Source of the DNA: Catenuloplanes niger
GTDB taxonomy: Bacteria > Actinomycetota > Actinomycetes > Mycobacteriales > Micromonosporaceae
Length of the DNA stretch: 64,000 nt
Direction of reading: 5' to 3'
Assembly (NCBI RefSeq): GCF_031458255.1
Contig: NZ_JAVDYC010000001.1
Location: forward strand, 8,790,501-8,854,500
How positions within the stretch are numbered: the first letter of the stretch is position 1; each line of letters starts with the position of its first letter. The notes under the pieces are model-generated. The model saw only the letters and a list, made by a program, of their open reading frames with translations. It searched no databases and was not told the DNA's origin. Shown piece after piece: positions 1 through 64,000 of this stretch. The position numbers and the translations under genes were made by a program.

Positions 1-35
1 GGTGCGCCGCGCCGGCCTCGCATCGCCGCCTATAA

Positions 36-50
36 TGAAAACCGTTTCTA
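36..50 (+). promoter_or_regulatory. Zur-like operator upstream of the left-most genes
   Basis: The 15-mer tgaaaaccgtttcta matches the actinobacterial Zur consensus TGAAAATGATTTTCA at 10 of 15 positions and keeps the GAAA/TTTC inverted arms. It lies in an AT-rich patch that stands out from the GC-rich surroundings, about 50 bases before a small open frame and 147 bases before the methyltransferase start. It is weaker than the two boxes at 10.6 kb. Zinc control is inferred from the match and from the neighbouring boxes. Confidence 0.45.
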
Positions 51-101
51 GCAGGAGGTGGCGGGCAGGTGCCCGCCGGGCGAGAGAGGACGCCAACCGT
101 C

Positions 102-200
102 ATGAAGCGCGACAGGCATTCCGAATGCCGGCCGATCATGCACGTCACGTGCTTCCCGGCGAGGGACGTTCGCCACCAGTCCGCCGGCGTGAACGCGTGA
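102..200 (+). CDS. Small ORF resembling the N-terminus of zinc-independent ribosomal protein L31 (RpmE2); possible remnant or leader peptide
   Basis: This 32-codon frame starts MKRDRHSECRPIM. That resembles the usual start of type-B ribosomal protein L31 (MKRD-H-x-x-x-RPVVF); the rest of the L31 fold is absent. Type-B L31 genes are classic Zur targets in actinomycetes, and a Zur-like box lies 50 bases upstream, so this may be the stub of such a gene whose regulated promoter now serves the downstream methyltransferase. Its TGA (198-200) overlaps the GTG start of that gene (197-199), so the two may be translationally coupled. There is a purine-rich gagagagga 12 bases before the ATG. It could also be a chance ORF. 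Confidence 0.35.
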   Translation: MKRDRHSECRPIMHVTCFPARDVRHQSAGVNA

Positions 201-928
201 GCGACGAGTACCGGGACTCGGCCGAGTTCCTGGACCTGATGAGCCACGGCATGTGGGACGCGCTCCGCGGCCCGGTGACCGCGGCGCTGCACGGAGCGGA
301 TCCGGCGAACGGGCCGGTCGTCGACCTCGGTGCGGGCACCGGGCTCGGCACGGCCACGATCGCCGCCGCGCTACCGAAGGCGCTGATCACGGCGGTGGAA
401 CCGTCGTCGTCGCTGCGCGCGGCACTGCTCGCCCGGATCGGCGTGGATCCGGACCTGCGTGCCCGGGTCAGCGTGCTCGGCGACCCGGCGGAGACCGTGG
501 CGCTGCCCGGCCGCGCCGCCGCCGTGCTGGCGCTGAATATGATCGGCCACCTCGCGCCGGACGCGCGCCGGGACCTGTGGCGGCGCGTCGCCGGTACGCT
601 GCCGCCGAGCGCGCCGCTGGTGGTCAATGTGCAGCCGCCGGACGAGGCGGTGCCGGTGGAGGAGACGGTCTTCGCGCGCGTGCCGGTGGGCGGGCACGTG
701 TACGAGGGCGGCGGCCGCGCCGAGCCGTCCGGGCCCGGACAGCTGACCTGGCACATGACCTACCGCGTGCGGGACGCGGCCGGCACCGTCGTCCGCGAGG
801 CCGCGGTGTCGTACGCCTGGCACGTGTTGTCCGTCCCCGCGCTCGTGACGGAGCTGGCCGCCGTCGGCCTGGAGGCGCAGCCGGTGGAGGGTGGCCTGGT
901 CCGGGCCGTGACCGCCCCCACCGGCTGA
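197..928 (+). CDS. Class I SAM-dependent methyltransferase
   Basis: A 243-residue protein with the SAM-binding motif I VVDLGAGTGLGTATIAAALP and an acidic loop AVEPS at the end of the second strand. The GTG at 197 is chosen because the family similarity begins at SDEYRDSAEF; the frame stays open further upstream, but that part is low-complexity Arg-rich sequence. It probably methylates an intermediate or product of the adjoining cluster (inference). The gene is convergent with the flavoprotein gene, with only three bases between the two stop codons. A Zur-like box lies about 150 bases upstream. The substrate cannot be read from sequence. Confidence 0.75.
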   Translation: MSDEYRDSAEFLDLMSHGMWDALRGPVTAALHGADPANGPVVDLGAGTGLGTATIAAALPKALITAVEPSSSLRAALLARIGVDPDLRARVSVLGDPAETVALPGRAAAVLALNMIGHLAPDARRDLWRRVAGTLPPSAPLVVNVQPPDEAVPVEETVFARVPVGGHVYEGGGRAEPSGPGQLTWHMTYRVRDAAGTVVREAAVSYAWHVLSVPALVTELAAVGLEAQPVEGGLVRAVTAPTG

Positions 929-931
929 TCG

Positions 932-1876
932 TCAGCCCAGCGGCACCGGCAGCCCAGCCCGGAACATCCCCTGCTCCAGCCAGACCGCCGCCCGCACCCC
1001 GTCCGCGGCGGCCTGACTCACCAGGGTCAGGCCGTCCGGCAGGGCCGCGAGGCGGGCCACGTCGCCGGCCGCGGACACCCCGGGCACGCTGGTCGCGGCG
1101 AACTCGTCCACCCGCACGTACCCGTCCGGCAGCAGCTGCGCGCCGAGCTGCGTGGCGAGCGCCGTCTGCAGCTCCACCGGCGCCCGGTGGAAGACCACCT
1201 GGCAGGGGAGCGCGCCGCCGTCCGCGAGCGCGACGGTCAGGTCACCGTGATCCCCGCGCAGCTCCACCACCGGCGTTTCCACCACGCGGACACCGAGTGC
1301 GCGCAGGTTCGCCAGGATCGGCTCTGGCAGCGTGTGAGGGCCGTCGGTGGCCACCACGACGTCGTCGCTGTACCGGTCGGCGACGTACGCGGCGAGCATC
1401 ACCTCGGCCGGCTCCCGGCCGAGGACCACGATGCTGCTGCCGCGGGCCTCCCACCCGTGGCAGAACGGGCAGTGCAGCACGCTGCGGCCCCACCGGTCGG
1501 CCAGGCCGGCCACGTCCCACGGCCGGTCGGTCTGGCCGGTCGCCAGCAGCAGCCGCCGGGCGCGACGGGCGGTCCCGTCGTCGAGCGTGACCGTGAAGTC
1601 GTCGATCCCGCCGCCGGCCGACGTCGCCCTGGCCCGCACCACCTCGACGGACGAATAGGACTCCAGCTCCCGGTGCCCGGTCCGGAGCAGCTCCAGCGGG
1701 GAGAAGCCGTCCCGGCTGAGGAACATGTGGACGCCGTCGGCCTGGCGGTTGCGCGGCGGACCGCCGTCGACCAGTAACGTGCGACGCTGCTGACGGCCGA
1801 GCACCTGCGCCGCGCTGAGCCCGGCGGCGCCGCCGCCAATGACGACCACGTCGTACCCGTCGGTCCCGGTTGTCAT
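932..1876 (-). CDS. Thioredoxin-reductase-like FAD/NAD(P)-dependent oxidoreductase with CPFC motif
   Basis: A 314-residue flavoprotein. The FAD-binding GGGAAGLSAAQVLGR lies near residues 14-28, a CPFCHGWE motif near residues 140-147, an NAD(P)-binding strand IVVLG just after, and the C-terminal FAD contact SAAGDVARLAALP near residue 275. The CxxC places it among the small TrxR-like proteins that include thiol oxidases of the GliT/HlmI type as well as many uncharacterised reductases. In this cluster a role in thiol or thiazoline redox chemistry, or in reductive metal release, is plausible but inferred. Its ATG overlaps the TGA of the ABC ATPase gene (ATGA), which makes it the last gene of the operon. 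Confidence 0.8.
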   Translation of the reverse strand: MTTGTDGYDVVVIGGGAAGLSAAQVLGRQQRRTLLVDGGPPRNRQADGVHMFLSRDGFSPLELLRTGHRELESYSSVEVVRARATSAGGGIDDFTVTLDDGTARRARRLLLATGQTDRPWDVAGLADRWGRSVLHCPFCHGWEARGSSIVVLGREPAEVMLAAYVADRYSDDVVVATDGPHTLPEPILANLRALGVRVVETPVVELRGDHGDLTVALADGGALPCQVVFHRAPVELQTALATQLGAQLLPDGYVRVDEFAATSVPGVSAAGDVARLAALPDGLTLVSQAAADGVRAAVWLEQGMFRAGLPVPLG

Positions 1877-3258
1877 GATGTTTCTCCCATCGGTGTCTCC
1901 TGAATGCGAAGTGTGCGGTCGGCGCGTGCGGCGACCGCGGAGTCGTGGGTGGCCGCGAGCACGGCCAGCCCGTCGCGGCGCAGCGCGTCCAGCAGATCCA
2001 GCACGCCGGCCGCGGATGCCGGATCGAGTGCGGCGGTGATCTCGTCGGCGAGCAGCAGGCGGGGTCCGGCCGCCAGCGCGCGGGCGAGCGCGATCCGCTG
2101 GCGCTGACCGCCGGACAGCCCGGCCGGTCGCCGACCAGCCAGGCCGGGATCGAGACCGACCCGCTCCAGCAGCTCCCGCACGGCCGCCGGCCGCAGGGCC
2201 CGCGGCATATCGCGCAGTGTCCGCAGTGGACGGGCGATCGCGGCGCCGACCGGATGCGCCGGGTTCAGCGCGTCCGCCGGGTGCTGGCCGACCAGCTGCG
2301 CGGCCCGCAGCAGGCCGGCCGGGCGACGCCGCACCGGCCACGGCAGCGTCTCCCCGGCCAGGCACGCATCCCCGCGTTCGACCGGATGCAGGCCGGCCAG
2401 CGCCCGCAGCAGCGTGCTCTTGCCCGACCCGGACGGCCCGCGCACGGCGACCAGTTCGCCAGCGTGCACCTGAAGGTCCATGTCGGACACCAGCACCGGG
2501 CCACCGGCCGGCTGGGCGAGCGTCAGCCCGCGCACCTCCAGCAGTACCGGTGCCGGCGCCGCCGGGCGCGCGACGGGTGCCATGTCCCGCGTCGCCATGG
2601 TCGGTGCCGCCGGGGCCGGGCCGAGGCGCACCACCCGGTCCGCCACCGAGGCGACGAAGTCCGCGTCGTGCGAGACCACGAGCGTCACCCGGTCCGGGTC
2701 GCCGCGCCGCGACCGGATCGCGTCCGCGACCAGGGCGAGCGCGGCCGGATCGAGCGCGCTGGTCGGCTCGTCCAGGATGAGCAGCGGCGGCCCGGCCGCG
2801 ATGGCCCGGGCGATCGCGACGCGCTGTGCCTGACCGCCCGAGAGCTGGTGGACCCGCCGACGGTGCAGCGACGGGTCGAGCCCCATCCGGGTCAACGTCG
2901 CGGCGGCCCGCGGCCCGGACACGCCCGCCTCCACCACCGCCGCCACCGCGGTGAGCAGCGGATGCAGCGTCTGCCGCGGATCCTGGCCGACCACACCGGC
3001 GTGCGTGCGTCGCCACCGCCGCGCGACGCGACCGGGGTCAACCGGGACCCCCTGCCACCGGACCGTGCCCGCGGCGCGGCGCAACGGCGGCTCGAGCGCG
3101 TCCAGCAACGCGGTCAGCAGCACGGTCTTGCCGACGCCGGAGGCGCCGGTCACGGCCACCACCTCGCCCGGCGCCGCAGAAAGATCACCGAGCACGCCGA
3201 CGGTACGCCCGGCGGCGTCGACCACCCGCAGACCGTGGACCTCCAGACTCCGGCTCAT
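1873..3258 (-). CDS. Fused two-domain ABC transporter ATPase (DppD-DppF type)
   Basis: One 461-residue chain carries two ABC ATPase domains. Domain 1 has Walker A GASGVGKT, signature LSGGQAQRVAIARA and Walker B LLILDEPTSALD. Domain 2 has Walker A GPSGSGKST, signature LSGGQRQRIALARAL and Walker B LLLADEITAALD. In the Dpp/Opp/Nik/Cnt families these domains are usually two proteins; the fusion is less common. It powers the two permeases encoded just upstream, with 82 bases between the permease stop and this ATG. It ends in an ATGA overlap with the flavoprotein gene. Import rather than export is inferred from the linked binding protein. Confidence 0.88.
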   Translation of the reverse strand: MSRSLEVHGLRVVDAAGRTVGVLGDLSAAPGEVVAVTGASGVGKTVLLTALLDALEPPLRRAAGTVRWQGVPVDPGRVARRWRRTHAGVVGQDPRQTLHPLLTAVAAVVEAGVSGPRAAATLTRMGLDPSLHRRRVHQLSGGQAQRVAIARAIAAGPPLLILDEPTSALDPAALALVADAIRSRRGDPDRVTLVVSHDADFVASVADRVVRLGPAPAAPTMATRDMAPVARPAAPAPVLLEVRGLTLAQPAGGPVLVSDMDLQVHAGELVAVRGPSGSGKSTLLRALAGLHPVERGDACLAGETLPWPVRRRPAGLLRAAQLVGQHPADALNPAHPVGAAIARPLRTLRDMPRALRPAAVRELLERVGLDPGLAGRRPAGLSGGQRQRIALARALAAGPRLLLADEITAALDPASAAGVLDLLDALRRDGLAVLAATHDSAVAARADRTLRIQETPMGETS

Positions 3259-3340
3259 CGCCGTCCCCTCGGCGACGCGGCGATCGTCGAGCGTTGCGTC
3301 GGGCCGCACTCGCCGTCGCGGTTCATCCCGGCCGGCGCGC

Positions 3341-4126
3341 TCATCGCGGTCCTCGGGAGCGTGCGACCGCCGCGTGCCCGGCCGCGCTGACCGCCAGGCA
3401 GAGCAGCGCCAGCGCCGCCGCCGGCGCGACCAGCGCCGCGGGGTTCAGGCCGGCGCCGCCCAGATTCTCGCGGATCATCGCGGCCCAGTCCGGTGCTGGC
3501 GGCGCGAGGCCCAGCCCGAGCAGGCTCAGCGCGGCCGCGATCTGTAAGGCCACCACGAACCGGGCGCCCAGGTCCTGGCCGGCCAGGCCGGCCAGCGCGG
3601 GCAGCATTTCCCGGCGCAGGATCGCCGGCCCGGACTCGCCGCGGCCGAGTGCGGCCTCGACGTAGCCGGCCGTCCGGACACGCCGTACCGCGTCCGCCAC
3701 GATCCGCAGCGTCAGCGGCGCGCCGCCGCACACGGTCGCGGCGACCACCGCGACCGTGCCGGGCAGCGTGACCGCGAGCAGCATGGCGATCAGCAGCAGT
3801 GGGATCGCCAGCAGCAGATCGGCCAGCGCGGACAGCGCGCGGGAGACCGGGCCGTCGCGCCACCCGGCGAGCAGGCCGCCGGCGATGCCGGTCGCGGAGG
3901 CGATCAGCGCGGCCAGTCCGGCGGTACCGGTCAGGTGCCGGCCGCCGGCCAGCACCCGGGAGAGCACATCGCGGCCGAGCGCGTCCGTGCCCAGCGGCGT
4001 GTCTCCGCTCGGCGGACCCCACGGTGCGCCGAGCGGCAGCAGCGGGTCGTGCGGGACCAGGGCGGCGCCGCACAGCGCGACGCCGATCATCAGCGCCGCG
4101 AGCGCCGGCCGCAGCACGCGCCTCAC
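3341..4126 (-). CDS. ABC importer permease, DppC/NikC type
   Basis: A 261-residue inner-membrane permease with about six hydrophobic segments. The N-terminal part contains PLGTDALGRDVLSRVLAGGR, typical of the DppC/OppC/NikC half. The coupling-loop region is EAALGRGESGPAILRREMLP. The start is the GTG at 4126, which overlaps the TGA of the partner permease (4123-4125), so translation is likely coupled. It forms a heterodimer with the DppB-type protein and works with the fused ATPase and the lipoprotein encoded in the same operon. Confidence 0.85.
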   Translation of the reverse strand: MRRVLRPALAALMIGVALCGAALVPHDPLLPLGAPWGPPSGDTPLGTDALGRDVLSRVLAGGRHLTGTAGLAALIASATGIAGGLLAGWRDGPVSRALSALADLLLAIPLLLIAMLLAVTLPGTVAVVAATVCGGAPLTLRIVADAVRRVRTAGYVEAALGRGESGPAILRREMLPALAGLAGQDLGARFVVALQIAAALSLLGLGLAPPAPDWAAMIRENLGGAGLNPAALVAPAAALALLCLAVSAAGHAAVARSRGPR

Positions 4127-5046
4127 GACCGAGCCCGGTATGGATCGGTGGCGGCGGCGAGCACGTCCGCCACCAGCAGCCCGCCGACGGCCACGGCCGC
4201 CGCGAGCATCGCGACCGCCTGCACCACCGGGGTGTCCCGGTTGGCGACCGCGCCGGCCAGCAGCTCGCCCAGGCCGGCGTAGCCGAACATGGTCTCCACC
4301 ACGGCCGTCGCCGCGAACAGCCCGGCGCTGACCAGCGCCAGGATGCGGACCGTCGGCGCCAGGAGCGGCGGGAGGGCGTAGCGCAGCGCGACGGTGAGCC
4401 GCGACAGGCCACGGCGCTCGGCGTCCCGCACGCACGGCAGCGCCAGGGTGTCGGCGACCACTCCGCGCAGCAGCATCGCGCCGTACGCGGCGGCCGGCAG
4501 CGCCAGCGACACCGCGGGCAGGATCAGTGTCGCCGGTGGGGGAGCGCCGCCGGCCGGCACCAGCGACACCGGCGGCAGCCAGCCCAGCACGCCGGCGAAC
4601 AGCGCGGTCAGCCCGGCCGCGACCACCACCTGTGGCACCGCCGCGGTCGCGGTCACCAGCGCGGTCGCGTACCGGCCGGCCACCGAGCCGGTGCCCGCCA
4701 CCCAGGCCAGCGACAGCATCACCGGCACGGTCACGGCCAGCGCGGCCGCGGCCAGGATCACGGCCGCGGGCAGCCGCTGACCGATCAAGTCCGAGACCGG
4801 GCGGTCGGACAGCAGCGAGACGCCGGCGTCGCCCCGCAGCAGCCCCCACACCCAGCGCAGATACCGCAGCCAGACGGGATCGTCCAGGCCGCCGTCCGCG
4901 CGCAGCGCGGCGAGCTGCGCGGCGGTCGCCCGCCCCGCGGTCCGGGCCAGCGCGGCGTCGCCGGGCAGCGCCTCGGTGGCGGCGAACACCGCCACCGAGA
5001 CGCCGGCCAGCAACAGCGGGGCGCGGACCAGCGCCCACCGGATCAT
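4123..5046 (-). CDS. ABC importer permease, DppB/NikB type
   Basis: A 307-residue permease. It opens with a signal-anchor segment (RAPLLLAGVSVAVFAATEAL) followed by PGDAALARTAGRATAAQ, typical of the DppB/NikB half, and the EAA-type loop near CVRDAERRGLSRLTVALRYAL. Its ATG (5044-5046) overlaps the TGA of the binding-protein gene in an ATGA. With the DppC-type partner it should make the membrane channel of a peptide/opine/nickel-family importer. In a metallophore cluster the likely cargo is the metal-loaded product (inference). Confidence 0.85.
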   Translation of the reverse strand: MIRWALVRAPLLLAGVSVAVFAATEALPGDAALARTAGRATAAQLAALRADGGLDDPVWLRYLRWVWGLLRGDAGVSLLSDRPVSDLIGQRLPAAVILAAAALAVTVPVMLSLAWVAGTGSVAGRYATALVTATAAVPQVVVAAGLTALFAGVLGWLPPVSLVPAGGAPPPATLILPAVSLALPAAAYGAMLLRGVVADTLALPCVRDAERRGLSRLTVALRYALPPLLAPTVRILALVSAGLFAATAVVETMFGYAGLGELLAGAVANRDTPVVQAVAMLAAAVAVGGLLVADVLAAATDPYRARS

Positions 5047-6557
5047 CCGGAGATCCGCACCTGATCGATGAAGAGCCGGCCGAACCCGGCGCCGGTGGGC
5101 AGTCCCTCGACGCCGCGACGGGTCAGGTCCAGGCCCTCGCCGGTGCCCCAGACCACGTACCCGCCCTCGTCGCGGATCTGCTGCTGCAGGACGCCGAGCG
5201 CGGCGTTGCGCGCGGTCTCGTCCGGCTCGGCCAGCGCGGCGTTCAGCGCCGTGTCGAACTCCGGCCGCCGCCACGCGGTCTCGTTCGTCGGCGAGCCGGA
5301 CAACAGCGCCACCCGGGCCACGTCGAAGAACGGGATGCCGCCGAAGTAGCCGGTGTAGAAGTCCTTCTGCGCCCAAACCGTGGTGAAGTACGTGTCCGGC
5401 GGTTCCAGCCGCACGTTCGCGGTGATGCCGGCCTCGGCGAGCTGCCCGGCGAACAGCGTCGCCGCCGTGTCCATCCCCGGGTACGACGTGGTGGTGTGCA
5501 ACGTCAGCGCCAGGCCGCCCGCGTGCCCGGCCTCGGCCAGCAGCTGCTTCGCCTTGGCCAGGTCCCGGGCGCGGCGTGCCGGACCGTTCGGCGCGGACGG
5601 GTCCGCCGGGGCGAGCACGTCGTCGGCGGTCTGGCCGTAGCCGAGGTACACCGACTCGACCAGCGCGGGGCGGTCCGCGGCCAGCTTGATCGCCTCGCGC
5701 ACACGCGGGTCGTCGAACGGCTTGCGGTCCAGGCGCATCACGAACGGGTACATGGTCACGGCCGGCCGCCGGACCAGGCTCACGTCGTCGCGCCCCTCGG
5801 CCTGCTTCGCAGCGGCCGGCGCGATGCTGGCGGCCACGTCCACCTGCCCGGAGAGCACGGCCTGGGCGCGTGCCTGCGGATCGGCCACCGCCCGGACCTC
5901 GACGCGGCGCAGTGACGGCGCGGGTCCCCACCAGCCGTCGCGGCGTTCCAGCACCGCGGTCTGGCCGTCGTTGCCGACCAGCCGGAACGGCCCGGAGCCG
6001 GGCACCGCGGCGGTGAAGTCGTCGCTGCCGTCCGGCACGATGAACGTCATCGACTCCAGCGCGCGCGGCACCTCCGCGAACGGCGTACGGCTGACGATCT
6101 CGACGGTGTGGTCGTCGATCACTCGGGAGGCGGCCATGTCGAAGCTGGACAGCCGGCCGTAGTTCTCCGCGGCCTTGCGTTCGATGCGGCGCAGGGAGTA
6201 GAGCACGTCGGCGGCGCGGACCGGGCGGCCGTCGCTGAAGGTGGCGTTCTTGCGCAGCGTGAACCGCCACCGGGTGAGCGTGTCGTCCGGCTGCCACGAC
6301 TCGGCAAGCCGGGGCACGGTGCGCCCGTCCGGCCCCTGGCCGGTCAGCACGTCGTAGACCAGGGCGAAGCGGAGGGCGTCGGACTCGTTGCCGAGCCCGC
6401 CGTGCGGGTCGTCGCTCGCGGTGGCGGGCGAGCCGATCGACACGTAGCGCAGGGTGTCGGTGGTGGCCGCGGTCGCGTCGCCGCCGCTGCTGCCGCAGCC
6501 GGTCGCCGAGGCGCCGCCGATCAGCGCGAGGGCGGTGAGGATGGTGCGTCGCTTCAT
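5043..6557 (-). CDS. Substrate-binding lipoprotein of a Dpp/Nik/Cnt-type ABC importer
   Basis: A 504-residue SBP_bac_5 family protein. A short lipoprotein signal peptide ends in a lipobox (SATGC, Cys near residue 21). The mature part shows the family landmarks: a start near DTLRYVSIGSPATASDDPHG, then VPRLAESWQPDD and WRFTLRKNATFSDGRPVRAADVLYSL. This family binds peptides, opines, nickel chelates and, in CntA, staphylopine-metal complexes. Specificity cannot be read here. The gene lies 25 bases after the NRPS stop, on the same strand, and overlaps the first permease gene, so import is expected to be co-expressed with biosynthesis. Confidence 0.85.
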   Translation of the reverse strand: MKRRTILTALALIGGASATGCGSSGGDATAATTDTLRYVSIGSPATASDDPHGGLGNESDALRFALVYDVLTGQGPDGRTVPRLAESWQPDDTLTRWRFTLRKNATFSDGRPVRAADVLYSLRRIERKAAENYGRLSSFDMAASRVIDDHTVEIVSRTPFAEVPRALESMTFIVPDGSDDFTAAVPGSGPFRLVGNDGQTAVLERRDGWWGPAPSLRRVEVRAVADPQARAQAVLSGQVDVAASIAPAAAKQAEGRDDVSLVRRPAVTMYPFVMRLDRKPFDDPRVREAIKLAADRPALVESVYLGYGQTADDVLAPADPSAPNGPARRARDLAKAKQLLAEAGHAGGLALTLHTTTSYPGMDTAATLFAGQLAEAGITANVRLEPPDTYFTTVWAQKDFYTGYFGGIPFFDVARVALLSGSPTNETAWRRPEFDTALNAALAEPDETARNAALGVLQQQIRDEGGYVVWGTGEGLDLTRRGVEGLPTGAGFGRLFIDQVRISG

Positions 6558-6582
6558 CGGGTGCTTCCTGTGTGTTCCGGAT

Positions 6583-9500
6583 TCATCGGGTGGCGCGTGC
6601 GGCGGCCGCGCGTGCGGACCGGCGCCCGGCCGCCCGCCCCGTCGCGGCGGGCGGGGCAGTGGAGACGGCGGCGACGGCAGCCGGCGCCGGGTGTGCGGCG
6701 GTGCGACGGGCGTCGATCAGGCGAGCCAGGTCACGGACCGTCGGATGGGCGAAGAGATCGACCATGACCAGCGGTACGTCCAGGCGTGCGACCAGCCGGC
6801 GGTGGGCGCGCACGAGCGTGAGCGAGGTGGCGCCCAGATCGAAGAACGGCGTGGTGACGTCGATCGGCACGGTGAGCAGCTCGCCGAACACGTCCCGCAC
6901 CGCGCGTTCGGTGGCGGCGTCGGGCGCGTCGGCCCGCGGCGCCGCCGTCACGACCGGCTCCGCGCCGGGCCGCGCCGGCGTCACCGGCTCCACGTCGGGC
7001 AGCGGACGTGCCGCGATGCGCAGGCCGAGCAGCGACCCGCCGTCCAGCTCCGGGATCACCTCGTAGGCGCCGTCGGCGGTGCGGGCGGCCACGGCCAGCT
7101 CGGTTGCGGCGCGCAGCGCGGCGATCGGGTCGAGCCGCCCGCCGCCGACCGAGATGCGGACCTCCAACCCGGCCCGGGCGGCGTCCACCAGCAGTGCGGT
7201 CAGGCCTTCCTCGGGCACCGCGGCCGGCCGCCCGGGGATGAGGCCCGCCGTCGGCCGATCATCCGGCGCGGCGGCGTCCCCGGCCTGTGGTGCGGCCTCC
7301 GCGTCCTGTGGTGTGGCGTTCACGCCCTGCGGCGCGGCGTTCGTGGGCGGCGCGGGTGCCGGGCGGACGCCGTCGCGGAACGGGTTGCCCAGCCGGTCGT
7401 AATCCACCTTGCCGTTAGCGGTGACCGGCAGGTGCGCCAGCCGCACGAAGCGGCTCGGGACCATGTACTCCGGCAGGTGCGCCCGCAGCCGCCCGGCCAG
7501 CGACTCGTCGGTCACTGCCGCGCCGTCGCCGGCCGCGACGTAGGCGACCAGTCGCGCGCCGCCGTCCGGTCCGGGCACGGCGCGGGCCACACACTGCCGC
7601 ACGCCGGGCGCGCGGCTGAGCACCGACTCGATCTCGCCCAGCTCGATCCGGTGCCCGCGAATCTTGACCTGCCGGTCGACGCGGCCGAGGAACTCGATGG
7701 TCCCGTCGTAGCGCCAGCGGCCGAGGTCGCCGGTGCGGTAGACGCGCCGCCGCAGCACCGGATGGGTGCTGAACCGCTGTGCCGTCTGCTCAGGGTCGCC
7801 GAGGTAGCCGCGGGCCACGCCGTCGCCGCCGATGTAGAGCTCCCCGGGCTCGCCGGCCGGGCACGGGTGCCCGTCGGCGTCGAGGATGTGGAAGGACTGC
7901 CCGCGTAGCGCCCGGCCGTACGGGATGCTGGGCCAGGCCGGGTCGACCGTGCCGATCGGGTAGCAGATCGACCAGATGGAGGCCTCGGTCGCGCCGCCGA
8001 GGCTGAGCAGTTCGGCCTTTGGCGCGAGCGCGCGGACCCGGTCCGGCAGCGTCACCGGGATCCAGTCGCCGGACAGCAGCACCAGGCGCAGCGACGCCAG
8101 CGCCTCGGCGGCCGCCTCGGGGTCGATCTCGGCGTACTCGACCAGCATCTCCAGCAGCGCTGGCGCGGTGTTCCAGACGGTGACCCGGTGCCGGCCCATC
8201 AGGTCCAGCCAGTGTCCCGGGTCCCGCTGGCGGCCGGGGTCCGGCAGCACCATCGCGCCGCCGGCGCCGAGCACGCCGAACACGTCGTAGACCGACAGGT
8301 CGAAGGAGAGCGCGGACAACGCCAGCACCCGGTCGTCCGGCGTCAACGGGCAGCGGTCGGCGAGGTCGTCCAGGGTGGTGCGGGCCTGGCGGTGCTCGAC
8401 CGCGACGCCCTTCGGCCGTCCGGTGGAGCCGGAGGTGAAGATGGCGTACGCCAGCTCGTCCGGGCGGGCCGGCGCGGGCGAGGCCGCGGCGGTGAGGCCG
8501 GCCGGCACGCCGTCGGCGTCCAGCGCGTGCACCCGCACGTTGTCCGGCCAGGAGCCGTCCGGCACGTCGAGGGCCAGCGCGTGCCGGATCCCGGCCTGCG
8601 CGCAGACCGATGCGATGCGGGCCGCGGGCCAGTTCGGTTCCACTGGCACATATCCGGCGCCGGAGGCGGTCACGCCGAGTGTGGCGGCGATCTGCGCGGC
8701 GCCCTTGGGCGCGGCGACCGCGACCATGTCGCCCGGTCCGAGTCCCAGGCCGGCGAGCGCGGCCGCGGTACGGGCGGCCCGGTGACGCAGCGCGCCGTGG
8801 CTGACGGTGTCGTCGCGGTACACCAGCGCGACGCCGCCGGGGTGCCGGTCCGCGGCGGCGCGGCCCGGGCCGTCGATCAGCGGTCCGCAGTCGCCGAACG
8901 GCGTCACCTCGAGGGGCTCGTCCGGCCGGAACGACGGGTCCCAGCCGAGCGCCGGATCGGTCCAGGCGTGCTCCTCGTCGGCGAGCCGGTGCAGCAGGCG
9001 CAGGTGGGCGTCGCGCAGGCCTGCCGCGAACCCGTCCGGCAACGCGCCGTCGACGACGTCCCAGGCGACGCGCAGCCGGTCGCCGTCCTCCCAGACGATG
9101 TGGTCGATCAGGATCTGCGGGGTCTGTGAGATGCCGAACACCTCGGTGCCGAGCCAGGCGGTCGGCGGCTCGCTCTCGTCGGCCAGGCCCACGCCGCTGG
9201 TGAACACCACCGGGTACGCGGGTGTCAGGTCGCCGTGGCCGCGCAGGATCTCCACGGCCGACACCGACCGGTGCTCCAGGTCGCTCCAGAAGCGACGGTT
9301 GAGCGCGGCCGCGTACCGGTCGAAGCCCTCGGCACCGGACACGTCCAGCGGCGCCGCCTCGGTGAGCACGGTGGTGGTGAAGTCGCCGACCACCGCCAGC
9401 GCGTCCGGGTCGTCGTGCGGCCGGTCGAACAGCGTGGTGTTCAGGCAGAACGGCGCGGCGGCGCCCCATCGGCCGAGCACCGCGGCGAGCGAGGCCAGCA

Positions 9501-10575
9501 GCACCGCGGTCGGCGACAGGCCGCGCGCGGCGGCCTGCCCGCGCAGCCGTGCCCACCGCGGCGCGCTCAGTTCGCCGGCGTGCCGGGTGAAGCGGGGCAC
9601 GCCGCGGGTGGCCGCGTCCGCGGTCCACGGCAGCGCGGGGCCGGGCGGGAGCGTGCCGGCCCGGCCCGCCCAGTACGCGCGGTCGCGGTCGCGGCGGGCG
9701 GACTCGGCCGGGTCGTGCGCGCGTCCCTCCAGCAGCCGGGCGAACGTGGTGGCCGGCGGCGGCAGGCATAGCTGGGGGTCGGCGGTGAACCGGCCCCACT
9801 CCCGCATCACCCGCATCCAGCCGGCCATGTCCAGCGCGATGATGTCCATGCCGACGAACAGCCGGGTGCGTCCGTCGGGCAGCAGCGCGGCCCGGATGTC
9901 GAACAGAGGCCAGCGCTCCACCGGGTGTACGCGGTGGGAGAGATCCGCGCGCATGGCCGCCAGCCGCCGGTCCGGGTCCGGCGCGTCGCGTAGGTCGGTG
10001 ACCGGGATGCGGTACGCGGGGACCTCGGGCAGCACGCGCTGGCGCGCCTCGTCGTCGATGACCACGCGCAGCATCGGGTGCCGGGCCACGACGCGGTCCC
10101 AGCCCTCGCCGAGGCGTGCGAGGTCCGCATGCGGGTCGCCGCCGGGACGCCGGTCGTACTCGAAGTAGAAGTGGGTGGCCACGCCGCCGAGCGGGAACGA
10201 CGGGTCCCGCCCGACCAGGTAGGCGGTCTGGATCGCGGTCAGCGGGAACGGCTCGCCGTCCTCATTGGACGGCGCGTCGCCGGTGACGGCCGTGGCCGGC
10301 GCCTCCGGCCGCGGTGGCGCGGCGGTCATGGACGCGGCGACGGCGACGGCCACAGTGGCCGGTGTCGCCGCGTCCAGAAAGGCCGTCAGCGGCAGATCCA
10401 CCCCGAAATCCTCGAGCAGCCGGCGACGCAGCCGCACGGCCGCGAACGAGTCGAGTCCCAGCTCGGTGAGCCGCCGGCCGGGATCAACCGCGTCGGGGTC
10501 CAGATCGAGGATCTCCGCGAGACAGGCGAGCACCTCGGTCTCGTGATCGATCGGCGGTACGTACGACGCGGGCAT
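6583..10575 (-). CDS. Non-ribosomal peptide synthetase: carrier - heterocyclisation (Cy) - adenylation (Cys) - carrier
   Basis: A 1330-residue protein. Domains in order: an N-terminal carrier (residues about 8-85, attachment Ser in GLDSFAAV); a Cy domain (about 105-550; DIIALDMAG, LFDRPHDDPDALAVVGDFT and ISQTPQILIDH, the DxxxxDxxS motif ending in Gly rather than Ser); an A domain (about 575-1050; FTSGSTGRPKG, YRTGDLGRW and NGKVDYDRL); a Pro/Ala-rich linker with about 70 structured residues; and a C-terminal carrier (FFDLGATSL). Reading the substrate pocket gives D-L-Y-N-L-S-L-I-W-K, the published cysteine code of HMWP2 and pyochelin synthetases. The ATG at 10575 has a strong GGGAGGGA site. 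This is the likely counterpart of the first half of HMWP2 and the first gene of the left operon. Confidence 0.92.
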   Translation of the reverse strand: MPASYVPPIDHETEVLACLAEILDLDPDAVDPGRRLTELGLDSFAAVRLRRRLLEDFGVDLPLTAFLDAATPATVAVAVAASMTAAPPRPEAPATAVTGDAPSNEDGEPFPLTAIQTAYLVGRDPSFPLGGVATHFYFEYDRRPGGDPHADLARLGEGWDRVVARHPMLRVVIDDEARQRVLPEVPAYRIPVTDLRDAPDPDRRLAAMRADLSHRVHPVERWPLFDIRAALLPDGRTRLFVGMDIIALDMAGWMRVMREWGRFTADPQLCLPPPATTFARLLEGRAHDPAESARRDRDRAYWAGRAGTLPPGPALPWTADAATRGVPRFTRHAGELSAPRWARLRGQAAARGLSPTAVLLASLAAVLGRWGAAAPFCLNTTLFDRPHDDPDALAVVGDFTTTVLTEAAPLDVSGAEGFDRYAAALNRRFWSDLEHRSVSAVEILRGHGDLTPAYPVVFTSGVGLADESEPPTAWLGTEVFGISQTPQILIDHIVWEDGDRLRVAWDVVDGALPDGFAAGLRDAHLRLLHRLADEEHAWTDPALGWDPSFRPDEPLEVTPFGDCGPLIDGPGRAAADRHPGGVALVYRDDTVSHGALRHRAARTAAALAGLGLGPGDMVAVAAPKGAAQIAATLGVTASGAGYVPVEPNWPAARIASVCAQAGIRHALALDVPDGSWPDNVRVHALDADGVPAGLTAAASPAPARPDELAYAIFTSGSTGRPKGVAVEHRQARTTLDDLADRCPLTPDDRVLALSALSFDLSVYDVFGVLGAGGAMVLPDPGRQRDPGHWLDLMGRHRVTVWNTAPALLEMLVEYAEIDPEAAAEALASLRLVLLSGDWIPVTLPDRVRALAPKAELLSLGGATEASIWSICYPIGTVDPAWPSIPYGRALRGQSFHILDADGHPCPAGEPGELYIGGDGVARGYLGDPEQTAQRFSTHPVLRRRVYRTGDLGRWRYDGTIEFLGRVDRQVKIRGHRIELGEIESVLSRAPGVRQCVARAVPGPDGGARLVAYVAAGDGAAVTDESLAGRLRAHLPEYMVPSRFVRLAHLPVTANGKVDYDRLGNPFRDGVRPAPAPPTNAAPQGVNATPQDAEAAPQAGDAAAPDDRPTAGLIPGRPAAVPEEGLTALLVDAARAGLEVRISVGGGRLDPIAALRAATELAVAARTADGAYEVIPELDGGSLLGLRIAARPLPDVEPVTPARPGAEPVVTAAPRADAPDAATERAVRDVFGELLTVPIDVTTPFFDLGATSLTLVRAHRRLVARLDVPLVMVDLFAHPTVRDLARLIDARRTAAHPAPAAVAAVSTAPPAATGRAAGRRSARAAAARATR

Positions 10576-10623
10576 GCGTGTCCCTCCCAGAGCGGCCTCA
10601 GCGCCGGTATTAGAACATGAAAA

Positions 10624-10638
10624 TGACAATTATTTCCA
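10624..10638. promoter_or_regulatory. Zur-like box 1
   Basis: The 15-mer tgacaattatttcca agrees with TGAAAATGATTTTCA at 12 of 15 positions. It lies about 50 bases upstream of the NRPS start on the leftward strand. Confidence 0.62.
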
Positions 10639-10668
10639 GTATCGTGATTCACAATCGCCACCTGCTCC

Positions 10669-10683
10669 TGGAAACGATTGTCA
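10669..10683. promoter_or_regulatory. Zur-like box 2
   Basis: The 15-mer tggaaacgattgtca agrees with the Zur consensus at 12 of 15 positions. Read on the other strand it differs from box 1 at only a few central bases. It lies just upstream of the TATAAC for the rightward genes. Confidence 0.65.
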
Positions 10684-10734
10684 GTACTAGGTATAACCAT
10701 GGAGCCCCAACTCCGTGCAGCGCCGAGGAGTGCG

Positions 10735-13700
10735 ATGACACCGCCACCCACCGTCCGCATCGAACCGCCCGCCGGCGCCGAGCCACCGCCGCTGCTGGCG
10801 GTCACGGCCGTTGCCGGACGGTTCCCCGGTGCCCCCGGCGTCGACGACTTCTGGCCGCTGCTGCGCGACGGCCGCAGCGGCCTCACCCGGTTCACCGACA
10901 ATGAGCTGGCCGCGCGCGGCGTACCGGCGACGCTGCGCCGCCGCGCCGACTACGTGCCGGTCGGAGGGCTGATCGACGGCCAGGACCTCTTCGACCCGGT
11001 GCCGTTCGGCCTCACCGACGCCGAAGCCGCGCTGATGGATCCGCAGCACCGGCTGTTCCTCGAGACCGCCTGGGAGGCGCTGGAGCGCGCCGGGCACGGC
11101 GGCGGGGCCGGTATCGACTCCATCGGCGTCTTCGCCGGCGCCGCGCAGAGCGCCTACCTCGCCAGCAACCTCACCGGGCGTTGGGACCCCACCGGCGGCC
11201 GAGATCCGATCGGCAGCCTGGAGACCACCATCGCCACCCAGGCGGACTACCTGCCGCTGCAGACCGCCTACCGGCTCAACCTCACCGGCCCGGCGATGAA
11301 CATCACCACCACCTGCTCCACCTCGCTGGTCGCGGTGCACGTGGCCGCCCAGGCGCTGCTGGCCGGCGAGTGCGACGCCGCCGTCGCGGGCGGAGTGTCG
11401 CTGATCGTGCCGCAGGGCCACGGCTACCGGTACGTCCCGGACGGCATCTTCGCGATCGACGGCACGGTCCGGCCGTTCTCCGCCCGCGGCACCGGTGTCG
11501 TCTACTCCCAGGGGGTGGGCGCGGTCGTGCTGCGCCGCCTGGACGAGGCGCTCGCCGACGGAGACCCGGTCCTCGCGGTGCTGCACGGCAGCGCGATCGG
11601 CAACGACGGCGCCGACAAGGTCGGCTTCACCGCGCCGTCGCTGCGCGGACAGGCCCGGGTGATCGCCGAGGCGCTGGCCGTGGCCGGGCTCACCCCGTCC
11701 GACGTCGGCTACGTCGAGGCGCACGGCACCGGCACCCGGCTCGGTGACCCGATCGAGATCGCGGCGCTGCGGACCGCGTTCGGGCACGCGGACGGCGGCA
11801 CGGAGGCCTGGTGCGGGCTCGGCTCGGTCAAGAGCAACATCGGCCACGCGAACTCGGCCGCCGGCATCGCCTCGTTCATCAAGACCGTGCTGGCGATCCA
11901 GCACCGGACCCTGCCCGCCTCGCTCCACGCGGAGCCGATCAACGAGCAGCTCGGCCTGCACGGCTCGCCGTTCTCGGTCGTCACCCGCACCCGGGCCTGG
12001 GACACCGCGCCGTACGCGGGCGTCAGTTCGTTCGGCATCGGCGGCACCAACGCGCACGTGCTGCTCGGCCCCGCCCCCGACCGCCCGGCGTCCCCGCCCG
12101 ACGAGCGGCCGCAGATCCTGGTCTTCTCCGCCCACGACCGCGCCGCGCTGGACGCCACGGTCACGGACACCCCGGGGGGCGACCTGCCGGACACCGCGCA
12201 CACGCTGCAGCGCGGCCGCACCCACTTCCCGCACCGCCGCGCGGTGGTCACCGGACCGGAGACGCCGACCCGGCACACCCCACCGGCGCGGGCGGACGGC
12301 GTACCGCGGGTGGTCTTCCTGTTTCCCGGCGGCGGCAGCCAGTACCCGGGAATGGCCACCGGCCTCTACGCGGCCGAGCCGGTGTTCGCCGCGGCCGTCG
12401 ACGAGTTCGCCGCCCTGTTCCGCGAGCGGCTCGGCACGGACGTGCGCACGCTGATCACCGGCGGCGACGACGCCATGGCGTACTCCGCCGCGACCGGGCT
12501 GCCCGCGCTGTTCACCGTCTCGGTCGCGACCGCGCGGCTGCTCGGCTCCTGGGGCATCGTGCCGGACGCCCTGCTGGGGCACAGCCTTGGCGAGTACGCG
12601 GCCGCGGTCGTCTCCGGCGCGCTCACCGCACCGGACGCGGCCACCCTCGTCGCCGTGCGCTCACAGGCGCTGGCCGGTGCCGCCGGCGGTGGCGCGATGC
12701 TCTCCGTCCCGCTGCCGGAGCCCGAGATCGTCGCGCTGCTCGACGCCCACCCCGGCGCCGACCTGGCGGCCGTGAACGCGCCCGACTCCGGCGTCGTCTC
12801 CGGCCCGGCCGAGATCATCGACGCGCTCGCCGGCGTGCTTGCCGCCCGTGGCCTGTCACCGTCCCGGCTGCCGCTGAACTCGGCGGCCCACTCCCGCCTG
12901 ATCGACCCGGAGCTGCCCCGCATGCGCCGGGCCGCCCGATCCGTGCGCGCTGGCCGTCCCGCCGTGCCGACCATCAGCTCGCTCACCGGCGGCATGGTCG
13001 GCGACGACTTCGCCGACCCCGAGCACTGGGTACGCCAGCTGCGCGCGCCGGTGCGGTTCTCCGCCGCGCTCCGGACGGCGCTGGCCGAGTCGACACCCAC
13101 CGTGCTGGTCCAGGCCGGGCCCGGCGCCGCCCTGGTCGCGGCCGCCCGAGGGCACCGCATCGCCCACCTGGCCGCGACGGTGACCACGTTCACCCGCGAC
13201 GACGTATCCGACCTGGCCGCGGCGCGGCTCGCCGCCGGGGAGCTGTGGACGCACGGCGTACCGGTGGACTTCTCCGCCACGCATCGGCCCGGCCGACGCC
13301 GGGTGCTCGCCCCCGGCTACGCCTTCCAGCGCCGTCGCCTGTGGATCCAGCCGGCCGAGCGCGCGCCACAGCCGGACGCGGCCGCCGCCGAGCTGCTCCA
13401 GGTCGCCCGCTGGACGCAGGAGCCCACGCCGGCCCCGGTCACCGCCCTCGGCGGGCGCTGGCTCATCCTCGGCGACACCGCCGGCGCCGCGACGGTCGCG
13501 GCCGCGTTGCGCGGGCACGGCGCGGAGGCCGGCGGCACCGACGAGGTGTCCGCGCCCGTCGACGGCGTGGTGCTGGTCGCCCCGGCCGGAGGCGACCCCG
13601 ACCGCGCCGCGGAGCTGATCCTCGGCCACGGCGCCGCTGCGGCCACGGTCGCCGCGCTGGACCCGCCGCCCCCGATCCTCTTGCAGGTCACCGAGCGGGC

Positions 13701-16700
13701 CTGTCGGGTGGAGAGCGCCGACCGTCCCGCGCCCGCGGCCACCGCCGCCCGCGCGCTGCCCCGCGTCATCGCCCAGGAACAGCCCGGCCTGTCCTGGCGC
13801 ACGCTGGACGTGCCGGACCTGCCGGCCGCCGGTCCCGCCATCGTGGCCGAGCTCGCCGACCTGCGCACCGGCCCGTCGCTGACCGAGGTCGCCGTGCGCG
13901 GCGGGCTGCGCTGGTCCAGCCGGATGGCCCCGTGGCCGGCCCCGACGGACGCCCCGGCCGTCCGGCCCGGTGCCACCGCGCTGATCATCGGTGGTCTCGG
14001 CGACGTCGGCCTGACCGTGGCCGCGCACCTGGCCGCGAAGGGCATGCGCATCGTGGTGACCTCCCGCTCGGGCGCCCGCACCGACGGCGTGGACGAGCTG
14101 CGCCGCCGCGGGCACGACGTCTCCGTCCGGGTGCTCGACGCCGGGGACGCCGCAGCCACCGCCGCGCTGCTCGCCGACCTGAGCGCCGGATCAGCGCTGG
14201 ACGTGGTGGTGCACGCCGCCGGTGTGGTCGCCTCCGGTGACCTGCCGCCGATGCGGCGGATCGAGGCCGCGCACGTCGACGGGCACCTGCACGCCAAGGC
14301 GCGGGGCGCGCTGTCGCTGCACGCCGCCATCGCCGCGCTCGCCGACGAGGACCGCCCGCGCCGGGTGATCCTGATGTCCTCGGCCGGCACGCTGGTCGGC
14401 GGCATCGGCACCGGGCCCTACTCGGCTGGCAACGGCTTCCTCAACGGCCTCGCGGAACGACTGCCGGCCGACGGCACCCGCTGGGTCAGCGTGGTCTGGG
14501 ACGCCTGGAAGGTCGGCCCGCTCGGGACCGAACGCGAGGTCAACCTCGACTACGCGCTCGACGCCGCCACCGGCATGCGGGCGCTGGACGCGATCCTCGC
14601 CGCCTGCGACGCTGGGGTCGCGCCACCGGTCGTCGCGGTGTCCACCACCGACCTGCGCGCCCGGATGGCCGTCGCCGACCGCCCGGCGCCGCGCCGGGAG
14701 GCCCGCCTGGAGCACTCGCTGACCGGCGTGGCGGCGGAGGTGGCCGAGGCCTGGTCCGAGCTGTTCGGCACGCCGGTCGGGGAGAGCGACGCGGACTTCT
14801 TCGCGCTCGGCGGCCACTCGCTGCTGGCCACCCGCATGCTGGTTGGCCTGGCCGAACGGTACCGGATCCGGCTCAGCCTGCGTGATCTGCTGGCCCGGCC
14901 CACCGTGGCCGGCCTGGCGGAGACGATCGCCGCCGCCGCCCGGGCGCCCGAGGACCCGGTCCCGCAGCTCACCGGCGGGGTGGCCGAGGACGGCACGTTC
15001 GGCATGACCCGGGTGCAGCACGCGTACTGGATGGGCCGCTCCGGCGGCTACCGCTTCGGCGACACCGCCTGCCACTTCGCGCTGGAGTACGACTGCGAGC
15101 AGCTGGACCTCGACCGGTACGAGCACGCCTGGAACCGGGTGATCGCCCGGCACCCGATGCTGCGCGCCATCACCACCGGCCAGGGCCGGATGAAGCAGCT
15201 CGACCACGTGCCACACTACCGCATCCGCGCGACCGACCTGACCACCGCCGACCCCGGCCGGCGGGAGGAGCGGCTGGCCAAGCTGCGCGAGCAGGTGTTC
15301 CGCAAGCCCGGCCCGTCCGACCGGTGGCCGCTGGTCCAGGTGCGCGCCGCCCGGCTGCCCGGCGGCCGGGTCCGGCTGTTCCTCGGCGTCGACGTGCTCG
15401 TCTGCGACGCCGGCAGCTATTGGATCATCAACCGCGACTTGCGGCACTTCTACGAGCACCCGGACGACGAGCTGCCGGCCGTGCCGGTCACCTTCGCCGG
15501 CTGCGTCGCCGCGATGGACGCGCGGCGCGGCACCGACGAGTGGGAACGGGCCGCCGGCTACTGGCGGGAGCGGCTGGAATCGCTGCCGGACGCGCCCGCG
15601 CTGCCGGTCTCCACGGTGGAGGAGGGCGCCCGGTTCGTCCGGCATGCGGCCCGGCTCGACGCGGAGCGGTGGGCGGCGTTCAAGCGGCACGCGGCCGCCA
15701 ACGGCGTCACACCGACCGCGGCGCTGCTCACCGCGTACGGCGAGCTGCTGGCCGGCTGGGGCGGCGACGACCGCTTCGCCGTGATGCTGACGCTGTTCGA
15801 CCGTCCCGGCCTGCACCCGGCCGTCGGCGACGTGGTCGGCGACTTCACCTCGCTGGTGCTGCACGAGGTCGACCGCCGTACGCCCGGCACGTTCGGCGCG
15901 CACGCCCAACGCGCCCAGCGCACGCTCTTCACCGACCTGGACCACCGGCTGTTCTCCGCGCTCGACGTGCTCGCCGAGAAGTCGGCCGGATCCGGGACGG
16001 TCGCCTCCGTCCCGGTCGTGTTCACCAGCGCGCTCGGCCTGGACGACGTGATCGGCGGCGAGCACGACCTGGAGTGGGCGGGCCGGCAGATCGGCGCGCT
16101 CAGTCAGACGCCGCAGGTGGTGCTGGACCACCAGGTCATCGAGCGCGACGGCGAGCTGCTGGTGCAGTGGGACACGCTGGAGCCGGTGCTGGACCCGTCC
16201 GACGTGGACCGCGCGTTCGACCGCTACCTGGACCGGCTGCGCGAGCTCGCCGATCCGGAGTCCTGGCGGCGCCGGCCGGTTGCGGCCGAGGACGTCGCCG
16301 TCACGCTGCGAGCCGCGGACACGGCGGGGCAGACGCTGTTTCTCATCCACCCGTCGGGCGGCGACGTGACCTGCTACACCGAGCTGGCACTGCAGCTCGA
16401 CGAGCGCGTCACGGTGGTGGGCCTGACCGATCCAGGTTTCGCCGGCGCGGACGTCCCCGCCGAGCTGCCCCGGCTGGCCCGGCTCTACGCGGACGTGATC
16501 CGTACGGTCCGGCCGCACGGGCCGTACCTGCTCGGCGGCTGGTCGATGGGGGGCAGCCTCGGTCAGGATGTCGCCCGGACGCTGCACGCACAGGGCGAAC
16601 ACGTCGCGCTGCTGCTCATGCTCGACTCCAACGACCCCGGGTACATCACGGCGATGCCCGGCGACGCCGACGAGGCCGAGGGCCAGGTGCTCGTCCGGCA

Positions 16701-17160
16701 CCTCGGCGCGCTGGAGGCGTACCTCGGTGTCGACCTCGGCGTGGGCACACCCGGCGCACGGGCGGAGTTGCTCGCCGAGCCGACCGCACGCCGCTGGGAG
16801 CGGGCCACCGAACGGCTGCGCGCCCACCGGCTGCTCGGTGCCCGGGAGGATTTGCGCGCCCGGCTGGCGGTCTTCGACCGGCACCTGCGCGGCCTGGCCG
16901 GGCACCGTCCCGCGCCGCACACCGACGACCGCACGCACACCGTGCTGATCCGCGCCGACCGGACGGCCACCCGCAACTCCGGCATCGGCATGGGCGTCGA
17001 CGACACCCCCGCCGGGCTGCCGGACCTCGGCTGGTCCGCGCACCTGGCCACGCCACCGGAGGTGACCGGCGTCGACGCCGACCACTACTCGCTGATGCGC
17101 CGGCCGGCGATCGACACGGTCGCGAAGCTGATCAACGCCGCGCTCGACCGGCACCTGTGA
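10735..17160 (+). CDS. Hybrid PKS-NRPS: KS-AT-KR-ACP-Cy-thioesterase, yersiniabactin HMWP1-like
   Basis: About 2141 residues. Domains in order: KS (active Cys in TTCSTSLVAV, His in VEAHGTGTRLGD and KSNIGHANS); AT (GHSLGEYAAA, with SAAHS at the specificity loop, probably malonyl); KR (GGLGDVG, then SSAG...YSAGN); ACP (ALGGHSLLATRM); Cy with the canonical DVLVCDAGS; and a terminal TE (GWSMGG, late GVDADHYSLM). Yersiniabactin HMWP1 is KS-AT-MT-KR-ACP-Cy-MT-PCP-TE. Here both methyltransferases and the last PCP are missing, and Cy runs straight into TE. The ATG at 10735 is preferred because gaggag precedes it by four bases; in-frame ATG 10699 sits on the presumed -10. The methyltransferase gene follows after 13 bases. 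Confidence 0.92.
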   Translation: MTPPPTVRIEPPAGAEPPPLLAVTAVAGRFPGAPGVDDFWPLLRDGRSGLTRFTDNELAARGVPATLRRRADYVPVGGLIDGQDLFDPVPFGLTDAEAALMDPQHRLFLETAWEALERAGHGGGAGIDSIGVFAGAAQSAYLASNLTGRWDPTGGRDPIGSLETTIATQADYLPLQTAYRLNLTGPAMNITTTCSTSLVAVHVAAQALLAGECDAAVAGGVSLIVPQGHGYRYVPDGIFAIDGTVRPFSARGTGVVYSQGVGAVVLRRLDEALADGDPVLAVLHGSAIGNDGADKVGFTAPSLRGQARVIAEALAVAGLTPSDVGYVEAHGTGTRLGDPIEIAALRTAFGHADGGTEAWCGLGSVKSNIGHANSAAGIASFIKTVLAIQHRTLPASLHAEPINEQLGLHGSPFSVVTRTRAWDTAPYAGVSSFGIGGTNAHVLLGPAPDRPASPPDERPQILVFSAHDRAALDATVTDTPGGDLPDTAHTLQRGRTHFPHRRAVVTGPETPTRHTPPARADGVPRVVFLFPGGGSQYPGMATGLYAAEPVFAAAVDEFAALFRERLGTDVRTLITGGDDAMAYSAATGLPALFTVSVATARLLGSWGIVPDALLGHSLGEYAAAVVSGALTAPDAATLVAVRSQALAGAAGGGAMLSVPLPEPEIVALLDAHPGADLAAVNAPDSGVVSGPAEIIDALAGVLAARGLSPSRLPLNSAAHSRLIDPELPRMRRAARSVRAGRPAVPTISSLTGGMVGDDFADPEHWVRQLRAPVRFSAALRTALAESTPTVLVQAGPGAALVAAARGHRIAHLAATVTTFTRDDVSDLAAARLAAGELWTHGVPVDFSATHRPGRRRVLAPGYAFQRRRLWIQPAERAPQPDAAAAELLQVARWTQEPTPAPVTALGGRWLILGDTAGAATVAAALRGHGAEAGGTDEVSAPVDGVVLVAPAGGDPDRAAELILGHGAAAATVAALDPPPPILLQVTERACRVESADRPAPAATAARALPRVIAQEQPGLSWRTLDVPDLPAAGPAIVAELADLRTGPSLTEVAVRGGLRWSSRMAPWPAPTDAPAVRPGATALIIGGLGDVGLTVAAHLAAKGMRIVVTSRSGARTDGVDELRRRGHDVSVRVLDAGDAAATAALLADLSAGSALDVVVHAAGVVASGDLPPMRRIEAAHVDGHLHAKARGALSLHAAIAALADEDRPRRVILMSSAGTLVGGIGTGPYSAGNGFLNGLAERLPADGTRWVSVVWDAWKVGPLGTEREVNLDYALDAATGMRALDAILAACDAGVAPPVVAVSTTDLRARMAVADRPAPRREARLEHSLTGVAAEVAEAWSELFGTPVGESDADFFALGGHSLLATRMLVGLAERYRIRLSLRDLLARPTVAGLAETIAAAARAPEDPVPQLTGGVAEDGTFGMTRVQHAYWMGRSGGYRFGDTACHFALEYDCEQLDLDRYEHAWNRVIARHPMLRAITTGQGRMKQLDHVPHYRIRATDLTTADPGRREERLAKLREQVFRKPGPSDRWPLVQVRAARLPGGRVRLFLGVDVLVCDAGSYWIINRDLRHFYEHPDDELPAVPVTFAGCVAAMDARRGTDEWERAAGYWRERLESLPDAPALPVSTVEEGARFVRHAARLDAERWAAFKRHAAANGVTPTAALLTAYGELLAGWGGDDRFAVMLTLFDRPGLHPAVGDVVGDFTSLVLHEVDRRTPGTFGAHAQRAQRTLFTDLDHRLFSALDVLAEKSAGSGTVASVPVVFTSALGLDDVIGGEHDLEWAGRQIGALSQTPQVVLDHQVIERDGELLVQWDTLEPVLDPSDVDRAFDRYLDRLRELADPESWRRRPVAAEDVAVTLRAADTAGQTLFLIHPSGGDVTCYTELALQLDERVTVVGLTDPGFAGADVPAELPRLARLYADVIRTVRPHGPYLLGGWSMGGSLGQDVARTLHAQGEHVALLLMLDSNDPGYITAMPGDADEAEGQVLVRHLGALEAYLGVDLGVGTPGARAELLAEPTARRWERATERLRAHRLLGAREDLRARLAVFDRHLRGLAGHRPAPHTDDRTHTVLIRADRTATRNSGIGMGVDDTPAGLPDLGWSAHLATPPEVTGVDADHYSLMRRPAIDTVAKLINAALDRHL

Positions 17161-17173
17161 GACGGAATCGGAG

Positions 17174-19558
17174 ATGACCACCACCATGCTGGATCTGCTG
17201 CGGGCCCACCCCTGGATCGGTGCGGCCACCCACGACGACACCGGCGTACGGGTGCGGCTGCGACCGGACGCGACCGCGGTCCGCCCGCAGCCGGGCCCGC
17301 TCGTCCGCGAGTACCTGGACCACTGGGCCGAGGTCTACGACTTCACCTACGCCAGCGCCGGCGACACCTCGGTCCTGGCCGGCTGGCGCGCCTCGGACAC
17401 CGGCGCGCCGCTGCCGGAGGAGCACATGACCGACTGGATCGCGCGCACCGTCGAGCTGGTGCTCGCTGGCCGCCCTCGCCACGTGCGCGAACTCGGCTGC
17501 GGCACCGGCCTGCTGGCCGACCGGCTGTACCCGCACCTCACCACGTACGTCGGCACCGATGTCGCCCAGGAGATCATCGACCGGCACCGGACGCGGGCCA
17601 AGCCGGGCCAGGTCTTCGTCCGCGCTGCCGCGCACGACGCCGTTCCCGCCGACGGGCTGCCGGCCGCCGCACCGGACTGCGTACTGATCAACTCGGTCAC
17701 CCAGTGCTTCCCCGACCTGGCCTACCTGACCCGGGTGGTGCAGGACGCGATCCGGGCCGTGGCGCCCGGCGGCACCGTGGTCGTCGGCGACAACCGCCAC
17801 GCCGGGCTGCTGGACGCGTACTGCCGCTGGCTGGAACGCGCCGCCGACCCGCACGCCGACGACGACGAGATCGCCGTGCGGGCCGCGGCCCGCGCCCGCC
17901 GCGACGACGAACTGAACTTCGACCCGGCGGCGCTGGCCACCGCGGCCGCGGGCAGCGGACGTGACGTACGGCTGGCCGTCTACCCGAAGTTCATGGCCGC
18001 CGACACCGAGCTGACCCGCTATCGCTTCGACGCCGTCCTGCACGTGGACCCGGCCACCACGACGGTCCGGCCGCCGGTCCGGCCGTGGGCCGGGATCGAC
18101 GACGCCGTGGCCGCGGTCACCGCCGGACCGGTACGCGTCCAGGGCATCCCGAACCGGCTGCTGGACCCGGCCCCGGACGCGGTCACCGCCCTCGAACTGC
18201 GCGGCGCGCTCGGCGCCGTGGACGCCGCGGTGGTGCTGGACGACACCGACCCGGCCAAGCTGGCGGTGGTGGCACCGGCCGCCGCCGCGTTCACGCCGGT
18301 CGCCGCCGGTCCGGCACGCGCGCACGAGCCGTTCGCCGCGTTCGTCGACCGGCGCGTCGGCGAGGTGGTGCGCGCGGCCTGCCGCCGCTCCGGCATCAAC
18401 CACCGGGGACTGGCCGTGACCGTCGAGCGCGATCTGCCCCGCGGCCGGATCGCCCGCGCCGCCGCCGCGGCGGTCGACGACGCGGACGCCACCGGGTTGC
18501 CCGCCTTCCTGGCCGAGATCGACCACGTCGCACGGCTGGCCATGGCGGATACGATCGCCGCCGGATTGCCGGGCGCGGATCCGGCCGACGCCGAGGCCAT
18601 CGCGGAGAAGCTCGGCGTCGCGCCGCGCCACCGGTGGATCCTGCGCCGCTGGCTGGCCGTGCTCGCCGAGGAAGGGATGATCACCGAGGACGGGGGGCGC
18701 TTCCACGGCCTGCGCGCGCCGGGCCGGGCCGCGCTGATCGCGGCCGCGGACGACCTCGACCGCCGGCGTCGCGGCCTGCACTACCCGCCGGAGCTGACCC
18801 GCTTCTTCCAGAGCGCGGTGCAGTATCTGCCCGCGCTGCTGCGCGACGAGATCCCGCTCCAGGCGCTGCTGTTCGCCGACGGCGAGACCAGCACGGCCGA
18901 GGGCGCCTATCGCGACAACGCGGTCAACCGGTACGTCAACGCGGCCGCGGCCGAGACGGTCCGGTGGGCGGCCGGCTGGCACCCGGCGGACCGGCCGTTC
19001 CGCGTGCTGGAGGTCGGTGCCGGGGTCGGCGGGACCACCGCCGACGTGCTCGGCGCGCTGACGTCCGTGCCGATCGACTACCTGTTCACGGACGTGTCCA
19101 CGTTCTTCCTCAACGACGCGCGGCGCCGGTTCGCCGGGCGCGACGGCCTGCGCTACGCCCGCTTCGACATCAACGCCGACATCGGCGGCCAGGGGGTGCC
19201 GGCCGGCGAGCTGGACCTCGTGCTGGGCGCGAACGTGCTGCACAACGCGGTCGACATCGGCGCCACCCTGCAGGGATTCCGCGCGCTGCTGCGTACCGGT
19301 GGACTGCTGGTGTTCGTGGAGACCACGCGGGAGATCCCGGCGATCCTGACCTCGATGCAGTTCCTGATGTCGGCGCGGGCGGGCGGGGACCGGCCCGGCG
19401 CCCGCGACCGCCGCGCGGGCACCGACCGGATCTTCCTGGACGAGGCGGAGTGGCGGGAGGAGCTGAGCGACGCGGGCTTCCGGTCGTTCCTCAGCGTTCC
19501 CGGCCCCGACCATCCGCTGCGCGCGACCGGCGTCCACCTGTTCGCCGCGCTCGCCTGA
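17174..19558 (+). CDS. Free-standing didomain methyltransferase (NRPS-type MT plus PKS-type C-MT)
   Basis: A 794-residue protein with two SAM-binding domains. The N-terminal one (about residues 85-300) has VRELGCGTGLLADRL and resembles the MT inserted in NRPS modules. The C-terminal one (about 590-790) has VLEVGAGVGGTTADVLGAL, FTDVSTFFLNDA and LGANVLHNAVDI, like the C-methyltransferases embedded in PKS modules. About 280 residues lie between them, including a winged-helix-like stretch. Yersiniabactin synthase carries such domains inside HMWP2 and HMWP1; here they appear cut out and joined, presumably acting in trans on carrier-bound intermediates. The start follows the PKS stop by 13 bases. 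The stop abuts the stop of the opposing reductase gene with no gap. Confidence 0.85.
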   Translation: MTTTMLDLLRAHPWIGAATHDDTGVRVRLRPDATAVRPQPGPLVREYLDHWAEVYDFTYASAGDTSVLAGWRASDTGAPLPEEHMTDWIARTVELVLAGRPRHVRELGCGTGLLADRLYPHLTTYVGTDVAQEIIDRHRTRAKPGQVFVRAAAHDAVPADGLPAAAPDCVLINSVTQCFPDLAYLTRVVQDAIRAVAPGGTVVVGDNRHAGLLDAYCRWLERAADPHADDDEIAVRAAARARRDDELNFDPAALATAAAGSGRDVRLAVYPKFMAADTELTRYRFDAVLHVDPATTTVRPPVRPWAGIDDAVAAVTAGPVRVQGIPNRLLDPAPDAVTALELRGALGAVDAAVVLDDTDPAKLAVVAPAAAAFTPVAAGPARAHEPFAAFVDRRVGEVVRAACRRSGINHRGLAVTVERDLPRGRIARAAAAAVDDADATGLPAFLAEIDHVARLAMADTIAAGLPGADPADAEAIAEKLGVAPRHRWILRRWLAVLAEEGMITEDGGRFHGLRAPGRAALIAAADDLDRRRRGLHYPPELTRFFQSAVQYLPALLRDEIPLQALLFADGETSTAEGAYRDNAVNRYVNAAAAETVRWAAGWHPADRPFRVLEVGAGVGGTTADVLGALTSVPIDYLFTDVSTFFLNDARRRFAGRDGLRYARFDINADIGGQGVPAGELDLVLGANVLHNAVDIGATLQGFRALLRTGGLLVFVETTREIPAILTSMQFLMSARAGGDRPGARDRRAGTDRIFLDEAEWREELSDAGFRSFLSVPGPDHPLRATGVHLFAALA

Positions 19559-20617
19559 TCAGCGCGCCGGCTCCGGCACGGCCAGCTCACTGACCAGCGC
19601 GTCGGCCGCCAGCTCCGCGGCCGTGCGCCGGGGGTCCAGCGCCTCGGAGGCGTAGTGGACCCCCGGTGGCACGGTCCCCGCCGCCACCTCCCGCGCGGTG
19701 ATCGCGGCGGTCACCCCACTGAGCCGGTACGAGTCCGGGGTGCGCAACAACACCCGGCGCGGCAGCAGCCCGGACCCGGCCGGCGGGCGCGCGTAGGCCA
19801 GCACCGCGTAGTGGTGGCCGTGCGCCGCCACGTCCCGCGCGGCCGCCCACACGATCGCGTCCGCGTGCGCCTCCGGCGGCCGCTCCTGGTCCGCCCACGC
19901 GGTCGCGAACGCCTCCGGCAGGTTCTCGGTGGCGTACACGGTGTAGTTACGCAGCTCGCCGACGCCGGCCCCGGACGCGAGCATGACCATCTCGGCGGAC
20001 AGGAACGGCACCGCGTGCACCCGCCCGCGGAACCCCGGCAGCGACACCCCGCGCAGCGGCGCCAGCGAGTGCGCCGCCACGCCGCCGTCCCGCCACATCG
20101 CCAGCGCGTGCCCGAACTTCGGGCCCCGGGTCAGCAGCGCGTCCACCGCGGACGCCGGGCTGATCTCCACCGACCCGCCGACGTAGACGTCCAGCCGTGC
20201 CACTGGCGTGCCGTCCAATAGCAACCGGGGCAGCAGCCCGGACAGCCCGGGCATGAGGCCGGCGGAGAAGACCACGGCATGCCGCGCCGGTGTGTCCCCG
20301 AGCGCCTCCACCGCGACCAGGTCGCCGGCCGCGTCGACGTACCCGGCGTCCGCCGCGAGCGCGGCGCGGGCCACCCGGTCCAGCACCCGGTACGACGGCC
20401 CGGCGCAGTTGACCACCACGGCGCAACCGTCGCAGAACGCCGCCAGTGAGTCGTCGTCGAACAGGTCGACAGCGACCGCGTCCCCGCCGCCCGGCCCGGC
20501 GACCGCCTCGGCCCGCGCGCGGTCGCGGCCGCCGACGCGCAGCGGCAGCCCGAAACCGGCGAGGCGTTCCACCGCGGTCCGGCCTACCGCGCCGGAGCCG
20601 CCCAGCACCCCGATCAT
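19559..20617 (-). CDS. Saccharopine-dehydrogenase-like NAD(P)-dependent reductase
   Basis: A 352-residue protein with an N-terminal Rossmann motif IGVLGGSGAVGRTAVERL and the VVNCAGPSYR stretch typical of saccharopine dehydrogenase/trans-acting enoyl-reductase-like proteins. It is not of the Gfo/Idh fold used by the thiazolinyl-imide reductases YbtU, Irp3 and PchG, but it sits where such an enzyme would be expected. It may reduce one thiazoline ring or another imine of the product (inference). Its ATG overlaps the stop of the carrier-Cy-carrier NRPS gene (ATGA), so the two are translationally coupled. Confidence 0.75.
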   Translation of the reverse strand: MIGVLGGSGAVGRTAVERLAGFGLPLRVGGRDRARAEAVAGPGGGDAVAVDLFDDDSLAAFCDGCAVVVNCAGPSYRVLDRVARAALAADAGYVDAAGDLVAVEALGDTPARHAVVFSAGLMPGLSGLLPRLLLDGTPVARLDVYVGGSVEISPASAVDALLTRGPKFGHALAMWRDGGVAAHSLAPLRGVSLPGFRGRVHAVPFLSAEMVMLASGAGVGELRNYTVYATENLPEAFATAWADQERPPEAHADAIVWAAARDVAAHGHHYAVLAYARPPAGSGLLPRRVLLRTPDSYRLSGVTAAITAREVAAGTVPPGVHYASEALDPRRTAAELAADALVSELAVPEPAR

Positions 20618-22593
20618 CGGGCACTCGCGGGGGCGGTGGTGGCCGCGGCGGCCAGGCCGGCCACGGTCGGGTCGGCCAGGAAGTCGCGTACCGGCACGGT
20701 CACGCCGGTCTGCCGGGCGAGCCGGGCCAGCGCCCGCACGGCCAGCAGTGAGTTGCCACCGGCCTCGAAGAAGTGGGTGGCGCGGTCCAGGACCGGCGTG
20801 TCCAGCAGCTCCTCCCACAGCGCGGCGATGGTCTGCTCCAGCTCCGTGGCCGGCGGGCCGTCACCGGCGTCGACGCGCTCGTCGGCGTACCGCCCGAGGC
20901 GCAGTCCGGTCTCATCCTCCCGGACGGGCAGGTCCACGACCCGGTCCCAGCCGTCCCCGTCGGCTAGGCTGCCGGCCAGCGCGACCAGCTCCGCGTAGGC
21001 GGCGTCCACCTGCTCCAGGTCGAACAGCTCCTCCACCAGGGAGAAGACGATGGCCAGCGAGCCGCGCAGCTCGTAGAAGCGGGCCTCCAGCGCTACCTGC
21101 GGGGTGCGCAGCTGGTGGAAGAAGTCGTCCATCGCGACCTGGCCGAGCGGTCCGGCGGAGTCCGGCTGCTGCGCGCCCATCGCGGCGTCCATGCCGAGCG
21201 TGCTCTGGAACACCACGGGCGCGACCGGCCGGTGCGTGCCCCGGCGGCGGCCCAGCTCCCGGGAGACCTCGACGCCGGTGACCAGCGCGTGCCCGGCGTA
21301 CTCGGTGAACCGCCGCTGCGCCTCCCCAGCAAGCTGCGCGAACGTGGCGCCGGCGGTCAGGTCGGTGGGCAGCAGCATGGTCGAGGCGAATGCGCCGAAG
21401 ACCCGGTGCACATCCGGGTGCAGCGGGAGCCGGTTGAGCTGCAACGAGTTGAGCAGCATGCGGCGCTGCCCGGACCAGCGCGCGATGACGATCGCGAACG
21501 CGGTGAACATGGCGGTGGACGGCGTGACGTCGTGGGCGGCGCACCGGTCGCGCAGCGCGGCCCAGCGGCCGGGGGACAGGTACCGTTCGCGGTTGGCCAT
21601 CGTGGTGGCGCGCACCTCGCGCGGATCGGCCACCAGCGGCAGCGCGGGCGGCTGCGGCATGTCGTCCAGCCGGGACCACCACCAGTCGCGGTCATCGGCC
21701 CAGGCGTCGCTTCCGGGCAGCGCCGCCACGGACGAGACGTAGTCGTCGAAGCCCATGTCCAGTGGTGCGGGCAGCGCGTTCCAGTCGGCGCTGAGCTCCA
21801 GCAGCTCGCGGTTGAGCAGCGTGGCCGACCAGCCGTCGAACAGCAGCAGGCTCATGTTGGTGTGCAGTCGGCCCGCGCCGCCGGGCAGCAGCGACAACCG
21901 GATGTCCAGGCCGGGTCCGTGCGCCGGGTCAGGGCCCGCGGCGATCATCTCCGCACGCACCGTCTCCAGCTCCGTGCTCACCGCCTCGGCCGGCTCCTCG
22001 CGCAGGTCGTAGACGCGCGGCACGGGTATCGCACCCGGCGCGTCCAGTGGCAGGACGTGCTGCATACCGTCCGGTGTAACCCGGCCGCGCAGCATCGGCT
22101 GGTGCTCGGCGAGCCGGCGCAGCGCGTCGGTCAGCGCCTCCTCGGCCTCGTCGCTGTCCATGTCGCGGAGCGCGACGTCGCTGTAGAAGTGCGCCGACTC
22201 GTAGGACAGCTCCCAGCCGCCCTGCTGGCCGACGAAGTAGCCCTGTTGCAGCGGCAGCAGCGGGAACGGCGCATCCTTGTCCGCCCGCCGGTGCAGCTCG
22301 ACCGGCAGCGCGCGGATCGCCGACCCGGCCGCGGACCGGCGGCGGACGAGGGCGGCCAGCTCGTCCAGCGTGGACTCCGCCCCCACGTCCGCCAGGGCCA
22401 GCACCACGCCGAGGCGCTTGCGGATGAGCGCGGCCATCCGGACCGCGAGCACGGAGTCGCCGCCGTAGCGCAGGAACGACACGTCGGGGGAGAAGGCGTC
22501 GGCGTCGATCCCGAGCAGCTCGGACCAGATATCGGCCAAGGCGGGTACGGGATCGCCCGCCCGGTCGGTGTGCGAGACAGGGGCGAGTGACAT
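20614..22593 (-). CDS. NRPS: carrier - heterocyclisation-like domain - carrier, without adenylation domain
   Basis: About 659 residues. The N-terminal carrier (about 20-85) carries Ser in RYGGDSVLAVRM. The condensation/Cy-like domain follows (about 105-530), then a C-terminal carrier with EAGGNSLLAVRAL. The central motif reads SLLLFDGWS: the first Asp of the DxxxxDxxS Cy motif is replaced, while FGAFASTMLL and FQSTLGM still look Cy-like. With no A domain, the carriers must be loaded in trans, probably with cysteine by the only A domain of the cluster. One of the two carriers may stand in for the PCP missing from the Cy-TE end of the PKS-NRPS. The ATG at 22593 has AGGAG seven bases before it. 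Confidence 0.88.
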   Translation of the reverse strand: MSLAPVSHTDRAGDPVPALADIWSELLGIDADAFSPDVSFLRYGGDSVLAVRMAALIRKRLGVVLALADVGAESTLDELAALVRRRSAAGSAIRALPVELHRRADKDAPFPLLPLQQGYFVGQQGGWELSYESAHFYSDVALRDMDSDEAEEALTDALRRLAEHQPMLRGRVTPDGMQHVLPLDAPGAIPVPRVYDLREEPAEAVSTELETVRAEMIAAGPDPAHGPGLDIRLSLLPGGAGRLHTNMSLLLFDGWSATLLNRELLELSADWNALPAPLDMGFDDYVSSVAALPGSDAWADDRDWWWSRLDDMPQPPALPLVADPREVRATTMANRERYLSPGRWAALRDRCAAHDVTPSTAMFTAFAIVIARWSGQRRMLLNSLQLNRLPLHPDVHRVFGAFASTMLLPTDLTAGATFAQLAGEAQRRFTEYAGHALVTGVEVSRELGRRRGTHRPVAPVVFQSTLGMDAAMGAQQPDSAGPLGQVAMDDFFHQLRTPQVALEARFYELRGSLAIVFSLVEELFDLEQVDAAYAELVALAGSLADGDGWDRVVDLPVREDETGLRLGRYADERVDAGDGPPATELEQTIAALWEELLDTPVLDRATHFFEAGGNSLLAVRALARLARQTGVTVPVRDFLADPTVAGLAAAATTAPASAR

Positions 22594-22636
22594 GACGCAG
22601 CTCCTCATGATCGTAGTACGGTGCCCTGGAGCCTAG

Positions 22637-22651
22637 TAGAAATGAATGCCA
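22637..22651 (-). promoter_or_regulatory. Weaker Zur-like box upstream of the carrier-Cy-carrier NRPS gene
   Basis: On the minus strand the 15-mer is tggcattcatttcta, matching the box at 10624-10638 at 11 of 15 positions and the general consensus at fewer. It lies 44 bases before the NRPS start, in the only AT-rich part of this intergenic region. The rest of the gap up to the IS630 element (22652-22889) shows no gene I can recognise. Confidence 0.4.
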
Positions 22652-22890
22652 TTATCGACAGGGGCTCTTGTGCGTCCCGGACGGCGCCCGCGCCCGGTCC
22701 GGGCCGCCCCGTAGCCGGATGCGCTGTGCCTGGCCGATCACCCCGCGCTATTGCCGGAGACGACGGTCCACGTCCTCAGCGCGGTCACCGCCGCCGCCGG
22801 CATCGCCATTGCCGCCAGCCGCTTCTGCCGCATCGCCATCCGGTCATCATGGTCGTCATCCGGCAGCGTGACGACGGTCCACTATGTCGC

Positions 22891-24171
22891 TAGTGGGCTG
22901 TCCACGAACGTTTGCCGGGTCCGGGGTTAGGCGGCGGTCTGGGTGCGTGGTCGACCCCAGCGGTGTTGGCGTTCGCTGCGGATGCGGGCGCGTTCGCGTC
23001 GTTGGGCGGCCAGGACGTCGGGGTGGCGGGCGTTGGCGTTGCGCCAGCGTAGGTATTTCTGCAGCTCGCCGGTCTGGACGGTGTGGTTCGGGTGGTCCGA
23101 GCCGGCCATGACGAACGTGCGGAGTGGTCCGAACTGGGCCTCGATCGGGTTGGCCCAGGACGCGCTGGTCGGGGTCAGGCACAACTCGACCTTGTTGAGG
23201 GCCGCCCACCGGCGGATTTTCGCGGTCTTGTTCGCCGACAGGTTGTCGAGGATGACGTAGATCGGTGCCCCGTCCGGCCGCGCCGCGCGGATCGATTGCA
23301 GCGCGGCGAGGCTGTGATCTGCGCCTTTGCGGCGGCGGACGACTCCCCAGAGCTGGTCGTCGCCGAGGCTGTAGCAGCCGTGGAAGTAGCGGATGCCGTG
23401 CGTGCGGGTGTAGGTCGCGGGCAGCCGGCCCGGATCGGATCGCGGTGCCCACGTGCTGCCGTGGTGCGGGCGGATCGATAGCGGCCCGAACTGGTCGAAG
23501 GCGAAACACCGGTCCAGGAACGCGTTCGTGACCTGCTCTATCCGGTCGAGTTTCGCGTCGAAGTCCGGATCCGACGATTCCTTCCAGGTGCGTGTGCGCT
23601 GCCAGGACACGTCGTTGTCATGCAAAAGTTGCCGCAGCCGCTCCGGGCTGACGACCACCCGCCGGGCGGCATCACGGCCGGCGAGGTAGTCGGCGAGTTT
23701 CCGCAGGCTCCACCGGGTGAAGGGCTGCCCGAGCCGGCGCGGGTGTTGCGTGGCCGTCGTGACGATGAACGCTTCGTCGTCTTCACTGATCCGGCGGGGA
23801 CGGCCGCCCGCCCACTGAGGGTTTAGGCAGGCCAGCCCCATCTGATTGAACATGTGGATCACGTCCCGGACCGTGTCCTCATGCGCGGCGACCAGCCGGG
23901 CGATCGCCGGGACCGGGGTCCCGGACGCGGACGCCATGATGATCAACGCCCGGCGGACCCGGACCGAGTCGTGCTTCCCGCGCCGGACGAGTTGTTGCAG
24001 CCTGCGGCCCTCGTCCTGGGTCAACCGCCGTGCCCGTACCGGCTCAGCCACCCCACACCACCCACCCTCGTCAGCGAACAACGCTGCCGAGACTGCCCCC
24101 GAACCACCGCCGGGCGGCGCAAGCCGCCCGGCGTGTCTCAGACCCGGTGAACGTTCGTGGACAGCCCACTA
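22891..24171. mobile_element. IS630-family insertion sequence with near-perfect terminal inverted repeats
   Basis: Inverted repeats at 22890-22912 and 24150-24172 are identical over 23 bases including CTAG at the outer edge, and similarity runs on for several more bases. A TA flanks each end (22891-22892 and 24170-24171), as expected for the TA target duplication of the IS630/Tc1 group. The element is about 1.28 kb with one transposase gene. It separates the metallophore cluster from the next accessory genes and looks intact and recent. Confidence 0.88.
22927..24081 (-). CDS. IS630-family transposase
   Basis: A 384-residue transposase. The N-terminal helix-turn-helix region includes RRALIIMASASGTPVPAIAR. 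The DDE catalytic residues are visible as the Asp in FAFDQFGPL, the Asp in YVILDNLSANK and the Glu in SASWANPIEAQFGPL. The frame is complete, without stops or frameshift. The first codon could be the one at 24081 or the GTG at about 24051 (VAEPVRARRL). Confidence 0.9.
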   Translation of the reverse strand: MFADEGGWCGVAEPVRARRLTQDEGRRLQQLVRRGKHDSVRVRRALIIMASASGTPVPAIARLVAAHEDTVRDVIHMFNQMGLACLNPQWAGGRPRRISEDDEAFIVTTATQHPRRLGQPFTRWSLRKLADYLAGRDAARRVVVSPERLRQLLHDNDVSWQRTRTWKESSDPDFDAKLDRIEQVTNAFLDRCFAFDQFGPLSIRPHHGSTWAPRSDPGRLPATYTRTHGIRYFHGCYSLGDDQLWGVVRRRKGADHSLAALQSIRAARPDGAPIYVILDNLSANKTAKIRRWAALNKVELCLTPTSASWANPIEAQFGPLRTFVMAGSDHPNHTVQTGELQKYLRWRNANARHPDVLAAQRRERARIRSERQHRWGRPRTQTAA

Positions 24172-24172
24172 G

Positions 24173-24490
24173 ACGGCACCATCCGGTCAGGGGCACCGGC
24201 CACGGATTCATCAGGCGTCGTCCATCCGCACGACCCGGTTCCGCCTCGGCGGTCACCGGTGTTAGCGGGAGCCGTCGCACAGCTGCGCTCGGGCATGATC
24301 CAGCCTGCTCGCAGAGCCACCGCGCGGACCGCCCCGAACACCTCGTCGTCTGCCGACAGCGGCCCGCGCCCGACTCACCGGCGCGCGGGTCTTCCTCGGG
24401 CCTGCGTTAGGTCGTGGTGTGGCTCCCTGCCGCCTCGCGTTCGATCGCCGCCAGGCCGATGCCTACATTGCCGTCGCGATGTTCGTCAGG
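24173..24490. other. Intergenic stretch without a recognisable gene
   Basis: Only short frames with no recognisable similarity occur here. The sequence just after the IS630 repeat may be the continuation of DNA interrupted by the element, but I cannot assign it. Confidence 0.5.
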
Positions 24491-25126
24491 TCATGCCGCG
24501 GGTCGACGCTGTTGCAGGTGGGCCAGGCTGGCCGCTTCCGACTCCAGCCAGGTCTGGAATCCGGCGCGGCCGGGCAGTGTGGTGTGCGGGGTGCTGCGCC
24601 GCACGTCGAGCAGAACGGGGCGGGCCCCGCGAAAGCACTGGGTCATGGCTTGCTGCAGTAGCCACAGCGTCGCGCCGGCCGCCTGGGAGGTGGGCGGTTC
24701 AGCCTTCATGTATAGCTTGATCGCATCGTAGGAGCCGTCCGCGCGCCGCACGGCAAGGTCCGGGGTGACCTTCACCGCCAGGTCGCAGGTGTGCCACCGG
24801 CCGGTGGGGAGGTCGGTGATCGTGTCGGAGCCGCAGGAGGCGACGTAGCGCAGCCAGCCCTCGGCGATCTCCTGGTAGTGCTGTTTCCACCGGCGTGCGC
24901 ACGAGTCGAGCACGCCCTGCATCGCGAGTTCGTCCTTGCCCATGCGCCGGCCGCACCGGATCGCATGCCGGATCTGACGGTACGGATCCCGCGCTGGCGA
25001 GTAGTCCTCAGCCATCGCGGTCACGAGGGAGAGCCTCTGATCTGCGGGGGCGTCCAGGAAGGCGATGAACGCGCCCATGCTGACCCTGACCTTCGGTCCA
25101 GTGGGAACCGCTGGCGTTTCTGCCAC
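24491..25126 (-). CDS. Hypothetical protein, function unknown
   Basis: A 211-residue soluble protein that I do not recognise. The GTG at 25126 is chosen because AAAGGA lies before it. The central part (WHTCDLAVKVTPDLAV followed by YDAIKLYMKAEP) is faintly reminiscent of the strand-Asp...Lys core of PD-(D/E)xK nucleases, but the spacing is not right and I do not claim it. Codon use fits a real high-GC gene. It lies between two insertion sequences, next to a small zinc-finger gene on the same strand, so it probably belongs to accessory DNA. Confidence 0.6.
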   Translation of the reverse strand: MAETPAVPTGPKVRVSMGAFIAFLDAPADQRLSLVTAMAEDYSPARDPYRQIRHAIRCGRRMGKDELAMQGVLDSCARRWKQHYQEIAEGWLRYVASCGSDTITDLPTGRWHTCDLAVKVTPDLAVRRADGSYDAIKLYMKAEPPTSQAAGATLWLLQQAMTQCFRGARPVLLDVRRSTPHTTLPGRAGFQTWLESEAASLAHLQQRRPAA

Positions 25127-25401
25127 TGCTGCGTCCTTTCGCGGCCCCCGTGGGGACGGCGCAGCCCGGCGCACCGGCACCGGTGCCTGTGGACCCGGTC
25201 ACGACCCGAATGAGGGGTCGCGCTGATCCACAGCAGCCAGTAGGGTTAGATCCAGCGCCTGATCGAGCCCCGGTACAACGGCCTGCCCCGAGGCAGACCT
25301 TCCGCCTGGGGCCGACTGCTCTCAGCGGGTCGATGCGAGAGCGTATTCCCGGCTGTTGATCTCTTGTCGGCGGCTAACGCAGCTCACCGAAGCTGAAAGC
25401 G

Positions 25402-25707
25402 TTACGTTTTGCCGTTCGCGTTTCGTATCCTGCGGCGGGCGTCAGCCGCAGCGGCACGCACCCGCCTTCGCCAATCCCGGGCGCGACAGCGGCTCGAGCA
25501 GAACTGCGCCGACGGATCCCGCTGCTCGCAGTCCCAGGTCTGCGCACAGCTGCGACAACGCACCACGAACCCCGGCGAGGCGGCGGGCGCGGCAGCCGAC
25601 CGGCGCCGATGCGCCCTGGTCCGGCACCGTGCAGAGCAGTAGACGGCGTGACGGCGCTTGCGTACTGGCAGCGGGTCACCACACTCAGGACACTCCACCA
25701 CCGGCAT
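25402..25707 (-). CDS. Small protein with two zinc-finger-like CxxC...CxxxC modules
   Basis: A 101-residue Arg-rich protein with two similar halves: CPECGDPL...YCSARCRTRAHRRR and CRSCAQTW...FCSSRCRARDWRRR. Each half offers four Cys in a C-x2-C-x(n)-C-x3-C pattern, so two zinc ions are likely bound. The basic tails suggest nucleic-acid binding. Similar small proteins are common in actinomycete accessory DNA; the exact role is unknown. It is convergent with the IS3-type element that begins 112 bases away. Confidence 0.65.
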   Translation of the reverse strand: MPVVECPECGDPLPVRKRRHAVYCSARCRTRAHRRRSAAAPAASPGFVVRCRSCAQTWDCEQRDPSAQFCSSRCRARDWRRRVRAAAADARRRIRNANGKT

Positions 25708-25888
25708 ATAGCCGAAAGTAGTTGACCAAACACGCTAAGGGAAGACTGGGGCGCCAGTACCGCCCACCTACTACCCGACTCCTGCGCGACCGTGACACCG
25801 GGCCCGTCTTCCTCTCCGAAGGGTCTGCTGCACCGATAGGTGACATCTGAGATGGCTTGCCGTGACGGCGGGCTGGAAGGATGTTGCT

Positions 25889-26197
25889 GTGCCCAAGCCC
25901 TACCCTCGTGAGTTCCGCGACGATGTCGTGCGGGTCGCCCGTGACAGGGACCCCGGCGTGACGGTCGAGCAGATCGCCAAAGACTTCGGGGTCCACCCGA
26001 TGACGCTGTTCAAGTGGCTGCGTCAGGCCGACGTCGACGCCGGTGCCGCGCCCGGGATAAGCCGCACTGATGCGGCCGAGCTGCGCGAGGCCCGTAAGCG
26101 GATCAAGCTGCTCGAGCAGGAGAACGAGGTGCTGCGCCGGGCCGCAGCCTATTTGTCGCAGGCGAACCTGCCGGGAAAAGGCTCTACCCGCTCGTGA
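25889..26197 (+). CDS. IS3-family transposase OrfA
   Basis: A 102-residue protein with an N-terminal helix-turn-helix (KPYPREFRDDVVRVARD, then VEQIAKDFGVHPMTLFKWL) and a C-terminal leucine-zipper-like helix (LREARKRIKLLEQENEVLRR), the standard OrfA layout. The GTG at 25889 follows ggaagga. Its TGA overlaps the GTG start of orfB at 26194. Confidence 0.85.
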   Translation: MPKPYPREFRDDVVRVARDRDPGVTVEQIAKDFGVHPMTLFKWLRQADVDAGAAPGISRTDAAELREARKRIKLLEQENEVLRRAAAYLSQANLPGKGSTRS

Positions 26198-27029
26198 ACG
26201 AGCTGGCCGCCGACGGGATCCCCGTCGCGGTCACGTGCCGGGTCCTGAACTCTGCTCGACAGCCCTACTACCGGTGGCTTGCCCGCCCGGTCACCGACGC
26301 CGCACTGGCCGAGGCGTACCGGGCGAACGCGTTGTGCGACGCCCATCGTGACGATCCGGAGTTCGGCTACCGGTTCCTCACCGACGAGGCCCGCGCCGCT
26401 GGACAGGCGATGACCGAGCGCACCGCCTGGAAGATTTGCTCCGGCATGGGCTGGTTCAGCACGTTCAGCAAGAGGAAACGGCGAGCCAAGGGCGGTAAGG
26501 CCGGCCCGCCGGTCCACGACGACCTCGTGTGCCGTGATTTCACCGCCGACGGCCCGAACCGGTTGTGGCTGGCCGACATCACCGAACACCGCACCGGGGA
26601 GGGCAAGCTCTACCTGTGCGCGATCAAGGACGTCTGGTCGAACCGCATCGTCGGCTACTCCATCGACTCACGGATGAAATCGCGGCTGGCAGTCAACGCT
26701 GTGCGCAACGCCGTCGCCCGGCGTGGTGACGTGGCCGGTTGCGTGCTGCATACCGACCGCGGGCCGCAATTCGCAGCCGGAAACTCGTTCACGAACTGCA
26801 CCGCCATCACATGATCGGTTCGATGGGCCGGGTCGGCGCCGCCGGCGACAACGCCGCCATGGAATCGTTCTTCGGCCTGCTGCAGAACAACGTCCTCAAC
26901 CGCCGCACCTGGAGCACCCGGCAGCAGCTGAGAACCGCGATCGTGACCTGGATCGAACGCACCTACCACCGCCGTCGACGCCAACGGAACTTGTCCCGGT
27001 TGACCCTATCGAGAACGAGACCATCATGA
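26194..27029 (+). pseudogene. IS3-family transposase OrfB (rve integrase), frameshifted
   Basis: The first part (26194 to about 26770) reads through RLWLADITEHRTGEGKLYL, giving the first catalytic Asp, and VLHTDRGPQF, giving the second. Immediately after, the frame goes out of register. The proper continuation, RSRKLVHELHRHHMIGSMG...DNAAMESFFGLLQNNVLN with the catalytic Glu, is found in the next frame as far as 27029. A single-base deletion near 26770 explains this. Programmed frameshifting in IS3 elements normally joins orfA to orfB, not the middle of orfB, so this is probably a true inactivating mutation. Confidence 0.8.
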
Positions 27030-27089
27030 CCCCACCGGCCAGTCAGGCCGCGTGACTTGCCCTGTCACCTATCGGTGCAGCAGACCCTT

Positions 27090-27430
27090 GCCTTGTGTCA
27101 TGACATCGTTGACCAATTCGGGTCGCGTGCCCACACCGGAGCAATTGTGGCTTTGTCTACCGTGCCGGCCGCCAGCTTGCTCATCATCGCGGTGAGTTCC
27201 CCGGCTCTGTGGTCTCGGCCGCGTCGGTGCCGACACAGGTCGATCACCGCCTCCTGGCCTCCGCAATCGACCGGGTCCACTGGGAGCTGGACCTGGTGCG
27301 TTCTCTGCTCGAACGCCGAATATTGAGAGATGCAGCGGCGTCCGCCAATGGGAAGCGGCGACTCTGGACAACGTCGCTGCATAACACCTTTTCTGATGCG
27401 CGATTCACCAGCTCTTCCCCATTGATGACT
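27090..27430. other. Intergenic stretch without a recognisable gene
   Basis: Short frames on both strands show no recognisable motif. A minus-strand frame near 27100-27330 looks protein-like but could not be assigned and may be a remnant cut by the IS3 element. Confidence 0.45.
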
Positions 27431-27444
27431 TGGGAGCGCTCCCG
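27431..27444. promoter_or_regulatory. CebR-type LacI-family operator
   Basis: The sequence tgggagcgctcccg is nearly identical to the actinobacterial cellobiose-repressor box TGGGAGCGCTCCCA and lies 82 bases before the start of the arabinofuranosidase gene. Control by a CebR-like repressor responding to cello-oligosaccharides is inferred from this match. Confidence 0.75.
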
Positions 27445-27525
27445 TAATCTGCCGGAAACGGTCTATCGGCGGTAAGGAATTGACCGTCGTGCACGCGCGC
27501 ACCGTCATCCCCTCAGGAGAGGACC

Positions 27526-28908
27526 ATGATTGTGTCGAGAAGAGCCCGGGCCGGCCTGGTGTCGGCCGGTGCCGCCCTGCTGACCTCGGCGGCGGTCGTT
27601 GTGGCACTGCCGGCCGGTGCCACGGTGGCCGGCTGCGCGGTGAACTACGCCGTGTCGTCGCAGTGGCAGGGCGGTTTCAACGCCGACGTGTCGATCACCA
27701 ACCTGGGTGATCCGCTGTCCGGATGGACGCTGACCTGGTCGTACGGCGCGGGGCAGACGGTCGGGCAGGCGTGGAACACCATCCTGACGCAGAGCGGCGC
27801 TGCGGTGACGGCGAAGAATGTGGGCTACAACGGCGCCGTCGCGACCAACGGCACGGTGACGTTCGGCCTCAACGGCTCGTGGACCGGCAGCAACCCGGTA
27901 CCGACGAGCTTCGCGCTCAACGGCGTGACCTGCACAGGCGGGACCGTGCCGTCGACCTTGCCCCCGGTCAGCCCGTCCGCCTCGCCGTCGAACCCGGGCG
28001 GCACGTGCACCCTGCCGTCGAGCTACCGCTGGTCGTCGACCGGACCGCTGGCCCAGCCCAGGCCGGGGTGGCTGTCGCTGAAGGACTTCACCAACGTCGT
28101 GCACAACGGCAAGCACCTGGTCTACGCCTCGAACGTCTCGGCCTCCGGGTACGGCTCGATGAACTTCACCCCGTTTACGAACTGGTCCGACATGGCCACG
28201 GCCGGGCAGAACGCGATGAGCCAGGGCACCGTGGCGCCGACCCTGTTCTACTTCGCGCCGAGGAACATCTGGATCCTGGCGTACCAGTGGGGTCCGACCT
28301 CGTTCAGCTACAAGACGTCGACCGACCCGGTCAACGCCAATGGCTGGTCCGCGCCGCAGACGCTGTCGACCGCCACCATCACCGACGCCCCGTACGGCGT
28401 GATCGACCAGACGGTGATCGGTGACGGCCAGAACATGTACCTGTTCTTCGCCGGGGACAACGGCAGGATCTACCGCCAGAGCATGCCGATCGGCAACTTC
28501 CCGGGCAGCTTCGGCTCCTCGTACACCCAGATCATGAGTGACACCCGGGAGAACCTGTTCGAGGGCGTCGAGGTCTACAAGGTCGCCGGCCAGAACCAGT
28601 ACCTGATGCTGGTCGAGGCGATCGGCAGCCAGGGTCGCTACTTCCGCTCGTTCACCTCCACCAGCCTGGGCGGCACGTGGACCCCGAACGCGGCAACCGA
28701 GAGCAACCCGTTCGCGGGCAAGGCCAACAGCGGCGCCACCTGGACCAACGACATCAGCCACGGTGACCTGGTCCGCAGCAACCCGGACCAGACCAAGACC
28801 GTCGACCCCTGCAACCTGCAACTGCTCTACCAGGGCAAGGACCCGAGCGTGAACGTCCCGTACGACCAGCTGCCCTGGCGGCCGGCCCTGCTGACCCGGC
28901 AACGCTGA
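27526..28908 (+). CDS. Secreted GH62 alpha-L-arabinofuranosidase with N-terminal CBM2
   Basis: A 460-residue secreted enzyme: a signal peptide (about 1-33, ending near PAGATVAG), a CBM2 cellulose/xylan-binding domain (about 35-135; starts [11 protein letters not shown], has SGWTLTWSY, ends LNGVTC), a Pro/Ser linker, then a GH62 catalytic domain (about 160-460). The GH62 five-bladed propeller opens with [16 protein letters not shown] and SLKDFTNV, and the probable catalytic acids are the Asp in KDFTNV and the Glu in [10 protein letters not shown]. It removes arabinose side chains from arabinoxylan. gaggacc precedes the ATG. A decayed esterase gene overlaps its stop, suggesting a former two-gene hemicellulose operon. 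Confidence 0.92.
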
Positions 28909-29276
28909 TGGCCCGCCGCATCCGGACCGCCCTCATCACCGCCGTCGTCTCGGTCACCGCCGCAGTCCTGGTGCTCGGGGCAACACCGGCGCCGGCCGCC
29001 GCCGGTGGCTCGGGGCCGTACCCGGCCGACTACGAGACCTCAGCCGGCCTGCCCAACCACACCATCTACCGGCCACAGAACCTCCCGGCGGAGCGGCTGC
29101 CCGTCTTCGTCTGAGGCTACGGCGGCTGCTCGGGCAACGGCCTGTCGCAGCAGAACTTCCTGCGCGAAATCGCCTCCCACGGTTTTCTCGCCATCCCTGA
29201 CGGGGCCCCGAGCGGCTCCGGCGCCACGACAAGGTTGACGCCACCGAGGGCGGCAACATCGTCGGCGCGAACTGAG
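28908..29276 (+). pseudogene. Secreted alpha/beta-hydrolase, nonsense-mutated and truncated
   Basis: The frame gives a clear signal peptide (RTALITAVVSVTAAVLVLG...APAAA) and the start of a secreted hydrolase, then stops at a TGA (29112-29114) exactly where related proteins have Trp (PVFV-W-GYGGCSGNG). Translation of the DNA beyond continues GYGGCSGNGLSQQNFLREIA, then loses similarity after about 35 residues. A TGG-to-TGA change plus a C-terminal deletion explain this. The ATG overlaps the stop of the GH62 gene. Confidence 0.7.
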
Positions 29277-29277
29277 C

Positions 29278-29320
29278 CCGATGACCGGGAGAGCCCGTTC
29301 CCGGCTCTCCCGGTCATCGG
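29278..29320. terminator. Perfect 18-bp hairpin terminator
   Basis: Arms 29278-29295 and 29303-29320 are perfectly complementary around a 7-base loop. It follows the GH62/hydrolase unit. Confidence 0.8.
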
Positions 29321-29914
29321 CTTCGCGTGATTCGTGGGGTGGTGGTGCAGGACGACATGCCGAGGCCCGGGTTGAACGGAGCGTCACCTGAGTACGCGAC
29401 GACGCGGCAGACAACCGCGCGGCCCGGCCGGATGCCGGGACGACGGACTCAGGCCGGCCGGTGCGACGCGTCGCCGGAGGTGCTGCGCCTGCGCCCGCGC
29501 TACCGGGACGCCTGGAGAATTAGGGGATGCGGCTGGTGCCGCCCATCCTCATCACCCGAGACCTGCTGCACCCGGGAACCCCGGGCCTGCAGGTGATCGA
29601 GGGTCGTATGCGCGGGTGCCGGGTTCGGCGTGGGCGAGATCCGTCGCGGCTGGGCACCGGCCGCGGGCGCGCGCCAGCGGCGGTTACGACACGCATGGGC
29701 GCCAGGTGTTCCGATAGCCCGGCAGGTGCGACCGTGCTTGCGCGAGCTCGCGGATCACGTCGGCAACCGCTTGGTCGTAGCCGGTCGTCGACGTCGAGCC
29801 AAGATTCAGCCACGTAATGAGATCGGTAACGTGCGTCCACTCGCTCCCGGTGCATGAGCCGTACCGCCGGATCACAGTTGATCTTTTGGATGGGATGCGG
29901 GATCGTCTGCGTCC
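29321..29914. other. Intergenic stretch, no assignable gene
   Basis: Several short frames occur, including a minus-strand one near 29690-29870 with protein-like composition (AVADVIRELAQARSHLPGY), but I recognise none. They may be decayed coding DNA. Confidence 0.4.
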
Positions 29915-30721
29915 GTGAAGCGACGTGTCTTCCTCCTTGTCATGCCGTTGGTCCTCGTGGCGGGCTGTGGCGCCGAAACGGCACCATCCACAGCGGAACT
30001 CGCCTCGCCGGTGCCTGCGGTGACCGATGCCCGGGCACCGTTGGCGAAGGCGTGGGACGCGCTGCGGGCCGGGCGGTACCGGGTGGAGATGACGGTTGAC
30101 TCCTCGCAGTACGGGGTGTATAGCAACGATGCGACGATCGACGTGGATGCGGACGTCACGCACGTGGTGACCGGGTTCTCCGGCGAAACGAACGAACTCA
30201 TGACGTTCGGTGACGATGTGTTGTTGGAGTCCACGCGGATGCTCCGAGGCGCTCCGGGTGTGCCGCCCGGCACGAAGTGGATCCACCTGGACGGGAAGCG
30301 GCTCGAGGGTTATGCCCCACGGGCGGCGGCGTTCGCGGGGCTGGCCGACGGGGTGGGCGGTGGCGTGTCGCAGCCGTATTGGGCCGGGCCGCGTGAGATC
30401 AAAGGGCGGCTGGATACCGGGAAGGTACGGCTCGGCGCGCTCGTCAGCACCTCCGGCGATCTCACCACCGTGGTGCACGGGCCTCGGGAGGACACGGTAC
30501 GGATCCCGTTCACCGCGACCGTCGACGAGCAGGGCCGGCTGGCCACCATCACCTGGGACCTGCGCCAGAGCAACCGGCCGGTCGAAGTCTCGGTCACATT
30601 CGCGATCAGCGAGTACGGGACCGCGCGGACCCCGGAGCCGCCCGCACCCTCGACCGTCATCGAGGCGCCGGAAGAGTCCTACCAGGCGTTGGCGGACAGC
30701 ATCGCGGAGCGGCAGGAGTAG
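29915..30721 (+). CDS. Putative secreted lipoprotein, LppX/LprG-like in style
   Basis: A 268-residue protein. A short signal peptide ends in the lipobox LVAGC (Cys near residue 18), so it should be a lipid-anchored extracellular protein. The mature region contains RAGRYRVEMTVDSSQYGVYSNDA, MTFGDDVLLES and later TATVDEQGRLATITWDL, a pattern typical of the mycobacterial-type LolA-like lipoproteins that sense or carry lipids. That assignment is by resemblance only. The start is the GTG at 29915. No operon partner is evident. Confidence 0.65.
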   Translation: MKRRVFLLVMPLVLVAGCGAETAPSTAELASPVPAVTDARAPLAKAWDALRAGRYRVEMTVDSSQYGVYSNDATIDVDADVTHVVTGFSGETNELMTFGDDVLLESTRMLRGAPGVPPGTKWIHLDGKRLEGYAPRAAAFAGLADGVGGGVSQPYWAGPREIKGRLDTGKVRLGALVSTSGDLTTVVHGPREDTVRIPFTATVDEQGRLATITWDLRQSNRPVEVSVTFAISEYGTARTPEPPAPSTVIEAPEESYQALADSIAERQE

Positions 30722-30976
30722 CTTTCAGGCGCCTCTCATCGGACCCAGCCAGAACACCGGCGCCGACGAAGGTCACCGACGCGCCGCTGGGTCGGCGGGG
30801 CAACACGGAGCGGGGCAGGCCCCGGGATCGTGTCGGGGGCTTTCAGGTCCGGACCCGGGAGGTGACGTACCGGTGGCGGCTGCGGCGCTGCTCTCCGCGA
30901 CCGCGCTCACCTACCGCTACCCGCCCCGATCCGCAGCGCCGGCCGGGCGCTTGAGACGTCGATCAGGTCGTCGGGG

Positions 30977-31330
30977 CGGTGTCCGGGCCGTCGACGCGCC
31001 GGGGGAGCCGCAGCGTCAGCGCGACCGCATCCAGCAGCGCGAACGCCGGGGTTGGCACGACGTACAACGTCGCGATCTGCGGTCCCGGGCCGGTGGCGGC
31101 GGCCGGCGGGCTGAGCAGGGGGAGGGCCGCCGCGGCTGGCAGACCGACGAGGGGGTACGTCGGCCAGGTGATGACCCGCCGACGGTGACGGCCAGCGGCA
31201 AGAGCAGCTGGGACAGCAGCAGGTTCAGCGCATCAGGAATATCAGCATCGGGCGGAGCCGGGCGTCGCCCCATACGTACCTGAGCCCGGTGTCGATGGTT
31301 GCCGGTTCCAGGGCGGTCACGAAGAACACG
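30977..31330 (-). pseudogene. MFS transporter remnant, frameshifted
   Basis: Reading leftwards, one frame gives ATIDTGLRYVWGDARLRPML followed by IFLM, typical of a central MFS helix. The next frame continues ALNLLLSQLLLPLAVTVG, and a third gives another hydrophobic stretch (TYPLVGLPAAAALPLL) ending at about 30977. At least two frame changes and missing ends mark it as decayed. The remaining bases of the 30722-31545 gap show nothing recognisable. Confidence 0.5.
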
Positions 31331-31545
31331 ACCGTCTTCCCAGACTCTTCACGATGGATCAGCATCCGGCCTCCACGATGGACCCGGACTGCCACCACGC
31401 CCTGCCTTGGCGACCACGAACGACCGGGCACCGTCGGCGTACACGTGAGGGACGAGGTCATCTCACGAACGACGGCTGCCGTACTAGGGTGATCACCCGG
31501 CGGCGACGGTGGGATGCCGGACCATATGAGCGAAGGGTGCGCGGG

Positions 31546-33435
31546 ATGCGGTTTGTCAAGGCGATCGTCGCGGGGTTGTGCGCCGGGGTACTGACAGCTG
31601 TGCCCTCGCAAGCCTCCCCTTCCGGTCCTGACCCCGCCGTGCCGGGCCCCTATGCGACGGTCGCGGGTGAATACGACCTGCCGCCGGTGGTGATGCCGGA
31701 GCTGGACGAGCCGGTGGAGATGCGCGCGAAGGTGGTCGCCCCGCGTGGGGGCACCGGGCCGGTCCCGCTGGTCGTGCTCGTGCACGGCTTCTTTCCTGCG
31801 TGCTACGGCGAAGGCAGCGTGCTCCAGCTGTGGCCGTGCGCCGAAGGCTCCTCGGAGTTGATGAGCTACCGCGGGTACGAGGCCATTCAGCAGCAGCTGG
31901 CGTCGTGGGGTTACGTCACCGTCGCGCTCTCCGCCAACGGCGTTACCAACCAGGCTTTCGACCTCCTCGTCGACGAGCGAACCCGTTCCGCCCTGATCAG
32001 ACTGCACCTGTCTCGGTGGGCCGACTGGTCGGGCGCGGGTCGCGACCAGTCGCCCGAGGCGGTCCGTGCCGCGCCACCGGTCGACCTCTCCCGGGTCCTG
32101 CTGATCGGCCACTCCCGTGGCGGGGACGCCGCCAACCGTGCCGCCATGGACAGCATCGTGGCCCCGCCGGACGAGCTGGACAACGCGCGCGTACCGGTGC
32201 GGTGGCGGATCCGCGGGACGATCCTGCTCGGTGCCACCTCCGTCGGCCGTAATCCGGTGGCCGACGTGCCGTCGCTGAGCATCCTGCCCGAGTGCGACGG
32301 TGACGCCAAGGATCTCGCGTCGCAGGTGTACGTGGACGGGACACGCGACGTCGGCGCGGGAGTCGCCCTGCACAGTGCGGTCTTCCTGCCCGGAGCCAAC
32401 CACAACTTCTTCAACTCGGCGTGGACACCCGGCGAATCGGCCGGTCCGGGGGCGGACGATTTCACCGACACCACCGACCCGCGGTGCTCGGCCGGGTCGC
32501 CGCATCGAATGACCGCCGCGGAGCAGCGTGCGGCGGCGGCCACCTCCTTCGTGGCCGCGGCCCGGCTCTTCGTCGACGGCGACGACCGGATGCGCCCGTT
32601 CCTGGACGGTACGGCTCCCGTGGCTCCAGCCCGCAGCCACGCGCTCGGCGGCTTCCGGGCTCCGCTGGTGATTCCGGCAGCGGATTTGAGCGTGACCGGG
32701 GACGGCTCGCTGTGCCGGCTGAGCGTGTGCGGTCTCGTGAACTCCCCGCATGTGCTGTCCGGCGCCGATCCGGGCCGGTTCGGCGTATCCGTCTCGTGGT
32801 CCTCCCCGGGCCGGCCGGTGATCCTCCGCCCGGCGCACCCGTCCGTGATCGACGGCGCGACCGCCCTGACGATGCGGGTCGTCGTGCCGCCGAATTCCAT
32901 CGGCACGACCTTCGACGTGGCGGTCAGCGATCGTGCCGGACGGCGTTCGGCACTCGGCCGGGTCCACCTGAACGGACTGCCCGGCACCGAGCTGACCAAG
33001 GCGGCCTGGGCGCAGGAGGTGCGCGTGCCGCTGAATCCGGCGGTCGACCGCCGTGGCATCACCTCAGTGGAAGTGGTGCCCCGCAACGCTGACGGCCGGC
33101 TCTGGCTGCTCGACGCCTGGGGCTGGCGGCCGGGCATCCCCGATCCGGGCACGCCCACTGCACTCCGGGTCGATCTGCAGGACGCCAACGGCTCGGTGGA
33201 AGCGGGACAGCTCACCGTCCCGGCACTGGTGGCCGGCGCGGGCGTCGGTGAAGTGTTCGTGACCGTCTCGGGGCCGAACGTCACCCGCACCTCCCATGCG
33301 GTGACCGTGCGGCCCGGCGACTCGTCGATCGTGGTGCCGAGGGAAGGGCTGGTCGCCGGCAAGTACACGATCACCGCCGTCCCGCTCCGAAACGTCGTCG
33401 TCGGGGACTACAGGAGCATCGTCAGGATGTCGTAG
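31546..33435 (+). CDS. Large secreted alpha/beta-hydrolase
   Basis: A 629-residue protein with a signal peptide (about 1-24, ending PSQASP). The hydrolase core (about 50-340) has an oxyanion-type VVLVHGFFPACYGEG, the nucleophile motif LLIGHSRGGDAANRAA (GHSRG), and a late His in FLPGANHNFFNS. The C-terminal 290 residues look like beta-sandwich/galactose-binding material (WLLDAWGWRPG). It probably cleaves an ester or amide outside the cell; the substrate is unknown. The ATG at 31546 is chosen because the signal peptide starts there. The nearest downstream gene is convergent. Confidence 0.75.
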   Translation: MRFVKAIVAGLCAGVLTAVPSQASPSGPDPAVPGPYATVAGEYDLPPVVMPELDEPVEMRAKVVAPRGGTGPVPLVVLVHGFFPACYGEGSVLQLWPCAEGSSELMSYRGYEAIQQQLASWGYVTVALSANGVTNQAFDLLVDERTRSALIRLHLSRWADWSGAGRDQSPEAVRAAPPVDLSRVLLIGHSRGGDAANRAAMDSIVAPPDELDNARVPVRWRIRGTILLGATSVGRNPVADVPSLSILPECDGDAKDLASQVYVDGTRDVGAGVALHSAVFLPGANHNFFNSAWTPGESAGPGADDFTDTTDPRCSAGSPHRMTAAEQRAAAATSFVAAARLFVDGDDRMRPFLDGTAPVAPARSHALGGFRAPLVIPAADLSVTGDGSLCRLSVCGLVNSPHVLSGADPGRFGVSVSWSSPGRPVILRPAHPSVIDGATALTMRVVVPPNSIGTTFDVAVSDRAGRRSALGRVHLNGLPGTELTKAAWAQEVRVPLNPAVDRRGITSVEVVPRNADGRLWLLDAWGWRPGIPDPGTPTALRVDLQDANGSVEAGQLTVPALVAGAGVGEVFVTVSGPNVTRTSHAVTVRPGDSSIVVPREGLVAGKYTITAVPLRNVVVGDYRSIVRMS

Positions 33436-33459
33436 CCGTCTCGCGCCCGCCTGGAGGTT

Positions 33460-33481
33460 CGCCAGATTCCGCCTTCTGGCG
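33460..33481. terminator. Short hairpin after the hydrolase gene
   Basis: Arms cgccaga (33460-33466) and tctggcg (33475-33481) enclose an 8-base loop, 25 bases past the stop codon. It is a modest candidate terminator. Confidence 0.45.
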
Positions 33482-33615
33482 GCCGTGCTGGTGGTGGCCG
33501 CATCTCCAGCGGGTGATGGTGGTGGAGGCGGATGTGGTGCACCCGAACCGGACCGGGCAGGAGGTTCATCCTGCGCCGGATCCTCGCCGGGCTCATCCAG
33601 CCAGCCCGGCGGCGC

Positions 33616-34440
33616 TCACCCCTTGACCGCGCCGGTGAGCCCGCCGACGATGCGGCGCTCGAAGAGGCTGAAGAAGACCAGTGCCGGGATCATCGACAAC
33701 GAGGTGAAGGCCAGCACCTTCGCGGTGTCCACGGAATACTGCGAGGAGAAGGCCTGCACGCCCAGCGGCAGCGTGAAGCCGTCCTGGTCGTTGAGGATGA
33801 ACAACGGTAGGAGATAGCTGTTCCAGCTGCCGATGAACGCGAGGATCCCGGTGGTGATCAGGCCGGGCACCGAGAGCGGGAGCACCATCCGCCAGAGGAA
33901 TCCCAGCCGGCTGCACCGGTCGATGGCGGCGGCCTCCTCGATCTCCTTCGGGATCGCCTGGAGGAACGGGACCAGGATGATGATCGTCGTGGGCAGGCCG
34001 AAGGCGATCTGCGGCAGGACGACGCCGGGCAGCGTGTTCACCAGCCCGAGGTTCTTCACCAGGATGTAGAGGGGCGTGATGGCGACCGTCGCGGGAAACA
34101 TCAGCCCGGCGGCGAACAGGGCGTACATCGCTCCCCGGCCGCGGAACCGGTAGCGGGCCAGGACGTAACTGGCCATGACGCCGAGCACGACGACGCCGAC
34201 GGTGGTGGCGAGCGCGGCGATCGCTGAGTTGCCGACCTGGCGCCAGAAGGTGTCGCCGGTCAGCACGTCGGTGTAATTGCTGAGCACCCACGGGTCGGGA
34301 AACCCTGCCGGGTCGGTGGTGATCTGCGAGTTGGTCCGGAACCCGCCGATGATGATGTAGAGCACCGGTCCGAGCATGACGCCGATCAGCATCAGCGCGG
34401 CGGCGTACACGATGGGGTTGCCCCAGCGGGATTGCGCCAT
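33616..34440 (-). CDS. Sugar ABC transporter permease, MalG/CUT1 type
   Basis: A 274-residue permease with six hydrophobic segments and the coupling motif EEAAAIDRCSRLGFLWRMVLPLSVPG. The MalG-type C-terminal region follows. Its ATG (34438-34440) overlaps by one base the stop of the partner permease gene (TAATG). It is the last gene of a binding protein-permease-permease operon. No ATPase gene is present, so a shared MsiK-type ATPase elsewhere probably energises it. Confidence 0.88.
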   Translation of the reverse strand: MAQSRWGNPIVYAAALMLIGVMLGPVLYIIIGGFRTNSQITTDPAGFPDPWVLSNYTDVLTGDTFWRQVGNSAIAALATTVGVVVLGVMASYVLARYRFRGRGAMYALFAAGLMFPATVAITPLYILVKNLGLVNTLPGVVLPQIAFGLPTTIIILVPFLQAIPKEIEEAAAIDRCSRLGFLWRMVLPLSVPGLITTGILAFIGSWNSYLLPLFILNDQDGFTLPLGVQAFSSQYSVDTAKVLAFTSLSMIPALVFFSLFERRIVGGLTGAVKG

Positions 34441-35426
34441 TATCGCCCCTCGGTAAGCGCGCCCTCGGTGTCCCGGCGCAGCACGAAACGCTGGTAGAGC
34501 AGCGCGATGATCATGGAGATGAGGAAGAGCACGACCGCCACCGCGTTGCCGAACCCGTAGTTGCCCGCGTTGCGGCCCTCGACGACCATGTACGTCGCCA
34601 TCGTCGAAGTGCCGGCGGTCGAGGCGACGTACTGGCCCCAGATGATGTAGACCAGGTCGAACACCTGGAGCGAGCCGATGATCGACAGGAACGCCCAGAT
34701 CCGCAGGGTCGGCCCGAGCAGCGGCAGGGTGATCCGCCACTGGGTCTGCCAGTAGGAGGCGCCGTCCACCGCCGCAGCCTCCGACAGTTCCTGCGGGATG
34801 TTCTGCATGCCGGCCAGGAACAGGATCACCGCGAACCCGACGTATTTCCAGGTGAGGATCAGCATCAGGGACCAGATGGCCAGCCGCGGGTCGGCCAGCC
34901 AATCTGCGGCGAACCGGTCCAGTCCGATCGAGCGGAGCACGTCGTTGACCGCGCCGGTGGTCTGCAGCATCAGGCTCCAGGCCGTGCCGACGATGACCTC
35001 GGCGATCACGTACGGCACGAAGATCAGCACCCGGATGATCGACTGGCCGCGGATCTTCTGGTTGAGCAGCAGGGCGAAGCCGAGGGCCACCGGCGCCTGG
35101 AGGACCAGCGACAGCACGAGGATGATGCCGTTGTGCCACAGCGCTTCGCGGAACGCGGCGTCCTGGAGGATGGTGACGTAGTTGTCGAGGCCGACGAAGT
35201 TGGTCGGCGGCCCGAAACCCTTCCATCGGTAGAAGCCGTAGTAGGCGGCCATCAGGATCGGAAAGATCACGAACCCGACGAACATCAGGATCGCCGGGCC
35301 GGTCAGCAGCACGACCTCCAGCCGTTGCGCCCAGCCGATGCCGCGCCGTCGGGGACGGAGCGGGGGCGGCGCCTGTACGTCCCCGCCCCTGTTCCGTGCG
35401 CGACCACCGGTCTCGGTGATCGTCAC
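34440..35426 (-). CDS. Sugar ABC transporter permease, MalF/CUT1 type
   Basis: A 328-residue permease: an Arg-rich cytoplasmic N-terminus, a first helix VVLLTGPAILMFVGFVIF, and the EAA loop LSEAAAVDGASYWQTQWRITLP. The start is a GTG two bases after the stop of the binding-protein gene (35429), preceded by AAGGACTGAGG. It pairs with the MalG-type permease in the cytoplasmic membrane. Confidence 0.88.
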   Translation of the reverse strand: MTITETGGRARNRGGDVQAPPPLRPRRRGIGWAQRLEVVLLTGPAILMFVGFVIFPILMAAYYGFYRWKGFGPPTNFVGLDNYVTILQDAAFREALWHNGIILVLSLVLQAPVALGFALLLNQKIRGQSIIRVLIFVPYVIAEVIVGTAWSLMLQTTGAVNDVLRSIGLDRFAADWLADPRLAIWSLMLILTWKYVGFAVILFLAGMQNIPQELSEAAAVDGASYWQTQWRITLPLLGPTLRIWAFLSIIGSLQVFDLVYIIWGQYVASTAGTSTMATYMVVEGRNAGNYGFGNAVAVVLFLISMIIALLYQRFVLRRDTEGALTEGR

Positions 35427-35428
35427 CC

Positions 35429-36715
35429 TCAGTCCTTCTTCGCCGCGTCGTTGACGGCCGTGATGATCCCGGCGACGTCTCCCTTGCCGGCCAGCAGGTT
35501 CACCACACCGAGATTCAGCGCGTTGCCCACGTTCTGGCCGTAGACGGTGTCGAGCCACTGGGAGACGTAGGGCGCCTTGTTGTAGGCGTCGAGCACCGCC
35601 TTGAGGTAGTCCTCGGTGACGGCGCTCTGCGCCTCCTTGGTGATCGGCAGCGAGTTGAAGGCCTTGTACTGCTCGACCTGCACGTTCTTGGTAACGAGGT
35701 AGTCGAGGAACTGGACGCACTCCTTGGGCGCCTCGGCCGAGCAGGAGTAGCCACCCGCGCCGCCCATGATGGCCGCCGGGTCACCCTGACCGCCCGGGAC
35801 CGCGGGGAAGGGGAAGAAGCCCAGATCGGGCATCGGCTTCTGATCCTTGGTCAGCGAGCCGAGCACGCCCGGGTTCCAGGCGCCCATCAGCTCCATGCTG
35901 GCTTTGTAATTGGCGACCAGGCCTGCCGAGCTGCCCGCGCCCTGCTGGGCGGAGGTGGTCAGGAAGCCGTCGTTGAACGGCTCGGTGTCGGCGAACGCCT
36001 TGAGGTCGTTGCCGGCCTTGGTCCAGCAGGGATCGCTGAAGTCCTTCTGCTTCGCGGCGGCGTCGAGCGAGACCTGATTGCACGCGCGCAGGGCGAAGAA
36101 GTAGAACCAGTGGGCCGCCGGCCAGGCATCCTTACCGCCGAGTGCGATCGGGGCGCCGATCGCCTTGAGCTTGGTCACCGCGGTGTTCAGCTCGTCGATC
36201 GTGGTCGGGGGCGTGGTGATCCCGGCCTCGGCGAACAGGTTCTTGCTGTACCAGAAACCCCCGGGCATGATCGACACGGGTACGGCGTAGACCTTGCCGT
36301 CCACCTCGCCGGTCCCCAGGGCGGCGTCCCCCACGGCCTGCGTGGTCTCGGCACTGATCTCGCCGGTGATGTCCTTGAGCTGGCCCGCCTCCACCATCGC
36401 GGTCATCTTCCCGCCGCCGCGCTGGAGGAAGATGTCGGGCGCCGAGCCGGAGTTGAGCGCGGTCTGGAGCTTGCCGTCGAGGTCCTCGTTCTGCACCTGC
36501 TGGATCTCGATCGTGACGTTCGGACGGGCGGTTTGGAAGTCGGCGACGGTCTTCTCCCAGAACGCCGCGCCGGGCCCGGTCGTGGCGTTGTGCCAGAACT
36601 GCATCGTGACCTTGCCGTCCGGCCCGGACCCACCGTCGTCACCCCCGCAGGCGGCCAGACCGGCGGCGGCCAGCACCATCACGGCGGCTACTGCGACGGT
36701 CCTCTTCGGAGTCAT
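35429..36715 (-). CDS. Sugar-binding lipoprotein of a CUT1 ABC importer
   Basis: A 428-residue extracellular lipoprotein. The signal peptide ends in the lipobox LAACG (Cys near residue 23). The mature part shows SBP_bac_1 features: KVTMQFWHNATTGPG, FQTARPNVTIEIQQV, GSAPDIFLQRGGG, and the late WLDTVYGQNVGNALNLG. The ligand (an oligosaccharide by family) cannot be specified. A 7-bp inverted repeat at 36743-36761 in front of the gene could be the operator of a LacI-type repressor. The longer open frame upstream of the ATG runs into the neighbouring IS remnant and is not coding. Confidence 0.88.
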   Translation of the reverse strand: MTPKRTVAVAAVMVLAAAGLAACGGDDGGSGPDGKVTMQFWHNATTGPGAAFWEKTVADFQTARPNVTIEIQQVQNEDLDGKLQTALNSGSAPDIFLQRGGGKMTAMVEAGQLKDITGEISAETTQAVGDAALGTGEVDGKVYAVPVSIMPGGFWYSKNLFAEAGITTPPTTIDELNTAVTKLKAIGAPIALGGKDAWPAAHWFYFFALRACNQVSLDAAAKQKDFSDPCWTKAGNDLKAFADTEPFNDGFLTTSAQQGAGSSAGLVANYKASMELMGAWNPGVLGSLTKDQKPMPDLGFFPFPAVPGGQGDPAAIMGGAGGYSCSAEAPKECVQFLDYLVTKNVQVEQYKAFNSLPITKEAQSAVTEDYLKAVLDAYNKAPYVSQWLDTVYGQNVGNALNLGVVNLLAGKGDVAGIITAVNDAAKKD

Positions 36716-36742
36716 AGATAGCCTGCCTCTCGATACCGAAAA

Positions 36743-36761
36743 TTCCGGAGTGTTTCCGGAA
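36743..36761. promoter_or_regulatory. Inverted repeat, possible LacI-type operator
   Basis: ttccgga (36743-36749) and tccggaa (36755-36761) are perfect complements with a 5-base spacer, 28 bases upstream of the binding-protein ATG. No repressor gene is adjacent. Confidence 0.5.
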
Positions 36762-36940
36762 GATGGCGCCAAGTTACGAGCCGTTCCGCAGCACGTCAAG
36801 ATATCGATGGAGATTAAAATAGTGGGCGAAAAAGTGTTATCCGGGCCGGAGCGACCAAGTCTCCTGAGGTGCTCGGGCGGGACGGGGTGCTGGTAAGACC
36901 TCCGATCTCTGTAAGTGTCAAGAGCAGGGATGATGTTGCG

Positions 36941-37085
36941 GTGGAGATGGACGAGGCCTTGAGCCTGGCTCGGTCGCCGTTGTGGTCGGATAGGGTCCGT
37001 GCCGGGCGGCATCTGGGTGCTGTCGTGGGGCGGGAGCCGGTCAATGCCGTGGTCCGCATGCTCCTTCTCGACCGCGTAGCGCGGC
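36941..37085 (+). pseudogene. N-terminal fragment of a HEAT-repeat-like protein, cut by an IS remnant
   Basis: The frame starting VEMDEALSLARSPLWSDRVR, then AGRHLGAVVGREPVNAVVRM and LLLDR, resembles the start of actinobacterial HEAT-repeat proteins. It loses that character at about 37080, where IS110-derived sequence begins on the other strand. The gene has therefore been truncated by the insertion. Confidence 0.5.
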
Positions 37086-37730
37086 CGCATGTCGGTCGCC
37101 TTGATCTCGGCGGCGTTGGTAGTGCGCCTTGGCGGGTTCGGCGTGGGTGGTCGCGATGAACGCCCAGACGAACCCGGTCGCGTCGAGCCGGTCGTTCTTG
37201 ATGCGACGGTGGGTGATTGAGACGCTGCGGCCGGAGGCGCGGGTGACCGGCACCGATCCGGCGTATGCCTTGACCGCGCGGGCGTCGGCGAAGCGGTTGC
37301 GGTCGTCGCCGAGTTCTGCCAGCACGCGGGCGCCGGTGAGGTCACCGAGTCTCGGGAAGCTGGTGATGATGTCGTAGTCCGGGTGCTGGGCGAACGCTTC
37401 GGCGCAGGCTTCACCGAGCTGGTCGACGTTGGCGCAGGCGGTGTCCAGTGCGGCGAGCAGCGCGAGCGCGGCGGTGCCCATGGCCTGCTCGACACGCTGC
37501 GGCTGGCGCAGATGCGGCAGCCGCAGCGCCGCGTGAAGCTTGATGGCGAGGTTGTCGACACCGCGCTTGCGACCGCCGCGACGCAGCGCGGCCGCGATCC
37601 GCGCCTTGGTCAGCCTGGCGGCCCCGGCCGGCGCTGGTGCGGCTGCCAGGATCGCGCGGGCGTCCGCGCTGTCTAGGAAGTCCTTGTGGTTGGCAAAGGC
37701 GTCAAGGAACGCCGGGAAGTACTCGCGGAT
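37086..37730 (-). mobile_element. IS110-family transposase remnant, both ends missing
   Basis: Decoding leftwards from about 37730 gives the C-terminal half of an IS110 transposase (Transposase_20 region): ITSFPRLGDLTGARVLAELG, DDRNRFADARAVKAYAGSVP and VTRASGRSVSI. The N-terminal DEDD part is absent where the IS256 remnant begins, and the last residues are lost near 37086. It is inactive debris. Confidence 0.75.
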
Positions 37731-37806
37731 GGGACACCCGCGCCGGGACCGTGGAGCTGGCGATTTCCCCGGGTCCGTAACAAGATCGGTGTTTCCGGCT
37801 CTTCGG

Positions 37807-39005
37807 TCAGTAGGTCTCGGCGGCCGGCCAGCGGTCACCGAAGGTGATGGCGAAGGCGTTCAGCACGGGCTTCCAGCGGATCGTCCATCGTGCGCGGCCA
37901 GCCCCGGTCGGGTCCAAGCTGCGGGTCACAAGGTACAGGCACTTCAACGCGGCCTGCTCGCCTGGGAAATGCCCGCGTGCGCGAACAGCACGACGATAGC
38001 GGGTATTCAATGGTTCGATCGCATTCGTCGAGCAGATCACCCTCCTGATCTCGACGTCGTAGTCGAGGAACGGGATGAACTCATCCCACGCGTTACGCCA
38101 CAAATCGCGTTTGATCGCGTCGGCGTCCGTCCGGGAGGTCAGACGAAAAGTGTTCCGGATCAAATGAATAATGCAGGTCTGCACGATCGCTTCCGGCCAC
38201 ACCGCCTCGACGGTGTCCGGCAGCCCTTTCAAGCCGTCACAGACGACGAAGAACACGTCCCGCACGCCGCGGTTCTTCAGATCGATCAGGACGCCCATCC
38301 AGAACTTGGCGCCCTCGCCACCGGAGCCGGACCACAAGCCCAGGACGTCCTTGTGACCGTCCACGGTGACCCCGATGACCGCGTAGACCGGCCGGTTGGC
38401 GACCTGTCCCTCGCGGACCTTGACGACGATGGCGTCGATGAAGACGGCCACGTACACGGAATCGAGTGGCCGCGTCGACCATTCCGTCATCTCCGCAACG
38501 ACTTTATCGGTGATCCGCGAGATCGTCTCCTTCGACACCGACGCACCGTAGATCTCCGCGAAATGCGCCGAGATCTCCCCGGTCGTCATTCCCTTCGCAT
38601 ACAACGACAGGACGACTTTGTCGACCTCGGTCAGGCGCCGCTGCCGCTTCTTGACGATCTGCGGCTCGAACGTCCCTTCCCGATCTCGCGGCACGTCGAT
38701 ACGCACCTCACCGGCCGCATCCGAGATCACCGTCTTGCCGCGGCTGCCATTGCGCACATTCGTCGACTCACGCTCCGGCGATGCCTGGTTCTTCGCATGA
38801 CCGAGTGTTCAGTCATCTCCTCGTTCAACGCCGCCTCGAGGACATTCTTGGTGAACAGCTTCAACAAGCCGTTCGGACCGGTCAGTTCCAGCCCGCGCGC
38901 CTTTGCCTCCGCCACCATCGCCGCCGCAGCAGCCTGCTCAGGCGACAGCTGCCGCCCGCCACCGTCGATCTTCTTCCCTGGACTCACAACGTTCGATGTC
39001 ATCAC
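37807..39005 (-). pseudogene. IS256-family (mutator-type) transposase, frameshifted and internally deleted
   Basis: The N-terminal frame (39005 to about 38800) covers QLSPEQAAAAAMVAEAKARG and LFTKNVLEAALNEEMTEH. The match then passes to another frame (GHAKNQASPERESTNVRNGS, then RGKTV...) that runs to 37807. In the second part, Asp residues in VFIDAI and VVCDGLKGLP are kept, and the end VICSTNAIEPLN is typical. About 35 residues normally found between the AIKRDL and WRNAWDEFIPFLDYD segments are missing. A frameshift plus an internal deletion make it inactive. Confidence 0.8.
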
Positions 39006-39057
39006 TAACAGTGCCCATCCCGCCAGAACTTCAGCCCGGCGTGTCGGGCCGGAAACA

Positions 39058-39267
39058 TCACTCCTGGCACAGTCCCCCCCACACCGTGGGTGTCCGGACT
39101 ACGGGGTCAAGCTCACAGCCGCGAGCGATCAGGCGTTGCGCGGCGGGCAGCATGCGGATAGCAAGGGGATCGTCGTGCAGCCGCTGTCGGGGTGGGCGGC
39201 TGTGCTCGGCGGCGGCGATGACCATCGGGCCGTACGCGGTCTGCGCGGCAGGGTTGCGTGGCGCCAC
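39058..39267 (-). pseudogene. N-terminal fragment of an LCM-type class I methyltransferase gene
   Basis: The first 50 residues (APRNPAAQTAYGPMVIAAAE, then DDPLAIRMLPAAQRLIARG) look like the start of the leucine-carboxyl-methyltransferase-like family. The GTG at 39267 has AAGGAG before it. Similarity ends where the IS256-derived DNA begins, so the remaining 200 or so residues have been lost. Confidence 0.6.
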
Positions 39268-39305
39268 GGGTGCTCCTTCACGGTGCGGGGGGTGAGGAGG
39301 GGCGG

Positions 39306-39986
39306 TCAGTCGGTTTCGGCGAATCGTTCTACCTTGTCGATGGCGCCTACGACGAGGACGATGTCGCCGTAGGCCAGCACGGTGTCCGGTGTGGCGTAGG
39401 TGAACCCACGTGTGGCACCGGGTGCCGGTGCCTGCGGTTTGACGGCGACGACGGTGACACCCCAGCGGCTGCGAAGCTTCGATTCGCGCAGCGGGACGCC
39501 GACGACGTCGCGGGGTGCTTTGGTCTTGATGACGGCGAAGTCCGCGTCGACTTCGACGTAGTCGAGGATCCGGCCGGAGAGCAGGTGGGCGACGCGTTCG
39601 CCCATGTCGTTCTCCGGGAAGACGACGTGGTGGGCGCCGACGCGGGACAGGATGCCGGCGTGCTGGGTGTTGATGGCTTTGGCCCAGATGTCGCGGATGC
39701 CGAGGTCGGCCAGTAGCGCGGTGGTCAGGATGCTGGCCTGGATGTCGGTGCCGATGGCGACGACCGCGCGGTGGAAGGCGGTGATGTCGAGCTGGTGCAG
39801 GGCATCGGCGTCGGTGCTGTCCGCGGTGACCACGTGCGGCAGCCGCCCGGCGAGCTTCTGCACGACGACGGGGTTACCGTCGATGGCGAGGACTTCGGTG
39901 CCCCGGCGGTCTAGTTCGACGGCGAGGGCGGTGCCGAATCGGCCGAGTCCGATGACAACGACGGGGGCGGTGGGTGTGTCAGCCAA
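39306..39986 (-). CDS. Potassium-uptake regulatory subunit with TrkA-N and TrkA-C domains (KtrA type)
   Basis: A 226-residue RCK protein. The N-terminal Rossmann motif is VVVIGLGRFGTALAVEL (near residues 8-24), then IDGNP and TADSTDADAL. The C-terminal TrkA-C domain covers about 135-220. It gates the adjacent TrkH/KtrB channel in response to NAD(H)/ATP. The TTG at 39986 is preferred: GGAGAG precedes it and it overlaps the TGA of the channel gene (39979-39981), implying translational coupling; an in-frame ATG at 40025 would overlap more. Confidence 0.85.
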   Translation of the reverse strand: MADTPTAPVVVIGLGRFGTALAVELDRRGTEVLAIDGNPVVVQKLAGRLPHVVTADSTDADALHQLDITAFHRAVVAIGTDIQASILTTALLADLGIRDIWAKAINTQHAGILSRVGAHHVVFPENDMGERVAHLLSGRILDYVEVDADFAVIKTKAPRDVVGVPLRESKLRSRWGVTVVAVKPQAPAPGATRGFTYATPDTVLAYGDIVLVVGAIDKVERFAETD

Positions 39987-41367
39987 CGATGGTTCTCTCC
40001 TCGGGCAGTTCGTAGCGCTGGTCACGGTCGCGTAGCGCGAGCGCGGAGGCCAGAGTGAGTGGGCCGATCCGCCCGGTGAACATCAGGGCCACCAGCAGCA
40101 GTTGGGCCTCGGTGGGGAGGTCCGCGGTGATGCCGGTGGACAGACCGACGGTCGCGAACGCCGAGATCGTCTCGAACAGCACCGCGTCGAGGGTGTGCGT
40201 GGTCACGGCGAGCAGGGTGAAGGTGGCGGTGACCACCGCGCCGACGCTGAGCAGGGCGATCGCGAGGGCTTGCCGTTGGTTGGTGGCGGGGATGCGGCGG
40301 CGCCCGGCGTTGACGTGGGCCTGGCCGCGGACCTCCGACCACAGCATGAAGGCCAGCACACCGAACGTAGTGACTTTGATCCCGCCCGCGGTGCCGGCGC
40401 TGCCGCCGCCGATGAACATCAGCACGTCCGTGGCGAGCAAGCTCTCCGGGCGCATCGCGCCGATGTCGACGCTGTTGAACCCGGCAGTTCGCGCCATCGC
40501 GGACGCGAAGAACCCGGCCAGCAGCCGGTCACCGAGGTCGAGTGCGCCGAGGGTACGGGTGTTCGTCCATTCCGCCGCGGTGAACACGGCCGTGCCCGTA
40601 GCGAGCAGGACGGCGGTCAGCGTGACGGTGATGCGGGTCATCACCGACCAGCGGCTCGGGCGCCGCCATCCACGGGTGAGCTCGAAGACGACCGGGAAGC
40701 CGAGACCACCGACGATGACCGCCGCGGCTACGGTCAGGCAGATCCACGCATCGTCGGCGTAGCGAACCAGCCCGTCGGCGTGGATGGAGAAACCGGCGTT
40801 GTTGAACGCGGACACCGCATGGAACACTCCGCTGTAGAGCGCATCCGACGGCGCGAGCCCGTAGCCGGCGACCAGCCGGACGGTCAGCACCACCGCGACG
40901 AGCGCTTCAATGCCGAGGCTGAACAGCACGATGCGGCGCACCAGCCCGCGCACATCGTGCAGGCTGAGGCTCTTCGTCTCCGCCTGCGCCAGGAACCTCG
41001 CGCGCAACCCCAGCCGGCGTGACAGCAGCAGGGTCAGCATCGTGGCCAGCGTCATGATCCCCAGGCCGCCGGTCTGGATCAGCAGCAGAATGACTGTCTG
41101 ACCGAACGGTGACCAGTGGGTGCCGGTGTCGACCGTGGCCAAACCCGTCACACACACTGCGGACGTCGCCGTGAACAACGCGTCGACCAGCGACGCGGGC
41201 TCGTCCGCCGTGGTCGCCCACGGCAGGCTCAGCAACCCGGTGCCGGCCGCGACGGTCGCACCGAACCCGACCGTGATCACCTGCGCGGGATGCCGGAACC
41301 GGTCGGCTCGCCGCCGCCACGCGCGTGCTGACCCGGCAAGGATCGCGCGTCCGCGCCCGGTCAGCAT
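39979..41367 (-). CDS. TrkH/KtrB-type potassium uptake channel subunit
   Basis: A 462-residue membrane protein with four repeats of the M1-P-M2 type. Filter glycines are visible in TSAVCVTGLATVDTG, HAVSAFNNAGFSIH, ARTAGFNSVD and ISAFATVGLSTGI. With the KtrA-type subunit it takes up K+ and supports osmotic adaptation. The start at ATG 41367 is proposed because the preceding sequence is non-conserved and a 43-codon upstream frame (41492-41361) ends across this ATG, which may couple translation; a TTG at 41454 is an alternative. A conserved leader element (41496-41556) lies upstream. Confidence 0.88.
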   Translation of the reverse strand: MLTGRGRAILAGSARAWRRRADRFRHPAQVITVGFGATVAAGTGLLSLPWATTADEPASLVDALFTATSAVCVTGLATVDTGTHWSPFGQTVILLLIQTGGLGIMTLATMLTLLLSRRLGLRARFLAQAETKSLSLHDVRGLVRRIVLFSLGIEALVAVVLTVRLVAGYGLAPSDALYSGVFHAVSAFNNAGFSIHADGLVRYADDAWICLTVAAAVIVGGLGFPVVFELTRGWRRPSRWSVMTRITVTLTAVLLATGTAVFTAAEWTNTRTLGALDLGDRLLAGFFASAMARTAGFNSVDIGAMRPESLLATDVLMFIGGGSAGTAGGIKVTTFGVLAFMLWSEVRGQAHVNAGRRRIPATNQRQALAIALLSVGAVVTATFTLLAVTTHTLDAVLFETISAFATVGLSTGITADLPTEAQLLLVALMFTGRIGPLTLASALALRDRDQRYELPEERTIVG

Positions 41368-41492
41368 CCGCTGCGGCACAGCGCGCCCGACGAAGACAGC
41401 GCCGAATCTGGCACTCGCCGCAGCGCGCGACGGCACGACGTGGAACCACGGCAAACCGATGTCGGTGACACGGACGGTGGCAGCAGGGACAT
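41361..41492 (-). CDS. Possible upstream ORF (43 codons) between the leader element and ktrB-type gene
   Basis: The ATG at 41492 follows AGGAAG and lies immediately after the 3' arm of the conserved leader, exactly where the start codons of the other two leader-controlled genes lie. The product is basic and not recognised. The TGA at 41361-41363 overlaps the KtrB-type start region. It could be a coupling peptide, or the true N-terminus displaced by a frameshift. Confidence 0.35.
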   Translation of the reverse strand: MSLLPPSVSPTSVCRGSTSCRRALRRVPDSALSSSGALCRSGC

Positions 41493-41495
41493 GGT

Positions 41496-41556
41496 GGTGG
41501 CGCTTCCTGTCGGCACGATGAATCGCACATCGCCGACCAGGCTTCCCGGCACACCT
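41496..41556 (-). ncRNA. Conserved cis-regulatory leader element, copy A (upstream of ktrB-type gene)
   Basis: On the minus strand the first 27 bases (41556-41530) are identical, except for one base, to the element before nhaA at 43514-43540. The hairpin core is GCCG-GGAAGCCTGGT-CGGC. GGUG at the 5' end can pair with CACC at the 3' end, closing the element. The 3' segment contains GGAAG, which can serve as Shine-Dalgarno sequence. See copies B and C. Confidence 0.65.
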
Positions 41557-41645
41557 GCGCGCAGCGTACCAGCGAGACGTCTCTCAAGCGGCGCACATGG
41601 CAGTTCGGCGGCATCGCGCTTGCGACAGCGGGCGACGGCGGTGTC

Positions 41646-42110
41646 ATGATCCGGCTGCTGTTTGCGATCTGCGGGATGGTGCTGCTGGCGGCGATGCTGA
41701 TCGCCGGCCGGCGTCGGGACCGGTGTGGCAGTGGCGTCTGCTGGGCGTGGTGGCGGTGGGCCTGGTCGTGGCGGGGGTGTTCCCGACGGATCCGGCTCTG
41801 GGATATCCGCCTGGTGCCGCGGAGACGATCAGCGTCCCGGGGGCGGTGCATCAGGTGGGCGGCACGATGCTGTTCGCCGGGATGATCGCCGCGGCCGTCG
41901 TGACCGGCCGGGATGCCCGGCGACGCGGCTGGATCCGGTGGGCGGCCGTGTGCCTGGCCGTGGCCTGGGCTGGCGGTCGCGGCGGGGGTGGTGATCCGGC
42001 TGGTGCACCGGGACGTCATCGGCACCGGACCGGCCGGGCTGCTCGAGTTGCTGTCGATGGGCGTGCGGATTGCGCTGGGTCAGCGCGGCCATGCTGCGCG
42101 ACGGACCGTC
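41646..42110 (+). pseudogene. DUF998-like membrane protein, two frameshifts
   Basis: Three consecutive frames together read as one small membrane protein: MIRLLFAICGMVLLAAMLIA, then WRLLGVVAVGLVVAGVFPTD followed by PALGYPPG, then GLAVAAGVVIRLVHRDVIGT. The FPTDP...GYPPG motif and helix pattern fit DUF998. The two register changes make it a pseudogene unless they are sequencing errors. It sits between the divergent ktr operon and the glycosyltransferase gene. Confidence 0.55.
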
Positions 42111-42130
42111 GTGGGCGTACGCTGACCGCC

Positions 42131-42185
42131 GGTGAGCCGGGAAGTCTGGTCGGCACGACGTTTCCGTGCGACGAAGGGCTCACCC
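42131..42185 (+). ncRNA. Conserved cis-regulatory leader element, copy B (upstream of glycosyltransferase gene)
   Basis: It carries the same core GCCG-GGAAGTCTGGT-CGGC as the other two copies. Here the closing stem is perfect: GGTGAGC (42131-42137) pairs with GCTCACC (42178-42184). The 3' arm ends one base before the GTG start, and the probable Shine-Dalgarno GAAGGG (42173-42178) lies at its foot, so folding should affect translation. Confidence 0.7.
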
Positions 42186-43469
42186 GTGAAGGTTCTGATT
42201 CTGACGCTGGGCACCCGCGGCGACGTGCAGCCGTTCATTGCCCTCGCCCACGAACTGCGGCAACGCGGCCACGAAGCGATCGTCGCGGCTCCGCAGCGGT
42301 TCGCCGGGCTCGCCGCCGCACACGGCGTGCCGTTCTCTGCCCTCGATGACGGGCCGCTTCGGGTGCTGGATGACGGTTCGGGGGTCGAGGACGTCGCCAG
42401 GGGCGGGTTCCGGGGGAAGGTGGCGCTCATGCGGCGGATGCCGGCGATGTTCGGCCGGGTCCTCGACGACTGCTGGCAGGTGGCCGACACCGGTGCGGGC
42501 GCGGGCGCTGATGTCGTCGTGCACAACGGCCAGGTCATCGCCGGGCAGCACGTGGCCGAGAAACTCGGCGTGCCCGCCGTGCTGGGGCTGCCGTTGCCGA
42601 TGTATGTGCCGACCCGCGAGTTCCCGTGGCCCGGCCAAGACGTCTCCGATCGGCTGCCGGGTTGGCTGAACCGGATTACCTACGCCGGGATGCGCGCCCC
42701 GGCGCTGATGTTCGGCCACACCGTCGACCGGTGGCGCGACCTCCTCGGCCTGCCGCGCCGGCGTGGCCGCCATGACCCGGCGTTGCGCCCTGACGGCGGG
42801 CCGGCCCCGGTGTTGCACGCCATCAGCCCCGCGGTGCTGCCGCGCCCGGCGGACTGGCCTGCCACGGCGCAGGTCACCGGCTACTGGTTCACCCCGCCGG
42901 CTCCGTCCACCGGCGGCCTCCTTGACGTGCAGGTGCGGGCGCTGCTGGACAGCCGGCCGGCGCCGGTGTTCGTAGGGTTCGGCAGCATGGCCGGACCGGA
43001 CCCGGCCACCGCTTCTCGCACCGTGCTGGAGGCGCTCGATCTGGTGGGTCTGCCCGGGATCGTGGCCGGCGGCTGGGGCGGCCTGCAATCGTTCGCCTCC
43101 GATCGGCACGCGTTCGTCGCTGGTGACGTGCCGCACGAGGTGGTGTTCCCGCGGTGCGCGGTCATCGTTCATCACGGCGGCGCCGGGACCACCGCGGCCG
43201 CTGCGCGCGCCGGCGTCCCGCAGGTGATCTGCCCGTTCGTGGCCGACCAGCCGTTCTGGGGCCGGCGCATGCACCGGCTCGGCGTCGCCCCGCCACCGGT
43301 CCCGCAGACACGCCTGGATGCCCTCGCGCTGGCCGCCGCGATCCGGCAGGCCACACGGGATGCGGGCATGGCCGAGGCGGCGCGGCTGCTCGGTGAGCGG
43401 ATCAGGGCGGAGAACGGTGCCGCAGCCACCGTGGACGCGCTGGAACGCATCACCGGCACACACCGGTGA
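42186..43469 (+). CDS. GT1-family (UGT-like) glycosyltransferase
   Basis: A 427-residue enzyme. The N-terminal domain begins KVLILTLGTRGDVQPFIALA, typical of sterol-glucosyltransferase/vancomycin-type GT1 enzymes. The C-terminal domain holds FVGFGSMAGPDP and the donor-binding motif VIVHHGGAGTTAAAARAGVP. It should transfer a sugar from a nucleotide donor to a small lipophilic acceptor, unknown here. The GTG at 42186 starts directly after leader copy B. Being under the same leader as two cation transporters is unexpected. Confidence 0.85.
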   Translation: MKVLILTLGTRGDVQPFIALAHELRQRGHEAIVAAPQRFAGLAAAHGVPFSALDDGPLRVLDDGSGVEDVARGGFRGKVALMRRMPAMFGRVLDDCWQVADTGAGAGADVVVHNGQVIAGQHVAEKLGVPAVLGLPLPMYVPTREFPWPGQDVSDRLPGWLNRITYAGMRAPALMFGHTVDRWRDLLGLPRRRGRHDPALRPDGGPAPVLHAISPAVLPRPADWPATAQVTGYWFTPPAPSTGGLLDVQVRALLDSRPAPVFVGFGSMAGPDPATASRTVLEALDLVGLPGIVAGGWGGLQSFASDRHAFVAGDVPHEVVFPRCAVIVHHGGAGTTAAAARAGVPQVICPFVADQPFWGRRMHRLGVAPPPVPQTRLDALALAAAIRQATRDAGMAEAARLLGERIRAENGAAATVDALERITGTHR

Positions 43470-43513
43470 CCTGTGCCGCTGCGCACCCCCGGGGGCCACG
43501 GTAGGTTAGGACC

Positions 43514-43571
43514 AGGTGTGCCGGGAAGGCTGGTCGGCGACGGATTTTTAGTGCCTTCCTGAAGGAGTCTC
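43514..43571 (+). ncRNA. Conserved cis-regulatory leader element, copy C (upstream of nhaA)
   Basis: Its first 27 bases equal copy A except at one position. The hairpin is GCCG-GGAAGGCTGGT-CGGC. The 3' part contains gtgccttcctgaaggag, which offers an extra CTTCC/GGAAG-type stem and supplies the Shine-Dalgarno GAAGGAG (43561-43567) of nhaA. The closing stem is poorer than in copies A and B. Confidence 0.65.
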
Positions 43572-44876
43572 ATGTCTGGTGTGCCACCACGTTCCCGTCA
43601 CCTCTTCGGCCGCCGGAGTTGGCCCGAGGCCCGGCGGATCGCCGAAATCCTGCGCGCGGAGACCGTCGGTGGTGCGCTGCTGCTGGGTGCGGCGGTGCTG
43701 GCACTGCTGTGGGCGAACTCGCCCTGGTCCGAGGCGTACCGCGCGCTGGGCGAGGTCACGGTCGGCCCGCACGCGCTGCACCTGGACCTGACGCTGGCGC
43801 AGTGGGCCGCGGACGGCCTGCTGGCGATCTTTTTCTTCGTCGCCGGGCTGGAGCTCAAACGCGAGTTCGTCGCCGGTGATCTGCGTGATCCGCGCCGAGC
43901 GGTGATGCCGATCGCGGCCGCAGCGGGCGGCATGGCCGTACCGGCGATCATCTACACCGTCATCAACGCCACCGCCGACGGTGGCGCGCTGGCCGGGTGG
44001 GCGGTGCCGACCGCAACCGACATCGCCTTCGCGCTCGCCGTCCTTGCTGTCGTCGGCTCGCACCTGCCGGCCGCGCTGCGCACGTTCCTGCTCACCCTCG
44101 CCGTGGTCGACGATCTGCTCGCCATCGTGATCATCGCGGTGTTCTACACCAGCTCCCTGCAGCTGCTGCCGCTGGCCGCGGCGCTGATCCCGCTCGCGGT
44201 GTTCGGGGTTCTGGTGCAGCGGCGGGTCCGGTCGTGGTGGCTGCTGCTCCCGCTCGCGGTGGCGGTGTGGGCGCTGGTGCACGCCTCCGGCATCCACGCC
44301 ACGGTCGCCGGCGTCCTGCTCGGCTTCCTCGTTCCGGTCGTCCGCCGTGCCGACGGGCCCGGGCCCGGGCTGGCGGAGCACTTCGAGCACCGGTGGCGTC
44401 CGATCTCCGCCGGGGTGGCCGTGCCGGTCTTCGCGTTCTTCGCCGCCGGTGTCTCGGTCGCCGGCGCGGGCGGGCTCGGTGCGACGATGTCCGATCCGGT
44501 CACCATCGGCATCATCGCCGGTCTGGTGGCCGGCAAGGCCGTGGGTGTGCTCGCCGCGACCTGGCTGGTGCAGCGGTTCACCCGGTCCTCGCTCGGTGAC
44601 CAGCTCGGCTGGTGGGACGTGCTCGGCCTGTCGTTGCTGGCCGGGATCGGGTTCACGGTGTCGCTGCTGATCGGCGAGCTGGCGTTCGGCGCCGGCAGCG
44701 AGAAGGACGAGCACGCCCGGATCGGCATTCTGGCCGGCTCGTTCGCCTCCGCGGTGCTGGCGACCGTGGTGCTGCGGATGCGCAACCGGCACTACCGGCG
44801 GTTGCACGAGATCGAGGAACGCGACGCCGACGCCGACGGCGTGCCGGACGTGTACCAGGGTGAGGCACGCTCCTGA
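43572..44876 (+). CDS. nhaA: Na+/H+ antiporter NhaA
   Basis: A 434-residue membrane protein of the NhaA family. Typical stretches are [57 protein letters not shown] and [19 protein letters not shown] (the adjacent Asp pair of the ion site), [16 protein letters not shown] and [15 protein letters not shown]. It exports Na+ or Li+ in exchange for protons, for pH and salt homeostasis. GAAGGAG precedes the ATG and is part of leader copy C. Confidence 0.95.
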
Positions 44877-45504
44877 CACCTCCCCGGGAACGCGCTGTCC
44901 GTGCTGGTTCCGGTGATCCGTGGCGACTGCACCGGACTGGTCGCGCCCGGAACGGGTCGAGGCTCTGGCCGTCATCCGACTGTCACCACATCGCGGAGAG
45001 CACGCCACACACACGGACAACACTGGATGTCGGACGGGACCGGTATGCCAGCGAAAGGAGCGAGGAACGGCGGTGCTGCCGCTGCCGGCTGTCGGTGTGG
45101 GTGGGCGAGGGTCCGTTCGCCTGGTCACGCAGAACCCGCTCGACGGTGACCCGCGCCGGTGGATCACGGATTCCGTGCGGAGCGCCTTGCTGGTGCTCAG
45201 GCGCGACCACGCGTGAATGTGCCCGGGCCGATCGGCGCGGTCACCGCCGATCGCATGGGCGGGATCCGTGCCGTGCTGATGGCGCTGTCGGTCCTGTTCG
45301 CCGCAACCAGTGCCGGCGCGCGTCCTTGGGCGTACCGGCAAAGTGGCTGACCATCGTCGGCGTCCCCCTCCCGACCAGGCCACGCTGTTTCGAGACATGC
45401 GCAAGGGGAGCCATGCGTCGGCTGGCGTGGTGAAACGTCGTCTCCGTGACGCGGGCGTGCGACGACAGCCACATGATCGACAGAGTGAGACGGAGGTTCG
45501 TGAC
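44877..45504. other. Long intergenic stretch without an assignable gene
   Basis: Short frames on both strands show no family features. Codon bias is weak, so decayed coding DNA or a long leader are both possible. Confidence 0.4.
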
Positions 45505-45645
45505 ATGGAATGGTGGGCGTGGCTCATTCTCGCCGTAGTACTGCTTGTCGTGGCGGTGGCAGCGGTCCTTGTGACGCAGTTGCGGCGGCGGCGCGGAGGC
45601 ATCGTGGTCGTGGACGCGCGGGCCCGGGCGGAGGATCGATCATGA
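45505..45645 (+). CDS. Small single-pass membrane protein
   Basis: A 46-residue protein: a hydrophobic helix (WWAWLILAVVLLVVAVAAVL) followed by basic residues and an acidic end. GGAGG lies eight bases before the ATG. It ends in an ATGA overlap with the PRC-barrel gene, so it is co-translated with it. Its function is unknown; perhaps it is a membrane anchor or partner of the PRC-barrel proteins. Confidence 0.65.
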   Translation: MEWWAWLILAVVLLVVAVAAVLVTQLRRRRGGIVVVDARARAEDRS

Positions 45646-46208
45646 GTGATCTCGTGCGCGCCACCGACCTCCTCGGTCGCCCCGTGGTAACGCTCGGCGG
45701 CGAGGACGTCGCCCTGGTCAAGGACATCGTGTTCGCCTCGCCCGGAGGGCGCATCCTCGGCTTCACGCTCGCCGGTCGCGGTGCCTTCGCCGGGCCGCTC
45801 AGCCAGGCGCTGCCCTGGAAGCTCGTGCACGGTGCCGGGCGGGACGCCATCATGATCGACGATGGTGCTCTTCCGACCCGCGACGCCCTGGCGGACCGCT
45901 CCGAGGTGCACGACGGCGAGGTCCTCGGCGACGTCGTGCTGACCGACACGGGAACCGCGCTCGGGACCGTCACCGATGTGATCGTCGAGCTCGGCACGGA
46001 GCCGCGGGTCGTCGGTTATGAGATTCGCACCAGCGAAGCGCTGCCGCCGGCGGGCCGTGTCGGCCTGATCCCGCTGCCCGACACGATGGCCGCGTCGGGC
46101 GAGGCGGTCGTTGTGCCGGCCGCGATCACCAAGCACATGGCCGACGACCTGGCCGCTTTCGGCGCCACCGTCGCATCGTTTCGTGCCCGGCAGGGGAGTA
46201 CCCGATGA
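45642..46208 (+). CDS. PRC-barrel domain protein
   Basis: A 188-residue protein with two PRC-barrel-like halves: LLGRPVVTLGGEDVALVKDI and GEVLGDVVLTDTGTALGTVT. PRC barrels occur in RimM and photosynthetic-reaction-centre H subunits and are frequent in actinobacterial stress proteins of unknown role. The gene is the middle of a three-gene set with ATGA overlaps at both ends, implying a stable ratio of products. Confidence 0.8.
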   Translation: MSDLVRATDLLGRPVVTLGGEDVALVKDIVFASPGGRILGFTLAGRGAFAGPLSQALPWKLVHGAGRDAIMIDDGALPTRDALADRSEVHDGEVLGDVVLTDTGTALGTVTDVIVELGTEPRVVGYEIRTSEALPPAGRVGLIPLPDTMAASGEAVVVPAAITKHMADDLAAFGATVASFRARQGSTR

Positions 46209-46636
46209 CCCGCTACTCCGGTATTCACGGCCTTGGCATCGTCGACACCGGCAACGCCACTACGGTCGCACGGGTCGACGGCATCATCATCGATCCGGTG
46301 ACCGCGACCGTGGTGGCCATCGAGGCACGCGCCGGCCGAAGCCACAGCGCCGTGCACTGGCCGGACATCGCCGGTTTCGGCGACGCGGTCACGGTGGCGT
46401 CGCCCGGCGCGATCCGGCCCGCCGACGGGCGCGCCGCCGAGCTGCGCGGCGCCCGGCACGATCTGCTGCGGAAGCGTGTCCTGACTGATGCGGGGGACGA
46501 GATCGGGCGCGTGGTCGACATCGACTTCGATCCGCGCACCGGGACGGTCACCGGGCTGGTGACCGACAACGGCACGGTCGACGGTGCCCGGCTGATGGGC
46601 TGCGGCTCCTACGCCGTCGTCGTGCGCGGACGCTGA
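46205..46636 (+). CDS. PRC-barrel domain protein
   Basis: A 143-residue protein. It has a barrel-like N-terminal part (VARVDGIIIDPVTATVVAIE) and a clearer C-terminal PRC unit (LLRKRVLTDAGDEIGRVVDI). Its ATG overlaps the stop of the preceding PRC gene. A role in general stress or membrane association is inferred only from context. Confidence 0.75.
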   Translation: MTRYSGIHGLGIVDTGNATTVARVDGIIIDPVTATVVAIEARAGRSHSAVHWPDIAGFGDAVTVASPGAIRPADGRAAELRGARHDLLRKRVLTDAGDEIGRVVDIDFDPRTGTVTGLVTDNGTVDGARLMGCGSYAVVVRGR

Positions 46637-46971
46637 GAAGCGCCGGCCGGGCCACGAACGGCGTCTGCTGTCCGGCCGTCATTCCGTCCGTCCTGGGGTT
46701 CCGCGCCCGGGCTCCACACGGACGCGGCGACGCGGTCGGCGAAGGAGGGGCTGGCCTTGGAGAAACGCACGGCGTGCAGCACGGAGTGTGGCGTCGCGTC
46801 CAGTCGGAGCGCAGGGAACGCCGCCGTCGCCGCCGGGAAACGGCCGCGGACGGCTTCGGCCGCGCGCCCCTGGACCTGGACGGGCTGCTTCGGACGCCGC
46901 ACGAGGTCGACGGCCAAGGCGTGCCTGTTTTCCGCGACGTCGGCCGCTGACGGCTCCCGCCGCCCGCGCCC
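46637..46971. other. Stretch without a confident gene
   Basis: A minus-strand frame (about 46609-46917) has coding-like composition but no recognisable motif. It may be a remnant like the two fragments that follow. Confidence 0.4.
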
Positions 46972-47310
46972 TCATCCGAAATCCGTGTCGGCCTCTCCGC
47001 CCCTGTCCACACCGGTGAGTACGCCACCGTCCCCGAGCTGAGCCATCGGCACCACGCTGAGCGTCCCGTCGGTCTCGAGCACCACTGCGGCGACCCCGGA
47101 CAGATTGCCCATACCCTGCGTGCGGACGGCCTGTGAGAGTTCGGCCTCGGTGACCCGCTGCCGCCTCATCGCTGCGGTCAGCATCCGGCCGCGGTGCGCC
47201 AGCAGGGTCGGATCGGACTTCAGCAGCCGGCGCGTCACCGTCGACCGCACCGACAGCCAGGTGCCGGTCAGCTGGAGGAGCACCAGCAGGACCAGCGCCG
47301 TGACGCCCTC
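46972..47310 (-). pseudogene. C-terminal fragment of a YetF/DUF421-like membrane protein
   Basis: Leftward translation gives LLKSDPTLLAHRGRMLTAAM, then RRQRVTEAELSQAVRTQGMG and VAAVVLETDGTLSVVPM, the typical cytoplasmic end of DUF421 proteins. The membrane helices that should precede are gone: at about 47310 the DNA switches to a fragment of an antiporter gene on the other strand. Confidence 0.65.
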
Positions 47311-47727
47311 GGCGCCTTGATCTCGGTGTCGTTCCTGGCGGAGATCTCGTGGCCGGGCTGGCTCTTCGCCGTGCTGGCGATCTTCGTCGCCCGTCCTCTG
47401 GCACTGTGGCTGTCGTTCATCCGGTGCGGTCTCGGCATGCGGGAACAGGCGGCCGCCATGTGGTTCGGCCCGAAGGGGTTCGCCTCGGTGGTGTACGGCC
47501 TGCTGGTGCTGGAGTCGGGTATCACCGCGGCGAACGAGATCTTCCATCTCGTCGCACTGACCATCGTGCTGTCGATCCTGCTGCACTCGTCGACCGATGT
47601 CGTCGTGGCCCGCACCTTCGACCAACGGAAGGAGGCCCCGGCGTGGCACGGCGTGCTCCGTCGCGTCGTGCGCCCCGGGACAGGCGGGGACACCACGCCG
47701 GACGGCGATTCCGGGACCCGGCTGTGA
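47306..47727 (+). pseudogene. C-terminal fragment of an NhaP/CPA1-type cation:proton antiporter
   Basis: The frame reads FLAEISWPGWLFAVLAIFVA, then RPLALWLSF and MWFGPKGFASVVYGLLVLES, and ends with HLVALTIVLSILLHSSTDVV, the last helices of an NhaP-type antiporter. Over 300 N-terminal residues are missing. The fragment abuts the YetF fragment head to head, marking an old recombination point. Confidence 0.7.
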
Positions 47728-47772
47728 CATCCGGCATCCCGCGGCTCAGCGCGTGATCCGGGCTGCGCGTGC

Positions 47773-48768
47773 TCAGGACCGGGTGCGCACCTGAATCAGC
47801 CGGTCGCCGGCGGCGAACACACCGATCTGGTCATAACGGATCAGGGCCTCGTTCCGCACGGCGGCGAGGATCACGTCCTCGCACTGTCCGGGCGACGAGC
47901 CGATCTCGTCCTCCCGGACCGGCCGGTCGACCAGGTGCAGACCACGGCCCTGCACGAGCAGGTCACCGATCACATCGCTGGCCGCCGGACTGTGCGCGGA
48001 CAAGCCGAGCAGCCGCCCGGCCGCCTCCGACGACGTGATGACCCGGGTCGCGCCGCTGCGCCGCAGCAGCGGGACGTTCTCGGCGGCCCGGACCGCCACG
48101 GCGATCGGCGCGTCGGGGTTCAACTGCCGCACGCTGAGCGTCACCAGCGCGGCGGTATCGTCGCGGTCCGCGGCGACGATGATCCGGGCGGCATCACCGG
48201 CCCCGGCCTGCATCAGGATCATCGAACGCGTCGCGTCGCCGATCACCGCGGCGTGACCGTCCTCGGTCGCCTCCCGCGCGGCGTCCGCCGAGACGTCGAT
48301 GACGACGAACTGCTCGGCCGTGTCGGCACTCTCCCGGAGGACGCTGATGGCCGCCCGCCCCTTGATGCCGTAACCGACGACCACCGTGTGCCCGCGCAAC
48401 CGCGACCTCCAACGCTTCAGCTTCCACCGACGTCGGGTGCGCTGGGTCAGCACCTCGAACGTGGTGCCCACCAGCAACGCCAGGAAGAACACCCGAAGTG
48501 GCATGATGACGACGACGTTGACCAGGCGGGCCGAGTCCGACACCGGCACGATGTCGCCGTAACCCGTGGTCGACAGGCTCACTCCCGCGTAGTACATCGC
48601 GTCGAGCACGGAGACGACGCCGTCACGCCCGTCGCGGTATCCGTCGCGGTCGAGCAGTACCGTGACGGTCATGGTCGCCAGTGCCGCCAGGGCGAGCGCG
48701 AGGCGGCTCGCCATCGTCGTGACCGGACCGACCTGGTGGAGCGGAAGTCGTACACCCTCCTCGACCAC
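47773..48768 (-). CDS. Potassium channel with RCK (TrkA-N) domain
   Basis: A 331-residue two-helix K+ channel. Helix 1 is about residues 19-38, the pore and filter read YYAGVSLSTTGYGDIVPVSD (near 63-82), and helix 2 follows. The cytoplasmic RCK domain starts GHTVVVGYGIKGRAAISVL, with VIDVS and IGDATRSMILMQAGAGD. A TrkA-C-like part follows. It probably releases or takes up K+ under nucleotide or ion control. The GTG at 48768 gives the full frame; ATG 48714 is an alternative. A strong terminator lies just upstream, isolating it from the PRC gene. Confidence 0.9.
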   Translation of the reverse strand: MVEEGVRLPLHQVGPVTTMASRLALALAALATMTVTVLLDRDGYRDGRDGVVSVLDAMYYAGVSLSTTGYGDIVPVSDSARLVNVVVIMPLRVFFLALLVGTTFEVLTQRTRRRWKLKRWRSRLRGHTVVVGYGIKGRAAISVLRESADTAEQFVVIDVSADAAREATEDGHAAVIGDATRSMILMQAGAGDAARIIVAADRDDTAALVTLSVRQLNPDAPIAVAVRAAENVPLLRRSGATRVITSSEAAGRLLGLSAHSPAASDVIGDLLVQGRGLHLVDRPVREDEIGSSPGQCEDVILAAVRNEALIRYDQIGVFAAGDRLIQVRTRS

Positions 48769-48794
48769 CCCTGCACTGTAGCGGCCCGTTGGCC

Positions 48795-48842
48795 CGCCCG
48801 CCCGTGCCGGCCGCCGGAGCCGGCGGCCGGCACGGGCGGGCG
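48795..48842. terminator. Perfect 23-bp hairpin terminator
   Basis: Arms 48795-48817 and 48820-48842 are exact complements; the innermost pairs must open to form a loop. It follows the stop of the PRC-barrel gene at 48847 on the minus strand and insulates the K+ channel gene. Confidence 0.85.
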
Positions 48843-48846
48843 TCGC

Positions 48847-49269
48847 TCACATGCGGTACGGCGGGAATCCACGGTAGATGTACCCAGGACCCCAGTACGG
48901 CGGGTAGCCGTAGTAGTCGTACAGCGGCTCGTAGTGGGCCGGCTCGTCAGTGAGCTCAGGGTCGTATTCCGGTGCGGCCGTGACCCGCTCCCGCGACGGC
49001 CCGACGTGCACGGTGGCGTCCGTGACGCCGGTGACGGCGTCGACCGGGATGAAGACGGCGGTGGCGCCGATGCCGAGGATGCCGCCGTGCTTGACGCGCA
49101 GGAGGCGCACCTTGTGCTCGTCGGCGTCGATCAGCAATTCGTCGACCGTGCCGATCTCCTCGCCGTCGCGGTCGCGCACCTCCCGGCCGCGGATGTCGTC
49201 GCCGGGGTCGGCGAGCATCTGATCACTGTCGCTCAACTTGACCAAGGACGATGTGTGCGGAGAGGTCAT
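48847..49269 (-). CDS. PRC-barrel domain protein with Tyr/Pro-rich tail
   Basis: A 140-residue protein. The PRC barrel spans about 25-105 (DIRGREVRDRDGEEIGTVDE and LRVKHGGILGIGATAVFIPV). The tail YEPLYDYYGYPPYWGPGYIY is rich in aromatic residues and Pro. AAGGGAG lies before the ATG at 49269. It is one of several stress-type PRC proteins in this island. Confidence 0.8.
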   Translation of the reverse strand: MTSPHTSSLVKLSDSDQMLADPGDDIRGREVRDRDGEEIGTVDELLIDADEHKVRLLRVKHGGILGIGATAVFIPVDAVTGVTDATVHVGPSRERVTAAPEYDPELTDEPAHYEPLYDYYGYPPYWGPGYIYRGFPPYRM

Positions 49270-49460
49270 CGTGCTTCTCCCTTCTCGTGTCGGAAAGCGC
49301 CGGCGGTGCGGCACGCCCGTACGCCGGTTCCCGTCCTCTACCGCTCGGCGGCGGCGGCGAATCGCAACAGTGTCCGTTTCGGGTGGTGGGGCGGATCCGG
49401 GAGTTTCTCCGGCGATGCGAACACGGACCCATGACAGGTTCGTGACGAATCCGGAGAGGA

Positions 49461-49485
49461 GTTTTGCCGCGTCGCACCAGGGTTA
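49461..49485 (+). promoter_or_regulatory. Candidate SigB/SigF-type promoter of the sigma gene
   Basis: GTTT (49461-49464), 15 bases, then GGGTTA (49480-49485) is close to the actinobacterial SigB/SigF consensus GTTT-N15/16-GGGTAA. It lies 130 bases before the sigma factor gene, suggesting auto-regulation. Confidence 0.5.
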
Positions 49486-49614
49486 TCCCGAACGCAGGAC
49501 GTCCGTTGGGAACGTCACGGCGCGGCGGCGGATGCTGGATCGCCCGCCCGGAGGGCGCCGAATCTGTCGCGCACCGCCGATGTTCCGCCCCCTATCGACT
49601 GTCCGGGAGGTTCG

Positions 49615-51459
49615 ATGCCTGTCGCCACCGACCACCGTCCCCGCGTGGGCGCGCCGATCACCGATGACCGGGAGCCGGCCACGGTGGAGGCGCTCCGGCG
49701 GATGCACCGGCCCGGCTGCCCGCCGCGCGAACGCGAACGGCTGCGTGAGGAGGTCCTGCGACGCAATCTGTCCCTCGCACACCGCCTCGCCGCCAGGTAC
49801 CGCGACCGTGGCGAGCATCTCGACGACCTGCGCCAGGTGGCCGCTCTGGCGCTGGTGAAAGCCGTCGATGGATATGACCCGGGCCGGGGCGGCAACTTCA
49901 CGGCGTACGCGCACCCCACGATCACCGGCGAGCTCAAGCGGCACTTCCGGGACCGGGTGTGGAGCGTGCACCTGCCCCGTCAGGTGCAGGAACGCAGTCT
50001 GGACGTCACCCGGGCCCGCGCCGAACTGACACAGCGGTTGCAACACACGCCGTCCGCGTCCGAGATCGCCACCGTTCTCGGCGTCACGGAGGCGGACGTG
50101 CGCGCCACCGATGCCAGCGCCTCCGCATACCGATGCGAGTCGTTGAACCACCGTTCCGGCTCCGACGACGCGCCGGAACGGCTGGACCTGCTCGGTGACC
50201 GGGACTCGGCCCTCGACGCGGTCAGCGACCGGGTGGCGCTGGAGACCACGCTGGCCGAACTGCCCGTCCGCGTCCGTCATGTGGTGCGGCGCTACTTCTT
50301 CGACAACCGCACCCAGGACCAGATCGCGTCGGAGCTCGGTACGTCACAGATGACGGTGTCCCGGCTCCTCGCCGGGGCGCTGGCGCGGCTGCGCACGCTC
50401 CTGTCGGACGACGCGGAAGTCCTCAGCGCGACACCCGCGGAGGAGCCGCTGCGTACCTGCGAGACCGAGCCGGGTGTCCTGGTGGCCACGGTCACCGGTC
50501 ACGCCGTCTGGCGCGACGCGCTGATCGGGCTGGTCGTGAGCCGGCGCCCGCGCACCCTCGTGGTGGATCTGCGCCGCCTCCGATGCCCGGCCGCGGGGAT
50601 CGCCCGGGCACTGATCGACCTGTACCGTGCCTCCGGGCACACCGGCTCGGGTCTGCGCGTCGTCAACCTCACCCCACAGCAGCACGCGGCACTCCGGGCG
50701 TACGGTGTCACCCGGCTTGTCGCCTGCCAGGTCCGGACGCCGGCCGTTCCGCCCCGCCCGGCGCAACCGTCCGACGGGTACGGAGACGACCGGCCCACCC
50801 GGCCGTTCCGGCCGAGCGCGGCACCCGCCGGGAGTGACCGTCCGGCCGCGCGGCCGACCGCCCGTACACCGGCGCCGCCTGCGGTGGGAGATGCCGAAGG
50901 GCGACGCCGTTGTTTCGCCTCCGTGCGTCCGGGGCAGGCCACCAGGACGGCGGAGCCGGAGCTGCCCGTTCCCCCCACGAGGCTCCGGCTCCGCCCCTGC
51001 CCAGCCGCCGTGAGCGCTCGCGGGAAAACCGCGTCTCGCGCCGATACGGCGGGGCCAACCCTCGTCCGTGGTTCGTGCGCCGGCCCGGGACTGCTCGGCC
51101 GCGGCCGAGACCGGATCCGAGCCGTCGCCGGCATCCGCATGCTACCGCCTGGCGATGGGCGGTGGGCGACGCCGGTGGTCACGCCCGGCACATCGCAGCC
51201 GGGGCGGATGGGCGCGTCGCCGGTGCCGAGCCGGCGGAAGGAGGAGGACAGATGTGGGAGAGAATCTGCCGCCGCGCAGCCGCGTGCACGCTCGCCCTCG
51301 TGCTGGTCGCCTGCGGTGACCCGCAGGAGGTGCTGCAGAGCGGCACCTACGGGGCCGACGGGCGGACCGGCGACGTGCTGCTGCGCGGAGTACGGGTGCA
51401 GGGCCCGGACGGTCACCGGCTCGCGACGGGCGGGAACGCCACGGTGTGGCTGCGCCTGA
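49615..51459 (+). CDS. SigB/SigF-type RNA polymerase sigma factor fused to a C-terminal STAS-like domain
   Basis: The reading frame is 614 codons. Residues about 45-110 are sigma region 2 (LSLAHRLAARYRDRGEHLDD and TAYAHPTITGELKRHFRD), 120-190 region 3, and 210-262 region 4 (HVVRRYFFDNRTQDQIASEL, then GTSQMTVSRLL). This is the SigB/SigF (stress/sporulation) group. Residues about 283-372 form a STAS-like unit (VLVATVTGHAVWRDALIGLV, then TLVVDLRRLRCPAAGIARAL). STAS domains normally belong to anti-anti-sigma factors, so having one on the sigma itself is unusual. The tail beyond about 377 is low-complexity and overlaps the next gene by 208 bases; it may not be real protein. Confidence 0.8.
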   Translation: MPVATDHRPRVGAPITDDREPATVEALRRMHRPGCPPRERERLREEVLRRNLSLAHRLAARYRDRGEHLDDLRQVAALALVKAVDGYDPGRGGNFTAYAHPTITGELKRHFRDRVWSVHLPRQVQERSLDVTRARAELTQRLQHTPSASEIATVLGVTEADVRATDASASAYRCESLNHRSGSDDAPERLDLLGDRDSALDAVSDRVALETTLAELPVRVRHVVRRYFFDNRTQDQIASELGTSQMTVSRLLAGALARLRTLLSDDAEVLSATPAEEPLRTCETEPGVLVATVTGHAVWRDALIGLVVSRRPRTLVVDLRRLRCPAAGIARALIDLYRASGHTGSGLRVVNLTPQQHAALRAYGVTRLVACQVRTPAVPPRPAQPSDGYGDDRPTRPFRPSAAPAGSDRPAARPTARTPAPPAVGDAEGRRRCFASVRPGQATRTAEPELPVPPTRLRLRPCPAAVSARGKTASRADTAGPTLVRGSCAGPGLLGRGRDRIRAVAGIRMLPPGDGRWATPVVTPGTSQPGRMGASPVPSRRKEEDRCGRESAAAQPRARSPSCWSPAVTRRRCCRAAPTGPTGGPATCCCAEYGCRARTVTGSRRAGTPRCGCA

Positions 51460-51800
51460 TCAACGAGCGTGGATCCGAGGAGTTGCTGTCCGTCAGCAGC
51501 GATACCGCCTCAGCGGTCGAGATCCGATGGGACCGGGCCTGCGACGGGACGGCGGAGACGGTCAGCAGCCTGCCGCTGCCCGCCGCCGGCGGGGTCACCG
51601 ACGATGACCCCGCCGGCGCCGACGAGTTCGCCCCGTACCATCTGCGCCTGGTCGGTCTGACCCGGGACGTGCCGGTCGGGACGACCGTTCCGCTGACGTT
51701 CGACTTCGCGATCGCGCCGTCGGTCACGGTGGAGGTGCCGGTCGTGCCGGACACCGATGTGCAGGCTTACCCCAGCACCACCTGCTCGTCCACGGGATGA
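51252..51800 (+). CDS. Putative lipoprotein, PCuAC-like copper-chaperone style
   Basis: A 182-residue lipoprotein: the signal peptide ends in LVACG (Cys near residue 23). The mature part (DVLLRGVRVQGPDGHRLATG, VWLRLINERGSEELLSVSSD, then VGTTVPLTFDFA) resembles the cupredoxin-like DUF461/PCuAC proteins, although the usual HxxxM...HxM copper ligands are not evident. gaggagg precedes the ATG. It sits next to a Csp copper-storage gene, which supports a metal-related role (inference). Its 5' end overlaps the 3' end of the sigma frame. Confidence 0.7.
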   Translation: MWERICRRAAACTLALVLVACGDPQEVLQSGTYGADGRTGDVLLRGVRVQGPDGHRLATGGNATVWLRLINERGSEELLSVSSDTASAVEIRWDRACDGTAETVSSLPLPAAGGVTDDDPAGADEFAPYHLRLVGLTRDVPVGTTVPLTFDFAIAPSVTVEVPVVPDTDVQAYPSTTCSSTG

Positions 51801-51902
51801 CGGCGACCGGGGCCGTGGCAGCCGCGACGCCCGATCCACCGATTTGATGCGTGCCCGGTCAGGGCAGCCGGGCCGGCACGGAGTCCACGACAGGAGGAAG
51901 AC

Positions 51903-52310
51903 ATGACCACATCGACGATGCCGATGCTCGAGACGTACCCGAAGGGCATGAGCCTCGACCGCGCGGTGCTCGCCGCGGCGATCGACGCGCTGATCGACTG
52001 CGCCGCCGCCTGCACGGCTTGCGCCGACGCCTGCCTCAGCGAGGACACGGTGGCCGAGCTCACCAAGTGTGTCCGCACCAACCTCGACTGCGCCGATATC
52101 TGCGGCGTCACCGCGCGCGTGCTGTCCCGGCACACCGGTTACGACGCGAACATCAGCCGTGCGCTGCTGGAGGCCTGTGCGACGGCCTGCGCCGCCTGCG
52201 CCGACGAATGCGGCGGGCACGCCGGTATGCACGAGCACTGCCGGGTCTGCGCCGACGCGTGCCGCGCCTGCGAGCGTGCGTGCCGGGACCTGCTCGCCGT
52301 GATGAGCTGA
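51903..52310 (+). CDS. Four-helix-bundle copper-storage protein (Csp type)
   Basis: A 135-residue protein with 18 or so Cys/His-rich positions spaced along helices: DCAAACTACADACLSED, KCVRTNLDCADICG, ACATACAACADECGGHA, HEHCRVCADACRACERAC. This Cys pattern facing the core of a four-helix bundle is the hallmark of Csp proteins, which store many Cu(I) ions. No signal peptide is seen, so it is cytosolic (Csp3-like). aggaggaa precedes the ATG. A terminator follows the stop. Confidence 0.9.
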   Translation: MTTSTMPMLETYPKGMSLDRAVLAAAIDALIDCAAACTACADACLSEDTVAELTKCVRTNLDCADICGVTARVLSRHTGYDANISRALLEACATACAACADECGGHAGMHEHCRVCADACRACERACRDLLAVMS

Positions 52311-52313
52311 CGC

Positions 52314-52367
52314 CCGGGTCGTCAGGCGCCGCTGGGAAGGGTTCCCGGGCGGCACCTGACGACCCGG
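52314..52367. terminator. 13-bp hairpin terminator between Csp and GH15 genes
   Basis: Arms 52314-52326 and 52355-52367 are exact complements, with an inner loop that can pair further. It sits between two convergent genes and probably serves both. Confidence 0.75.
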
Positions 52368-52401
52368 ACCCAGGGTGCGGTGTACGGCGCCGGGATCTGG
52401 T

Positions 52402-54216
52402 TCAGGAGGGGCCGGTGTGCTGGTCGGTGGCGCTGGCCGTGGTGCGGGTGGCGGTGCCGGAGAGTTCGCGGGCGGAGTTGACCAGGCCGACGAGACTGAA
52501 CGCCTGTGGCGTGTTGCCCAGCTGACGTCCGGAGACCGGGTCGTACTCCTCGGCGAGCAGGCCGACGTCGTTGCGCAGGCCGAGCAGCCGTTCGAAGAGG
52601 TCCGTGGCCTCGCGGCGCCGCCCGGTGGCGTGGAGCGCGTCGACGAGCCAGAAGCTGCACGCCAGGAAGGCACCTTCGGTGCCCGGGAGACCGTCGACGT
52701 TGTCGTCCTGCTGCGGGTGGTATCGCATCACCAGCCCGTCCACGCAGAGTTCGCGGCGTACGGCGTCGACGGTGCCGGTCACCCGTGGGTCGTCCCAGGG
52801 CAGGAAACCGACGCGGGGCAGGAGTAGCAGAGCGGCGTCCAGCCCGGTGGAACCGTAGAACTGCGTGAACGTGTTGCGTTCCGGGTCGAAGCCCCGGGCG
52901 CACACGTCGGCGTGGATGCGGTCACGGATTGCCAGCCAGCGGTCGGCGGGGCCGTCGAGGCCGTGGTGGTGTACCGCCTTGACGGCCCGGTCGAAGCCGG
53001 CCCAGGCCATGACCTTGGAGTGGACGAAGTGCCGGCGCGGCCCGCGTACCTCCCAGAGGCTGTTGTCGGGCTGTTCCCAGTTGCCCTCCAGGAAGTCGAG
53101 CAGGGCCCGTTGCAGGTCCCAAGCGGTCTCGTTCGCGGCGACCCCGGATTCGCGGCTCAGATGCAGACCGTCCAGGACCTCGCCCCATACGTCCAGCTGG
53201 AGCTGGTCCGCAGCGGCGTTGCCGACCCGGACGGGTGCGGATCCCTCGTATCCGGACAGCCAGGGCAAGGTCTGCTCGGGGATGCGCCGGGTGCCGTCGA
53301 GGCCGTACATGATCTGCAGGGTGGCCGGGTCACCGGCGACGGCCCGCAGCAGCCATTCCCGCCAGGCGCGTGCCTCGTCCCGGTATCCGGTGCCGAGCAA
53401 TGCCTGCAACGTGAACGTGGAGTCGCGTAGCCAGCAGTACCGGTAGTCCCAGTTGCGGGTGCCGCCGAGCTGCTCGGGCAGCGACGTGGTCGCGGCGGCG
53501 AGGATCCCGCCGGTCGGGGCGTAGGTGAGCGCCTTCAGCGTGATCAGCGCGCGGCGCACGGCCTCGGGCCAGCGGCCGTCGTAGGTGCAGCGGTCCATCC
53601 AGTCCCGCCAGAAGCGGTCGGTGCTCTCGATCGCTGTGTGCGCCTCGACCGGCTGAGGCCGGGGCAGGTGCGATGCCTGATGGGTGAGGACGAATCGGAC
53701 GGTCTGTCCCGCGCCGACGGTGAAGTCCGCGACGGTGCGGTGGTCCTGCCCGTGTACGGGCGCATCCGTGTGCAGCCAGATCGTGTCCGGTCCGGCGATC
53801 GCGGCGAGATCGCCGTCGTGGCGCCGGACCCACGGTACGACGTGTCCGTAGTCGAGACGCAGTACCAGGTCCATGCGCATGGACACCGCGCCGTCGAGGC
53901 CCTCGACCACGCGGACCAGATCGGCGGCCTCTCCGCGCGGCGGCATGCAGTCGGTGACGCGTACCGTACCGTCGGGAGTGTCCCATTCCGTCTCCAGGAC
54001 CAGCGTGTTCTCGCGGTAGCGGCGGCGCGTCGCCGGGCCGCCTTCCGCAGGGCCGATACGCCAGTGGCCGGCGGACTCGTCGTGCAGCAGTGCGGCGAAA
54101 CAGGCGGGGGAGTCGAACCGCGGCAGGCAGAGCCAGTCGACGGATCCGTCCCGGCCGATCAGCGCGGCCGTCTGCAGATCACCGATGACGGCATAGTCCT
54201 CGATACGTCCCGGCAT
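52402..54216 (-). CDS. GH15-family glycoside hydrolase, trehalase/glucoamylase type
   Basis: A 604-residue protein. The N-terminal beta domain begins RIEDYAVIGDLQTAALIGRD, then GSVDWLCLPRFDSPACFAAL. The (alpha/alpha)6 catalytic domain includes GGTRNWDYRYCWLRDSTFTL, with one probable catalytic acid region near QLQLDVWGEVLDGL and another near GTEGAFLACSFWLVDAL. This set is typical of actinobacterial GH15 trehalases. It would degrade trehalose, a compatible solute, which fits an osmotic-stress island. GAGGAGG precedes the ATG. No signal peptide. Confidence 0.88.
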   Translation of the reverse strand: MPGRIEDYAVIGDLQTAALIGRDGSVDWLCLPRFDSPACFAALLHDESAGHWRIGPAEGGPATRRRYRENTLVLETEWDTPDGTVRVTDCMPPRGEAADLVRVVEGLDGAVSMRMDLVLRLDYGHVVPWVRRHDGDLAAIAGPDTIWLHTDAPVHGQDHRTVADFTVGAGQTVRFVLTHQASHLPRPQPVEAHTAIESTDRFWRDWMDRCTYDGRWPEAVRRALITLKALTYAPTGGILAAATTSLPEQLGGTRNWDYRYCWLRDSTFTLQALLGTGYRDEARAWREWLLRAVAGDPATLQIMYGLDGTRRIPEQTLPWLSGYEGSAPVRVGNAAADQLQLDVWGEVLDGLHLSRESGVAANETAWDLQRALLDFLEGNWEQPDNSLWEVRGPRRHFVHSKVMAWAGFDRAVKAVHHHGLDGPADRWLAIRDRIHADVCARGFDPERNTFTQFYGSTGLDAALLLLPRVGFLPWDDPRVTGTVDAVRRELCVDGLVMRYHPQQDDNVDGLPGTEGAFLACSFWLVDALHATGRRREATDLFERLLGLRNDVGLLAEEYDPVSGRQLGNTPQAFSLVGLVNSARELSGTATRTTASATDQHTGPS

Positions 54217-54451
54217 GTAGCCGCCTCCTCAGCACGGTCGTGTGGCTTCCGCGGTCCGCACGTCGGCGGAGCGCGGTCCCGGGCGGACGCGCACCGCGTG
54301 ACGACCGGGTCGCAGCGCAGACGTCGCGGCCTGGATCGCACCGCACGCTGAGGTCCCTACCCGGCGGCCGTGCCGCGAAACGGCGAGATGACCATCCAGG
54401 CCGCTGGGAGCGCCGGCGAGGCCATGGACGCGGAGGTGCTCGCGGCGTAGG

Positions 54452-54484
54452 CTGACTGAAATACCAATCCGGTCAGTCGGTCAG
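54452..54484. promoter_or_regulatory. Repeat-rich candidate TetR operator
   Basis: ctgac at 54452 and gtcag at 54472 form an inverted pair, and ggtcag occurs twice (54471 and 54479). This lies 15 to 47 bases before the TetR start and could be its autoregulatory site. Confidence 0.4.
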
Positions 54485-54498
54485 ACGGGCGGGCGCAG

Positions 54499-55233
54499 AT
54501 GGGTGCGGCCAAGGCGGAGCGCATTCTGGACGCGTCGGAAACGCTGCTGCTGCGGTTCGGATACCGCCGCACCACGGTGGACGACGTCGCCCGCCAGGCT
54601 GGCGTCGGTAAGGGAACCATCTATCTCTACTGGCCCACCAAGGCGGAGTTGTTCGGGGCCGTCCTCACCCGTGAGTCGGCGCGGATGCTCGCCGAGCAGC
54701 TCGCGCGGCTCCGGAACGACCTCGCCGAGGCCCGGCTGCATCGGCTGATCCGTCACTCGTTCCGGCAAACCGTCAGTCGGCCGCTGGCCAGATCCTTCGC
54801 CACCCAGGACCGGGACGTGATGGGTGAGCTGCTGGCAGCCAGCGGATCGAGCGCGCGTTTCCTTGCAGGAAAGATCGACACGACGGCGCAGTATCTGATC
54901 GTCCTGCACCGCCACGGGCTGCTGACCGACGACCCGGTCGCCGACCGGACGGTCCTGCACCGGCTGTCCGCCACGGTGCTCGGCAGTCTCTTCCTCGAGG
55001 GTGGGCTCGGCCAGGACGATCTCAGCGTGGAGGGAAGGGCCGATGCGCTGGCGACCACCGTACGCCGCGCTTTTGAACCGGAACCGGAACCGGCCCCGGA
55101 GGCCCTGCGAGCCGCGGCGAACCAGCTGATCGAGTTGTGTGAGCGCTGGTCGGTGGATCTCGCCGGCGTGTTGCGGGGCGCATGGGCGCCCCAGATCGTA
55201 CCCGGCGACGAACCAGGGAGGACCGAGCCGTGA
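54499..55233 (+). CDS. TetR-family transcriptional regulator
   Basis: A 244-residue regulator. The N-terminal helix-turn-helix reads TTVDDVARQAGVGKGTIYLY, then WPTKAELF. The C-terminal ligand domain has no recognisable specificity. Its TGA (55231-55233) overlaps the GTG of a methyltransferase-like gene (55230), so it probably controls its own operon including that enzyme. Confidence 0.88.
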   Translation: MGAAKAERILDASETLLLRFGYRRTTVDDVARQAGVGKGTIYLYWPTKAELFGAVLTRESARMLAEQLARLRNDLAEARLHRLIRHSFRQTVSRPLARSFATQDRDVMGELLAASGSSARFLAGKIDTTAQYLIVLHRHGLLTDDPVADRTVLHRLSATVLGSLFLEGGLGQDDLSVEGRADALATTVRRAFEPEPEPAPEALRAAANQLIELCERWSVDLAGVLRGAWAPQIVPGDEPGRTEP

Positions 55234-56098
55234 CACAGGTCAAAGTCGTACTGCCGGACGCCGTGGAACCGCGCTGATCATGCTGTACGGGTTGGCCGTG
55301 GACTACCGCGCCGAGCCGTCCATCCTCGGTGACTCGATCGCTGCGCAGGCATGCGACCGGATCGACTACGACTTCACTCGCCTGCGCTCGCGGCTGGTCT
55401 CACCCGAGAGCATGAGTGTCAAGGTCGCGGCGCGCGCAAGATTCTTCGACGCCTGGACCAACGACTTTCTCGCCGAGCACGAGCGGGCCACCGTGCTGCA
55501 CCTCGGCGCGGGCTTGGACCCGAGGGTGTGGCGGATCGATCCGGGACCCGGTGTAGCGTGGTACGACGTCGACCTTCCCGGAATCGTCGACGCCCGCCGG
55601 GAGCTCTTTCCCGATCACGCGAACTACCGGCTGATCGCGGCGTCGGTCACCGAGCCGAGCTGGCTGGAGCGGATCCCGCCCGAACCGCCGGTCCTCGTCA
55701 TCGCCCAAGGACTCACGATGTACCTGCGGCCCGAGGACGGGTGCACGCTCTTGCGGAGGATCACCGACCGCTTCGCCCGTGGGGCCGTCATCCTCGATAC
55801 GTACAGCAAGCTGGGCGTACGCGTCGTCAACGGCATGCTGAAACGCCAGTTCGGTTCGGCGATGCTGTGCTGGGCCATCGACGACCCGCGCGAACTCGAA
55901 CGAGCCGTGTCGCCCCTACGCTGCACCGACGTGGTCAGTGCGACGTCCCCGGCGGTGGTCGACGGACTGCCTGCCGGCACGGCACCGCGCGGCTCCCGCC
56001 TCTTCGCTCGCATCGCCGAGCTGGTTCCACCGCTGCGCGATCTCAGCCTGCACGTCCGTTACGAATTCGGGGCGGCGGACCGGACAACCACGGCATAG
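55230..56098 (+). pseudogene. LCM-type class I methyltransferase with an apparent frameshift near codon 15
   Basis: A GTG overlapping the TetR stop begins VTQVKVVLPDAVEP, the normal opening of the Tcmp/LCM-like methyltransferases, but the frame meets TGA at 55275-55277. One register away the expected continuation TALIMLYGLAVDYRAEPSIL runs on to 56098, with motif VLHLGAGLDPRVWRI and YDVDLPGIV. A one-base indel near 55272 therefore splits the gene. If translation begins at the ATG at 55280 instead, a 272-residue enzyme lacking about 16 residues could still be made. Confidence 0.65.
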
Positions 56099-56135
56099 GT
56101 GTCACCGCCATGGCGTCCGGCCATCCTCCGGCCGG

Positions 56136-56396
56136 TCAGCGTGGGGCGCGGGGGCGCTGCGTGACGATGGTGGTCAGGCCGACTCCGATGACGGCCAGCA
56201 GAGCGGGCAACATGAGGCGGCCGAGCGCCGTGCTGCCGGTCAGCTCGGCTCCGGTCGCGCCCAGCAACGCGGCGCCGATCGACACCGCGATGACGAGCGG
56301 GCCGGGGACCGTCGTACGACGCCGGGTAGCGAGCCGGCCCAGCACGCCGACGAGCAGGCCGATCGTCACCGCCAGAAAGAATGGAAGGAGGATCAT
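56136..56396 (-). CDS. GlsB/YeaQ/YmgE-type small membrane protein
   Basis: An 86-residue protein with three hydrophobic stretches and repeated small residues: FFLAVTIGLLVGVLGRLATR, VIAVSIGAALLGATGAELTG, LPALLAVIGVGLTTIV. This is the layout of transglycosylase-associated/GlsB proteins, which are induced by general stress in many bacteria. AGGAG lies five bases before the ATG at 56396. Function is unknown at molecular level. Confidence 0.75.
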   Translation of the reverse strand: MILLPFFLAVTIGLLVGVLGRLATRRRTTVPGPLVIAVSIGAALLGATGAELTGSTALGRLMLPALLAVIGVGLTTIVTQRPRAPR

Positions 56397-56482
56397 GACA
56401 ACTCCTGTCACTGGGGGCACGGCGCGGTAGCCCTTCTCCTCGGGCGTGCCCCCTCGACGGCGCCCGAACCACCGTAGGATGT

Positions 56483-56815
56483 CTAACGCGAATCGGGCTG
56501 GTCCAGCAGACGGTCGAGCCCGTGGCGACTCAACCGGTCCCGGATCGCCGGTGCGGCGGCAATCACTGCGACGGTCGTGTCGTTGGCTGCGGCGTGTTCG
56601 CATCCGGTACGCAGTGCGAGAAGGCCGCTGTCGGAGATGGACGGTACGGCGCTGAGGTCCACGACGATGTGCGCCGGCCGCGTTGCGGCCAGGACCATGG
56701 TGAATCGTTCGCGGAGCAGGCGCGCGGCGTCGGAGGAGCCGATCTCGCCCTGCGGCTCGATGGCGATCACCACGTCCGGCTCGGGTAGCCGATGAGTATC
56801 GATCACGAGTGTCAT
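56483..56815 (-). CDS. STAS-domain protein (anti-sigma-factor antagonist type)
   Basis: A 110-residue single-domain STAS protein: VVIAIEPQGEIGSSDAARLL, then HIVVDLSAVPSISDSGLLAL. The Ser in PSISDSGLL occupies the position phosphorylated in SpoIIAA/RsbV. It would bind a partner-switch kinase and so release a SigB/SigF-type sigma. AAAGGA precedes the ATG at 56815. A shorter decayed copy lies at about 63.25 kb. Confidence 0.82.
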   Translation of the reverse strand: MTLVIDTHRLPEPDVVIAIEPQGEIGSSDAARLLRERFTMVLAATRPAHIVVDLSAVPSISDSGLLALRTGCEHAAANDTTVAVIAAAPAIRDRLSRHGLDRLLDQPDSR

Positions 56816-57009
56816 CGTTCGTCCTTTCGGCTCGGCCGCCGCGAAGTCACGGCGGGTCCTGCACCGTCCACGTTTTCCCGGCTCTGTGACGAACCCGGAT
56901 CGGAATCCCCGCGCTCGGATGACAGATCGAACACATCCCCGGCCGGGCGCCCGCTGCCGCCGGACCGGAGTCGGCACTACCGGACGCGCCGCATTCATCG
57001 GGCTTTCTC

Positions 57010-57034
57010 GTTTCCGTCAAGTCCGCGGGGGTAG
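57010..57034 (+). promoter_or_regulatory. SigB/SigF-type promoter
   Basis: GTTT (57010-57013), 15 bases, then GGGTAG (57029-57034) fits the SigB/SigF consensus well. It lies 68 bases before the lipoprotein start at 57102. Confidence 0.6.
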
Positions 57035-57101
57035 GCGACCCGCTACCGAATCCCTGTGCACACCGTGCGGACCGCGACTCCGCCGGTCGAAGGAGCCGAT
57101 C

Positions 57102-57869
57102 ATGCGACGGACGACGATACTGCTGGTGGTCCCCGTTCTGTCCATGGCGGCGACCGGTTGCGTGGACCCCGGAGCGCCCCCGGTCGCCTCCGCGCCGGCC
57201 CCGGTGCCGTCCGCGTCCCGTGCATCGGTGCCGGCCGAACCGGTGACCACCTGTGTGCGCGGACGGTGGCGGACCACCACGGTCGGCTGGCACGACAACG
57301 GAGCGGCCGCCGGGGGCGACATCGGGGGAGGCGGCGGTGTCCTGGTGGACATAGCGGCGAACGGTGTGGTCACCGCGGACTTCGGCGGTATGCAGCCGGT
57401 CGAGTTCACCGTTCAGGTGGCCGGTGCGCCGGTCAACGGCACGTTCTCCTACACCGGCCGAGCCACCGGCACGATCGGTACCGGGCCCACCGTCATACCT
57501 TCCGCTTCCGGGCCGCCGAGCACGAACCCGGCGACGCCGCCGGCGCCACCGAGCACGACGGCAGAGCCGAATGAGCCGGGCGCCAGTGCGGGACCGAGCG
57601 GACCGGTCTCCGGATCGTGGACGGTGCAGGGGCCGGTGGACTGGAGCGGAGTCCGGCTCACGGTCGACATCACCGCCCCGGTGGCGGCGCGGCCGTTCGA
57701 CGGTGTGCCGGTTGGCGATTACGCAGGCGCTGGGGCCACCCAGACCGGCAACGTGGTGGATGTCCGCCCGCTGCTCGACAACGGCCGCTACCTGTGCCAG
57801 GGACGTAGTCTCGTTCTGTTCTTCGGAGGAACCAAGAATCTCGGCTGGATCCTCTTTCCGCGACAGTGA
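57102..57869 (+). CDS. Putative lipoprotein with Pro/Thr-rich middle
   Basis: A 255-residue protein. The signal peptide ends in the lipobox AATGC (Cys near residue 20), followed by a Pro/Ala/Ser-rich linker. Two similar beta-rich parts follow: CVRGRWRTTTVGWHDN...VNGTFSYTGRATGTI and SGSWTVQGPVDWSGVRLTVD...CQGRSLVLFF, separated by a Pro/Thr-rich stretch. I do not recognise the domain. AAGGAG precedes the ATG, and a SigB-type promoter lies upstream. Confidence 0.7.
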   Translation: MRRTTILLVVPVLSMAATGCVDPGAPPVASAPAPVPSASRASVPAEPVTTCVRGRWRTTTVGWHDNGAAAGGDIGGGGGVLVDIAANGVVTADFGGMQPVEFTVQVAGAPVNGTFSYTGRATGTIGTGPTVIPSASGPPSTNPATPPAPPSTTAEPNEPGASAGPSGPVSGSWTVQGPVDWSGVRLTVDITAPVAARPFDGVPVGDYAGAGATQTGNVVDVRPLLDNGRYLCQGRSLVLFFGGTKNLGWILFPRQ

Positions 57870-58116
57870 TCCGGAACGCCGGGCGACGCCGGTTCAGGTC
57901 ATTGCATCGCTATTTCCGTCATCGGTTTTCTGTCCAGGCAGGCTTCAGGCTGTCCAACGTGGAGGCAGGTGCGGAGGCCCTTTCTCGGAGGGCCGTGAAC
58001 GCGGTCGCCCTTACCGGGCCAGGGCCGCGGGCGCGCGCGTACCGACGGCCGTATGACGATGTTCGCGGTTCGGTGAAGTTCTCGTGACTCCTTGGCCGGC
58101 AGGGTTGCCGGGTTCG

Positions 58117-58141
58117 GTGACATCGGCGAGTGTGAGGGTAG
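58117..58141 (+). promoter_or_regulatory. Possible SigB/SigF-type promoter
   Basis: GTGA, 15 bases, then GGGTAG (58136-58141). The -10 is good, the -35 imperfect. It lies 20 bases before the HesB-like gene. Confidence 0.4.
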
Positions 58142-58160
58142 GAGCTCAAGGAGGTGCACT

Positions 58161-58430
58161 GTGATAGCTGTGACCGACAATGCCGCTCGGGCGCTACGGC
58201 GAATGACGAATACCGACGTGTATCCGAATGCTGGGTTGAGTATTCGGAAGGTCAACGACAACAGATTCTCCCTCTCCGTCGTCCCGGCGCCCGCCGACAG
58301 TGATATCGCAGTTCCGGGCGTCAATGTGTATATGGACCGGTCGGCTGCCGCCGCGCTCGAGAACGCCAGACTCGATGCCAACGCGAATGCCGATCTCGCC
58401 AGTCAGATGCTGCTGTCCCGGCCGCACTGA
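58161..58430 (+). CDS. HesB/IscA-like fold protein lacking the cluster-binding cysteines
   Basis: An 89-residue protein with the A-type carrier pattern (VTDNAARALRRM, GLSIRK, then FSLSVVPAPADSD and GVNVYMDRSAAAALENARLD). It has no Cys at all, whereas true Fe-S carriers keep three. It therefore cannot hold a cluster in the usual way. Such proteins are commonly labelled HesB-like in actinobacteria, and their job is unknown. The GTG at 58161 has aaggagg before it. Confidence 0.65.
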   Translation: MIAVTDNAARALRRMTNTDVYPNAGLSIRKVNDNRFSLSVVPAPADSDIAVPGVNVYMDRSAAAALENARLDANANADLASQMLLSRPH

Positions 58431-58537
58431 CCACGGCCTGCCGGTACCTCATCGTCCACACCGGACGAGGACCGTCATGACTTCGTCATCATCCGGGGCG
58501 AAGCCTGTCAAGAACGCACGGCACCATGGAGCCTTTT

Positions 58538-58933
58538 TCATCCTGCGCAGCGGTTGGCTTCGACGTGGTGCAGGGTGAGGATGGCCTGCACGATCGCGGT
58601 CGCGCGGCGTGGGCAGCACCGCAGTTTGGCCAGGATCTTCCAGGTTTTGAGGGTGGCGATCGCGCGTTCACCGCGGGTGCGGATCTTCGCGTGGGCGCGG
58701 TTGACGGCCTTCTGCCGGCGTGACAGCTTCGGTCGGCGGTGATGGCGTTTGAACGGCGTCCGGATGGCGCCGCCGGCGCCTTGGTAGCCCTTATCGGCGA
58801 AGGTCATCACATGTGCGCTGGTCAGCGCGTTGATGATGCCGTGGGTGCGGGCGGCGGTCAGGTCATGAACGGCGCCGGGTAGCGCGGCGGACGCACATAC
58901 CAGGCGCCCGGCCGCGTCGGCGACGACCTGCAC
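58538..58933 (-). CDS. IS5-family transposase, C-terminal frame
   Basis: This frame gives VQVVADAAGRLVCASAALPG and AVHDLTAARTHG, the second Asp in MTFADKGYQGAGGAI and the Glu in RTRGERAIATLKTWKILAKL. Joining the two frames needs a shift near CGGAAAACAC at about 58945-58955. It could be programmed, as in the IS427 group, or a mutation. Confidence 0.75.
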   Translation of the reverse strand: MQVVADAAGRLVCASAALPGAVHDLTAARTHGIINALTSAHVMTFADKGYQGAGGAIRTPFKRHHRRPKLSRRQKAVNRAHAKIRTRGERAIATLKTWKILAKLRCCPRRATAIVQAILTLHHVEANRCAG

Positions 58934-59429
58934 GTTGACTCCGTGACGTTTGTGTTTTCCGCCAGTTGTAGGGCTTCTGGTTGGCGACCCGGTCGATCGG
59001 GATCAGCGTGCCGTCCAGGATCGCGTACGCCAGCAGTCGGATGCGCCGCATCGCGGCGTCCAGGTCGTTGGCTGCTGCGCTGAGCAGGGTGATCGCTTCC
59101 TGGACGTAGCGCCAGGCGGTCGTGATCCCGATCTTGAACCCGGTGGCGAGGCGGGCGTAGGTGTCGCCGTTGCGCAGATGGGCCAGGGCGAGCAGGGCCT
59201 GACGGCCTGGGCCGAGTCGTCTCCACCGGGATTTGCGCTGCTGGCGGTAGCTACGGATGCGGTTGGCGAGGTGGTTCAGGGTCCGGCTGGACAACGAGAT
59301 CGTGGACGGTAAGACAGCATGGCGAGGCTCCCGGTTGGGGCATCTGATCTTGGTCGATTGCTGTCTTACCGGGAGCCTCGTCCTACGTGGACACCGGCCT
59401 CCCACCCTGCCCGTGACCTGCACCGTCAC
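58863..59429 (-). CDS. IS5-family transposase, N-terminal frame
   Basis: About the first 170 residues: a helix-turn-helix part (NHLANRIRSYRQQRKSRWRR and RQALLALAHLRNGDTYARLA) and the first catalytic Asp in AYAILDGTLIPIDR. Family similarity leaves this frame at NQKPYN and continues in the overlapping frame. Confidence 0.75.
   Translation of the reverse strand: MTVQVTGRVGGRCPRRTRLPVRQQSTKIRCPNREPRHAVLPSTISLSSRTLNHLANRIRSYRQQRKSRWRRLGPGRQALLALAHLRNGDTYARLATGFKIGITTAWRYVQEAITLLSAAANDLDAAMRRIRLLAYAILDGTLIPIDRVANQKPYNWRKTQTSRSQRAGRRRRGRAPGMCVRRATRRRS
59308..59379. repeat. Permuted double inverted repeat inside the IS5 element
   Basis: Segment A (59308-59319) pairs with 59359-59370 and segment B (59324-59335) pairs with 59368-59379. 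The order A-B...A'-B' means the two stems cannot both form as simple hairpins. It lies between the transposase start and the right terminal repeat. Confidence 0.7.
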
Positions 59430-59684
59430 GATGAAAAAGGCTCATGGTCTCCAGGCGGTGATCACGTACGCCGCCCGGTCCGGGCGGCCGCGGGCCGGAC
59501 GGGCACCCGTGCGCCGGCGTACCGGTTCGGGCGCCGGCACACGGGTGCCCGGACATTCCGCTCACGGCCCCTGGACGCGTGGTGCCGCATCGGTGGCGAG
59601 TGCTGCGGAGCGCAGATCCCGTCGGGGAACTCGCCGTCGGCCCGGTTTGCACGCGACGCGCCTGCACACGCGTAGGAGTGAGAC

Positions 59685-60240
59685 ATGGCGGCGCTGCCTC
59701 TGCCGGACGACGGCACGGGCGAGGAAGCGCCCCGGCCCCGCGGCATATCAGGACTCGACGTACGGCTGACCTACCAGGTCGCGCACGACCTGCTGGCGGA
59801 CGACCGGACCCGACATGAGCGAATCGTGGTCGCCGTGCGTGATGGTGTCGCCATCCTCAGCGGTCGCGCGGGCGCGGAGGTCCGGGAGGTGGCAGGTGGC
59901 ATCGCCCTGCGTAGTACCGGGGTCCGTAACGTATGCAAGCGTATCGACGCGCCGGACACCGGTGTCACGGTCGAACGGCATCGATTCGACGCGATCGTGG
60001 CCGGACTCGTCTCGGAGCCGCCGCGGTGGGCCCGGCGGCCGCCGGCGGTGTCCCGGACCGGAGCGCTGGTGACGGCGGTCCTGTCGGCCGCCGTGTTCTG
60101 ATCGCTGCTGCTTATCTCGGTGATACAGGCCGGCTGGCGGGGGATGCTGGTCGTGTTGCTGGCCCCCGTGCTGGCCGTCCTGGCTGTGCTGGCCGGGCGG
60201 GCGACGGTCGTGGCACGCCGCCGGTCACACCGGCGCTGAG
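59685..60240 (+). pseudogene. BON-domain membrane protein interrupted by an in-frame stop
   Basis: The first 138 codons give a BON domain (LTYQVAHDLLADDRTRHERI, VRDGVAILSGRAGAEVREVA) and the start of a helix (ALVTAVLSAAVF), then TGA at 60099-60101. The same frame goes on to SLLLISVIQAGWRGMLVVLL and AGRATVVARRRSHRR before the next stop at 60240. The two hydrophobic parts look like a two-helix hairpin cut by one nonsense change. The truncated product may still be made. Confidence 0.6.
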
Positions 60241-60370
60241 GGTCCCGATCCGCAGCCGACGTCTCCATCCGGCACCGGCCGACCGGCGAGACGCGCGCGG
60301 CACCGCGGAACGTCATCGGACCGACATGCGTATGGAGATCTTCTGTCAAGCGCCGTGTGCAGGCTGAGGT

Positions 60371-60763
60371 ATGTCATGGTTCCGGTACGAGGAAGGCGCG
60401 GCGATGGTAACGACGGCCTCCGTTGCGGCCCTGGTGGAGATCGAGATCAGGGACCGCTTCGACCAGCACACGATCGCGGGAGTGGCGGACGTCCTCGACG
60501 GTGCACAGGCGATCCGGCCGCACCGGCTCGTTCTGGACCTGGCCGGCTGCACCACCATCGACGCGTCTGCGGTCGATCTGCTGCTCGCCACCCACCGCAG
60601 GGTCTGGCACGACGGAGGCCGGCTGATTCTGCGACGCCCGTCATGCCGGGTGCATCGCCTGCTCGCCCTCGCCCACATCGCTGATGTCATCGAGGTGGAA
60701 CTTGCCGCGGAGCCGGCTGTTGCCGTGTCGGGCCGCGCCGGGCCGGACGGAGAGACGCAATGA
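60371..60763 (+). CDS. STAS-domain protein
   Basis: A 130-residue STAS protein: VEIEIRDRFDQHTIAGVADV, then RLVLDLAGCTTIDASAVDLL, with the Ser/Thr around TIDAS at the usual phosphorylation site. Either ATG 60371 or ATG 60404 (preceded by gaggaagg) may be used. It ends in an ATGA overlap with the next STAS gene, so the two are co-translated. Confidence 0.78.
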   Translation: MSWFRYEEGAAMVTTASVAALVEIEIRDRFDQHTIAGVADVLDGAQAIRPHRLVLDLAGCTTIDASAVDLLLATHRRVWHDGGRLILRRPSCRVHRLLALAHIADVIEVELAAEPAVAVSGRAGPDGETQ

Positions 60764-61374
60764 CGGCGGTGCCGGGCGGGATCCCCGGGACGGTCCGGCT
60801 CATCTGCGATTCGTGCGGCGACGCGAACGACCAGCCTGACCACTTGGTGCGGGAGGACGAACTGGTGTGGCCGGTGGTCAGCGATGCGGGTTGGTCCGGC
60901 TCCGCCTTCGCCGCCGGACGTCATCTCTGCCCGGCCTGCCGAACCGCGCCGGAGACCCCGCCGGTCGAGGCGCCATCAGCAGTACCGGCCGGTGCGGTGG
61001 TCGCCCGGGGCGCCGGCGAAACTCTCGTCGCCGAGGTGACCGGCGCTGTCGATCGGCACGTCGCGGACACATTGCAGAACGCGATCGAGCGTGCGCCTGG
61101 AAGCTGCGCGAATGTCGTGCTCGATCTGGGTGGCGTGGCGATCGTCGACCCCGAGGGCCTGTCCGGGCTCGTTCGTGTGCGTCAGGCGTGTCGGCGTCGT
61201 AGCGGGCAGGTGTGCCTGGCCGCGCCGTCGAGATTCGTCCTGGCCGTGCTGCACACCATGCGCCTCTCCGGGGCCTTTCCGTGCTTCGCCGATCGTTCCG
61301 CCGCGCTGGCGTGGAGCCGGTCGTCCGCGCCGGACACCGTGAACGCCGCCGAGCCGGCTGACGGCGTCGGCTGA
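60760..61374 (+). CDS. Zinc-ribbon-like plus STAS-domain protein
   Basis: A 204-residue protein. The N-terminal part has ICDSCGDANDQ...LCPACRTAP, a possible C-x2-C...C-x2-C zinc site. The STAS domain follows (about 80-190): LVAEVTGAVDRHVADTLQNA, then NVVLDLGGVAIVDPEGLSGL, where the usual phosphoacceptor position is Glu, so it may behave as constitutively active (inference). It is translationally coupled to the STAS gene upstream. Confidence 0.75.
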   Translation: MTAVPGGIPGTVRLICDSCGDANDQPDHLVREDELVWPVVSDAGWSGSAFAAGRHLCPACRTAPETPPVEAPSAVPAGAVVARGAGETLVAEVTGAVDRHVADTLQNAIERAPGSCANVVLDLGGVAIVDPEGLSGLVRVRQACRRRSGQVCLAAPSRFVLAVLHTMRLSGAFPCFADRSAALAWSRSSAPDTVNAAEPADGVG

Positions 61375-61576
61375 TCCTCCGGTGCCCGACGGTACGAGCC
61401 GGCGAGTGCCACGCCTGCACCACCGGCGGATGGTCGCCGGCCTCGGCCGTCGGCTGGACCGCGCCCGTGGCCGTGACGGTTTGCGGACGTCAATGTGAGG
61501 TGCCGGGGTACGTAGCCGAAGCGGTGCGCCTCCGGCCGTGTTCTCCGGCATTCTCGTGCGACCGTGTTCAATGCGC

Positions 61577-63172
61577 TCAGGCCGACGCGGACCCAGCCGG
61601 AGCCGGCTGTGTGGCCGGCGGCGGAGCTGGGGCCGCCGACGGCACCGGCGCGGTCGCCGACGGCACCGGCGCGGTCGCCGACGGCACCGGCGCGGTCGTC
61701 GCAGGTGCTGACTCGGCTGGCTCGGGTTCTGACGATGGTGGTGAGGACGGTGGTGGTGAGGACGGCGGTGCAGCCGCCGAGGGCGAAGGCGACAACGGCC
61801 CGCCGACCGGCACGGAAGACGGGTCGGGTACCGCGTTGTCCTCGGTGGCACGGGTCGGCGGCGCCACGACGCCCGCCTCGCGTGAACGCACCTCGACCCG
61901 CACGCCACCGCACGGCGTACGGTCAATGGTGAACCCGGTGGGCAGGCCGGACACGGCCGGATCGAATCGGCCGCCGACCCGTACCGTGATTGCGGTGCCC
62001 ACCGGCAGCCGATCCTGCGCGACGATGCGTACCGTCCGCTGATCCTGGGACCACGCGGTCGCAGGCCGCACCTCGGTCAGCGTGTGCCCGCGCGGTACCG
62101 CGAAGGTAAGGGCCCACCCCGTCAGCGCGAGGCGGCCGGTGTTGGTCACCGTCAGCGTCGCCGCGAACGTGCCGTCGGTGCCACGCCGGGTTTCGTACCG
62201 CGCCGAGCATGCCGGGCCCGCCGGCGCATCGTCCGCCGCCCTCACCCGGTCGGGAGCCGTACCACCGATCTGTGCCGCCACGATGGCCGCGGTCACCACC
62301 GCGGCGGACCCGGCCAGCACACCGGCGATGCGTCGCGGGCGTGCCGCCGGTGTACGCCCGGCCGGACATGCGTGCTCGGCCACCGCGGCACGCAGCTCGT
62401 GCGCGACATCACTGGCCGTGGGCCGCGCCCGCGGATCCGCTGCGACGCAGCGCCGGTGCAGGGACGCAACCGATGCGGGAAGTCCTCGCGCGTGCGGCGG
62501 CGCCGGCGACGGGCCGGTCCGCTGGCGGGATGTGGGCGCCGCGCGGCGCCCGGACAGGCACTCGCCGAGCGTTACCGCGAGCGCGTAGACGTCTCCGGAC
62601 GGCAATGCCGGTCCGCCGTGCACCTGCTCCGGCGCGAGGAAGGCGAGCGTGCCCCAGACGCGGCCGGTCGGGTCGAGGGTTTCCCGGCCCGCCGGTGACG
62701 CTACACCGAAGTCGATGATTTTCGCGCCCTCCGCGGAGAGCATCACGTTGGCCGGCTTGATGTCCCGGTGCACGAGCCCGGCCGCGTGCGCCGCTGCCAG
62801 CCCTTCGGCGATCTCGGCGCACACGCGCGCCGCCTGCGCCCACGGTAGAGGGCCGCGGCGCAGGCGATCGGCCAGCGTCTCGCCCTCGATGAACTCCAGC
62901 ACCAGGTACGGAGTGGTGTGGCCCCATGCCTCGTCCTCGCCGTAGTCGAAGATTCGGGCGACCCGCGGATGGCTCAACCGCGCCGCGGCGGCGGCCTCGT
63001 CGCGCATCCGCCGGGCGGAGGCCGGCTCCGGGTCCGATGCCGGCGACCACACCTTGACGGCCACCGTACGGCGCAATACGAGGTCGTGGCCGCGCCAGAC
63101 GACGGCCATGCCACCGCGCCCGATCTGCGCGTCCAACCGGTACCGGTCTCCTATGCACCTCATCCTGGCCAA
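61577..63172 (-). CDS. Ser/Thr protein kinase with extracellular CBM2-like domain
   Basis: A 531-residue protein. The kinase domain (about 10-265) has the Gly loop IGRGGMAVVW, the Lys in TVAVKVW, catalytic HRDIKPANVML, DFG in KIIDFGVAS and APE in FLAPEQVHGG. A transmembrane helix (about 285-305) follows, then a CBM2-like domain (about 320-425; CSARYETRRGTDGTFAATLT, LTGWALTFAVPRG, GFTIDRTPCGG) and a Pro/Ser/Thr-rich tail containing three 7-residue repeats. The outside domain may sense a polysaccharide or cell-wall ligand. Confidence 0.88.
   Translation of the reverse strand: MARMRCIGDRYRLDAQIGRGGMAVVWRGHDLVLRRTVAVKVWSPASDPEPASARRMRDEAAAAARLSHPRVARIFDYGEDEAWGHTTPYLVLEFIEGETLADRLRRGPLPWAQAARVCAEIAEGLAAAHAAGLVHRDIKPANVMLSAEGAKIIDFGVASPAGRETLDPTGRVWGTLAFLAPEQVHGGPALPSGDVYALAVTLGECLSGRRAAPTSRQRTGPSPAPPHARGLPASVASLHRRCVAADPRARPTASDVAHELRAAVAEHACPAGRTPAARPRRIAGVLAGSAAVVTAAIVAAQIGGTAPDRVRAADDAPAGPACSARYETRRGTDGTFAATLTVTNTGRLALTGWALTFAVPRGHTLTEVRPATAWSQDQRTVRIVAQDRLPVGTAITVRVGGRFDPAVSGLPTGFTIDRTPCGGVRVEVRSREAGVVAPPTRATEDNAVPDPSSVPVGGPLSPSPSAAAPPSSPPPSSPPSSEPEPAESAPATTAPVPSATAPVPSATAPVPSAAPAPPPATQPAPAGSASA
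61635..61697. repeat. Three tandem 21-bp repeats in the kinase tail
   Basis: Three identical 21-base units (61635-61655, 61656-61676, 61677-61697) encode repeated TAPVPSA in the extracellular tail. The count is likely to vary between strains. Confidence 0.85.
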
Positions 63173-63219
63173 CGCTGCCGGACCATCGTCTCGGATCTTC
63201 CGCGTCGGAGTGACGGATG

Positions 63220-63310
63220 GATGACTTTTCGCCGGAGCGGCCAGGTGCCGGCCGCCTTGCGGCCAGGACGATGGTGAATCATTCGCGGAGCGGGCGTACG
63301 GTGCGGGAAT
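63220..63310 (-). pseudogene. Decayed fragment of a STAS gene
   Basis: The DNA at 63247-63306 closely matches 56680-56740 within the STAS gene of this window (the stretch around RLLRERFTMVLAATRP). Leftward translation gives PLRE-stop-FTIVLAARRPA with a stop inside and no continuation, so it is a degenerate copy. Confidence 0.6.
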
Positions 63311-64000
63311 CCCGGCTGGATGACTTCGACTCCGGCGGTGAGATCCGCCGTCGCCGGTTCGCGCTCATGCCATCTGCGGCACCCTTCACGCTCTCGTGCC
63401 AATCAGGTGCAGACAAGCACGGAATGTCGATCACGTGCACTGCGGCCGCGCGTAAGACCCTATTCCCACATCCGCTCGTGTCCGTGAGCGACCAGCTTCT
63501 CGTCTCGACTACGTGCCTGTATGTCACACGTTTGACATGGAAGCGATCGGTCGGCGTGAAGCGCGTGGGGCAGGGTCGTATCGATCGGAAGATACCTGCC
63601 TGCCCACCCGGAGAGCCGCCGACACGCTGGTCGTGAGTGACTGCCACGGCGGTCCCTCCGGGAGATCATCGCCAGATGCGCGGGGCAGGGAGCCACTGGA
63701 CGCGAGCATCGGCGCGACTGACGGGACTGTCACGTTCACCGTCACCGGGCGTCGGTTGCTCGTGGCGGAGAGGACGTCTGATGAGGCACGTGCCTGACGG
63801 CTGTATCCGGCCGCCGCAGAACGGCACCGGTCGTCGCTGGCCGGTCGCCCCGGTGCTGCTGGTGCCCGCCGGGAGCTGGGCGGGACGCCCGGCGTCGCAC
63901 CATCGTCGCGGTGGTGACCGTACCCGTACCGTCCTGCTCTGAGAGACGGCTGACGCCGCGCCGCCAGGAGGGTTGATCGACCGGCCGGTCACGGGCACGG
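63311..64000. other. Stretch without a recognisable gene
   Basis: Frames here are short and without recognisable motifs. No strong promoter or terminator stands out. The window ends before the next clear gene. Confidence 0.45.

Follow-up and report, generated by a model that had tools for sequence, protein, structure and literature searches.

A widespread and apparently undescribed leader RNA in front of nhaA and other ion-homeostasis genes of Actinomycetota

Why does one short sequence recur within about 2 kb of the Catenuloplanes niger genome, each time just in front of a gene, and what does it do there? In the 64-kb stretch of DNA analysed here (the window), the 19-mer GCCGGGAAGNCTGGTCGGC has three exact matches, at 41532-41550 (-), 42136-42154 (+) and 43520-43538 (+). 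With three mismatches allowed, dinucleotide shuffles gave 0.42 matches on average and reached three or more in 1 of 100 cases. The copies follow the common pattern GGNGN-GCCG-GGAAGNCUGGU-CGGC-N (Table 1), and the frame GCCG-[sequence]-CGGC, pointed out in a first-pass annotation made from the sequence alone, is present in all three 25-mers. They begin with GGTGT, GGTGA and GGTGT, carry C, T and G, respectively, between GGAAG and CTGGT of the loop, and end with G, A and G after CGGC. Copies 1 and 3, which lie on opposite strands, agree at 27 of 28 positions (CAGGTGT to CGGCGA), where 26 of 27 had first been counted. A TANNNT hexamer stands exactly 7 nt 5' of GG in every copy. Each copy is also followed by a Shine-Dalgarno-like sequence and, close behind it, a start codon, as annotated, although the ATG 3' of copy 1 (41492-41490, -) is not in frame with the TrkH ORF, which is listed from a TTG at 41454 (-). 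The genes annotated at first as ktrB, a glycosyltransferase gene and nhaA proved to encode a TrkH-family protein, whose start is uncertain, a glycosyltransferase and NhaA. The glycosyltransferase has some likeness to the rifamycin-inactivating Rgt, with a score far under the cut-off of that model.

Table 1. Features of the three element-bearing leaders in the window
Feature	Position	Strand	Evidence or remark
TrkA-type gene, after TrkH-family gene	39309-40025	-	PF02254, E 1.5e-23
TrkH-family cation transport protein	39982-41454	-	Pfam PF02386, E 4e-55; start uncertain
Shine-Dalgarno-like AGGAAG, 3' of copy 1	41503-41508	-
Element copy 1, GGTGT-GCCG-GGAAGCCTGGT-CGGC-G	41531-41555	-	Leader of TrkH-family gene
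-10-like hexamer TACGCT, 7 nt 5' of copy 1	41563-41568	-
-10-like hexamer TACGCT, 7 nt 5' of copy 2	42118-42123	+
Element copy 2, GGTGA-GCCG-GGAAGTCTGGT-CGGC-A	42131-42155	+	Leader of glycosyltransferase gene
GGCTCACC	42177-42184	+	Complement of copy 2's GGTGAGCC
Glycosyltransferase	42186-43469	+	EryCIII-like C-terminal and family 28 N-terminal domains
-10-like hexamer TAGGTT, 7 nt 5' of copy 3	43502-43507	+
Element copy 3, GGTGT-GCCG-GGAAGGCTGGT-CGGC-G	43515-43539	+	Leader of nhaA
Shine-Dalgarno GAAGGAG of nhaA	43561-43567	+
nhaA, Na+/H+ antiporter	43572-44876	+	Pfam PF06965, E 5e-133; TIGR00773 above cut-off

The element almost certainly works as RNA. When the stem was left free in the search, and in covariance-model searches, variants were found in which both arms change together, namely UCCG/CGGA (five genomes, all of a single genus), GUCG/CGAC (two families) and GCUG/CAGC (two families). 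Homologues thus show the coordinated stem changes that the first-pass annotation had made the test of its leader-RNA reading. Among 44 distinct sequences, double changes occur in three of the four stem pairs and the covariation score was reached by none of 500 shuffles, although on one of five measures, that of further pair types, 198 of 500 did at least as well; the set was partly picked for paired stems, so its percentage paired leans upward. The bases flanking the stem covary as well. Of 290 elements, 138 have U·G at this place and 78 have C·A (together 216), 22 have a Watson-Crick pair, and 2 have G on the 5' side. Their mutual information of 0.50 bits, against a maximum of 0.064 in 2000 shuffles, is the highest among the column pairs tested (at least 3 apart, from 12 nt 5' to 60 nt 3' of the element), the runner-up, at 0.48, lying in the -10 region. 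U·G to C·A is an isosteric wobble-to-wobble exchange; at the DNA level it would have no palindromic symmetry and form no pair. The larger gene clusters contain both flanking types, and so does Streptomyces (L053, L054). The conserved helix consists of GCCG/CGGC and this non-Watson-Crick pair. The GGUG(AGC)/(GCU)CACC stem of the first-pass annotation exists as complementarity of GGUGAGCC and GGCUCACC in copy 2 and as a shorter GGUG/CACC in copy 1; it is not the conserved structure and is at most a local alternative pairing.

Orientation points the same way. A regulon gene starts within 160 nt downstream on the same strand for 233 of 265 elements and on the opposite strand for 8, an antisense count that relied on families first identified on the sense side. 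Eight of the 290 elements were left out of the gene and orientation counts for lack of GGNG, an altered loop or fewer than four pairs, and a further 17 of 282 were left out of the orientation count for having less than 300 nt of flank on one side. The 5' leaders thus contain a conserved, structured RNA that runs in the direction of the gene.

The leader has a regular layout. A TANNNT box ends 5-9 nt before the GG of GGNG in 221 of 280 elements, and at exactly 7 nt in 154, compared with a mean of 7.7 and a maximum of 17 at 5-9 nt in shuffles; the other 59 have no box at this distance. Among 40 listed leaders, several from Streptomyces (L053, L062, L077) have their nearest box 23-35 nt upstream, so that the 7-nt type of spacing is not required. 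The spacing of this -10-like box suggests that transcription mostly begins at the first G of the element or next to it. In 220 confident cases the Shine-Dalgarno sequence lies most often 20-24 nt 3' of the stem (68 cases) and the start codon 30-39 nt 3' of it (112 cases; median 37). So short a distance leaves little room for an intrinsic terminator, and the element most likely controls translation initiation. The first-pass reading of a leader RNA with translational control holds in that a conserved RNA before ion-homeostasis genes, in a position apt for such control, is strongly supported; the ligand and the ion are what we infer.

A position just 3' of a promoter would also suit a DNA operator read by a transcription factor, and a 19-bp sequence with GCCG...CGGC arms, whose distance from the -10 box is mostly constant, has something of that appearance; symmetric arm changes, taken by themselves, might equally reflect a dimeric factor that has diverged. 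This explanation is disfavoured and very improbable, since the middle of the element is asymmetric (GGA as against GGU when read from either side), T/G and C/A covariation in the flank has no palindromic symmetry, the elements are oriented sense to their regulon genes, and in the three Streptomyces leaders the nearest box is far off. Moreover, consensus and variant stems occur together in single genomes (G845, G284, G455, G523), which a DNA-binding protein of changed specificity fails to explain. It is scarcely credible that the conserved sequence encodes a leaderless upstream peptide (GTG NGC CGG GAA GNC TGG TCG). Most copies do have a GTG 1-2 nt from where the transcript is predicted to start, but 41 of 197 lack it, and variation falls on the first base of codon 2 and the second base of codon 5 instead of on third positions, most other sites being fixed by the search pattern.

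The element is spread far beyond the window. The source genome (9.74 Mb, one contig) holds seven exact copies of the 19-mer, three of them in the window; a fourth precedes a second nhaA (L001), and three more near 9.045 Mb precede genes for an ABC ATPase, a second glycosyltransferase and a DUF998 membrane protein. At the family level 177 of 200 genomes carry GTGNGCCGGGAAGNCTGGTCGGC (up to two mismatches), and at the phylum level 104 of 396 carry GCCGGGAAGNCTGGTCGGC (up to one mismatch). The reversed pattern was found in 9 of 200 and 8 of 396, respectively, and chance was rejected as the origin of the matches. A covariance model, as had been suggested, recovered the element in 161 of 246 genomes of the class at E<=0.01. 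Its matches score between 44.9 and 34.7 bits, followed by one at 32.6 and then by values of 29.2 or less; matches below 30 bits were counted as chance. In a named collection at least 119 stretches carry the element, the 80 listed including Streptomyces, Mycolicibacterium, Nocardia, Arthrobacter, Leucobacter, Amycolatopsis, Acidimicrobiaceae and Solirubrobacterales; outside Actinomycetota, two Chloroflexi MAGs and one Mesorhizobium are among the matches listed. The collecting patterns fix most positions, so the invariance of the element is partly built in; looser covariance-model searches still give few loop variants.

No known family accounts for the element. With all families of Rfam 15 scanned over the window and two further sets of 20 and 18 loci, none reached its gathering score at any element, and a known Rfam identity was rejected. 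Below threshold, MIR8032 overlaps copy 2 (16.8 bits, cut-off 78) and radC overlaps one of the 38 loci (L162; 29.3 bits, cut-off 40), in an alignment of the element to a flank and first stem that are unlike it, which was taken as chance. The scan gave no match over threshold at an element to the c-di-AMP riboswitch (ydaO). Nor did the element match a known unrelated repeat or mobile element, the other outcome that would have told against the first-pass reading: besides the Rfam result, there was no exact match in viral_contigs, a search of viral sequences with NhaA gave no relative, and a phage or mobile origin was rejected. No published description of the motif was recognised among the papers listed in the literature searches, and the excerpts of PMC11109978 and PMC8780764 do not name nhaA. 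The element is real and widespread, a cis-regulatory RNA that is apparently undescribed.

The systems closest in function are the Li+-I, Li+-II and Na+-I riboswitches, and none of them matches at the elements of the source genome. Known Na+ and Li+ riboswitches sit before the same kinds of genes as the element (excerpts of PMC9337991 and PMC9646797). Like it, Li+-I (nhaA-I RNA, RF03057) is a leader RNA before nhaA, and its consensus GGGUGC...UGGUCGGGC has GGUG and UGGUCGG in common with the element. However, Li+-I has 55 positions in two hairpins (P1, P2) as against 25 in one hairpin; UGGU is stem and CGGGC the conserved P2 loop in Li+-I, whereas in the element UGGU belongs to the loop and CGGC pairs and covaries with GCCG in the stem. 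The RF03057 model gave 15 matches in the source genome at E<=10, none at the seven elements (best 25.8 bits, cut-off 37), and nothing at gathering in the window, and the resemblance in GGGUG and UGGUCGGGC is possibly convergent. Li+-II (nhaA-II RNA, RF03038), also a leader before nhaA (excerpt of PMC9646797), is an 84-position multi-hairpin model in contrast to the 25-nt single hairpin; its model gave 10 matches in the source genome at E<=10, none at an element and none over cut-off. Na+-I (DUF1646 motif, RF03071 'Sodium') controls diverse Na+ transport gene families and is described as relatively rare, with 308 examples (excerpt of PMC9337991). Its model of 55 positions with P1 and P2 is unlike the 25-nt element and gave one match in the source genome, away from the elements (17 bits, cut-off 40.5). 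With its 25 nt the element core falls short of the 55, 55 and 84 positions that Rfam models for these Na+ and Li+ riboswitches have, which tells against reading it as a riboswitch of this kind. In actinobacteria, the rifamycin-associated element (RAE) is a 19-bp inverted repeat 3' of the transcription start of antibiotic-inactivation genes, described as a palindrome that a factor may bind (excerpt of PMC10719064). The present element lacks such palindromic symmetry, its loop being asymmetric. The presumed RAE consensus differs from the element, and none of 298 loci matches it exactly.

The genes behind the element are mostly ion transporters. Gene calls were available for 274 of 282 elements, and cluster names rest on representatives. 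NhaA follows 143 of the 282 elements, a CPA1 Na+/H+ exchanger 27, a DrrA-type ABC ATPase 21, a CBS-domain protein 14, a Na+/Ca2+ exchanger family 8, a Mrp/NuoL-like protein 6 and a glycosyltransferase 4. For a membrane-protein cluster of five elements, the one representative checked had no Pfam or NCBIfam match. Clusters of three are of CitMHS type, a PPDK_N/PEP-utilising enzyme and an alpha/beta hydrolase; clusters of two are TrkH and a P-type cation ATPase, besides small clusters without a named family. H+-pyrophosphatase, a TrkA_N protein and a SAM-dependent methyltransferase occur singly, and singletons include wrong frames. One regulon thus unites several unrelated families of Na+/H+ or cation antiporters. 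In 30 genomes chosen for holding elements, so that the figure is no phylum rate, 27 of 43 NhaA genes have the element 43-215 nt before the NhaA profile match, one of these at 34.7 bits. Open frames of at least 584 aa are found in 13 of 16 NhaA genes without the element as against 2 of 27 with it, so that the element marks one type of NhaA.

These features may be drawn together as follows. The element is the conserved core of a cis-acting RNA, mostly seeming to be nucleotides 1-25 of the mRNA, with a 4-bp stem GCCG/CGGC, the 11-nt loop GGAAGNCUGGU, a U·G or C·A extension and GGNG in front, about 20 nt 5' of the Shine-Dalgarno sequence and about 37 nt 5' of the start codon. The folded core would bind Na+, or else report a disturbed Na+/K+/pH state, and its folding would compete with pairing of GGUCGG to a downstream CCGACC, or, in copy 2, of GGUGAGCC to the ribosome-binding region. 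Na+ entry by salinity or an ionophore would then lead to more Na+/H+ antiporters, K+ uptake and exporters. A translational riboswitch class of this sort, with its ligand and direction inferred, is given a probability of about one half. The antiporters of the regulon share little beyond Na+, H+ and sometimes Li+ or K+, which makes Na+ the simplest common signal. The glycosyltransferase, hydrolase, PEP-utilising enzyme and methyltransferase, being without a known role in Na+ handling, count to some extent against it.

The leaders hold an excess of complements that might serve such a competing pairing. CGACC, the complement of GGUCG in the element, lies downstream in 68 of 197 leaders (9.7 expected) and CCGACC in 38 (3.3 expected), whereas complements to other parts of the element are in slight excess, the largest at the first G (32 as against 20). 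Pairing of the 5' GGU with the downstream ACC was rejected, as the presence of CGACC is independent of the base at GGN (A 10/24, C 3/11, G 3/6, T 58/156). In copy 2, GGCTCACC overlaps the Shine-Dalgarno end (GAAGGG, 42173-42178) and the spacer before GTG 42186, so pairing there would reach across both. Energy-model folding of 214 leaders gave the stem a mean unforced probability of 0.0025, and forcing stem and loop cost 12.7 kcal/mol on average. With the core forced, predicted Shine-Dalgarno accessibility was lower in 86 and higher in 29 of the 214, compared with 25 and 19 of 120 with shuffled spacers. These counts weakly favour a folded OFF state over ON, and the energy model gives no backing to a simple ON switch; tertiary structure of the loop is outside this model. 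The switch may act in either direction; we lean towards ON for two reasons only, namely that exporters are what the regulon encodes and that expression is activated by the Li+ riboswitches ahead of nhaA (excerpt of PMC9646797).

The same RNA and mechanism might serve another signal, Li+, K+, H+ or a divalent ion, which is rather unlikely. Both Li+ riboswitch classes are most often found before nhaA (excerpt of PMC9646797), NhaA transports Li+ as well, and TrkH is of a kind associated with K+. A protonated C·A pair is pH-sensitive, and the C·A of 78 of 290 elements could respond in this way, although U·G, the commoner pair (138), does not undergo protonation of this kind, and the Na+/Ca2+ exchanger, Mrp-like and CPA1 members indicate Na+ above Li+. 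It is unlikely, and somewhat more so, that the hairpin is instead recognised by an RNA-binding protein or pairs with another RNA. Its small size, its near-invariant loop and the lack of folding support in the energy model would agree with such a role; three orders of stem change around an invariant loop, however, fit an aptamer too, and a protein partner would have to be as widespread in the phylum as the element.

Returning to the Na+-responsive riboswitch, the signal might also reveal a drug. Polyether-ionophore resistance determinants include narAB, the ABC transporter tnrB2/B3 of a Streptomyces, trkH, mnh and nhaA, and these ionophores disturb Na+/K+ and pH (excerpt of PMC10863045). Four gene kinds on the resistance list in that excerpt also recur in the element regulon. 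The element-bearing ABC ATPase of the source genome is 42% identical over 97% to the enterococcal 'ionophore ABC transporter ATP-binding subunit NarA', such ATPases being widely alike (2809 plasmid records match at E<=1e-20). For its neighbouring permease, a search at E<=1e-10 gave a single Pseudonocardia plasmid record and no narB, so that the link to NarA rests on the ATPase. From the overlap with the resistance list and the ion upset caused by the drugs, it may tentatively be proposed that leaking ions give the drug away: a phylum-wide, wobble-closed monovalent-cation riboswitch class of about 25 nt at the mRNA 5' end, for which cytosolic Na+, or a Na+/K+/pH upset, would be a proxy for polyether ionophores, would control genes of ion homeostasis and of ionophore export or modification. 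This proposal is possible and, on balance, doubtful. That the RNA directly binds an ionophore or similar antibiotic and so controls resistance and ion-repair genes is quite improbable; a NarA-like exporter ATPase, glycosyltransferases, a PEP-utilising enzyme and a methyltransferase stand beside ion transporters in the regulon, but half of the elements (143 of 282) precede nhaA, a spread over the whole phylum is wide for a drug sensor, and the permease has no narB match.

Few Na+-sensing regulators are known; one validated protein has been counted, and more sensors are expected (excerpt of PMC9337991). The element described here was found in 104 of 396 genomes of the phylum and 161 of 246 of the class sampled, and its carriers include Streptomyces and other antibiotic-producing genera. 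If Na+ is what it senses, a Na+ regulon would be defined in Actinomycetota and several unnamed genes would gain a role. The ionophore reading, if true, would make sense of the leader that nhaA has in common with the genes of a glycosyltransferase and a NarA-like exporter ATPase.

Between copies 1 and 2 of the element, the conserved 25-nt leader RNA with a GCCG/CGGC stem, lies what looks like a decayed DUF998 gene; its translation is similar to a DUF998 protein encoded at another collected locus, L299, where the gene has its own element. The start of the TrkH gene behind copy 1 is ambiguous: an ATG is preceded by a good Shine-Dalgarno sequence but is out of frame with the gene, and the ORF as listed begins at a TTG. 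Three elements occur within 8 kb at the Lentzea locus L112.

Two matches to known riboswitches fell below threshold. One, at L295, resembles the AdoCbl riboswitch (41.7 bits, under the gathering score of 50). The other, at L290, resembles nhaA-I (RF03057; 25.8 bits versus a cut-off of 37); it falls within a 1000-aa open frame and is probably due to chance.

Features discussed in the text, by locus
Feature	Locus	Position	Strand
Apparent degraded DUF998 gene	window	41640-42125	+
DUF998 gene	L299	9602-10351	-
TrkH start region	window	41454-41531	-
ATG	window	41492	-
TTG	window	41454	-
Element before CPA1-type antiporter gene	L112		
Element before SAM-dependent methyltransferase gene	L112		
Element before ORF (putative FAD-type enzyme, by its translation)	L112		
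AdoCbl-riboswitch-like match	L295	23-152	-
nhaA-I-like match	L290	1501-1548	+

The stem variant UCCG/CGGA was found only in one genus (g45), in five genomes (loci L251, L268, L270, L274 and L277), and several g45 genomes with this stem also have consensus copies. A loop variant, GGAAGNCGGGU, with U changed to G at one loop position, is recurrent (L169, L170, L175, L189 and L253-L256), including in leaders of Mrp-like and Na+/Ca2+ exchanger genes, and it might be a specificity variant.
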